Shown here: positions 1 to 49,540 of the stretch, one piece after another
How the letters are laid out: the number at the start of each line of letters is the position of its first letter
How positions within the stretch are numbered: the first letter of the stretch is position 1
Origin: Saccoglossus kowalevskii
Lineage: Eukaryota; Hemichordata; Enteropneusta; Harrimaniidae
Assembly (NCBI RefSeq): GCF_000003605.2
Contig: NW_003147799.1
Coordinates: 1-49,540, forward strand
Reading direction: 5' to 3'
Length of the DNA: 49,540 nucleotides
Notes under the pieces: generated by a model
Database searches by the model: none
Seen by the model: only the letters and a program-made list of their open reading frames with translations
What the model was told of the DNA's origin: nothing
Program-made: the position numbers and the translations under genes

Positions 1-1468
1 ATGCAAAAGCAATATAAAAATGTCAAGCCAAAGCCAACTAATGCAAAGACAATATAAAAATGTCGATCCAATGCCAACTAATACAAAGACAATATAAAAG
101 TGTCAAGCCAAAGTCAACTAATGCAAAGACAATATAAAAGTGTCAAGCCAATGCCAACTAATACAAAGACAATATAAACGTGTCACGCCAAAGTCAACCT
201 AATGCAAAGACAATATAAAACTTTCAAGCTAAATTCAATATAATACAAAGACAATATAAAAGTTTCAAGCCAAAGTCAACCTAATGCAAGGACAATATAA
301 AATTGTCAAGCCAATGCCAACCTAATGCAAAGACAATATTAAACTGTCGATCCAATGCCAACCTAATGCAAAGACAATATAAAAATGTCAAGCCAAAGCC
401 AACTAATGCAAAGACAAAATAAAAATGTTGATCCAATGCCAACCTAATGCAAAGACAATATAAAAATGTCAAGCCAATGCCAACTAATGCAAAGACAATA
501 TAAAACTGTCGATCGAAAGACCACCCTAATGCAAAGTCAATATAAAACTGTCAAGCCAATGCCAACCTAATGCAAAGACAATATAAAACTGTTGATCCAA
601 TGCCAACATAATGCAAAGACAATATATAAATGTCAAGCCAAAGCCAACTAGTGCAAAGACAATATAAAACTGTCGATCCAATGCCAACCTAATGCAAAGA
701 CAATATAACAATGTCAAGCCAATGCCAACTATTGCAAATACAATATAAAACTCTCGAACCCATGCCAACCTAATGCAAAAACAATATAAAAATGTCAAGC
801 CAAAGCCAACCTAATGCAAAGACAATATAAAACAGTCGATCCAATGCCAACCTAATGCAAAGACAATATAAAAATGTCAAGCCAAAGCCAACCTAATGCA
901 AAGTCAATATAAACATGTCAAGCCAAAGCCAACTAATGCAAAGACAATATAAAAATGTTGATCCAATGCCAACCTAATGCAAAGACAATATAAAAATGTC
1001 AAGCCAATGCCAACTAATGCAAAGACAATATAAAACTGTCGATCCAATGCCAACCTAATGCAAAGACAAAATAAAAATGTCAAGCCAAAGCCAACCTAAT
1101 GCAAAGACAATATCAAACTGTTGATCCAATGCCAACCTAATGCAAAGACAATATAAAAATGTCAAACCAATGCCAACCTAATGCAAAGACAATATAAAAC
1201 TGTCGATCCAATGCCAACCTAATGCAAAGACAATATAAAAATGTCAAGCCAAAGCCAACCTAATGCAAAGACAATATAAAAATGTCAAGCCAAAGTCAAC
1301 CTAATGCAAAGACAATATAAAACTGTCGAGCCAATGCCAACCTAATGCAAAGACAATATAAAACTGTCAAGCCAAAGCCAACCTAATGCAAAGACAATAT
1401 AAAAATGTCAAGCCAAAGCCAACCTAATGCAAAGACAATATAAAACTGTCGATCCAATGCCAACCTAT
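1..1468. repeat. Minisatellite, 40/41-bp unit, about 36 copies
   Basis: The whole stretch is a head-to-tail array whose unit begins ATGCAAAGACAATATAAAA and ends in CAACTA (40 bp) or CAACCTA (41 bp). Two variants occur in the middle of the unit, GTCAAGCCAAAGCC and GTCGATCCAATGCC, and they often alternate, giving a partial higher-order period of about 81 bp. The first copies (1-280) are more diverged than the right-hand part. The array starts at the window edge, so its true length is unknown. It ends abruptly near 1468, where the sequence changes to unique DNA. If the claudin-like exon at 1975 has upstream exons outside the window, this array is intronic. Confidence 0.97.
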
Positions 1469-1479
1469 GATTTCCAGCA

Positions 1480-1974
1480 TTGCAAGTGGGCGATTTAACT
1501 TTCTATTGGTAGCCATACATTATATAGGGTACAAAATCTTTAACTCCAAAGGATGTGGCATCACTGCAAATCAGAAATGTAAAAAAATAGTAGAATGTCT
1601 TAAGCCTTAAGCTTAATTTGAGCGTGGTATTCGATTCATACATATTATGATGTAGATTATCACAGTTATCAACCATGTCTGCCGTTTATTAGTGTTCTTT
1701 GAAATACTATGTTCCAAAATTGCATGTTGTAACAGAACAAACGATGACAAATAATGTATAATACTCTATTCAAATTAACAAATTATGGAAATATTCTATG
1801 ATAATTATAGTGTGTGGGCATCTATGTAAATTTTCGCAACAGGAGATTTCGTGACGTTTAACTCTCAGCTATCCAAAAGAGTCATTAATCAATTCTTTGA
1901 AAAGTATTTTGGAAACTTTGCAGATAGAGTAAGTATGTTGACCTATTGGTGCATGACTTTTTGTATACTTTCAG
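1480..1974. other. Non-coding stretch between minisatellite and claudin-like exon
   Basis: AT-rich unique sequence. It ends in a pyrimidine-rich tract and AG at 1973-1974 that serves as the acceptor for the next exon. The reading frame happens to stay open leftwards to 1851, but those residues show no claudin TM2 or loop features, so I read them as intron. Confidence 0.5.
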
Positions 1975-2168
1975 CTCTGCTTGTTTTTCTGGCGACTACC
2001 ATCTACGCTGGGCGATCTAGCAGCCTATATCCTGGATACCATTTTGGATTCTCTATAATAATTGGATGGATATCGATACCAGTACAACTGATTGGAGGAT
2101 ACATGACTTGGAGGTCAACTGATAAAAGGTTTTCAAAGAAAGAAGAATACGAGGAAATCAATACATGA
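1975..2168 (+). CDS. Claudin/PMP22-type membrane protein, last exon (partial gene)
   Basis: This looks like the 3' terminal exon of a four-transmembrane claudin-family protein, a family that forms or regulates paracellular junctions at the plasma membrane. The exon follows the acceptor at 1973-1974 and opens in phase 1 (two bases complete an Ala codon), the same phase and residue as the last exon of the neighbouring gene at 6640. It encodes the end of TM3 (ALLVFLATTIYAG), a short second extracellular loop with an LYPGY motif, and TM4 (FGFSIIIGWISIPVQLIGGY). That pattern resembles the claudin G-x-(A/S)-x-x-x-GW...L-x-GG ending. A charged cytoplasmic tail KKEEYEEINT follows. No matching exons 1-2 are visible before it in the window. 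They may lie beyond the minisatellite, or this may be a gene fragment. AATAAA lies 284 bp downstream. Confidence 0.7.
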
Positions 2169-2451
2169 CTGTTAAATATTTCTGTCGATTTGCGATTATT
2201 TACTGTCGTTCAGCACTTTGACTTTATTATCCATGACATATATCAGTCTGCTGAATCCGACTTTTGCAGTGCGTGAGATCAACTCAGCCGGTGATGGAAG
2301 TCATTTTCTCATAGATACAGTCCGATGTTGCCATTTTTATCATACGTTCCATCTTAATATTACCCATAAGGGCAAACATTCCGAATTTATCTTATACCTG
2401 GTGTGAAACATTGCTTTAACAATTCATATTTTCGATGTTCGGTGTCTTGCT

Positions 2452-2457
2452 AATAAA
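2452..2457 (+). terminator. Polyadenylation signal AATAAA
   Basis: A canonical AATAAA downstream of the claudin-like terminal exon. It would give a 3' UTR of about 300 nt. A second AATAAA occurs near 2650. Confidence 0.45.
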
Positions 2458-2459
2458 AC

Positions 2460-4735
2460 TTGATCGGGATTTGTAGTTTCAAATATAGGATCAATATGTA
2501 AACTAGGTGAACTAAAATATGCAAATGAGAAGAAACATTTTGATACCTTTAAATACATTATATTAATATATATGTTTCTTTGTAACTTAATTACAAGTGC
2601 TCTACTATTTCCAGATCCTTATTTATCCCATATATAATGACAGTTCAGGACAATAAAGCAGTGTAACAGTTTTCTATATCTACATGCTATGTAATAACAA
2701 TCTCGGCAATCAGATTGGTTCATGCCAGAAGGTTAACACTTTTGACACAGTTTTGAGTATCACAAATGCGCCATTATCCCAGGATGTTGGCAGTGTTGCA
2801 CAATATTTCCTAATTAAATATTAATAATTACAGTAATTGGAATATGTTTGGTAGTTTCGGACGTCAACTAAATCGCATGTGTGTAAAGTATCTTATATTT
2901 GCGTTGTCATTTCAAAATCTTCCAACCCCAAATTCTCCACACACAAATTGTGTTCACCCACGTTTAGCTGCGATTTGGCAGTTCTAATTAACTTTAAAAT
3001 TAATAGCTATGTTACCAATGCATGTTCGAAACCGTAAATTTAGTGATGGCTCCAAAAATAACCACTTTTCTTAATCGCAATAGGGTAAGCTAAGGGTAAC
3101 CAATGTTAAACTACGGTTATCATTTATCCCGCTTTGATGCCTTGATTACGCCCTCACAAATTACGAACAATGCGTTCGTTTTTGTCCTTAGAAGCTGCAA
3201 AATGATACATGGGATATTTCATGAGTGACTCAACATTTTTTACATGTATATTAGTATTACATAAAGTTTTATTTTCATATCAGTAACACCTACTGTTTTA
3301 TCACATGTATATAAGTAGTATATGCTGATATTTATATATATATATATCGGCATTACATACTATTTTTTCAAATGTATATTAGTTGCACCAATAGTTGTTT
3401 TGGTTCATGCATATGTAGGTTGGTAAATCGAGCACATTTTCTCACATTAGATTAAGTGTTGTTTATCGACTATTGAGTTGGCTAAGCTGAGTTAAAACGA
3501 AAACCACGTGATATATTCGATGAAGAATGAAATATAACACTTTTATGTAAATAATAACGTTCCACTGACATCAATAAAGCGATTAGACTCCGCATTCAGT
3601 TTGTGTATGTTTGGTGTGGTAATTAATTCATTAATTATAATTCATATTCGTGCAATCAACTAATCAAATTGCATTCAGTGTTCAACATTACTATATATAA
3701 AAGTTGAAATACAATATAATGATATTAGTAGTTTATGATGGCGCTGCCCTGAAGCATAAACAGTAGGTGTTAATTGTAGGTTTGAAAACTACTCCAGGAA
3801 AAAAGCTTCTTCCAGTTTTTGTGTCGCGGTCGTTTTGAATTGCATTTATACTCAGTTCACCTCTGAATTGCTGAAGTATTATTGAAACCTCCTCAATTTT
3901 AAAAAGGGGAAATGTCTACGGAGAAAGAAACACGTATCTACCTGAACAGCAACACAAAAGAAAAAAGAAAAAAAAACAGGGAAAACAATGTCGATGGTTT
4001 CAATTAATTAATCTAAGTTCTGACGGTTATTAATACATCCATTAGGCCAGAAAAACTTATGTTGCCCTCAAGTCGGAAAATTGAAAAATTGGGTCGGTCG
4101 GTCGGATTTTTTTTAAAACTTCATAGTATTCGGAACATGTCAGAGAAATACAGATCAATTCGAGGTTTAAAGCCAATACTTATCCCCTGGAGACCATGGG
4201 GATCAAACAACGGTCCGGGAATTTTTAGAGGAAACACTTGTTACTGCTTAAAATGGTGAGTTTTTAATATTTGGGCCTATTACAAAAAAAATACATTTTT
4301 TGTTGCCTTAAACTGATTCGGTTTGCATCTACTCTACATGTCAAGCTTGATTTTTGTTTTCCCCAATATCGTATTTTTATGTGAACAAATAATATCTTCC
4401 GAAATGCCTATAATGAGGTTTGTCATAGTCGTGAGAGAAATACCAACTCAGGCCTTCGAGGTTGTGGAATTATATTACTCTCAGTATTTTAACGCTGTTA
4501 AATTAACTTGGTGTTGAAAGTCCCTCTGGGCGAAGGTTTTTTTGTTACTGAACTGAATCAAATGTCACATAATGCCTTCCCAAACGCATTAGGGCGTTTG
4601 ATGTATTCATTTAAAAAAAATATTACAAATATAGACCACACTTAACGCAGTGGGTCCAGTGTTACAAAGATACATGATGTGATACATACATATGCGCTTA
4701 TATGTCATTCATAATACAGATTTTACAGTGACAGC
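2460..4735. other. Intergenic, no gene seen
   Basis: AT-rich sequence with short TA runs (around 3335-3350) and A-rich patches (around 3960). Short open frames here (for example at 4059 and 4323) show no domain, no splice support and no homology to neighbours. Confidence 0.6.
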
Positions 4736-4738
4736 TGC

Positions 4739-4749
4739 ATATATATATA
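4739..4749 (+). promoter_or_regulatory. TATA-like run upstream of claudin gene
   Basis: A run of alternating TA (ATATATATATA) lies about 200 bp before the claudin start codon at 4945. It could act as a TATA box for that gene, but in AT-rich DNA this is weak evidence. Confidence 0.25.
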
Positions 4750-4944
4750 CTCACCAGGTGGAAGGTCACCCTATAATATAATAAGGTTCGAAGTTCGGTA
4801 GTAGTAGACACAAACATGCCAGGGCTGTGTGTCACTAGATAGATTGCAATGCGACGACGATCATTTGACAGCCGGCGTTAACACAGAATAGCGGTACACC
4901 CCTCAACCTTTGCACGTTACGTATTTTCTTGTCGTCGGAAAGGT

Positions 4945-6845
4945 ATGTGCATTCCACGACATATCATTTGTTTTGCTCTAGGTGTTGTGACATTCAGTTT
5001 GAACGTAGCTTCAACAGCAAGTACATTCTGGATCAAGGGTACAGATATGACATGGCACACCGGTTTGTGGCGAATATGTGTAATAGAATCAGATGTGCGT
5101 GTTTGTCAGGCGGTACCTGAACCCGAAGGTACGTAGCAATATATGACTATGTGATTTATTAATTATTGACAATGATTGTTTGTGTAAACGATGTCAGCAA
5201 TTCAATAAAATATTAACCCGAGCGCTGCTAGCTACATTGAAATACATCTTTGGATACGCCATCACAATACCGGCTGACTTGGGGGACGTTTTCAGATAAC
5301 GTGAACGTTATTATCTCGTGTTTGATTCATTAATGATATATCGTGAATGTAAATCACTGTACAATTGTCTTCTAATTCATATTGTTATTGTTGTTCAGAA
5401 TATATCAGAGCCGCACGTGTCTTCATGGTCCTTGGCTGTTTTTGTGAACTGCTGGCTTATGTTGTATTGGTATTTGAACACTACTATTCAAGGCCGGAAA
5501 CGATTATTTCAAAAATAGCAGCTTCCGTATTTGCGTCAACAGGTTAGTAATGCTTGTTACTTTTATTAAGCATCGAGAAGTATTTGCTAATTTTGTGACA
5601 ATTTCCTCCACCTTTGTCCCCATTGGGCTACATTGCTTTATAATTTAGATGCGTATTACATCACAAAACAATGCTTAATATATACAATATTCACCTGATA
5701 ATATAAGAGGAAGTATTATTTGTTTAATGTGTTAAGAAAATCGTCACATCTCGGTAAATGTGTTTTGTAGTTTCGACCTCACGACCACGTCATAGTAACC
5801 GAAACACAGTTATACGCCCTCACAGTAACTAGTTGAACATTCATTTCGTGAGCAAATTATATAACGTCGCAGAGACAGACATCTATATATAGCGCCAAGT
5901 ATTAATTTTATGGAACTAATAAGTTTATGCGGATTACGAACAAATAAACACACACACGACATCAGAATTCACGACATCGGCACCTTATAATAAAATACTA
6001 TTGTGGTTTTAAACGTCCTTTGGTTATTCCATTGAAATAACAATATTTTGTTGAATGCATATACTTGTTTGTTTTTACGATAAGTCACTTTCCAGTGTGT
6101 CAATGATTTACAATATTAATTAAACAACTGCAAATGAAAACAAACTTACTCATACTACATCATAAATTAGCATATGCATTTCGCCCAGATATCACTTGCA
6201 ACGAATCTGCTTCAGCCTTGACATGATATCATGATACATCGGTGTAAACGGTTTTACTAAGGCATTCAACTCACAATGAACTGTACAACGCATCGCTGGC
6301 TTGATTTTCATCAGAACTGTAAATACAGCATACATATATACAAAGATAAATTGTATATTAAGAAGTGCGTCCGTCGTTTGTAATATGGAATTCACCGGTG
6401 CATTGGACTGCAAATATATATTCCGAGCCATGTTTGAAGAATGAAAACAACAAAATAAACAAAAATGCTCTATTTTTAAAAAACATGGTAGATGACAATA
6501 TTTTTGTTTTGATCGCAAAATGCTTATGTATATTAATCAGTCTCAAAGTTTAAAAAAGCGTGTTATATGCCTTTGTTCGTGATTTTAAGAAGTATTTATA
6601 GAATATTTTCACAAATGAATAATGTCTGTTTCTTTTCAGCTGTGTTTCTATTAATTGGAAGTGTGTGGTACGTGATAGGAACACGCGAGATGTACCATGC
6701 AAGTACATTTAAATACGGACAGTCAATTATCTATACATGGGTAGGAACTGCTTTTGCAGTGTGTACCGGTGTTCTTTTTTGTATTCCTAAGTCGTGTCTC
6801 AGTAACTGGAAACGACTCAAAAACGCCGACGAAGAGACATATTAA
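4945..6845 (+). CDS. Claudin-like four-transmembrane protein, 3 exons, 177 aa
   Basis: Exons 4945-5128, 5399-5542 and 6640-6845 are joined by GT-AG introns (AAG|GTACGT, TTCAG|AA, ACAG|GTTAGT, TTTTCAG|CT). Both introns are in phase 1, and the joined frame is 177 codons plus a stop. Exon 1 holds TM1 and the first extracellular loop with the claudin signature: W29, G40-L41-W42, C45 and C54. Exon 2 starts with YIRAARVFMVLG, which matches the claudin Q-A-A-R-x-x-M beginning of TM2, with TM2 at about 66-87. TM3 is at about 101-122. The second loop (126-137) leads to TM4, about 138-158. The tail is short (NWKRLKNADEETY) and lacks the usual C-terminal YV PDZ ligand. The family forms tight or septate junction strands. 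At 177 aa it is a little shorter than vertebrate claudins (about 200-230 aa). An acceptor-like site at 4980-4981 leaves open an alternative upstream first exon. Confidence 0.85.
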
Positions 6846-7094
6846 AGTGAAAACTTGAAGTGTGATAAGTTGAGAGGCTTCCGCGACAATTATAACACAA
6901 TGATAGTGTAAAGACATTTTAAGATATTATTAGATTGACATATTTTGTTTTTCACTTGCGAAGTTCAGTCTATTCAGCTAGAGTGAATTGTGTGTTATAC
7001 GCTACTATTATTCTCATATAATAATCAACAATATTAAATCAGACGATCCCCAGTAGCTAGTATTGAGGGTTGATAATATGCAAATAACACAAGG

Positions 7095-7445
7095 ATTGTC
7101 ACGACAATACACCTGGTCAGTTCTGTGATGTTTATTCCAACGTTTCGCCCTAGAAATACGGCTTCTTCAAGAAAACTGTTGTAAAACAAATAGATACAAT
7201 GTGTAAATGATTGTGATTGAAATGGTTCAGTGAAAATAACGTGATTACAAGTACAATGTATTTACAAAAATAATAATAATACTCCAAAGACTTACCTCTG
7301 TTGGGATACCGTGAGATGTAAATTGGCATAACCCATACAGAGAGTGGAAACCTATTTATAGGTGTAATAGGTGGCGCTGTTAGATAAATGCGCCCTCACT
7401 GGCGGATGTTAATGCCCAGTGGTGTTTGTGTAATCAATTATTCTC
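7095..7445 (-). mobile_element. Possible 3' tail of a Penelope-like or LINE-type retroelement
   Basis: Read on the minus strand, 7100-7185 contains GAAGAAGCCGTATTTC, GGCGAAACGTTGGAATAAAC and TCACAGAACTGACCAGG. This resembles the GGCGAAACGT..GGAATAAA tails that I associate with Penelope-like elements in marine animals. Minus-strand sequence upstream (7380-7440) contains GTGAGGGCGCATTTATC. No reverse transcriptase or endonuclease frame remains. The assignment comes from memory of such tails and needs a repeat-library search. Confidence 0.3.
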
Positions 7446-7449
7446 ATAG

Positions 7450-10400
7450 ATACATTATAAAAGTCAGGCAATGTGAAGTGAATTGGTTAAATGGCATTCA
7501 CTCGTGCATGATATTCAGCCAAGTCAATTAACGACAATCTTTAGGTCACCTAATGATATTGCAGCATTCAAAATAATGCGACTTTTTCAATTCTAGTAAA
7601 TATTATATTTAATTTACTGGTCGCTGTTCCACAGGAGAGTACCCATTCTCCCTGGGGAGGACTAGAATGCATTACATGTCTCTCAAATTACATGAATATA
7701 CCAAAACACTAATAAACTAGATTAAGCTATACTTGTTCAATTGTCGCCCTCCCTGCATAGCAATGGTCAGTACATTTGACAGTCATTGTTGATACACACT
7801 TCACTGGACAGAAACATTCGTAGTATGTTTATATTCCAAACTATCCATTGAATTTGAGTAAAGGTGATGTACTAATAGTGACTTGAAGTGAAGTTACCCT
7901 GAAAATCACAGATTACACGACAGCAACGACGCTCGTAGCATGATTACTTTGGTAACGAATTACAATGACATAGGTTTTAAACAATTGACAGAATTGTTAC
8001 TTTTATACAAAATCAAAACAAAAACTGGTTAAGTTAATTTATTTACACACATCAACTTCTTAATTTTCTCATATTGAAACCGCGTGTGATGCAATCCATG
8101 TTTTGCTAATTGAAACATGTTTCTGTGACTTGTTTACTAGTAACAAATACAAAAATAACTAAATGTTTGTGAGTGTGAGAAAACCATCTCCCTGGTGAAA
8201 TTTTGAAAGCGATAAATGCGACCAATTATTCATTCTTATGTGGCATGTTTCCTCAACACACTTTCATGTATAGTTAATATTGACCCACATGACTAACAGT
8301 TTGTGGATCTATTTTTCCCGCATGAGTATTTATCTCTGATTCACTGATTTGATAGAATGTGCTTCTGTTTCACCATTATCGTATTTGGATTCAACAATAT
8401 ACGACTTTATCTTACATAACTTAGGTGAAATGTTCAACCAACAAAGCGCTTCTACGATCTTAAGAACAACGTCCTGTGAATGGTGACAGTGACTTGAGTA
8501 TTCTGTAGCACTTAATTTGTGAAAGTGCAAGGTTGATGCATTTCAAAGTATGTTGATGTATGTGGTCAAGTTATTTCTAGAGATTAGAAATGCAATCTTT
8601 ATGCATTGTATTTATAGAATATCAGCTGCGAAATGCAATTTATTATTGCACTAATAAACATTGGTTATAGGAAGAAACATGAAATACAATAGTCATATAG
8701 TTTAGGTTGAATTCTTGGGCGCCACCTAGTGACAATCGTTTGAATTTGCTAGCAGGAAGTGTGTGATAAAAGTGAATTTATTGAAAATATTATGATTATG
8801 ACCATAATTAGCTAGTAAAATAACAAATTGCATGTAACAGTGTCATATGCAGCATACTATAGTACCTACTATTATGCCGCTATTCACACGACTTATACGA
8901 CTCTCGGAATTGATTGTTTTATGCCACTAAACTCATTTTTTATACCGTCAAAACTTAATCTACAATTTAACAACATCTCTTGCGCGCATGTTTTAGTAAG
9001 TGTAATTATATTGTAAATCTTTTCAATGACGTGTTTCTAATAATTATACTGAATGGTACTGTAGCCACAGACCATCTACTGCAGACGGGATACACACTAA
9101 AACAGAGATAGTTAATGACCAGCTTGGCATTATTTTGAATAGGTAGTGCTCCCTCTGGTGGTGTAGAAAATAAATAAATCCCATTTCCTAATTTTCATAA
9201 ATGACTTTGACAATGCCTCACCTGTACTAGACAAATAAGCAGTATAAATTAATGAAGCCATAACTATATCATTATATTCACATAGTCGCTATAGATAATC
9301 ACGTACAATTGGCTTTTTCGCCATGTTTTTAAACCCATGGGTTCAAAACAAGTCAATACGTGTGTGTCCTGCCGAATGGTAAACACATGTTATGTTTATA
9401 AATATACTATACTAAACAACTGTTACTTACAATATTACTTACAATATTAGAGGAGACTAAAAGCTAATCCCATATAGGCGCTCGATTTCTGAGATTGGAA
9501 TGATGACATTAACAATACACCATTATATATGTTCCGTGAATTAGGGCGGGGGACAAAAGGACATTTTGTTTGCATCATCTGATTAGGTCAAGCACTGCTG
9601 AATTTAGACCGTACCCCAGAATGGACCTGAAATCATAAATGTATGCTTTTCCCTCATGATCGTGACATTATGTTGGCACATATATTTAGAGCTACACGCT
9701 GTGACTAAAGTTTGGCTCTTAACCATTGGTTCAAGTCCATATAATGTTGGGTATAGTGTTTAGTAGCGGTTTATATAGTAAGGGGCGACTCTAAATAATT
9801 GTAGTTCCTAGAAGAGGTATTACGTGAAGGAGCAATATTATCTTTTCTCATAGCTAGAATGCTATAAACAGTTTTAAAAAAGTCGTTTTCAAAAACTTAA
9901 TAAAGTGCATGTAATTAACGTTTCATGATTATTATAGAAAATACAACCCTATATTGAAGCGATCGCATGCATTGTTGGTTAACAATCACCGTCGCCCCGC
10001 AAGTTGCAAAAGGGGATTATATTTTTGTCCGCGTGAGGATTCAACAGCCAATTCATATAATCTACATTAGAAAAGACTCATCGTTATTTGTGTTGACTTT
10101 AAATGGCTGTGCAGGCTGTAGGATCTAGAAAGTTTATACCGTGGTGTTCATCTCATCGTTATTATCTGTAGTATTTGTGTGACATCATCAATCATCTTCT
10201 TTGGTATATCGAATTAAAACAACGTAAGGTAATTTACTTTCTTAGTTGATAAAAAGCAAACCTGATTTGTCGTATAAATAATATTTGTTTTTCTCCGATT
10301 TCCATATGTAATAGTTTCTACTTTTTATATTTTTGTCTTAATAAATTATTTTATCATAATTTTTTTTCTTTACTGTTGTATAATAAATTCATATCATATC

Positions 10401-11660
10401 AGGTGTCTATTTCAGTGATATGTCTGTATTAATATAATATGTTCATATATTTTTCAGTATATATATTCAGTAATATTTGTGAAACAAAAACTAATAATTA
10501 AATGTTTTAACAAAAGAAATCTGCAAAATGTCTTTTCTCCTGAACATTAGGTCAGTAGATTATACAAATAAGGAATGTGCAAACATCACAGCAAGACAGA
10601 TGGCCTATATAAGACAGTGTTCAAGGGGCGTTATTGCATTTACATTGTTGGTAACGTGAATTAGCCAACCAACTATACAAAATAATCTAGGTATAGTGTT
10701 ACTGTCATCAACATTACATGCTCATATTGCTGTCTTATACATAATACGATATTATTGGACTTATTATTGTACTGTTTTCATGTTGAATTCTCTCTGCTGC
10801 ACTGATGTACAGTTAATTGTCGCTAGATAACATCACAGACTTTGCAGTTTTGCTTCTCTATTGGGAATTCAAGGTAATTTCTTGTAATATGTATCTAGCT
10901 GTGTCCAGTTTTCCAATGACGTAACATTGGCTTCGAGACCACGAGAACGTTTTTTATTGTAAATATTGTTGCCTTTCCCACCTTCATCTCAAGAGATAAA
11001 CTTTTTTCATAATCCAATTTAAATTTGTTTTTAAATCAGTTGCTCTGATTATTTTCAAATCAAGTTCAGCTTACTTTCTGGTCCTTGCGTCGCCAATCGT
11101 TTCACGAGTGTGGCAAGATCCTGTGTGATCCTTAGCTACACGGTCAAGTATCGCATATTTGATAATCTCATTCTCTACAGTATACCCTTAATTTTATTGG
11201 CGTTGACACTTCGACATTAGGATAGGGCATTATTTCAGGGTAGTTTTATGATACTCTATTACAGACATCAATTACATGTGGCCTGGTTATCGGTATCAGG
11301 GATCGAAAACGCCAATAATATATTTGATGTGAAACGTACGAATGTTTTAATTTTCAAAAAGGAAAAAGAACGGATTCTTTAGTATCCTAGAGCTGTTACA
11401 AACATTTTTATATTCTCAGTTTTAAATTCAATTGGCTTACCTTGTGTTATGTTGTTAGGTTATTTCACATAACATCTTTAACTGTTTTACCAATTTTAGA
11501 AAAGAGGGTTCCTGATCCATCCCCACCCACAGACAAACACACCCACACCCACTACGGCTAATTGTTGGACACAAACAACACAACATTCTACGTATCTTAG
11601 CATAATATTGTCTAAGCATTTTGAGGCAGAATGCTACTCACGAGTTTTTTCGCTCTTCGT
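7450..11660. other. Long intergenic region, no gene seen
   Basis: More than 4 kb of AT-rich sequence with frequent stops in all frames. The short open frames (near 8330 and 8828) have no recognisable domain. I see no convincing RNA gene, tandem array or transposon ends here. A short duplication of ACTTACAATATT occurs near 9425-9450. Confidence 0.55.
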
Positions 11661-11664
11661 AGAT

Positions 11665-12330
11665 TAGTAGACTTGCTAAAAGGGTAAACGCTGCATTTTT
11701 TAGTACAAATGTTCTACTTGGCACACAAGTTCCTTGGGGCAATTGAAAATTTGTCATCCAAAGAAACACTCTGTATCTATGCAAATAAGGCCTAATTTGC
11801 ATAATTTATGCAAATTATTAAGAATTTTTTTAAATATTATTAAAAAATATTCATTCATGTCAAACAAATGTCTAGCTTGATATAAAATGTCTAAGGATCA
11901 AACAGAAAAATATCATACAAAATAAATCTTGTATTTATGCAAATAATCAGCTAATTTGCATAAATTCGGCTAATTAGTACATGAACATTATTAATTTTCA
12001 AGGTTTTTATGCACAGCATTTAGTGGTACAAACTTCCCACTTCCCACACATGTTCTTTGTATCAAAAGGAAAAGATTCATCCAAAGAGACACACTGTCTC
12101 TATGTAAATAATACCTAATTAGCATATTATGCATATTAGAACCTCAAAATACAAAATTCACTAATGGGAAAAAACAGACACAAAATACCGGGGGGTAGTG
12201 GTCTTACTTTGAATGATGTCCAATTAGGCAGATATCTGAACTAAATTTTACTCAGTATTTGTTTAAATAACCCCCAAATTGCATATAATGTACAAGATAT
12301 GCATAAATTATGCAAATTGCTATGTGAACG
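11665..12330 (+). repeat. Left terminal inverted repeat
   Basis: AT-rich arm dense in ATTTGCAT/ATGCAAAT octamers and their palindromic pairs. It is internally repetitive: the block TAGTACAAATG...CATCCAAAGAAACACTCTGTATCTATG (from 11700) recurs about 320 bp later (from 12020) as a diverged copy. So the arm is roughly two tandem subunits. It pairs with 15720-16491 in inverted orientation. Confidence 0.75.
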
Positions 12331-12472
12331 TAGGAATAAACAAGCAGCCTGCCGGCTGAGATACGAGGGACAATTAGTTGTGCATGTGTAATGATTTACA
12401 TCTCTGCAAAAAACAGCTCTGAACTAATTGTGGTTTCTGATTTACTGGTGTTTGAACTGAGTCAGGTGTGAA

Positions 12473-13177
12473 ATGGAGCCAGTTGAGTGTCGCGCAGTAA
12501 TCGTTTTTTTTTGTATTTGAAAGGACGCACACCAAAGGAGACTTTTGATGAAAGGAAACATATGGTGGTGATGCCCCATCATATGACCTTGTAAAACGCT
12601 GACATCGTAAATTCAAACATGGTCGGAAGTCTGTGGAAACAGCTCCCAGACCTGGTCGTCCTTCTTCAACCATTGATGAGGCATCTGTCCGGCAAGTTGA
12701 GGTAGCCATTTTGGAAGATCGACGCATTACTGTTCGCCAAATAGCCCAAGAGGTCAAGATTAGTACAGGGTCTGTGAAAACTATCATTCATGACCATTTG
12801 CATATGCACAAGGTGTCTGCCAGATAGATTCCCAGTTTGCTCACACCTTTGCACAAGCAAGAATGAGTCAAGTGCTAGAGGATGAATTTGCATATGTGCC
12901 AAGAAGATGAGTCAAAGATTTTCAAAAGACTGATTACACAGGATGAAACTTGGAACCATCACTATGATCTAGAGACCAAAGCCAAGTCAATGCTGTGGAA
13001 GCACTTGGACTCATCACCTACAAAGAAGGCAAGGGTGAAGTCCTCTGCTGGCAAGGTCATGCTCACAGTCTTCTGGGACCAGGACCAATAGTGATGACAG
13101 ATTTCCTGGCAAAGGGTACCACAATTACAGGAGCCTATTATGCTTCACTTTTGATGAAATTAAGAGAAGCTATCAAA
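12473..13177 (+). pseudogene. Mariner transposase relic, 3' truncated
   Basis: The frame begins MEPVECRAVI and, across several stops and frame changes, shows the N-terminal DNA-binding part: GRKSVETAPRPGRPSS at about 12621-12672, then the second helix-turn-helix RRITVRQIAQEVKISTGSV. It continues into the catalytic region with ITQDETW, which carries the first catalytic Asp, then KVMLTVFWDQDQ and TDFLAKGTTITGAYYASLL. It stops being mariner-like after LREAIK at about 13177, so the D-N-A-P-x-H segment and the last catalytic Asp are missing. Stops near 12520, 12540 and 12825 also break it. Full mariner transposases are about 345 aa; about 235 codons are recognisable here. It was nested into the larger inverted-repeat element, inside a short dispersed repeat also found at 43190-43345. 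Confidence 0.9.
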
Positions 13178-13559
13178 ATCAATCGGACTTGCTTTTCTTA
13201 AAAGAAGTCGACAATACCACTTTTACCAAAAAATACAAATATATTCACCGATATTAGAGAATTGAAGAAATCAACATGCAATGAACAAATCTAAGAGAGG
13301 TCTCAAGTACCCAAGGTACATGTACACCAAGTATCAAATCATTCAGGCTTTTAGTTTTTAAAAAGAAGTCGAAAAAGTAACATTGACACAGACGACGACT
13401 GACGGCGGAGCTAAAATAAGACTTTAAAGAGGGAACTATCTTTATTTCAATAAGTCTTCAAAGATATACTACTCTCAAACATTGATAAATAATTTCTAGA
13501 GGAATTAATATACAACTACATGAATATTGAAACTTATATACTTTATATTGTGGTCTCAG

Positions 13560-14930
13560 TAGCCTTGCTTTGTAGTAGTAGAGAATTTGTTAGCTGGCAA
13601 TGGTGATGGTGTGGACACTAACAATAGAATCGTGGGTACCCTCAGAGTCAATGCCATACAACACAACTACGAAATGATATTACCAGTCATATCCCTGATA
13701 TCAAGGCAATTCAAAAGCCATCTGGTAGCTGTGATTTGGTATTTGATGAGGACCTCAGTCAAGCGCTTCGGGAGATGGAGGACATGAGAACAGACATGAG
13801 AACATTGGCACAGGCAGATATGTTGGACAAAAGGCAGACATTCTGGTTCTTTCAACATAAACCCAGAAGCAGATTCTGTTGTGCCTTTGTTGAGATCCTT
13901 TTTGCATGTGTTGTTATGTTGTTAGATGGTCCTGTTGACACACCTCCTGCTTCTTCAGAGAAAATTGTATCGTCATTGGCTCAAATGATCATGCTTAACT
14001 CTGTAGGCAAAATGTCATCGAATCCACAGATTGTGCCACGCCATCCACGTGAACAGAAAACACATGAACCCATCATGCTAGCAATAAAGGTGCACATAGA
14101 AACAGGTAAGGATTACCCATTGAGAACATGAAGGTTTCATTCTACCTTTTCAAGCCACCAAAGAAGACTTCACAAAAGGAGGGGTTGAACATCTACAACT
14201 GCACCCTCTCAGTCTGTCTTGCGTGGGATGGGCATCTGCATCCTGCAGCAATTCTCAACAAATCAGGTACATACAGAGCAGAAGATGATCTTGAATGCTG
14301 CACAAATGGGTCAAAAGACCGTAAAACCACTCCCAGTGTCTTACACAACAATGGAAGACGTCTCTCTGCATAAGGATGAAATCTCGAATTTTCCAGTTCT
14401 GTGTACATCCCCTGAGATCTTTAGAGCATGTGCTTCAAGAAGGCTTTGGATGGCTACAACATGTAAATGATCACTTCCAACTGACAATGAAACACTGGAT
14501 AAAGTAACAAAGGTAAGAGGTATTCTTGGTCAGCATGGCAGTCTCTACCAGATTTCATCCTCCTGCTCCAATTACTGTCTTCTTCCAACCCAACAGTTGT
14601 CTTCCACAAATTTGTGAATCAGCTCTACAGTGTGAAGGACGAAGATATAATGACAGTGGATACTGCACGCTTGCACCTATTCTTCCTTTTGGGCCAGGAC
14701 TTTGATCTATTTATTAAACTAATTGCGATTAATTTCTGGCTCAAACTCAGATGGGTTGTTCAGTATACCAGGATATCAGATTATACTTTTCAGAGAAGTC
14801 ATGTGTGGGGAAATTCTCTGAAGAAGAATTTCCGTCAAAAACCTCCAACCAATTGGGGCTGGAACCACAATACCAATCATCTCGGGAAAGTTGACCCAGC
14901 AGCAAACCTCCATGTACATGTTGTGTGAAT
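13560..14930 (+). pseudogene. Decayed frame of an uncharacterised transposon-linked protein family
   Basis: Open pieces in different frames (13736-14131, 14219-14470, 14614-14928) follow one another on the plus strand, as expected of one broken gene. Visible stretches include PRHPREQKTHEPIMLAIKVH (about 14031-14090), RGMGICILQQFSTNQ (from 14222) and KPLPVSYTTMEDVSLHKDE (14318-14375). These resemble a large uncharacterised invertebrate family I recall with RHS-x-E-x-PLP-x-x-LGL-x-x-H, HGTGISL-x-Q and LP-x-SYT-x-V motifs. That resemblance is from memory and unverified. There are no catalytic motifs that I can assign. The piece lies between the inverted repeats and downstream of the mariner relic, so it may be cargo or the element's own gene. 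It could not encode a functional product as it stands. Confidence 0.45.
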
Positions 14931-15435
14931 AGACAGTCCTGTTCAACACTCTGCCGATGCAAAGGCGCCTTCACACACACAAAGAACTTACTTAAGTATA
15001 AGGCAGAAGCAAATGCGCCAAAATGGTCCTTAGTGAGACTAGAAACTCTGTGAAACAGACTTTCATGAGTGTTCCACCTAAGTTTTCCTATGACATTGTG
15101 ATACTCGCATTCCAATTTTGTTATAGAATAAGCAATAAATATGTATAATGATATCATGTATATTGATTGTGTATTTCAAACTTGAGGGCCTGTACCACTT
15201 CAAGAATCAAGAATAATTCTTTGCATTGTTTTCCGCTACAATCTAACTCGTGCTTATGGGAGAAATTAATCAACAGTCATGAAAACTTCCATAAATCATT
15301 GATGTGTACACACACGCACAAATACACATACAGGTCTTACCGTAGTTGTAATGCCACACATTGAATTAACTTTTAATATAGTCGCGACATGGACTCGATT
15401 AAAAAGCGTTCCTATATAGGGTTGCGTTTTAATTG

Positions 15436-15451
15436 GAGTTTAATTAAACTC
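15436..15451. repeat. Perfect 16-bp palindrome
   Basis: GAGTTTAATTAAACTC reads the same on both strands. The flanking AATT extends it imperfectly. It lies inside the inverted-repeat element, just before the longer hairpin. Confidence 0.6.
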
Positions 15452-15538
15452 AATTGCAATGTAATACAACGTAGAATTCCGTTTTAATTAAGTTTAAATA
15501 AATAATAGTTGGATATCTCGTGACTGAACATAGAGATG

Positions 15539-15651
15539 TTTACGAAGCTTAGGTTTAGTAACGGGGGAAGGTATGGTACAATTATATTAATGATATATTT
15601 GATATAAATTGAACCATGCCTTCCTTCTATATTAAACCTAAGCTTCGCAAA
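15539..15651. repeat. Hairpin: 44-bp inverted arms, 25-nt loop
   Basis: The left arm 15539-15582 and right arm 15608-15651 are reverse complements with about 36 of 44 positions matching. The core CGAAGCTTAGGTTTA pairs perfectly with TAAACCTAAGCTTCG. The mismatches cluster in one internal loop. It could be a small foldback element or the hairpin of a hairpin RNA. No promoter is evident. Confidence 0.7.
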
Positions 15652-15719
15652 CTTGATTTAAATTCGATTAAATATTAATATAAATTCTGAAACATTGTGA
15701 GTTCCCGTTGTGAGGCTCC

Positions 15720-16491
15720 ACTAGTTATCAGAACTAATTTGCATAATTTATGTTAATTAAAAGGTAGTTTGAAAGAAGAAATAGTGTTTGTATAGATTTA
15801 TTTGTCTTTTGCATTAAAGAGCCATTATTCACTCATTTCTGGATGAAATCAATATTGATTTTAATATTTTGAGATTATCCAATATGTATGGTTCTAATTT
15901 GCATAATTTATGCATTATTCATACCATTTATGAAGATTTATGAATAGTTTATTTTTGGTCAAACTTTATAACCACTTCATATCTGAAAAAGTTGTTCAAA
16001 ATAAATCAATTACAATACTTTTTGCTTATTGGTGAATTTGGTATAATTAATATGCATAATATGCTAATTAGGTGTTAAGTACATAGAGACAGGTGTTTCT
16101 TTGAATGAATATTTTTTCTTTTGATCCAAAGAACACGTTTGCCAAGAAGGACATTTTTACCAAAAGAACCTCGATAATTGACAATTTTCAATAAGGTGGT
16201 TATTTGCATAAATACTTGACTTATTTTGCATAATACTTTTCTACTTGCTCCATAGAAAGTTTATACTAAGATAGACATTTGTTTTGGATGAATATATATT
16301 TTTTAATATTATTTTGGAAATTTTCTAATTAATTTGCATAAAATATGCAAATTAGGCCTTATTGGCATAGATACAGAATGTCTCTTTGGATGAAAATGTG
16401 TCAATTGCCCCAAAGAACATCTGTGCCAAGTGAGACATTTGTACTAAAAAATGCAGCGATCATCCCTTTTTTGCCCTTAGCAAGTCTACTA
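15720..16491 (-). repeat. Right terminal inverted repeat
   Basis: Reverse complement of the left arm, diverged. It ends at 16491 with TTAGCAAGTCTACTA, matching TAGTAGACTTGCTAA at 11665. It carries repeated ATTTGCATAA(T)TTATGC motifs (near 15737, 15897 and 16331). Confidence 0.72.
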
Positions 16492-16874
16492 GCATACAGT
16501 GGTAGTTTAGCAGCGGTCTTCATAAACTACAAGGAATGCATCTCTATTTTATGAACCTACTAAAATATAAATACATATATCTGTTTCAGCATATGTTACC
16601 GAGAAATTTTGTGAGATAGTGCTATATTTGCTTGCCATATAAAATAGTAATATGCCCTAAAACAGACAAATCATATTTTATTTCATTTTCTTCTTTTTGT
16701 AACATCATTTTGTTACATGATATATGTGAAAATGAAGAAACTGACAATAGCTTGTGTGGCACACTACTCTGATTTGGCATATCACACAATACATTACATA
16801 AGTTTTATTCCTTGGGTGTAACTTTGCGAACGTATCCACAACACGATCAATATCGATTTCTCGACGAATATGGA
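16492..16874. other. Non-coding spacer
   Basis: AT-rich sequence between the inverted-repeat element and the first TRIM-cluster module. I see nothing assignable in it. Confidence 0.5.
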
Positions 16875-17323
16875 GTCAGGAAAGCCGGTTTGTTTATAGC
16901 AAACGGATACATTCGGTGAGTAGCAAACTTGTCGATTCATTTAATAGAAGAGTATGTTTATTTGAGTTCTCAAAGGAACTTCTGGTCAAGCAGTTTTATC
17001 GCCGAAATATTTGCCGTCCGAGGACATCACCTGGCTGAAATACGAACATTGGTGTTGGAAGTGGTTCGTGGCGGTTGGTTTGTTAGCAATACAATATCTC
17101 TTAAATTATACTTAATTATATTTAACATTATTGAGTCATATGGGATCATTAAATCCATACCTCGATAACAGTGATAAAAGTCGACCTAATTCCTAAGACA
17201 GCCATACCAACATTCAAACATACCAACATTGATTTACGTCATGGGTGCGGTGTGGGGTGACAATACAGTGTATAACTGTAAACACGCATTGTTAAACAAA
17301 TTTGATTGAATTAGAAATCTTGC
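16875..17323 (+). repeat. Partial upstream copy of the TRIM-cluster module
   Basis: About 450 bp, highly similar to 18325-18770 and 23750-24185. Shared landmarks are CAGGAAAGCCGGT, ATTCG|GTGAGTAG (a good splice donor, GT at 16916), GCCGTCCGAGGACATCACCTGG and a long AATATCTCTTAAATTATAC stretch. The translated frame is not conserved between the copies, because indels shift it, so the conservation is of DNA rather than a shared protein. It is the left-most of three tandem modules and lacks a TRIM gene. Confidence 0.85.
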
Positions 17324-18139
17324 AAAATTCGCCTTTTCATGTCACGGTCACAATTTTTACACAAATAGCGCCATCACTCGTAAAATTGACCTTAACCATA
17401 TAGTAGCGAGTAGTGGGCAAATAAGTGGTATGTGCTGCTGAGCGAATCAGTCATCATGAAATCTCTGCATCAAAATTTGTGAAGATTAAAAAGAATGACG
17501 TCTTGTCAATACCATATACGAGGCTACGGCGGTGGGGTGAACTACCCTGACCTGTTCGCAAACAGTTTGGTGTCAAATCCTTCTATGCCATGTTAAGTCA
17601 TGCAGATTTAAATAAATCATAACAATCACCAAGACGACGCATCTATTTTTTAATAACAACATTAACATACATTACTGTAAATTAATCATACAGTGTTTAT
17701 CAGCATTTGTCCGATCTCATATGTCAGTCAACTAACATAAATATAGTAAAGTTTATGATTTATGATTTATTTGATAAAATCGTAAAAGGATCACCTACTG
17801 TAAACAGGCATTTGTACACATTCACAGTAAAAAAAATACGTATTTCAATTCCTAACTTTAGCTTCGTCCAGTCGGGTTTTCAGCACGTGCCGAAAATATG
17901 TTACTTAAGCAGCCAAAATAATTATCGTTGTTGCGTTCAGGAAGAGGCAAGTCCATCACTGAACCCTCTCAGCTCGAGCTGAAATCACATCCTCAGTTGA
18001 CGGCCTTTTCATAATTATCTCAATGTTTCATGTCACAAACTGTTAATTTTTCATATCACCTTAACATGAGAACCAAATGAATGTAAACGTTTTATCAATG
18101 CTCAGTTCAAATTCATCGGTTCAGGTGATTAACCTTCTC
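17324..18139. other. Non-coding spacer in TRIM cluster
   Basis: No repeat match to the other modules was noticed. The short frame at 17707-17982 has no domain and no splice support. Confidence 0.5.
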
Positions 18140-18274
18140 AAATGAGTCTCCGCTATTATTCCTATAGGCAAACACAATATTAGCATTATGTTTCACATTT
18201 GTTATAAACCAAACTGCATGATTACACTAAGGATTTCGTCAAGTTTATATACAATCTGCTATTGCTTGTTTGTG

Positions 18275-18366
18275 AATTCTTTGCTCTATGCACAGATCCG
18301 AGCCGAGCCGGTACATTGAACAATATTCAGGAAAGCCGGTACGTTTATAGCGAACATATATATTCG
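18275..18366 (+). other. Candidate non-coding exon with conserved donor
   Basis: All three modules keep the splice donor ATTCG|GTGAGTAG (GT at 18367, 16916 and 23792). In units 1 and 2 the preceding about 90 bp is also conserved (GCACAGATC(C/T)GAGCCGAGCC). In unit 1 a TATA-like TTTATATACA lies at about 18244, 30 bp before the proposed start; in unit 2 it reads TTAATATGCA and is lost. This could be a distal alternative first exon of the TRIM gene. This is inference from conservation and splice grammar only. Confidence 0.35.
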
Positions 18367-19346
18367 GTGAGTAGTAAAATTGTCGATTCATTTAATAGAA
18401 GAGTATGTTTATCTGTGTTGTCAAGGAAACTTCTGGTCAAGCAGTTTTAACGCCGAAATATTTGCCGTCCGAGGACATCACCTGGCTGAAATACAAACAT
18501 TGGTGTTGGAAGTGGTTCGTAGCGGTTTGTGTTAGTACTGCAATATCTCTTAAATTATACTTAATTATATTTAACATTATTGAGTCATATGGGATCACTA
18601 AATCCATACCTCGTTAACAGTGATAAAAGCCGACCTCATTCCCAAGACAGCCATACCAACATTCAGACATACCAACATTGATTTACGTCATGGGTGCGGT
18701 GTGGGGTGACAACACAGTGTATAACTGTAAACACGCTTTGTTAAAAAATGTTGATTAAATTAAAAATCTTTTGGTCAGTTTACCAACTACATAGAGCCAA
18801 AGTAGATTAACATGAGCAAATTATTTTTGGAATTTACGATCTCATTTGTTTAAGAATTTATTTTTTGTGCTCACGCTAAAAAAATATCCCAATATTAGTT
18901 GCAGTGGCGTACAGATTAAGAGGACTACCTGATATTATACCACTACAATCTAAATATTATTAAAATATTACAGTACGATTTTAATTTGCAATCAGTCGCG
19001 CACCTCCCCATGCCACCTATCCGTCGCAAAGTATTTTGTTCTAAATGACAGGTAATAATGACTTGATGAACATGTACAGTCGAGTTGACCGGGGGCTATA
19101 ATCGGATAAATGACAAATGCTTTAAATTTGGAGGGGATAGACTCGAACAGGGCTTTATACTCGGACAACTACAGTAATATTAAACACCAAATAAAAAAGT
19201 TGATCACACGCATTGCAAATCTCAATCACCTGCGAACTTGAAACCATTTGACATTGTATTGGACTAAACACATTACAAACAATCAAACGTAATTCTCCAA
19301 CGTTTACGCCGATTGGTTGACAGTGATAAGGTTGCTATCCAACTAT

Positions 19347-19427
19347 TATATACAAATAGTGTCGTTATAAACAAATCAGATTTGATATTCCAGTTACCAC
19401 GTCTTCGGCATCGGTAAAAATAATAAG
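19347..19427 (+). promoter_or_regulatory. TATA region and 5' non-coding exon of TRIM gene
   Basis: TATATAC (19347) and TATAAAC (19366) lie about 30-50 bp before TTACCACGTCTTCGGCATC. That sequence leads to a strong donor AATAAG|GTAAGC (GT at 19428). The arrangement is repeated in unit 2 (donor at 26205, AATAAG|GTAAGT). Spliced to the acceptor at 20089-20090, it would give a short 5' UTR exon ahead of the start codon at 20094. Confidence 0.55.
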
Positions 19428-20093
19428 GTAAGCGCAATTCTTCGTTATGAAGCTAAACTTAAAGTTTTTACATGTAGACGCATTGGGAATCTTGCCGTCT
19501 TTTACTAAGACGGACATATTAACATGTTGTTGTATTTCATGTCTGTCATTTAAACTCGCTTAGTTTGAAGTTAAGGAACACAATGTATATAAAAGTCGAC
19601 CCACTTTAAATTATGTGCTTGTAAGTCGTGTGATCGTAAACGTTTTATTGACTGTGTTGGCAATGGCAGTTTTTCTAAATTATACATAATTCATGTTCTT
19701 GATTAATAACTCAAGCTCTGAATAAACCTTCATAAGAGCAGTACCACGATAAGAGCTATAAACGCAAATATTTTCTAGGCAGTTACGTCATTTTTGAGTG
19801 TGTTAACTATGACTACACGGCGACAACCTTTGCTAGTTTTAAAGTGTGGTCAGTTTACAATCTACTTAAAACCAAAGTTGATTTACACGAGTAATTTTTA
19901 TAAATTGTGGGATTTACGATCCAATTATGAAGTGAATAGAACCGCATTGATTTAAAATCTAAATTTTATAGATATTAGTTGCAATATTTTCTTAAATTGA
20001 AAATACTAACTGAGATATTGAAATAATATTGTGATAAATAATTGGCTCGATAGTCATTCTAACTTATCCTTATGCACTTCTCATCCATAGGTG

Positions 20094-21281
20094 ATGGGTA
20101 CTGTGGTGTCACGTGCTGTAGGAAAGGTGAACCAGTATATAACACAACAATACATATCTAGTCAGTTCTCAGTGTCTGATAAATGGATTGAATGTCCGGC
20201 GTGCTGTCGTACATTCGATTTTCCGAAGATTCTGCCTTGCTATCACTCTGTTTGCCTCCGTTGTTTACATGTGAAAGAGGAAACAATAAACTGTCCGTTA
20301 TGCAAAATGTTACACAAAGTTCCTCCTGCTGGTTTGGAACTCTTGCCCGACAATCGGTTCCTGAATGATCTCATTGAACATTCATCGGCGAGAAAACTTA
20401 TGGAATCGTCACGAGAATGCGGGGTGTGCTCTGGCAACACAGCGCATAAATCGATCAAGTCACGTCAAGGTAAAAAACCAAACGTGTTTTGCACAAATTG
20501 TCGTAGAGCGCTTTGCAGTGACTGTGAAGACGTACATAAAAGTATACCGATAACCAGGACACATGTATTGATCTCTGTACAGGAGTATCGTACATCCATT
20601 CTCAAAGAATCGCCTCTCACGAAGTCCAGTTCTATTATGTGTCACCGCCATCCTAATAAAATTCTAAAGCTGTACTGTAGAGACTGTGATTATCCGATAT
20701 GTGATACCTGTGTCGATAAGGATCACACGGGGCCCAATCACACTCGTGAAAAGGTTGGTGACGCAAGGGCCAGAAAGGAAGCTGAAATTAATTTAAGAAT
20801 AAAAGGAGCAACTAATCTGAAAACAAGATTAGATGGGATTATGAAAGATTTGAATGAAGAAAGTGAAAGTCTTGAGATGAAGGTGGAAGAGGTAACAGCA
20901 CAAATAAACAGTCGCGCCAATTCTCTACAAGCAGAATGCAAACAACTTATAAAGGATATAAAAAAAGATGAATCTAGTCTTTTTCGGGAAATATCATTGA
21001 ATTTCGGTAAAAGAGGTGATGCTATTTCAAAGAGCAAAGCAGGATTGTGTGAAGGCATGGGAAAGCTAACAAAGTGCATCGATGCTGCAGAAATGTTGCA
21101 GCAGGATGGTCAAGGTGCTGGCTTCTTGTATATGGTTAAGCAAGTAATACAGGAATTTAAAGAGACAATTGGGAAAGATTATAGCGCAACTGCGATTAAG
21201 GATTTCAGATTTGTTCAAAATGACACGAATGTATCTCAAAGCATAACAGCAGACACACTAGGAAGACTTGTCATATATTAA
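20094..21281 (+). CDS. TRIM protein: RING, two B-boxes, coiled coil; 395 aa
   Basis: A probable E3 ubiquitin ligase of the tripartite-motif family, cytosolic. The ATG follows the acceptor TCCATAG (20084-20090) by three bases, and the whole protein is in one exon. The RING (C3HC4) uses C34, C37, C49, H51, C54, C57, C67 and C70. B-box 1 uses C109, C112, C133, C136, C141 and C144 plus His residues. B-box 2 uses C183, H186, C195, C198, C203, C206, H211 and H216. A charged heptad-rich coiled coil runs from about 225 to 345. The protein ends TADTLGRLVIY, at the point where the neighbouring TRIM-NHL paralogue (31200) splices to its NHL exon. So this one has no NHL, B30.2 or other C-terminal domain. 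Such a truncated architecture can still ubiquitinate or act as a regulator of full-length paralogues. AATAAA lies 50 bp after the stop. All zinc ligands are intact and there is no frame damage. Confidence 0.92.
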   Translation: MGTVVSRAVGKVNQYITQQYISSQFSVSDKWIECPACCRTFDFPKILPCYHSVCLRCLHVKEETINCPLCKMLHKVPPAGLELLPDNRFLNDLIEHSSARKLMESSRECGVCSGNTAHKSIKSRQGKKPNVFCTNCRRALCSDCEDVHKSIPITRTHVLISVQEYRTSILKESPLTKSSSIMCHRHPNKILKLYCRDCDYPICDTCVDKDHTGPNHTREKVGDARARKEAEINLRIKGATNLKTRLDGIMKDLNEESESLEMKVEEVTAQINSRANSLQAECKQLIKDIKKDESSLFREISLNFGKRGDAISKSKAGLCEGMGKLTKCIDAAEMLQQDGQGAGFLYMVKQVIQEFKETIGKDYSATAIKDFRFVQNDTNVSQSITADTLGRLVIY

Positions 21282-21331
21282 CCAATTACTCATTCTTAAT
21301 ATTACGCAATGAAGTAATTTTGAATCAAAAA

Positions 21332-21337
21332 AATAAA
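21332..21337 (+). terminator. Polyadenylation signal of TRIM gene
   Basis: AATAAA about 50 bp after the stop codon. An equivalent signal follows the pseudogene copy in unit 2 (about 27940). Confidence 0.6.
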
Positions 21338-22700
21338 ATACTATTGGTATAGATTGATATTCATCTATCAACATTTGTGCACAAAGAAAAGCTTGTTGTA
21401 AAAAAGCAAACAAATTCAATTAGCCAATTGGTTTGTATGACCTGATGTCAGGGCATGTGTAATTGATGACTTATCATCTTTTCTATATGGAAAATTATTA
21501 TTATTATCCATTCTCTTTTCCGGGAGAAGCCACTTCAACATCGTATTCGTCATTTTTGTCATCCAATTTACCATTATTACAATTATATTGTATTTGAGTT
21601 TTATGTTTGGTAGTTTGCCGACCCCGGACATAAATAAAATCCAAATTGTACTCGGAACCTTCTATATATAAGAAAAATGACATTACTTGAACCAAACACT
21701 TGCACAATAGCACGAGTTTGGTCTGTAATAATCACAATTTAACTCTAAGTTTGGTAAGATTGTGTTAAAGTCTCTGCTATGTGGAATGAAAGTTAAAATA
21801 TTGCTGTTATGCTTTTTTGTGTTCACATGATTCTTGCAGTGTTGAATGTTATGAATAAGATGTCGATAAATGTCTTTCAAAAGAAGCAACATATGCTTGG
21901 ATAACCATTTGCTTAGAGCAGCTTGATTTATTTGCCTGAAGAAACCCTGAATGTACTGATGTATATTACACAGTTGAATGCCAAGGGATAGTTATTCTAT
22001 ACTACTCAATAAGTATAACCATGTCTCTGCTACTAGATAACCATACATGCCGTTAATTTACATCGAAATCGAACTTGAAATGATATAGTAGTATATGATT
22101 GTAAAACCTGTTTATGTTTTAAAGAGGTCTACAAGTGTTATCGTTAATGCATTGCTGTAAAAACACGCGACATTCTCGAATAGCACGTCATTAACTATTG
22201 AAACCGCCTATCACCATCGCTAAAAAATCACACCACTAAAAATTCGAAATAGTGGGCAGGTGTGCTATTAGCTCGTCGTTTTGTCGCAAGTACCAATGTC
22301 TGTTCTGAAAACCTTGATTTGCTTATGTGTATTATGATGACGAAAACGACGCACACAACCTCCAGGTCGTTAAATGTACAGGGTGGTTGCTTTGAATGAA
22401 TAGGAAGACGGGGAATAGTAGGTTGGTGTTATGAACTGTTACTAGAAAACATTACAGAATGTTAGTCTCTATGTTGTTGAATAATGTAGGATGTGTTGGA
22501 TATACCCAGCCAGAAAATGCAATTTCCATAACCCGTATGTGGTTGAATAGTTCTGGGTTTGTGTTATTATGTGTGTAGTAGTGTAGTATAATGTTTTGTG
22601 ATAGTATACAATTGATTGCAGTCATACTTAAATAAACAGATTGTAGTTTAGAAAAACAATCAAACCATGCTCGTGTACTTTTAATAATTCTTTTAAATCC

Positions 22701-22810
22701 ATGTATACAGACGTAGAGGGCATGTACTCCAGGAGTTTCTATAGTGGATACGTTATAGGAATTTATCTATCACTCTTCACTTATTTGTGCTATGGTTTTT
22801 CGAATACCAA
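22701..22810 (+). other. Conserved short open stretch downstream of TRIM (duplicated)
   Basis: The frame reads SMYTDVEGMYSRSFYSGY followed by a hydrophobic stretch VIGIYLSLFTYLCY. The unit 2 copy (29991-30090) keeps it open with only two or three amino-acid changes. There is no start context or splice partner that I can assign. It may be a decayed exon or chance conservation through recent duplication. Confidence 0.2.
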
Positions 22811-23406
22811 CTGTGCCTTCATCATTTAATCCAATTATAGCTTAATTGATAAATCCGAAGAATAACACATTCAGACCTAATTGAAATTATAAGCAATATG
22901 TCCCAACAAAACGACTATGTTCTAAAATGAGTAGTATTTGGAAGTGTTGTTTGTGTTACAAACACACTCGTCGTACATTCTGCATATAATAACACTTGTG
23001 ATCACATGCATACCGCGCATATTTCATATATTTTGTTTGACATCGTATACAGTTAAACTTGATTTCACTATGCGTGCTATAAGGTTGATCTCAGGTACCA
23101 GACGACCCGATAAAAAATGCAGTAATATTACTTCACGCTGTTTATTTTCGGAATCATTATTCATTTTCATTACGACCCCCCCTACCAATCCCTAAGCAGA
23201 AATACAAACGCACTACAATGTTTGAAAACTATGTGAATCACACTACGGGTAAATAACTGACTACAAGGAAACGCGTTGTTATAAGATTTTTAGTAAAAAG
23301 TAAATTGGTTCATAAGATCAACGTGGCAGCATGTAATGCAGCATGTAAGTACTATGTGTTAAAAATGAAGGTCCTCGCATTATTCCCATAGGCAAACACA
23401 CTACTA

Positions 23407-23538
23407 ATGAGCGGATTTAGAGGGGCCCGCGCCCCCTATTTTTAACAACCAACAGGGCTTCGCGCCATCGGCGCTCGCGAACTTGGCCTTCGGCCAACTT
23501 ATCGGCCCCCCTATTTCAGAATCCTAAATTCGCCCCTG
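23407..23538. mobile_element. Short GC-rich MITE-like element, 132 bp
   Basis: Flanked by the direct repeat CTACTA (23401-23406 and 23539-23544), a plausible target-site duplication. The ends are imperfect inverted repeats: GCGGATTTAGAGGGGCCC at the left against the reverse complement of the right end, GGGGCGAATTTAGGATTCTG. The interior is strikingly GC-rich (CGCGCCATCGGCGCTCGCG, TTGGCCTTCGGCCAA) within AT-rich DNA. It sits between duplication units 1 and 2. There is no coding capacity, so a non-autonomous DNA transposon is likely. Confidence 0.65.
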
Positions 23539-25409
23539 CTACTAGTACTGTGTGTCCAAAATGTATGTCCTCACATAATTCCCACAGGCAAACACACTAT
23601 TAGCATTATGTTTCACATTTGTACATATACCAAACTTTATGATTACACTAAGGATTTTTGTTAAATTAATATGCAATCTGCTATTGTTTGAATATTGTGA
23701 ATTCTTTGATCTATGCACAGATCTGAGCCGAGCCAGTACAGTGAGCAATATTCAGGAAAGGCGGTTTGTTTATAGCAAACAGATACATTCGGTGAGTAGT
23801 AAACTTGTCCATTCATTTAATGGAAGAGTATGTTTATCTGTGTTGTCAAGGAAACTTCTAGTCAAGCAGTTTTAACGCCGAAGTATTTGCCGTCCGAGGA
23901 CATCACCTGGCTGAAATACAAACATTGGTGTTGGAAATGGTTCGTGGCGGTTTGTTTGTAAGCAATGCAATATCTCTTAAATTTACTTAATTATATTTAA
24001 CATTATTGAGTCACATGAGATCATTAAATCCATACCTCGATAAAAGTGATAAAAGTCGACCTCATTCCCAAGACAGCCATACCAACATTGAGACGTAATT
24101 TACGTCATGGGAGCGGTGTGGGTGACATTACGTACAGTGTAAACACACCTTGTTAAAAAATTTGATTAAATTAGAAATCTTGCAAATTGTGGTCAGTTTA
24201 CAAACTACATAGAGAAAAAGTAGATTTACATGAGCAACTAATTTGTGGAATGTCCGATCTCAATTGTTTTAAAATCTATATTTTATGGCCACGCTGAAAC
24301 GTTGTCCCTATATTAGTTGCATTAGAGTACAGATTGAGAAGACTACCTGATATTATACTAGTACAATATAAATATCATTCACATACGATTTTAATTTGCA
24401 AGCAGTCGCGCACCTCCTTATGCCAAACTATCCGTCGCAAAGTATTTTGTTCTAAATGACATGTAATAACGAGTTATTCCATAATGACTTAATGAACATG
24501 TGCAGTCGAGTTGATAGGTTAGGAGCACCGCCATATTGCTATTATTTTTGTCACAAGAGGTAGTGGTTCATTGCCAACATGTAATCTCATTTAACAACTT
24601 GAGAAAACACCTATTTCTACCCCACTTAATTCTAATTTGAAATAGACAAATTACGAAAAATTAAGGTGAGAGGTGGGGGAGGGCTTATAAATAGGATAAA
24701 AGTTAAAACCGAGAGATAATATATGTTAATTTATTCATAAACAAGTCGTCGTGTGAACGATACTAGAGTGTCTTCATCGACTAGCATCGTCCAAATTAAC
24801 TGTATTGCGTAGCAGCAAATAATCACGATTGCACAATCTGGTCATGCTGCGTGTCACAATTGGTGATTATTACTCAGTAGTGATTATAATAACGTGCAAA
24901 AAATAAATTCGTTGAATTGTTATGAAATGCAAATAAAATTCAACTTAGTTCCATCGTAAGCAAATGATTCCGGTCGCTTATGAACGCTTGATGCTGTTGG
25001 GTATCCGCCATATGTTCTTTATCTTGCACGGGTTGACCTAATAGGTCAAATCGCTAATTAACTAATTAAAATGCTGGATGATGCCAACGTGTTCAAATTA
25101 CCATGGCTCATTTAAATGTGTCAATGTATTGAACGTATCGCAGAATAGATTTGCCGATGTTGTAGTACGATCTTTTGGCTTGGATTTTGATGGGAAAACG
25201 CCATGATTTTTTTTCTCAAATCAAAAAATAGTTGTTTTCAAAAGATAAACTAAGCATTTGAGAATAATTTAACAATGTTTACAGCTCACCCATTCACGCT
25301 AGTCACAATAAACACGCTCTTGAATAAAAACTTAAATATACTATTTTAGGCGTCAAGAAAGATTGAAATGTCCGAAAAATGACTGCAAAATATTTAAAAA
25401 ACAACTTTA

Positions 25410-25862
25410 AAAACTGCCGTTTAACGGCTAAGGGCGAATTGACGGCAGATCCGTTACTACACGAAACGCATTTCAAAGTGGAGGTATATTAATAACGTTT
25501 GCGTATAACTGTGCAAACACAAATCAAACGGCCCTTTTCAAGGCCACTACATCCTTCAGAATGGAACCTACCGTTATTCACATACCAAATAATTTTGCCA
25601 GACTGGGGGGGGGGGGCTAAAATCGATTTATTGGTTCCATTTTATTTTTTTAAAAACCGAAACTGCAGTTTAGCGGCTTAGGGCGAATTTACGGCAGAAC
25701 CGTTACTACACGAAACGCATTCCAAAGTGGAGGTACATTAATAACGTTTGCGTATAACTGTGCAAACACAAATCAAACGGCCCTTTTCAAGGCCACTATA
25801 TCCTTCAGAATGGAACCTACCGTTATTCACATACCAAATAATTTTGCCAGATTAGGGGGGGG
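25410..25862 (+). repeat. Local tandem duplication, period about 250 bp
   Basis: Two adjacent copies share GGCTAAGGGCGAATT/GGCTTAGGGCGAATT, CGTTACTACACGAAACGCAT, CGGCCCTTTTCAAGGCCAC and a terminal poly-G run (about 25606-25616 and 25854-25863). It lies inside the insert that separates the 5' part of unit 2 from its TRIM promoter. Unit 1 has only the GGGGGCTATAATCGG end of it (about 19090). Confidence 0.85.
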
Positions 25863-26859
25863 GGCTATAATCGGATAAATGACTTGTTGTAAAATGCTTT
25901 ACATTTGGAGGGAGGGGGCTATACTCGAGCAGGGCTTTATACTTTGACAACTACGGTAATATTAAATACCAAATTAAAAAGTTGATCACACGCATTACAA
26001 ATCTCAATCACCAGCGACCTTAAAACCAATTGACATTTTATTTGACTAAACAATCAAACGTAATTCTCCACCGTTTACGCCGATTGGTTGACAGTGCTAA
26101 GGTTGCTATTCAACTATAATAATTATATACAAATAGTGTCGCTATAAACAAATCAGAATCGTTATTCCAGTTACCACGTCTTCGGCATCGCTCAAAATAA
26201 TAAGGTAAGTGCAATTCTTCGTTGTGAAGCTAAACTTGAAATCTGTTTTACATTCAAGTTTTTACATGTAGACGCTTCGGAAATCTTGCCGTCTTTTAGT
26301 AAGACGGACATGGTCAATTTTTGTTGCATTTCATTTCTGTCATTTAAACTCACTTAGTTTGAAGCTAAGAAACACAATGTATAAAAGTCGACCCACTTTA
26401 ATGATTGTGTGCTTGTAAGTCGTGTGATCGTAAACGTTTTATTGGCTGCGTTGGTACTGGATTTTTTTTCTGAATTATACATAATTTATGTTCTTTATTA
26501 ATGACTCAAGCTCTAAATAAACCTTCATAACAGCGTGAATATATGATTTGAAGATATTAGTTATGACATGCTGAATAATCACATACTGTAATCATTCTTT
26601 TGTTAGAACTATGTCATTTCAGAATATATTTCGCACTGCCACTTTGTTAATAATTTTGAAATGCACGTTGAGCCAAGTGGCCCTGTATGGAAATGGACGA
26701 TCATGCCATTGTTATATAATGAATTTTCTGAACTCAACGTCCGCCCACAATGCATACTGTGACAGCTTGTATGTAATATGGGGCTAGGTCAGCGATATCG
26801 CCAGGAAGACAAACGTCATCTAAACTAACTTATCCTGACGCACTTGTCATCCATTGGTG

Positions 26860-27900
26860 ATGGGTACCATGGTGTCATGTGCTGTAGGAAAGATGAACCA
26901 ATTTAAATTACAACAACACATATCTATTCAGTTCTCAGTGTCAATGTCCGGCTTTCGTACATTCGATTTTCCGAAGATTCTGCCTTGCTATCACTCTGTT
27001 TGCCACCGTTGCGTACAAGGTAAACAGGGAACAATCTGCTGGTTTGGAACTCTCATTGAACAATCATCGGCTAGAAAACGTTTGGAATCGTCACGAGAAT
27101 GCGGGGTGTGCTCTGGCAACATACAGTGTTTTGCACAAATTGTCGTAGAGCGCTCTGCGGTGACTGTTAAGACGTACATAAAAACATACCGATAACCAGG
27201 GCACATGAATAATTGATGTCTGTAGAAGAGTATCGTACAACCATCCTCAAAGAATCCCCTCTCATGAAGTCGAGTTCTATTATGTGTCACCGCCATTCTA
27301 ATAAAAATCTAAAGCTGTACTGTAGAGATTGTGATAATCCAATATGCGATACATTAGTAGATAAGAATCACACGGGGCCTAATCACACTCGTCAAAAGAT
27401 TGGCGATGCAAGGGCCAGAAAGGAAGCTGAAATTGATTTGAAAATAAAAGGAGCAACTAATTTGAAAACAAGATTTGATAGGAATAATGGAAGATTTGAA
27501 TGAAGAAAGTAAACGTCTTGAGCTAAAGGTGAACAACACAATGAAACAGTCGTGCCAATTCTCTACAAGCAGAATGCAAACAACTTATAAAGGATCTAAA
27601 AAAGATGAATCTAGTTTTTTTGGGGGGAAATATCAATGAATTTCGGTAAAAAGAGCAAAGCAGGATTGTGTGAAGGCATGGAAAAGCGCAAAGTGCATCA
27701 ATGCTGCAGAAATGTTGCAGCAGGATGATCAAGGTGCTGGCTTCTTGTATATAGTTAAGCAAGTAATACAGGAATTTAAAGACACAATTGGGAAAGATTA
27801 CAGCGCAACTGCGATTAACGATTTCAGATTTATTCATAATAACACGAATATATCTCAAAGCATAACAGCAGACACACTAGGAAGACTTGTCATATATTAA
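26860..27900 (+). pseudogene. TRIM pseudogene (duplicate of the 20094 gene)
   Basis: Collinear with the intact TRIM gene but broken several ways. The splice acceptor before the ATG reads CCATTG instead of CCATAG. In the RING, the first zinc pair is damaged by a small deletion, and the last C-x-x-C pair plus the following linker (NCPLC region) is deleted. B-box 1 is partly deleted. Frame changes occur near 27160-27200, 27480-27530 and 27600-27650, so the homologous protein is spread over three frames. B-box 2 (27280-27400, with CHRH...CRDCDNPICD) has lost one Cys (DTCVD changed to DTLVD). The C-terminal 60 residues and stop codon are still near-identical to the functional copy. The 5' exon and donor (26205) remain intact, so transcription is possible, but a working ligase is not. 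Confidence 0.92.
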
Positions 27901-28658
27901 GTAATTGCATTCTTGTTATTACGCAATTAAGTAAGTTTGAATAAAAAAAAATATTATTGGTATAGATTGACATTCACATATAAACATTTGTGGGCAAAGA
28001 CAAGCTTTTTGTTACTTTAAAAAAATAAATTCTATAAAATTAGCCAATTGGTTTGTATGACCCGATGTCGGGACTCATGTAGTTGATGACTTATCATCTT
28101 TTCCATATGGCAAATTATTCCAAATCAAATACCAAATTCCAATTCTCCTTTCCGATAGAAGCCACTTCAACATTCTATTCGTCTTTTTTGTCATCCAATT
28201 TACCATTATAAAAATTATATTGTATTTGAGTTTTATGTTTGGCAGTTTGACGACCCCAGAAATAAATATAATTCAAATTGTACTCGGAACCTTCTATATA
28301 TAAGAAATGTACATTACTTAAACCAAAAACATGCACAAATGATGTGATCAAAAGCACGAGTTTGGTCTGTAATAATCACAATTTAATTCTAAGTTTGGTG
28401 AGATTTTGTAAAAGTCTCCGCTATGTGGAATCAAAGTTAAAATATTACTGTTATATCGTGTTCACTTCTGCAGCCGCCACTGACCAATATTTGTTTCCTA
28501 GTAACACTAACAATGTATGACATGATTCTATTAGTGCTGAATGTTATGAATGAGATGTCGATAAATGTCTTCCAAAAGAAGCAACATATTATGCTTGGAT
28601 AACCATTTGCTTAGAGCAGCTTGATTGCCCGAAGCAACACTGAATGGATTGTTGTATA

Positions 28659-29324
28659 TGTCGTGAATTTGTTTTCGCGTATCTGTTGACCGACTTAATT
28701 AGTTGATTACGAGCGAATTGCTGTGTTATGTCTGTCATCGTTTAGGTCTATTTGAAGTTTTGGACGGAACTTGGCTCAGTGATTTGGAACTAATTACCAG
28801 ATAACCGTCGCGATTCTGACAGTTTATGTTCATAGTTATTAATGTAGTGAACGATTAATCAAAAGATATGACGTATTCAGTACTTAGTGTGATTGGCTTT
28901 ATGATTGAAGGTTACGCCCTAGAGTCTTTTACTGTTTTGTAATTGGTTAGAGTTTTGAAAATGAATAAAGAGAGTTTGAGTTGGTCTTGGGGAACACAGC
29001 ACGATAGACGCAGAAGAGAGAACAGTCCTGCAGTCGAGAGTCCAGTCCAGGGGCGAGCCTTGAGGCAGCCCAGTCTTGGGCGAGTCTTGGTTCAGCCTTG
29101 TGAGAGTCTTGGGGACTTTTCCCCAGGGCGCTGTGTCTTATAGAGTGCTCCAAACGATCGACTAAGACGAGAGCTGAAACGTATTTCGTTGTGTGTGTCT
29201 TATTTGACTGTAAAGTTAAAGTGACTTTCCCGATCCCGTACCTCAAGGGGACGAGATATAGAGACGAGACGAGTTTCCCCCCTGGCAAGTGTGGAGAACC
29301 CCGAGAGAAGATATTTCCCCCTGA
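28659..29324 (+). mobile_element. Solo-LTR-like insertion, about 666 bp
   Basis: Absent from the matching position of unit 1 (about 21955), so it inserted after the duplication. It begins TGTCGTGAATTTG and ends near CCCCCTGA, with TATA immediately on both sides as a possible short target duplication. The interior has CTTGG-rich direct repeats (29040-29120) and ends with the CCCTGGCAAGTGTGG block. An inverted partial copy lies at 38708-39143. There are no internal coding genes, which fits a solo LTR of a retrotransposon. The terminal CA typical of LTRs is not clear, so the class is uncertain. Confidence 0.6.
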
Positions 29325-30486
29325 TATATATTACGCAGTTAGATGCTAAGTTTTTGCTACTAGATAACCATACATGCCGTTAATTTAGACCGTTAACTTG
29401 AAATGATATACTAGTATATGATTGTAAAACCTGTTTATGTTTTAAAGAGGTCTGCAAGTGTTGTCGTTAATGCATTGCTGTAAAAAAGCACGCGACAGTC
29501 TCGAATAGCACGTCATTAACTGTTGGAAGGCTTCCAACCGCCTATCACCATCGCTACAAAATCACACCACTAAAAACTCCAAATAGTGGGCAGGTGTGCT
29601 TTTAGCTCGTCGTTTTGTCGCAAGTACCAATGTCTGTTCTGAAAACCTTGATTTGCAGGTCGTTAAACTACAGGGTGGTTGCTTTGAATGAATAGGAAGA
29701 CGGGGAATAGTAGGTTGGTGTTATGAACTGTTACTAGAAAACATTACAGAATTTTAGTCTCTATGTTGTTGAATAATGTAGGATGTGTTGGATATACCCA
29801 GCCAGAAAATGCAATTTCCATAACCCGTATGTGTTTGAATAGTTCTTGGTTTGTGTTATTATGTGTGTAGTAGTGTAGTATAATGTTTTGTAATTGTATA
29901 CAATTGATTGCAGTCATACTTAAATAAACAGATTGTAGTTTAGAAAAACAATCAAACCATGCTCGTGTACTTTTAATATTCCTTTGGAATCCATGTATGC
30001 AGACGTAGAGGGCGTGTACTCCAGGAGTTTCTATAGTGGATACGTTATAGGAATTTATCTATCACTCTTCACTTATTTGTGCTATATTTTTACAAATATC
30101 ATATCGAATAACAACTGTCCTTACATCATTTATTCCAATTCTAGTTTAACTGATCAGTCCACAGATTAAAATATTCAGACCTAATTGAAATTATAACAAT
30201 ACGTCCCAACAAAACAATTTTGTTCTAAAATAATAGCATTTTCTTCGGGAGTACTAATAGTTGGAAGTGCTGTTTGTGTTACAAACACACTCGTCGTACA
30301 TTCTGCATATAATAACACTAGTGATCACATGCATACCGCGCATATTTCATATATTTTGTTTGACATCGTATACAGTCAAACTTGATTTCACTATGCGTGC
30401 TAAGGTTGTTCTCAGATACAACCCGATAAAAAACAAATTGCAGTAATTTTACTTCACGCTGTTTATTTTCAGAATCATTATTCATT

Positions 30487-31189
30487 CGCTCTATCAAATG
30501 TGTTGAAAATATGTTGAAAAGTCACGTTTTTGTGATTCGGAAACACTCTAAGGCTTGTAATAAATATGAAATCCAACGATATTTGTTTCCAGGTTGACGT
30601 CAACAGACGCTCATGATTACCGCAAATATAGTGGTAATCACTGACGTCCAACTAAGAGAAACATCGTGGTACTGTATTTATTTTGTATTGTAGAGGCTCG
30701 AGATCATCCTTATTAAATAAAATAACAATATTCTAAGTTTGCATAAACACACGTTCAGATAATAACATGTTGTTTTACTTTATCATAGCAACGCGTTTAT
30801 AACAAATTATCCAGTTCCTGTGTTTCTTTATTTACTCTTCTGACGTTCTAGCCCCACACATAGGTATTCGATACAAAATATGTATAGTGGAATGTTCATG
30901 GCCAATAAATTAAATCAGGTCATACGAATCGCAGGATAAATACATTATTTCTCGATGACATTTGAAACTATTGAAATATAGGATTCACCACTACACCATA
31001 TCAAATTTATAATACTGAATTTTATCTTTGCATATTATTCAAGTAGTATAATAGCGTTGAAGTCATACAGCCACTAAATACTACAATGAGTTGGACATGC
31101 CAGTCTGTCGCAGTAGATAAAACATCAAAACTGGCATTGTAGATTGGGAATAAAATCAAACTGATCCCAAACCTATGTTTTATTTGCAG
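30487..31189. other. Upstream region/5' intron of TRIM-NHL gene
   Basis: AT-rich. It ends with the acceptor TTTGCAG (31183-31189), 10 bp before the ATG, the same layout as in the 20094 gene. The 5' exon that would splice here is not identified with confidence. Confidence 0.4.
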
Positions 31190-31199
31190 TTCTTTGAAT

Positions 31200-33599
31200 A
31201 TGGCGACAGAAATTGTGGCATTCCTGTTATGCTCAAAATGTGGCTATCAGTTCAGCATTCCAAAATGTCTACCCTGCTCTCATACATTCTGTGAAGGGTG
31301 TATAATCAACGATACGAGTACAACTAACGACAGTGTCACGTGCAGTACATGTTCCCGAAAGCATTGGCTACCACGTAGAGGTGTTGCGGATTTCCCCGAC
31401 AATATTCTTATCATGGATTTGATGGACTTCTATCACACACAAGCTGGACCTGAATTCATTTGTCGTAGTTGTAAAAACGAGAAATCGCAGCAATATTGTA
31501 AAACGTGTTTGTTGTTATTTTGTAGTAGCTGTGCTGACGTCCATGACAAAATACCAGTTACCAGTGGGCATACATCCGTTACATTACAAGAATTTCGTCA
31601 GAGTGAATATCTTAAATCACCTTTCGATAGAAAGATGCCATGTCCTAATCATTTCGGCAACGAAATCAAATTTTACTGCAAAGAGTGTGACATACCTATA
31701 TGTCAGGAATGTACTGAATCCGATCATTGTGGGTCGCAACACTCTCAAGATTCCATCAAAAAATTTGTCAGCGAAAAGAAAGCTGATCTCCAAAAAGCAT
31801 ACGTAAAGGGACGTGAACTTAACTTACAGTTACAGTCTATGGAATCGATTGTGGATACGGAAAAGAAAATCAACGACAGCCTATCAAAAACAATGAACGA
31901 AACAGTTGGGGAGTACGCTAGAGTTAACGTTAACCAGCTAGAACGCATAGTTGGAGACATAAATAAGGAAAAATCAGTTTTGTTGAAACAAGTGGTTGAT
32001 TCCCATAACAAGAAAAGAAACAAAATTGATAAGATGATTTCAAGTATTAAAACGGGGCAAAATAAGATTGAAAAGTTTATCGAAGGTGCACACAGCCTGA
32101 AAAAGCTAGAAAATGATATTGGCTTCTTGTGTTTAGTGAAAAATGAATTGTCTGAGGCAAACACAATTTTGAAGCAGGATTTCCACAGCGAAAAAGTTGG
32201 CATGTTGGAGTTTGTCGAAAATCGGGAACGTTTTCGATTTCCCGAGACGACGACCCTTGGTTACATTGCAGCATCGGAGCCCATAAGCAAACAAGGTAAT
32301 ACAGACTTTTAAAACATTCTAACCTAAGTTTATTTCAGACGAAAACTAATTGTATTATTTTAATTTCTTGCATTTCATTTCAAATGCCTTAATGAACCCC
32401 CAGCACGGCCGCCGGACCCTGTAAAACGTTTACATAATTTGACATACTTTAATACAAAAAAATAGTTTATTTGATCCGGTGGTATTAACATTTTCAAGTG
32501 CCCTTCCTAGTATATGTTGACCGTTATAGCTACGCTTGTGTTGAGCCAAGCTGTATTGCATCAAAGTCTCTTAATAACATTCACTGCTTCTAACATTATT
32601 ATTATAACTCTTTTTTATAGAAATGCATGTGCTCTGTTAAAACACATACTAATGGGCGTTGCACACTACAATATCATTACAATTTATCAATTTGTTTTAT
32701 AGTATCCAACCCAGGAAATATAATTTCCCCAACTCTCAGCATACTGCACAAATATGGAGTGAAAGGAACTACCGACAGAGAATTCGACGGCCCCGCTGGT
32801 ATCACAACCACTTCCAGAGATGACATCATTGTTGCTGACAGCAATAATAAACGACTACAAGTACTGAATCGGAATGGTAGATTTCTGCATCAACTTACAA
32901 CAGACACATTTCCAGGTTTTTCTCCAACCCATATGACAATGCTTTCAGATAATCAGCGACTCGCTGTAACTGACCGACTAAATAAGTGCGTGCATGTGTT
33001 TGATGTGTACAATCAAATACACACTAAAACATTTGGTACTCGTGAACTCATTGGACCACATGATATCACATGTAGCGCTACGACTGGTTGAGGTGTACAT
33101 AGTAGATGAAAAAGAGCCCAACGTTACGGTCGGCGATGGAGACTACCGAATAATAAAGTATGACAAAAATCTAAATTTTCAGCATCGTATGATCATTCCT
33201 CGTCTAGGAAATTGTAATTCAACATCCGTGTCCGTGTTATCTGACACGAGACTGGTGATACTCCAGTCAGACAGGGGAATGCTTACAGTGATGAATTCAG
33301 TTGATAACGCGAGCAAAACTAAAAGAACGTGTGATGATTCTGCTTACACCATTAACGCTAGTGTATGTGTAGACCCTTATGACAATATCATCATTGCAGG
33401 CTGGGGTCGTATTCAAATGTTCACACCAGAATTGAAATTGACATTCTCTATCAACGAAAGAGACCGATGCAGTGACATCCTCGGTATTAGCGTGTTCCGT
33501 TGTAACCCGTATCGCGTCGCCATTGCGGATGGCAACAATCACTGCATAAAAGTATACGGACTGATGGAATCCAAGGAAAATGCCAATGCAGTGAATTAA
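31200..33599 (+). CDS. TRIM-NHL protein, two exons, with one frameshift
   Basis: A probable E3 ubiquitin ligase or RNA/protein-binding regulator of the TRIM2/3/32/71 architecture. Exon 1 is 31200-32295 (365 codons plus 1 nt; donor CAAG|GTAATA). Exon 2 starts at 32703 after TTTTATAG in matching phase. The RING uses C11, C14, C26, H28, C31, C34, C48 and C51. B-box 1 uses C88, C91, C100, C103, C108, C111 and H124. B-box 2 uses C148, H151, C160, C163, C168, C171, H176 and H181. The coiled coil is about 190-300. Exon 2 encodes five to six NHL-type beta-propeller blades (for example FDGPAGITTTSRDDIIVADS and NRLQVL-like strands, ending VAIADGNNHCIKVYG). At about 33088 one extra T makes a TGA (33089-33091). 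Removing one base restores an uninterrupted frame to the TAA at 33597-33599. It is either a recent pseudogene, an allele, or an assembly error. Confidence 0.85.
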
Positions 33600-33619
33600 T
33601 GTGTAGCGTTCCTCAAAAA

Positions 33620-35340
33620 CCACATAAAGTTTTCATTGCTCAACTTGTAATTTGATTATACTACATGGACATTGAGAGAAATAACTTTCACAAGAAACAT
33701 TGTCAGTTTTAAATATTAGGTGTTACCAAGTATTATTGTGTTACATCGGGTAAGATGCTCATAAACAGATAACCAGACTTTTAAATGTATTATTGCGATA
33801 TTATGTATCCGGTTTGACATGTCATAAACGACAAAAACTGCAATTCGAATCATAGATTCACCCAGGTATTCATATATATTCATATCTGAAACATACCTAA
33901 CTATATCACGTGCATATTCGAAATTGAGGTAGTGTCTCTTATCAATGTTTTGCACTGGTGTGGTATTTTTAAATTTGTTTAATACTCATTGTTTATTATA
34001 GAATATACTGAATCAATACATATAATCAGACACTACCTTACATTGTAATGACTGATTAGGTATTTGTATTTTGTTATTGTTGGTTATCCGGTATTATTTA
34101 TATGGAATGATATGCTATATACTGGTTTTCGACTTTAACCGGTTCCACACAGTGATGTCCCTTGCTATATGGTGAGCAGCTCTTTTAGGGACAATCATTG
34201 TAGCTTGGTGGCGAATGCAATTCGAATCATATTCGAATGCGTCTTCAGTGGTAACACACTTGCATTGGGAGTTCCAATGTATATATTTTTTATCATAGCG
34301 GTGTTAGATACTGTCACTTGAATGCGTTTCAAAACAACTTCTTTGTTATAAGCACAAAGCTATTTTGGAGAATTCACATATCAAATATTAAATTATTAAT
34401 TTCAGAATGAAAAAAAAAACCAACAACTCAAAAATCATGAATCAGATAGGTAAATGCCTTGACAGATTACAATACAATCATTCATTTTATCCAACCAACT
34501 ATTTGGATAAAATTATTATGTTACAACTATTATGTTACACTTGCCACACATTTTCAATAGAGGGCGCATGTCGAAAAAAACGAATACAAGGCCTGTTTCT
34601 TCAATAATCAGACATATTATTAATCACTTATATTGTTTAGCTCGTAGACAAAAAAAATTGTGTTCAATACAGTCCACACTGCGCGATTTAAACTGCGCGA
34701 TGTAAAAGGCCTATCTGATTTCAAAAACATTATCTCTCCATTGAAACTAAACCAGTAGGATACTTGCAATGAAGTACCTCGTGTTCGACTGACTAGTATA
34801 TGTCATATGATAGAAAGTTTAATTGCCAGCTCGTTTTACTATTACGCACAATCTGTAACCTGTTGCATTATGGGTAATTGGTCATTGGTCATTATTTGCA
34901 TCCAAGAACTCTATCCTCTAGACAATCGTTGCGGCAAGTTTTTCGGTTACTATTACATAAATAATTCGCTACGTATTAATGCTTTCTATGACACACTTGT
35001 TGTGAACAGAAAGGGCGACATCTACGACATATACAAATCATCGAGTTCATGTTAAAATTGTAAACAAAGTTGACAATCACTTAATGTACCCAGATAAATC
35101 GTGTTTCTGTATACAATGTCTTTGTGAACTTTTCTGACATCGACCTAAGGGTAGACGATTTAAACGTTGTGTAATTTTGTTATGGTATGGCAATATGTTT
35201 GTGGGGGATATCCATTCGCTTTATCGTTCTTTATATATAATATTTGACTTTTTATAGAATAAAGTACGTCATGTTTAATTATATCACATTTATTGACAAT
35301 ATATTTCTTTGAATCATTGCATATTCATCTGTTTTCTCAT
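33620..35340. other. Intergenic, no gene seen
   Basis: AT-rich sequence following the TRIM-NHL gene. The frame at 34807-35055 lacks domains and splice support. Confidence 0.5.
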
Positions 35341-35345
35341 TTCAT

Positions 35346-35450
35346 TATTTTATTTTATTTTATTTTATTTTATTTTATTTTATTTTATTTTATTTTACTT
35401 TATTTTATTTTATTTTATTTTATTTTATTTTATTTTATTTTATTTTATTT
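35346..35450. repeat. (TTTTA)n microsatellite, about 21 copies
   Basis: Uninterrupted pentanucleotide repeat except for a single C near 35398. The open frame across it is an artefact of its period. Confidence 0.98.
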
Positions 35451-35459
35451 AGCATATCC

Positions 35460-37830
35460 AGCAGTGATTTGGCTAATTTGTGTTCAAATGTCAGAGTAAT
35501 CACCGCGTATCTGCTTTTTATTTTTTACTCGATGGGATCTACGATAACGTTGTATGTTTTTGGCGCTCGTATTGTATTCAGTTGCATTTTAGTTCACCTC
35601 TGTATGAACGCTATTGAAGAATAAATCTCGTTTGAGTTTTAGTTTCACGACGTGTTCGTTTCAGAATTATCACCCCACTGCTGATAAGTTCAAATCACCC
35701 TTTCCCCCCGCAATGTTTAGCAAGTCAATGCCCGGCCAGTGTTGTATCGAAACATCGTAACTACTAGAACATGTGTATTTTGTTTGGGATATACAATTTC
35801 CTATTAGACATTTCTTGTTCATATTACATCCGTAACAAATAAAATTAGGATATATAGATTGTCACTTGTAACTCACTAATCAATAATCTACAATTCATAC
35901 ACTAGTCTTTTAATGCAAATTTCGATTGATTTGTTTCACGTAAAAGAAAATGTTTTAGAACATGTACACACCACGTATGAAAACAATTAATGTCAGATCA
36001 TGAAATAAGGAAAAAACCGAAAAATATGGAAAAACTAAATGCGGACGTTCAACGTTCAAACTCGAAGTTCGGTCGACTGAAAATTGAACATCGAGTTACA
36101 ATTTCGGCGTGGTTTTGTAAAAGTGGGCATGGTTTCTAAAGTATTGGTGTGGTCATTTCTGTAACTCAATGTTTTTGTAACTCGATGTTCGTAACTCGAA
36201 CAACTCAGCATCTTGGTAAAATTGTTTCAAATTGTTTAAACCAACTTAAGAGAGCTTTTACAACGTTATTTGAATAGGTACGTGAATGTTGAGGTTTTCC
36301 ATATTTGTCTTTATACGGTAGGTGTTCTTGAAATACCAACAACGTGACTTATATAGTTCTCATGTTATGAAGTTACAATTTCCCTGTGCTTTTTTTTCGA
36401 CATTATCAGTGTACATTGACAAACATAGCTTAAAACCGTCAATCTTAGTGAAATATATTGCACAATACGCCCCCCCTCCCGCTGCTAGTACATACTCGTA
36501 AAATCTTAGTTAAATCAAACGTCAAATAATTAATAAAGTTTATTGAGTCTATTAATGTTCACGAGTATTTCATCTCCTGAGCTGACGAATACCAGTATCA
36601 GAATTCAGATAAAAAGTGGTTATGGAAAAAATTCGAATATAAAATCGCATTATTTTAAAGACGGTTTCAGGAAGCAATATGAAATAGCGCAATACGATTT
36701 AAGAATTCAAACTTTAAGACAATTCAACACAAAAAAACACGTCTTACCTATAAAAGCCAGTAGACTGCTGGTAAAATTAATACAATAGATTACTTTATTC
36801 TCATTTCTGGCTACTTTATCATGATAAAGTGACATTTCCAAAGCATGCTTCCCAACATGATGTGGTGTTGATGTAGCGGTAAGTCGTCCCGGTGACATGG
36901 TAGTATCCCGGTTATGAATGTGACTATGTTAAATAAAAAACGAAAGAATTTTACAAACAAAAATATCCTTTATCGCAGTGTTAAAATAGCCTCAATGTAT
37001 TGCTACGCACCACAACAAATTCCTATACATTATACATGAGACTCAAAGTGCGTTTGTTAAAGATCACTCAATAACTGAATGTTATATGTGGCTCAATTTA
37101 AATATAAAATATTTAAAAAGATTTAAATGTATTTTGGTTTAGAAATTAAAGGTAATAGCGCCCTTCCATGTGTCTGGTTAAATGCGGTTTGAACAATAAT
37201 TCTCAACGAAATATAAACACACAGTGATTTCTAGAAATACATACAAATTAGGGAAATTGTAGCTGGTAAAAGTTATTGAAAACATTTTGATCAAGTACTA
37301 GAGTGAAATATAAGCGTCTGATCAAAAACGTGAATAAAACATCATTTTTTAAAATTTATGTATATGAGACGATTATTTCAACCAATCATGTCATGCACCC
37401 CCGATAATACATTTACATGACCATGCGTAGTGAGGTGATTGACCACAAAATTGAAGGCAGCCTGTGTCAGAGGCACTATTGCGTAAAGCGTAAAGGTATC
37501 TGGGAAGGAGATTGGACTGTGCGCGTCACGTCTTGCCTTCCACTATGAGTATTCCGTGAAGGAAAACATTTTGTGTTTGACAGTTTTAGATTCGAATTAA
37601 ACCAACGTAAGTCATTGGGTGTGAGAGCTGAGGCTATCATGCATGAAGGACATTTCTAGGATTTTCCAATTCTTAATTTTTGAAAAACAAAAAAACGCTA
37701 GTTCTTGCAAATAAAATAGCAATTAAAAATAGTCATAATTCGTGAATCGCTGATTCGTTGATTCTTGATTGGTTGATTCTTGATTCTTCAATTAGCCTTA
37801 CCCTGCCACACCGCTCTCCATCGCTTACAA
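35460..37830. other. Intergenic, mostly unassigned
   Basis: Contains a patch of repeated GTAACTCGATGTT/GAACATCGAGTTAC motifs in both orientations (36065-36200) and a perfect palindrome at 36813-36830. No gene was recognised. Confidence 0.5.
36813..36830. repeat. Perfect 18-bp palindrome
   Basis: ACTTTATCATGATAAAGT is identical on both strands. Its role is unknown. Confidence 0.8.
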
Positions 37831-37975
37831 CCAAAACAAAGTCAGCTTGGACGTTCAGTTGCGAGACATGACAAAATAAACGCAGCGAGTGCTACATTTC
37901 GAAAATAAAAATACAAAATAAACGCAATCAAATGCGCCTACCACGCGCGTTGGAAATAAAAAGAACGCGTTGTGA
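37831..37975 (+). repeat. Inverted dispersed repeat, left copy (145 bp)
   Basis: CCAAAACAAAGTCAGCTTGG through ACGCGCGTTGGAAATAAAAAG matches the reverse complement of 41224-41368. Outside these limits the sequences differ, so the pair could be the ends of an element of about 3.54 kb or two independent insertions. Confidence 0.8.
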
Positions 37976-38657
37976 CACCAGCCACTCACGCAATATAATT
38001 ATGCTATTTTCAAACGCACTGTGCATGTGGGAAAGCGATGCGTGAACTCGAGAAAAATTATGCTAGTGTGAGAACACGCTTTATACCCCGCGGATACTCG
38101 CTAAAACATCGAGACAATTTGCCACCCCTTACAAAAAATTGTCGTGCAAATAAGAATATAGCAAATGATCTCCTTTTTCTGTAATATTCGTGTGTAATCA
38201 GTAATTATGAAAATAATTTATGGGTGCATATGGAATATATTTCGTTATGAATTATTCTTAATATAAATTTCTGAATTATCTTATTATTTTTTCAGGGTTA
38301 TTTTTTTCTCCCCAAAACTGAAACGAAATAATTTCACAATGTCAAGAACGAAAAGTAGTGTTCAACAATGTAAAATGTTGACTTCATGACACAGCAAACT
38401 CTGCTCAAGACCGGAGCCGTTGTCTTCGTTGAAAATTCACCAATTCACCAAATCGTGGTTGTGAACTGTTTAGCTAATTTTTAGTCCTTTGGACCAACGG
38501 TCCAACGGACTAATGCTATCACAATTTGTAAGCCGTAGGCCGTGTGCTGTAGACAAAGATATCTCAAAAACCCTTCAGTCTATTTTTCTGAAACTTGGCA
38601 TTATAATAGCTTGTGTGAATATCTCCAGAGCATTTTTTTTATTTGGCTGATCATTTT

Positions 38658-38707
38658 NNNNNNNNNNNNNNNNNNNNNNNNNNNNNNNNNNNNNNNNNNN
38701 NNNNNNN
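38658..38707. other. Assembly gap (50 N)
   Basis: Fifty consecutive N. It interrupts the inverted LTR-like copy, so the missing sequence probably includes the repeat's GC-richer, CTTGG-repeated section. Confidence 0.99.
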
Positions 38708-39143
38708 GGCTGACCCAAGACTCTCTTAGACTGCGTCAACACTCGCCCCAAGGCTCTCCAGGACTGCTCTCGACTGCGTCTGTCGTGCCGTACTCCCCAA
38801 GACCAACTCAAACTCTCTTTATTCATTTTCAAAACCCTAACCAATTACAAAGTAGTAAAAAGACTCTAAGGCGTATCCTTCAATCATAAAGCCAATCACA
38901 CTAAGTACTGAATACGTCATATCTTTTGATTAATCGTTCACTACATTAATAACTATGAATATAAACTGTCAGAATGAGTAGTCTGAATAGCGGCGGTTAT
39001 CTGGTAATTAGTTCCAAATCACTGAGCCAAGTTCCGTCCAAAACTTCAAATAGGCCTAAACGATGACAGACATAACACAGCAATTCGCTCGTAATCAAGC
39101 TAATTAAGTCGATTAACAGATACGCAAAAACAAATTCATGACA
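38708..39143 (-). mobile_element. Inverted partial copy of the LTR-like repeat
   Basis: The reverse complement matches the first about 430 bp of 28659-29324, including TGTCATGAATTTG at its outer end (39143), TTCGTGTGATTGGC-like and GAATAAAGAGAGTTTGAG sections. The 3' part is lost in or before the gap. Confidence 0.85.
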
Positions 39144-39249
39144 CTTGTATAAAACGTAATGAATAAAGCGATTAACAAATATTGCATGTTTCAATTACAA
39201 TGCTTCACAGATAAATGATTCAGAAATTACTCCGACAACACGAAACGTG

Positions 39250-39314
39250 ATTGGTCATTTTTCGACATGATTGGTTGCGACCCGGAAGTAGTTCACTCTC
39301 GCTCAACTTTCCTG
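39250..39314 (+). promoter_or_regulatory. Promoter-like region: paired CCAAT boxes, ETS site, splice donor
   Basis: Two ATTGG boxes (inverted CCAAT, 39250-39254 and 39270-39274) are spaced 20 bp apart, as in NF-Y-controlled promoters. They are followed by CCCGGAAGT (39281-39289, ETS core) and a strong donor CCTG|GTAAGT (GT at 39315). An acceptor TTTTTTTCAG ending at 40266 would define an intron of 952 bp. It looks like a TATA-less housekeeping-type promoter with a short 5' exon. The downstream coding exon is broken. Confidence 0.45.
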
Positions 39315-39559
39315 GTAAGTAGCGTGAATTTATCGTTGCCTCTGCCATTTTAATAGTGTGTCGTTTTATCGTGGATTTTTTTCTAAAGTCCAATTATGAA
39401 TATGTAATTTAGTAATTTGGACCCTTCACTGTTCACGCGAGTCAGCGCATGTGGCTCCCGATGTGGCCACCCATGCTCGATCGGCGTATACGTGTTTGTG
39501 GGTGTGGGGGTAAACTAAAATACGTTTGTAACCGCGGTCATGAATAGGAATAATTATTT

Positions 39560-40110
39560 ATTCCATTATACATGATTGGGGACACTCCTCGCACCTTTTG
39601 GGCTAAATCTGTTTTATATGCACAATATGTAATTTATCTAATTTCCATATTTTTCTTAAATTGGGATTATCTCTTGAAGAATTCGACATATTTGCCCTTT
39701 GAGTCAACTTTGATAGGGATATGCATTGTTGTAATAGATGAAATATTAGGGACAATTCACTAATTGGATTAAATCCTAAACAACTCGACAGATTTTGACC
39801 AAATTTTATAGAGATGTACATTGATGTAATCTGTGTGCCATATTACTATTGGGGATAATTTGCATATGTAAATTGTCAATAGCATATTGTTTTTTTACTA
39901 AATTTGGATTATTTCTCAAATGACTCATCAAATTTGGTAGGCATATACATTGATGCAATTGTCATGTCATATTATTGGGAGTAATGTGCATATGTAAATT
40001 AGCTAATGAACATCTCAACAGATTTGATGTAATCTGCATGTCATGTTGCTGGTGTGGATGATTTGCATATGCAACTTAATAGCTAAATTACATATTGTTT
40101 TGATAGTCGA
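39560..40110. repeat. Diverged tandem repeats, period about 120-130 bp
   Basis: Successive blocks share TA(C/G)ATTGATG(T/C)AAT, CATATTA(C/T)T(A/-)TTGGG and ATTTGCATATG(T/C)AA, at about 39820-39870, 39945-40000 and 40025-40075, with a weaker one at about 39710-39760. It is probably an old satellite-like or transposon-derived array inside the proposed intron. Confidence 0.6.
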
Positions 40111-40266
40111 CGAATGCGTGGTGAAAAAATATGCCAGTATTTTATTTGTGCAATCATTATTTTTATTCGAATTCTAGGCCTCAAAATTTATGTGCTACAA
40201 ATTCATTGTAGGTATGAATGACATGGTGCTTTCATTAAACCTGTTTGTGTTTCTTCTTTTTTTCAG

Positions 40267-40526
40267 AGAACATGCAGATGGACCAAAAAAGCTGAGGAGA
40301 CTGCCCTCATAAAAAAACAGTCAACCAATTAATGAGGAGTCTGCCTTCACAAAAAATGAGTCACACAATTAATGAGGAAATAGTCACAAAAGCCAAAATT
40401 GAGGGTATAACCCTTACTAATGAATCTCATAATTCACTTTGCAATATATCTGATAATAAACTTGACACTGAACCTGATAATGTAGTTGATAATGAATTGA
40501 ATGGAACTAAATATAAAGCTAGTTAA
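40267..40526 (+). pseudogene. Frame-broken exon with a repeated coding module
   Basis: After the acceptor at 40265-40266, a module of about 49 bp is repeated (GAGGAGACTGCC... and GAGGAGTCTGCC..., then GAGGAAATAGTC...). Translated each in its own frame, the repeats read EETALIKKQSTN, NEESAFTKNESHN and NEEIVTKAKIEG...TNESHNSL. This suggests an acidic/basic repeat protein whose repeat unit lost a multiple-of-three length and now shifts frame at each copy. The final frame runs to a stop at 40526 with a D/N-rich tail. I do not recognise the protein. Confidence 0.35.
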
Positions 40527-40763
40527 TAGCACTTGTGCTAAGACTAGCATTGTACTGGGTAACAAAGATGATTCTTTAAATTCAACTGAAGATTACTTGT
40601 TGAATTTTGAACATATTAATAGTCAGAATCTTGAACAGTAGCAGTTAAAATCATGTATGTCTGTTTCCCAAGTTCTACTTAATTCCAAAGGACTTCGGTG
40701 CCCCTGGGCCCCATGTTCAAAAGATCATATGGATACTAAGTATTCAATTCATATTACCCCAAC

Positions 40764-40797
40764 CATAGACCTTAAAATACATATTCTAAGGTCTATG
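40764..40797. repeat. Perfect 11-bp stem hairpin, 12-nt loop
   Basis: CATAGACCTTA (40764-40774) pairs with TAAGGTCTATG (40787-40797). It could form a small hairpin. No further evidence of function. Confidence 0.6.
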
Positions 40798-41223
40798 TCC
40801 CAACTAGTATTCGAATATTCTTTCGGAAATGTGAGACATTGTTCAAAAAATCCTGTACAGGGATATGTCTGATGACAACTAATAATACGCAATTCTCCAT
40901 GCAGTACTAGAAATTATTGCTGATACTAATCACGATTTTATCGGAAAGTTACTCGAACATGTAGTAGATGAGCATAACAATACTGTCACATATCCCCCGT
41001 CTTAGCCACATAACCACCGTAGTTCGCTTCATGTATGTAACATCGAATATTTAGCTTGATGATTGATGATTGATAAACATGTATTCACCGTTGCTTTCAT
41101 GTTACGTTAATACAAACATGATTTAAACTTGTCCTTTGCGGTGTTTTTTTCTTTGCCGAAATATACAAAAATAGCACGTGTGTGTGCGTTTCCTTGAGTA
41201 AAAGAGGCAGGTGAGACTCCTTG

Positions 41224-41368
41224 CCACCACGTGTTCTATTCATTTCCAGCGCGCGTGGTCGGCGTCTTTGATTGCGTTTACTTTGTTGTTTTATTCTCGA
41301 AATATATTACTGGCTGCGTTTATTTTGTCATGTCTCACAACTGAACGTCCAAGCTGACTTTGTTTTGG
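41224..41368 (-). repeat. Inverted dispersed repeat, right copy (145 bp)
   Basis: Reverse complement of 37831-37975 at roughly 80-85 per cent identity by eye. The open frame at 41272-41508 crosses it and has no domain, so it is not called a gene. Confidence 0.8.
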
Positions 41369-41550
41369 CTGTATTTCTAACCACGGCCTCGGCACTCCCG
41401 TATACGACTTGGTATTTACCACTTTCTATCTGTTGGTCTTATGTAGGACTTTTCCCGATATATGCAACTTGTTCTTCCATAATACTAATATCAGAGTATA
41501 AATTATGAGAATGGTCTTGTTCGGTTCGATAACACCATGGAGCTCCCTTT

Positions 41551-41724
41551 CTAGCTCCCTGATAACACTAAGTTCTGATAGCATATCGACTTGCCCGATC
41601 CGGTCTTCGTTGTAACAAACACATCATTTCCCTCAGATACAGCACTAAGCGCTTTCTTTTGGTGGTAAGTAAGCTCGTTCACTGAAAAAAAGCTAGCAAC
41701 ACGTTTATTTCTATATTCCGCCAT
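41551..41724 (-). CDS. RecQ-like helicase N-terminal fragment (57 aa)
   Basis: On the minus strand, an ATG in good context (AAAATGGCGG, codon at 41724-41722) opens a 57-residue frame. It contains the RecQ/DExH opening pattern: LTYHQKKALSAVSEGNDVFV, with Q22 as the Q-motif glutamine, then the Walker A T-G-S-G-K-S at 41-46 and ICYQ at 47-50. A stop follows seven residues later. No motif II (DEAH) or later helicase motifs were found on the minus strand downstream of it. It is therefore either a first exon whose donor I cannot identify, or a truncated gene. The region before it is GC-richer (41750-41860), which fits a promoter. Related RecQ-like genes are often multiplied in invertebrate genomes, sometimes with mobile elements (inference). 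Confidence 0.6.
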   Translation of the reverse strand: MAEYRNKRVASFFSVNELTYHQKKALSAVSEGNDVFVTTKTGSGKSICYQNLVLSGS

Positions 41725-42369
41725 TTTATTAGTAATTTTACCAAGTAATGTGCGTTGTGCGTCAATGGGCCGCGCGCTCTTTGAAAACGTTCGAATGTAG
41801 GACGCTTTCACTCGCTCTTCTTGAGTGCGTTCGCGTCGCTTCGCCGCCTCTTTACACTAGTGTTTATACACGGAACTTGATATTTTTTTTCCAATTTAAG
41901 TTGCTTTTTAAGCGCGTATTTTAGTGAAATATTGTTTAGTGAGTGAAATATTAATGTCATAAATAATTAAATCGTGGAAATATCAGAAACTAAGACATGA
42001 TAATGATAATCAAATTTGTGTTTGAAGTTCAAAAGTACTTGCGTAATTTTCGGTTTCAACTAGTTCGAAAATAGAACGTCCTTGAACGCGATAAAATCAC
42101 GCGTAGAACTCCTTCCGAACCAGACGCTAGCAGCCGTAAACTCATTGCAAATTTGCGCAATTTGGGCCCAGTTTGTCCTTACAATATTTCTAAGTTTCAT
42201 ATATTGTTATTTAGTAAATAGGCCCCTGAAACGAATTAATATATCCGTAAAATACGTGCCAATCGACGATTGATTTCGAAACGTTCGAACAAACTCCCGG
42301 CACACCTTGCGCGATATGCGTCAGATCGGTGTTGAAAGAACGCCGACCTGCAGCGTCAATGAGTAATGT

Positions 42370-42432
42370 GTCGTTTCTATCGCGCAGGTACATAACGCAG
42401 GTCGGGTCGCATCGGGTCGGGTCACAATTTAG
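42370..42432 (+). repeat. GGGTC-rich repeat, left member of inverted pair
   Basis: Contains GCAGGTCGGGTCGCATCGGG followed by TCGGGTC. The reverse complement of 47470-47540 matches it from GTTTCTATCG through CAATTTA. The right copy has two extra GGGTC units. Confidence 0.75.
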
Positions 42433-42440
42433 ACAGGCCC

Positions 42441-43189
42441 TTGGGAGTAATAAATTATTCTATGAAAAAAATGTTGTAATTTTATTATTAACCATACAAT
42501 TCTCATCACATATAATTGTCGTTTTAAATACATTATACATAAACTGACGATATGTTCTTCAAATGAATAAAAAGCATGATAACCACGTGATTATTACGTT
42601 GATTAGAATTATAAGATACTGTATTAAACGACCAGGTGAATACACTCAAGATTCATCCACCACTTCGACCGTGTCTATATAGTTATAGTAGATACATGCG
42701 TAGAACTTTACTTCACTGTGATGTAATGCGACATAGGTACACACCATGTTAAATTAGTGCTGCATAATCACGAAAAATTCTTCCCTATGTACAAAATAGT
42801 GTAAAAACATATAAAAAAGAATCAAATAAATAATTCTGTATCATTTTGCGGAAATTCTAAGCCTGCGAATTTTAACACAGACCAAGTCGCCATCTTGGTC
42901 ATGTGATGTGTCTGGAATAGCTTGGCGATACGATACGTGTGAGGGAGCGTACACGTGCGATACTATTCGTAGTTTAAAAAAAATCACCGATTCTATTTTT
43001 TTTTCTGCTGTTCTTCATCAAAAATTCCCGACTATGAAGGAGAGAGCGTAAAAAAAAACGTATTATCAGAACGCATGTGTATGCCATTTTGAATATTTTT
43101 TGTTTGTTGTTTCCTTATAAAAATAAACAATCAAATTTTGGTTTAGGGTACTAGTATGCACTTTGCTGAATAAACTATCACCAACAGTG
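42441..43189. other. Non-coding, one YY1-like site
   Basis: AT-rich and without gene signals. It contains GTCGCCATCTTGGTCATGTGA (42888-42908), part of the CCATCTTG-bearing repeat class seen further right. Confidence 0.45.
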
Positions 43190-43345
43190 AACAAGCAGCC
43201 TATCGGCTGAGATAGCTCCGCTGTTATCAATTCACAGAAAATGTGAACAATATGTATAGTATCAAAGCAATCAGACTTGCGGTTTTCAACAAGAAGTCGA
43301 AAATATCACTTTTTACCAAACATTACAAATATTACTTGAACACAG
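43190..43345 (+). repeat. Dispersed repeat also flanking the mariner relic
   Basis: AACAAGCAGCCTATCGGCTG matches 12337-12356. ATCAAAGCAATCAGACTTGC with AAGAAGTCGAAAATATCAC matches 13172-13225. Here the two parts are separated by only about 50 bp. At the other locus about 820 bp of mariner sequence lies between them. So this is an empty-site relative of the mariner's host repeat. Confidence 0.7.
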
Positions 43346-43798
43346 AATGGTAGTCATTTTCATTCAACAGAGACATTTTTGAAACATTATATGGAACAAT
43401 CAAGTCCAAACATAATTTATACAGGCATCACTTTAATTGTTATGCGAGTTCAGAGTTTCCATGTTTTACTTTGTAACAAGCACCTTCATCTTATTCATTT
43501 TGTTTCTGTATTGTTTTCTAACGGCATGTAAAATAGTGTTTATAATGCTCACAATCTAAAATCCTCCTTTCCTAAACAAACTGATGAGAGCCCTATAACA
43601 CCAGAAATGGACTTGTATTCACCTTGTGTAGCTTATGCATACGGATGAGGTGTGTGCATTGCTGCGTATGTTATTTTACTGATCCATAAAAGTAAATTTG
43701 GACTTTTACTATTGCTTAGGTAATCTTCTATTAAAAGATGGTGTCTAATAGAGCAAGTATGGTATGGCTGTTTTTACGATTTGAATATGTTATTACTG

Positions 43799-43838
43799 CT
43801 TATTTATTTATTTGTTTGTTTATTTATTTATTTATTTA
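43799..43838. repeat. (TTTA/TTTG)n microsatellite
   Basis: A tetranucleotide run of TTTA with two TTTG units. Confidence 0.9.
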
Positions 43839-44129
43839 CTTCTTCTGTAATTCTGGTTTATTGTTACTTTTGACATAAGTTTATTAGGGTCCAAGTCAAC
43901 CTAGAACCTAGAACACCGTTGCACTTAGACTTCAGAAACGTCTCATGCAAATTGGGGACCATGAGAACTGATGCACCTAGAATTTTAATTGGTCGATTGG
44001 TTTGGCCGCCATCTTGGACTGAAAATAAATCTATAATAATGGCTATTTCACTTTCTGAGGGTCTAGGTGATTTGATTTTTTTATAACATATACTAGTACT
44101 ACATTTCATGTATTAGCAATACAATCTTT

Positions 44130-46000
44130 AGCGGTCACGTGACTTTAGCCACCATCTTGTTTTCAGTGAGAAATAACAAAAATACTCCTCTATCTTCTCC
44201 AGAACGGCTTGAACTAGTAATTGGAAACTCTCTATATAGCATCTTCATTGTAAGACCTTTCAATTTTGCGAAAGGAAATTTGATATGCCACATGGTTTGG
44301 CAGCCGGTAGAGTTGACTTTCCAGAACTCAGAACCTCAGAACCTGGAGTGCGCCCCCAGACGAAGAAATTGGAGTTAATGAATAAATCGGTCGTTTTTGG
44401 CATCGACATATTTTCGCTCGGAAACGCAAGGGCGATAAGACTCTATTTCAAGGACGCAGGTTGTTGGGATCGGACTGTTTCTTTTGTTTCGAGTTCGTTG
44501 TAGGTCTAAAAACATAACAACATTGTTTTTTAGTGAATACAGAATATGTTCTGTTTCAATACAGGATTTTGATATGCCAATCGTGCAATTTTAACAATTT
44601 CTTACTGGAGCGTCCCCTGTATAAATGGTTCTCTACTCTCCAAAAAATGGTACCAGACTTCCTGTTCAGCGCGTCTTTGACTGTAGCAATGTTTACGCCA
44701 CTGTACGAAAATACGCACACGAGCGAATTTGACAACATTCCCTTGAGCGTTGTAGGATAGTGGGAATAGATGGAAATAACAGTTACATCACTCATGAAGA
44801 TTGATGATTCGATTGCTGGGTGGTATAGCTGTATTTAGTGTTCATTTCTATGCAATATGTCTACACTTGCGATTCTCAATTTCGATGTGTAAAATTATAT
44901 CGCTGCTGTGGACGGCGACGACTGACAGACTGCGACTCTCTTTGACACGGGCAACTAATTTTTAGGTTGCTTTTTTGTTTTACTATTCTTACGTTTACTT
45001 GGTCGCATTGTCAGACACTAACAGTAAGTAAACGGGCCGGAACATAGTCAACATGGGACTCGGAGAAAGCGTCATCGTACAACATTAATGAATGAAATTT
45101 ACATTACAATCTCATGCTTCCGAAAAATCCGACATTTAAGCTGGATACTGTGGAGAACAAAATGTTCGTAAAATAATGTTCGTATTTGACCGTTGTTTTT
45201 TGTAAAAATGCCAAGAACACAAAACAAACAACTGACAACAATCGACAAAACAACAAAAACTGCCGAGTACATCACACAGTCACTGTAGTCACATCAGTAA
45301 GAAAAATATACTGTGGACCTCATGGTCAATGTAAATACAAAATAATTGTAGACATCTAAAAATGCCAATTTTTAGTTTCAAATACCCCGGCTTAGTGTTC
45401 TATGTTCTTCGCGTAATTAGGTGTTCGTATGCAAGGGATTTTTCCACACAAAAACGACGAATTCGGCCGAATTTTGTTATCGGTTGGCTTAATATAACCC
45501 CAACGGACCGTATTTTTGTGAAAGGTTGGTATTTTTGTCCTGATTTGTAGGAATCTGAAAAACGCGTTTTACAACTTGTCTCTATTTTAGTTTTATGCGT
45601 CATTCAAGATGGCGGCCCCAATATAGTAAATATCGTATTGATTTTATTATCACGAGTGCGCCAGCTGACTGTGGTTCTGAGTTCTGAGAAGTCAACTCTA
45701 CCTTTGGCAGCCATATTGGATAAAGCTTAAACAGGAAGTGCTCTATTTTACCCACTTCTCAGGGGTCAAGCCATATCTAAATTATGTCATAGCATCAGTG
45801 GGACATTTACTACCAAGTTGACGAATACATTTTTCACTGGTCACATGACCTTGTCTGCCATTTTCGTTTTTGATGAAAACAAGTACAAATACTGAAACAT
45901 CTTCTAATGAACAGCAATACCCATTGACTTGAAACTGTTTATATAACATATCAAGGCAAAGACCTTTCAGCATATTTAAGATATGCTGCCATCAGCCTTC
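44130..46000. repeat. Mosaic of direct and inverted repeat copies
   Basis: Part A (TCACGTGAC...CACCATCTTGTTTTC...AGACCTTTCA, about 44132-44270) recurs in the same orientation at about 45838-45972. Part B (GGCAGCCGGTAGAGTTGACT...CAGAACTCAGAACC, 44298-44341) recurs inverted at 45674-45718. The inverted B pair encloses about 1.33 kb of non-coding DNA. CCATCTTGGA/AAGATGGCGGC motifs at 44007-44017 and 45608-45618 look like YY1 sites within the same repeat class. A non-autonomous DNA element with later rearrangement is likely. Confidence 0.55.
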
Positions 46001-47465
46001 AAACTTCATTTTGATATTATAATTTCAGATGTACTCAAACTTAATTCCTTTCTGTTACTTAAAACAGGAAAGGATTTTGGTAGTAATTGATCGACAGTTA
46101 CAATATTGTTGTTTTAAACTTGTTTTATTGTTGCTGTTGTGCCAATAAAGTTAGATGAATGGAAATAATTATTGGTGTGTGTGTGTGTGTATTTAATAAC
46201 ACAGTAATTCACACGAATGCAGATGTATGAATTATCGTGAAGTACAATTTATTTATGGTGTATGCATCAGAATATGTTAATAAATATTACACAATGTGCT
46301 ATTTTAGCAATTGAGAGTATACATCAATGATTCTTGGATGTTCTGTGTTATGGATGTCATAAAAACATTAATGTTCTCATCAGGTGCTTTGGATCCCAAG
46401 TTGATCACTAAAATGGATTTACACATACAATATTGCTTCAACATTTATCTATTTATTCGCTACACATTGACTCTTTTTGTTGACCTCACGACATTGTATT
46501 GGCTGTTTTTAAAATTATAATTCTTTGCATCTTTTCAATGGTCTAGTGAGTGGGTGCGTTTATTAATACATTTAATGCAGTTTGACCCAATTACAACTTT
46601 GGGGCTCTGAATTTTAAAATAATAACTCGTTTGTAAATCTTCAAACAGACTTCCCATCAGATAATCACCAGCATGCAACGTTTTGAAAAAGCAATGAGTT
46701 TATTGAGGTTTGGTAACAATCGCATAAAATAACGACGTTCAGTTTGGAATTGGGAAAAATTATAATATGACAACAAGAGGAAAAAACCGTCTCCTGTCAT
46801 GCTGAGTACTCCCCCCCCCCCAAAAAATAAAAATTCGGCTGTGGAACTTAAATGGTCCAACTTGCATATGTGTTTTGGTTGTTTTTGTTAGGGTTGGGCG
46901 TTTGAAAAACTGGGGAAGGCATGACAATTTCGGGAAAACGTGTTTACCAAAACATAACCAGCATGAATAAAATTATGTGTAAACAGCGGGAAATTACAAA
47001 AAAACAAACAAAAAACAAATACACACTTCATGCCCGCCCCTATGTTTTGAAATAGTCGACCCCGTATTTACAACATCGACGTTTTGGCTCTGATGACTGA
47101 GTATGTACCTTCAAACTCGGGCACTACATTTATTCGATGAGTGACACAGTCTGGGATATACACTGTGTACACCGAGCCTCGGCCAGATGCACCGTGGAGC
47201 TAGACCACATTTGTACGTTCTGGAAGGACCTGGCCAGATTTTTAGATTAAAACGAAATAGAATTGTATCTTTGAACTAGCAAAACATTCAAATATTTAAC
47301 AACGATCACATAGCAGCGTGCAGTGGAAATGAACTGGACTAATAGCCACTTCATTCATAAAATCAAAAACATACGTACAAAATAATTAAATGTAAATAGA
47401 TAGACAGTTCGGATAAACAATATGTGAAAATATAATGTTGTATGGCAAAAATCGGATTATCTGCA
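46000..47465. other. Intergenic, simple repeats only
   Basis: Contains a short (TG)n at about 46172-46190 and a C10 run at about 46810. No gene was recognised. Confidence 0.5.
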
Positions 47466-47469
47466 ACCT

Positions 47470-47540
47470 AAATTGTTACCCGACCCGACGACCCGACCCG
47501 ATGCGACCCGACCTGCGTAATGTACCTGCCGTTTCTATCG
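47470..47540 (-). repeat. GGGTC-rich repeat, right member of inverted pair
   Basis: CCCGACCCGACGACCCGACC and flanks are the reverse complement of 42370-42432 with two extra units. Confidence 0.75.
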
Positions 47541-47706
47541 TGAGTTCTGATTGGATTGTGGCTGCAGACCTGCTACGAGACAGCGGGTCCTCGAGAGAGA
47601 GGTCCACCACAGCGCGATCAGTTAATCTTGCACGCATAGACATTATGTATTGTCTTCATGTAGAGTTTGAATGAAATCCGTCAATGGCTGTCCAAGATAT
47701 AGCTCC

Positions 47707-47790
47707 GGACGTACGTACGTACACTGACGTACGTACAGAACGAACCCAAATTAACAGTCCTCGTTTTCAGACTTCATCCGAATAGGGACT
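47707..47790. repeat. ACGT-rich run plus repeat end
   Basis: Self-complementary ACGTACGTACGT runs (47709-47738) precede TTTTCAGACTTCATCCGAATAGGGAC. The second part is shared with the end of the 48338-48793 repeat, where GGACGGACGGACG takes the place of the ACGT run. So both are 3' ends of one repeat family. Confidence 0.6.
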
Positions 47791-48337
47791 AAAACTAGAG
47801 GTTTACGTGTGATGTCATGAAATGAACAAATCTGACAAAGAAGCATTCCAGGTAGAATTGGTATGAATAGCAAAGCTGACAGTTTTGGAGAAGAAGTCGT
47901 TTGAAGGAAAAAAGTTGACGAACTAAGTATGACACATGTAGGACGAGCACAGGTGTGGTCAACCTCAATAGCCAAAATGTGAACACTGAAAGCACAGCCA
48001 ATACACAGTATACTGACATTGTACATTTTGCACAGTAGTTTGCCACATGTGCCATAATTTTCCCACAGTTCCAGTTACGTGTTCCAGTTCAACACAAGTC
48101 ATTGAAAATGACACAGTCCTCATTAAATTTTTCAAAGTTCTCTTTGTGCTCGTCATATTAAAGCAGAGGGGTTGTCGTGAATGCGTCTTTGAAACTTGAG
48201 TCCCAAGTGGCAAATAGAACAGATTGTATATTTACATTAAATTCGAACAGCTGTTGCGTGACAACACCTCCGGTTTAAGACATAGCAAAGAAAACATAGA
48301 TCACAAGTGAAAGTAATATGGCCAAAAATAAAAACGA

Positions 48338-48793
48338 CTGCTATTCAACCATCTTTGATCTGATTATGAAACAAACTGACATGGACATGTATCCTAACAT
48401 TTATAAAGTATGTGCCAAATTTGAAAACTGACAAAGCATGTCCAAGATACCACATATTAAAAAAACAAACAAGATGCCTGCCAGTCGACCATCTTTGATC
48501 CAATTGTGAAAGAAATTGTCTTGGACATGTATCCTAACATGTAAAATATATGTACCAAGTTTGAATGACAACTGACAAAGCATGTCCAAATTTTCAAAAA
48601 AACAAGATGGATGCCAGTCAGCCATTTTGAATCGAATCGCTAAACCACTGTATGTGCACATGTCCCATATAAAGCACTAGACATATGCAGAGAATAAGCG
48701 AAATTGGTCCGAAGGATTCTGAAATACGACTCCAGACGGACGGACGAATTATAAGTCCCTGTTTTCAGACTTCATTCGAACGGGGATTAAAAA
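48338..48793 (+). repeat. Three diverged tandem copies, period about 135 bp, with common 3' end
   Basis: Copies start at about 48345, 48480 and 48610. They share CCATCTTTGAT, GGACATGTATCCTAACAT and ACTGACAAAGCATGTCCAA. The third copy leads to AAATTGGTCCGAAGGATTCT, GGACGGACGGACG and the GACTTCATTCGAACGGGGA end. It is a dispersed non-coding repeat. The minus-strand open frame over it (48401-48661) is an artefact. Confidence 0.75.
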
Positions 48794-48799
48794 TGGCGA

Positions 48800-49540
48800 C
48801 TACTCGACCCTTAGTATTCGCATTCCATTTTATGTGACATTGGCTCCGTGTCGGGTCCCTTCATGATATTTTGTCTACAACAAGGCTTGGTTGGCCACCT
48901 TTATCTGATTATATTACATGTTGTCATTTAAATAACCCAGATCACATATGACCCAAGTTTTATTTAAATCTGTTAAGTGGTATATATAACTCAGAAATTT
49001 GTGCATATTTGGCAAATTCATATACACTATTTTAACGCCAAACTAATCAGGTCTGAGAATCATCATAACACAAAATTTCATCTGAATTTATTGGTAAGGG
49101 GGAATCTTGGTATGAATCCCATGAACAAAGATGTTTTTGTACAACAAATATAAAAAAAGATATTACCATCGTTAATTATATAATTTTTTATACTAATTGG
49201 AATGCATATAATAATATTCGTAAGAGTAAAAGTCATTCAGTACACAACATGCTCATGCAAAAACTGTGCTGACAGACAAAATGGCCTCCAATGGGCACAA
49301 TTTGCATACATGATTAGTTATTACTGCATAGGGCTTAATTATTTGGTGGGTTTTATTTTCCCAGCTAAATGTGCTAAATTAAAACCCAGTAAACTTTCAC
49401 AATCCAGTGAATTCAAAACCTAGTGAATATCCTTGCAACATCAAATATGCTGAAATTAAAACCCAGTGAATAATTCCTCTACAGTAACTTGAATCACCAT
49501 AGATTTCATTCAATGTAGTAGTAGCAAGTTTCATTGAAAA
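48800..49540. other. Non-coding end of window
   Basis: AT-rich. A short motif AATTAAAACCCAGT is repeated at about 49378 and 49455, and CAGTGAATTCAAAACC lies between them. No gene was recognised. Confidence 0.5.

Follow-up and report, generated by a model that had tools for sequence, protein, structure and literature searches.

Galileo, an element of the P superfamily in Drosophila, carries long arms with internal repeats, and these arms hold multiple transposase-binding sites (PMC3688188). Tetris, a Foldback element of Drosophila virilis, is non-autonomous and has AT-rich arms with tandem units of ~220 bp (PMC4079207). KolobokP, a DNA transposon rich in bivalves, ends in long terminal repeats that measure around 450 or 660 bp (PMC9587614). 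Academ elements, in turn, are reported to be abundant among bivalves and, within molluscs, almost confined to them, with a mean curated length of 5565 bp (PMC10294476), and target duplications of 3 or 4 bp are given for AcademX (PMC10045372). The locus described here shares the long, internally repeated arms of Galileo, the non-autonomous state and AT-rich arms of Tetris, and the long terminal repeats of KolobokP.

The DNA analysed (the window) is a stretch of 49,540 nucleotides from Saccoglossus kowalevskii (contig NW_003147799.1). The segment 11665..16491 (4827 bp, strand unassigned) is a single copy of a cut-and-paste transposon, dead and internally deleted, with the termini 5'-TAG...CTA-3'; it is real, while its kind is broadly familiar. 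Its limits were drawn from the end-to-end match of its arms, from the termini of a second full-length copy, C3809, and from the edges of the flanking repeats. The element lies in a dispersed repeat, one part of which forms the left flank (11299..11664, plus strand, at least 39 other matched places) and a further part the right flank (16492..16876, plus strand, 52 matched places, itself included). Flank homology to four other loci (L058, L060, L061, and L062) ends at 11664 on the left, and homology to one (L058) begins at 16492 on the right; because other copies of the surrounding repeat are homologous exactly to the edges of the element, these edges are confirmed. The termini of C3809 are near-identical to those in the window, its left end reading TAA. 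A small nested hairpin repeat with 46-bp arms (15538..15652, unstranded) has a matching region in C3809. No match to Rfam (gathering threshold) or by ARAGORN was found over the window.

Long matching inverted repeats at both ends, proposed in a preliminary description of this DNA, are confirmed by the alignment of 11665-12174 with 16491-16019 (74% identity over 521 columns, E = 7e-96, 344 bits); 500 dinucleotide-shuffled left arms aligned with the right arm gave at most 34.6 bits. Counting weaker inner units, the arms extend to about 12320 and about 15727, so that each measures about 650 bp or more. Unit alignment, pair scores, and self-similarity peaks divide the left arm (11665..12320, plus strand) into four units of ~160 bp, namely 11665-11822, 11823-11985, 11986-12140, and 12141-12320, the fourth being weak. 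The right arm (15720..16491, minus strand) holds up to five: 16325-16491, 16170-16324, 16040-16169, 15880-16039, and 15720-15879, the inner two being weak. The tandem sub-repeats suspected earlier are thus present, but the 320-bp subunit is a dimer of a basic unit of about 160 bp, as the self-similarity of the left arm is highest at 323 and 161 bp and that of the right arm at 286 and 163 bp. When the three outermost units of each arm were compared in pairs, 14 of 15 pairs scored above all 200 shuffles (the exception being L3-R2), while only 7 of the 21 pairs involving L4, R4, or R5 did so. Most units contain an ATTTGCAT...ATGCAAAT palindrome.

The interior holds two transposase-type genes in ruins. 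One is the nested mariner noted before, which Pfam Transposase_1 recovers (E = 2e-6, above cut-off) together with HTH_32 (E = 4e-6, below cut-off) on pieces of a relic at 12380..13182 (plus strand, left edge approximate). The mariner, taken before as the only transposase inside, is accompanied by the broken remains of a different transposase-type protein, the element's own. Its N-terminal remnant (13628..14380, plus strand, frame broken) was delimited by protein and DNA matches: 13655-14261 matches the open reading frame L032:2315-3988 of a related element in two pieces (E = 4e-14), 14330-14379 matches the DNA of a second relative, L033 (E = 1e-4), and non-reference Academ-like pieces cover 13841-14380. 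The C-terminal remnant (14503..14966, plus strand) matches L032:5469-5990 weakly over 14503-14682 (E = 0.007) and, beyond 14682 to 14966, the non-reference Academ-like pieces only (E = 5e-7 and 4e-8). The catalytic and nuclease regions that should lie between the remnants are missing from the window copy. The same region is gone from C3809, and both copies have a stop in common in the N-terminal frame; the gene had therefore lost its core by the time these two full-length copies diverged. In L032, L033, and L034 the protein is encoded more completely, by genes that are themselves broken and lie between inverted arms; the N-terminal region in a relative is a putative zinc-finger region. A protein search with the N-terminal remnant, over the accessible part of the host genome, found no close autonomous partner, the best matches beyond the window and C3809 being 29-35% identical. 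Nothing in viral contigs, phages, or PDB matched the reading frame at 13628-14131.

We tentatively equate this protein with that of Academ, its layout resembling an Academ transposase joined to an XPG-type nuclease. The non-reference Academ-like pieces, written after the window translation had been seen, scored 67.8, 40.4, and 37.4 bits against the remnant, as compared with at most 28.1 bits for 200 shuffles of each. With a catalytic piece of this kind, DUF6589 alone was matched, below cut-off (E = 0.003). The putative nuclease region of the relatives carries the motifs SHEEADTR, DTD, TGCDT, and GKGK and is XPG/FEN-like by eye; sequence and profile searches of the relatives gave no significant match for this assignment, the best in one PDB search being an Rrp44 homologue (E = 0.27). 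The transposase part and the nuclease part both went unrecognised in searches of Pfam, NCBIfam, and PDB; for the pieces scanned, the protein family had no Pfam-A or NCBIfam match. A literature search combining Academ with XPG and transposase returned no match.

The host genome (572 Mb) contains relatives at no fewer than eight further loci, a search for other copies having been suggested before. C3809 (5679 bp, with unrelated flanks) repeats the entire arrangement, and arms or arm fragments occur at seven other loci. The mariner is found in C3809, C1953, and C51 and partially in C4796 and C446, and its divergence is about that of the arms in four other copies (C446 left out); the relic was already in the family before its spread and travelled with it. 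These copies establish a multi-locus, two-ended family with TAG...CTA termini, long arms of ~160-bp units, and a captured mariner remnant.

We consider it probable (roughly 0.8) that this is a non-autonomous, internally deleted, Academ-like family of cut-and-paste DNA transposons, the name Academ being tentative, which was moved in trans and has repeated transposase-binding sites in its arms. A dead, mariner-carrying derivative has spread, which implies a partner acting in trans. A complete relative would have supplied the transposase. This protein may have recognised the palindromic blocks, which offer several sites at each end, and brought both ends together; cleavage at TAG/CTA and insertion with a 3-bp target duplication would have followed. 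Such duplications lie outside the TAG...CTA ends in three of the five elements checked (ATA in C3809 and L033, TGA in L034) and fit the Academ superfamily, given the 3-4 bp of AcademX; they are lacking in the window copy (GAT/GCA) and in L032 (AAG/TCT). The window copy would have lost, or arisen without, its target duplication, along with ~0.5 kb of the surrounding repeat. Both flanks are present at L058, separated by 535 bp that are missing from the window. From the flanks of the five elements and the L058 junctions, target duplications of TA, of 4 bp, and of greater length were dropped.

The same flanks bear on the best surviving alternative, a MULE- or Foldback-type element with the long, sub-repeated arms of the Mutator superfamily. 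The likeness to Foldback elements, suggested before, does hold for the long arms with tandem units (323/161 bp in the left arm against the ~220 bp of Tetris described in PMC4079207). It fails at the target site, where a 3-bp duplication in three of five elements stands against the 8-10 bp of Tetris, and the 12-bp flanks of the window copy and C3809 contain no 8-10 bp duplication. As neither the remnants nor the relatives' reading frames gave a Pfam match to a MULE model, we regard this origin as improbable.

Still less can be said for a Tc1/mariner-type element with a TA target duplication, whose arms would belong to the internal mariner. Each of the five elements has TA at both edges, and there is indeed a mariner relic inside, but the relic is confined to the left half of the element, and in three elements the 3-bp repeats lie outside the TA. 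Moreover, at L058, which is without the element, the junctions read GAT|GTC and TAT|GCA; although the 535 bp between them mean that this is not an exact empty site, neither junction contains TA, and the TA bases are therefore not target-derived there.

A host regulatory role for the arms, as arrays of sites for POU-type factors, is equally hard to credit. The arms are octamer-rich, as previously described: the left arm contains 6 exact ATTTGCAT/ATGCAAAT octamers, ATTTGCAT being the POU octamer, and 15727-16491 contains 5, against shuffle means of 0.19 and 0.23 and with none of 2000 shuffles reaching either count, while the whole window holds 22 for 6.8 expected. In the example at 11779..11817 (strand unassigned), a palindromic block holds ATGCAAAT, ATTTGCAT, and ATGCAAAT. 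Beyond this enrichment nothing supports POU binding. Across five left arms the octamer columns are less conserved than the rest (62.5% against 74% invariant), a result that also weighs against the binding-site model proposed above, and L032, L033, and L034 have zero or one octamer. Over nine units, the palindromic-block columns had a mean conservation of 0.86 against 0.68 for the remainder, as high as in none of 159 rotations, a comparison in which cutting the units at the blocks favours the blocks. When public collections were scanned with the block pattern, two contigs titled bacterial (L001 and L002) matched, which we take as chance; the match of L001 to the window is confined to 20-36 bases at a palindromic block, and L002 was judged by reading its match. 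The same scan of viral contigs gave none, and no literature was matched by a search pairing the octamer with transposons.

In a tree of six left and four right arms, left and right form separate groups, each with 100/100 support (window end branches 0.046 and 0.035), so that the arms represent both termini of a single mobile family. The alternative of one dispersed repeat inserted twice, independently and in opposite orientations, for which the mere 74% identity of the arms might speak, can be dismissed, since four left arms from other loci match the window left arm at 89-93% identity, against 74% for its own right arm, the two groups separate fully, and C3809 with its whole arrangement already refutes it; neither outcome named earlier as fatal to the element has thus occurred.

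The arm unit measures 161 bp here, while L034 and L054 have units of 166-169 bp, as does, weakly, the left arm of L032; it is missing in some relatives. No inverted arms are seen in L055 or L056 within the stretch examined, and a search of L056 for short inverted ends gave no convincing pair. A length of ~160-170 bp is close to nucleosome spacing. We put forward, as a doubtful idea, that a conserved unit of ~160-170 bp, whose inner sequence is free to change between families, underlies the arms throughout this superfamily, and that the arms may be adjusted to phased nucleosomes in such a way that one transposase site after another points in the same direction. These related elements share the unit length but not the octamers, so that the function of long, sub-repeated transposon ends can be put to the test.

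As compared with the described systems, Tetris differs in its 8-10 bp duplications and proposed Mutator origin, the duplication being 3 bp here where seen (PMC4079207), and KolobokP in that its long terminal repeats are direct rather than inverted and that Kolobok duplicates TTAA, according to the cited account (PMC9587614). Galileo shows no sign of kinship: no THAP or P-type transposase is among the Pfam matches of the window pieces or the relatives' reading frames, though the window copy lacks both the start and the catalytic part of the gene. Nevertheless, repeated transposase-binding sites in the arms, as in Galileo, are what we would predict. From Academ, the window copy differs in lacking the catalytic region, the nuclease region, and a target duplication, and its family in its octamer-palindrome sub-repeated arms, of which the cited portions of the Academ descriptions make no mention. 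On the other hand, the element resembles AcademX in being large and in the 3-bp duplications of three of the five elements checked.

The element at 11665-16491 carries long inverted arms, as the preliminary description had proposed: 11665-12174 and 16019-16491 align in inverted orientation with 74% identity over 521 columns (E 7e-96) and, with the weaker inner units, the arms extend to about 12320 on the left and 15727 on the right. Their richness in the octamer, a short motif within the palindromic block of most arm units, is likewise borne out: the exact octamer occurs 6 times in the left arm and 5 times in 15727-16491 (shuffle means 0.19 and 0.23, respectively; 0 of 2000 shuffles as high in either arm). 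The arms were cut at the octamer blocks and the nine resulting units (L1-L4 and R1-R5) aligned. Among the outer three units per arm, 14 of 15 pairs exceed all 200 shuffles, the exception being L3-R2, and 7 of the 21 pairs involving L4, R4 or R5 do so. Self-similarity of the left arm peaks at 323 and 161 bp, indicating a unit of about 160 bp with the closest match between alternate units; the 320-bp subunit described earlier is a dimer of this unit. The peaks lie at 286 and 163 bp in the right arm of the window and at 296 bp in the left arm of the C3809 copy, whose right arm shows no peak exceeding its own shuffles. The palindromic block is the best-conserved section across units (mean 0.86 vs. 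0.68; 0 of 159 rotations as high), a comparison biased by cutting the units there. Across five left-arm copies, conservation is slightly lower in the octamer columns than in the other columns (62.5% vs. 74% invariant), a result that speaks against a host function at present.

We searched the host genome (572 Mb, 4830 contigs) for the arms. The outer left arm matched at least 15 places and the right arm at least 12; among the matches listed, these combine to nine loci, including the window (C3825, C3809, C4796, C1953, C51, C446, C3323, C996, and C2727). C3809 holds a second full-length copy of 5679 bp, matching the window in arms, mariner and interior; its main pieces are 81-96% identical, with insertions and deletions, and its flanks do not match those of the window except for 27 bases at E 0.005. 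C2727 contains only rearranged fragments and was excluded from the arm tree, while the remaining six loci show a single arm each, partly owing to stretches of N. An 18-base terminus pattern, allowing one mismatch, occurs at 8 places, compared to 1 for the reversed control.

The tree was built on six left arms and four right arms taken from eight loci, the C446 row including about 40 bases of unrelated flank. Left and right arms form two separate groups (100/100 support) and the end branches are short (0.046 and 0.035 changes per site for the window), which places arm divergence before the spread of the family. The arms are thus the two ends of one element; the pattern is not that of unrelated insertions in opposite orientation.

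The interior contains a mariner relic from about 12380 to 13182 (Pfam Transposase_1, E 2e-6). It occurs at the corresponding position in C3809, C1953, and C51, and partially in C4796 and C446. A comparison of four copies shows similar divergence in the relic and in the arms (pairwise identity 89-95% vs. 89-97%), so the relic was carried along with the family. A short repeat is found twice within the element (13171-13375) and again at 43258-43332; the surroundings of the C996 copy contain several more occurrences. Elsewhere, the window holds a tandem array at 1-1467 (41-bp unit, 285-bp higher-order period) reaching the contig start, two TRIM-like ORFs (20091-21281 and 31143-32312) that match B-box zinc fingers and, less strongly, RING, an NHL-repeat ORF (32621-33091) after the second of these, and about two copies of a 249-bp unit at 25411-25873 (94% matches).

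Remnants of a transposase-type protein lie at 13628-14380 (N-terminal) and 14503-14966 (C-terminal); within them, 13655-14261 and, more weakly, 14503-14682 match host-genome ORFs (E 4e-14 and 0.007, respectively). C3809 retains more of the N-terminal part, and its extra piece is also present in C1953, indicating that the window lost it later. Both full copies lack the region between the remnants and share a stop. With an ORF from a relative as query, 70 stretches of the host genome were matched, including the query and the window. Fragments of this protein also recur every ~2970-3050 bp in C3205:2456-14665 (starts 2456, 5425, 8392, 11360, and 14405), which looks like a tandem array derived from a transposon piece.

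Fuller versions of the protein, with broken frames and inverted arms on either side, occur at L032 and L033 (two places on C1912) and at L034 (C3044). The L032 protein displays the motifs DNIDHNPS, DQPLYA, HEQ, SHEEADTR, DTD, and TGCDT...GKGK. We provisionally take the layout of L032-L034 to be that of an Academ transposase plus an XPG-type nuclease; Pfam, NCBIfam and PDB searches recognised none of the scanned protein pieces. Candidate protein pieces of such a layout matched the interior of the window element (E 7e-16, 5e-7, and 4e-8; 67.8, 40.4, and 37.4 bits), against a maximum of 28.1 bits in 200 shuffles per piece. Their other matches in the window score at most 24.3 bits, except that the third match has a second piece, within the element, at 26.6 bits. 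These pieces were written after the window translation had been seen, though before the L032-L034 sequences, and the matches are therefore a lead rather than an independent test. At the N-terminus of the L032 protein (L032:1607-2314), two C-x2-C...H-x3-C patterns are visible by eye, with no significant Pfam match; they are possible zinc fingers, perhaps the DNA-binding part. Unit offsets of 166-169 bp are found in both L034 arms, in the right part of the related locus L054 and, as a weak signal, in the left L032 arm. The right L032 arm, L033 and the examined stretches of L055 and L056 do not show them.

In the five elements that have both ends, the first bases are TAG (TAA in C3809) and the last are CTA. 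Their 3-bp flanks are identical in three (C3809 and L033, ATA/ATA; L034, TGA/TGA) and differ in two (window, GAT/GCA; L032, AAG/TCT). By hand calculation from the window base composition, a match has a chance of ~2% per element and three of five ~8 in 100,000, a figure that is optimistic because the L033 and L034 ends were picked by the TAG motif among alternative TAG pairs; indeed, one internal TAG pair in L034 also has matching flanks.

The element lies within another dispersed repeat (11299-11664 and 16492-16876), whose right flank matches 52 places and left flank at least 40, itself included. Homology of the window to L058, another locus of this repeat, ends at 11664 and restarts at 16492, and L060-L062 concur for the left edge. 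Between these junctions L058 has 535 bp missing from the window, part of which is common to L061 and L062. Neither junction carries TA in L058, which weighs against a TA target duplication. Together with the GAT/GCA flanks, this comparison indicates that the target duplication of the window copy was lost or never existed, and that ~0.5 kb of target is missing with it.

No such element is named in the titles and abstract openings of the papers listed by the literature searches, and we do not claim it as undescribed. The best-supported reading is that the element is a non-autonomous derivative mobilised in trans by a complete relative, which would supply the transposase, and the palindromic blocks may be the sites that this enzyme binds. 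A parallel is offered by Galileo, whose THAP domain binds several sites in the repeats that make up the inner part of its long arms (PMC3688188); binding at the palindromic blocks would be the counterpart here.
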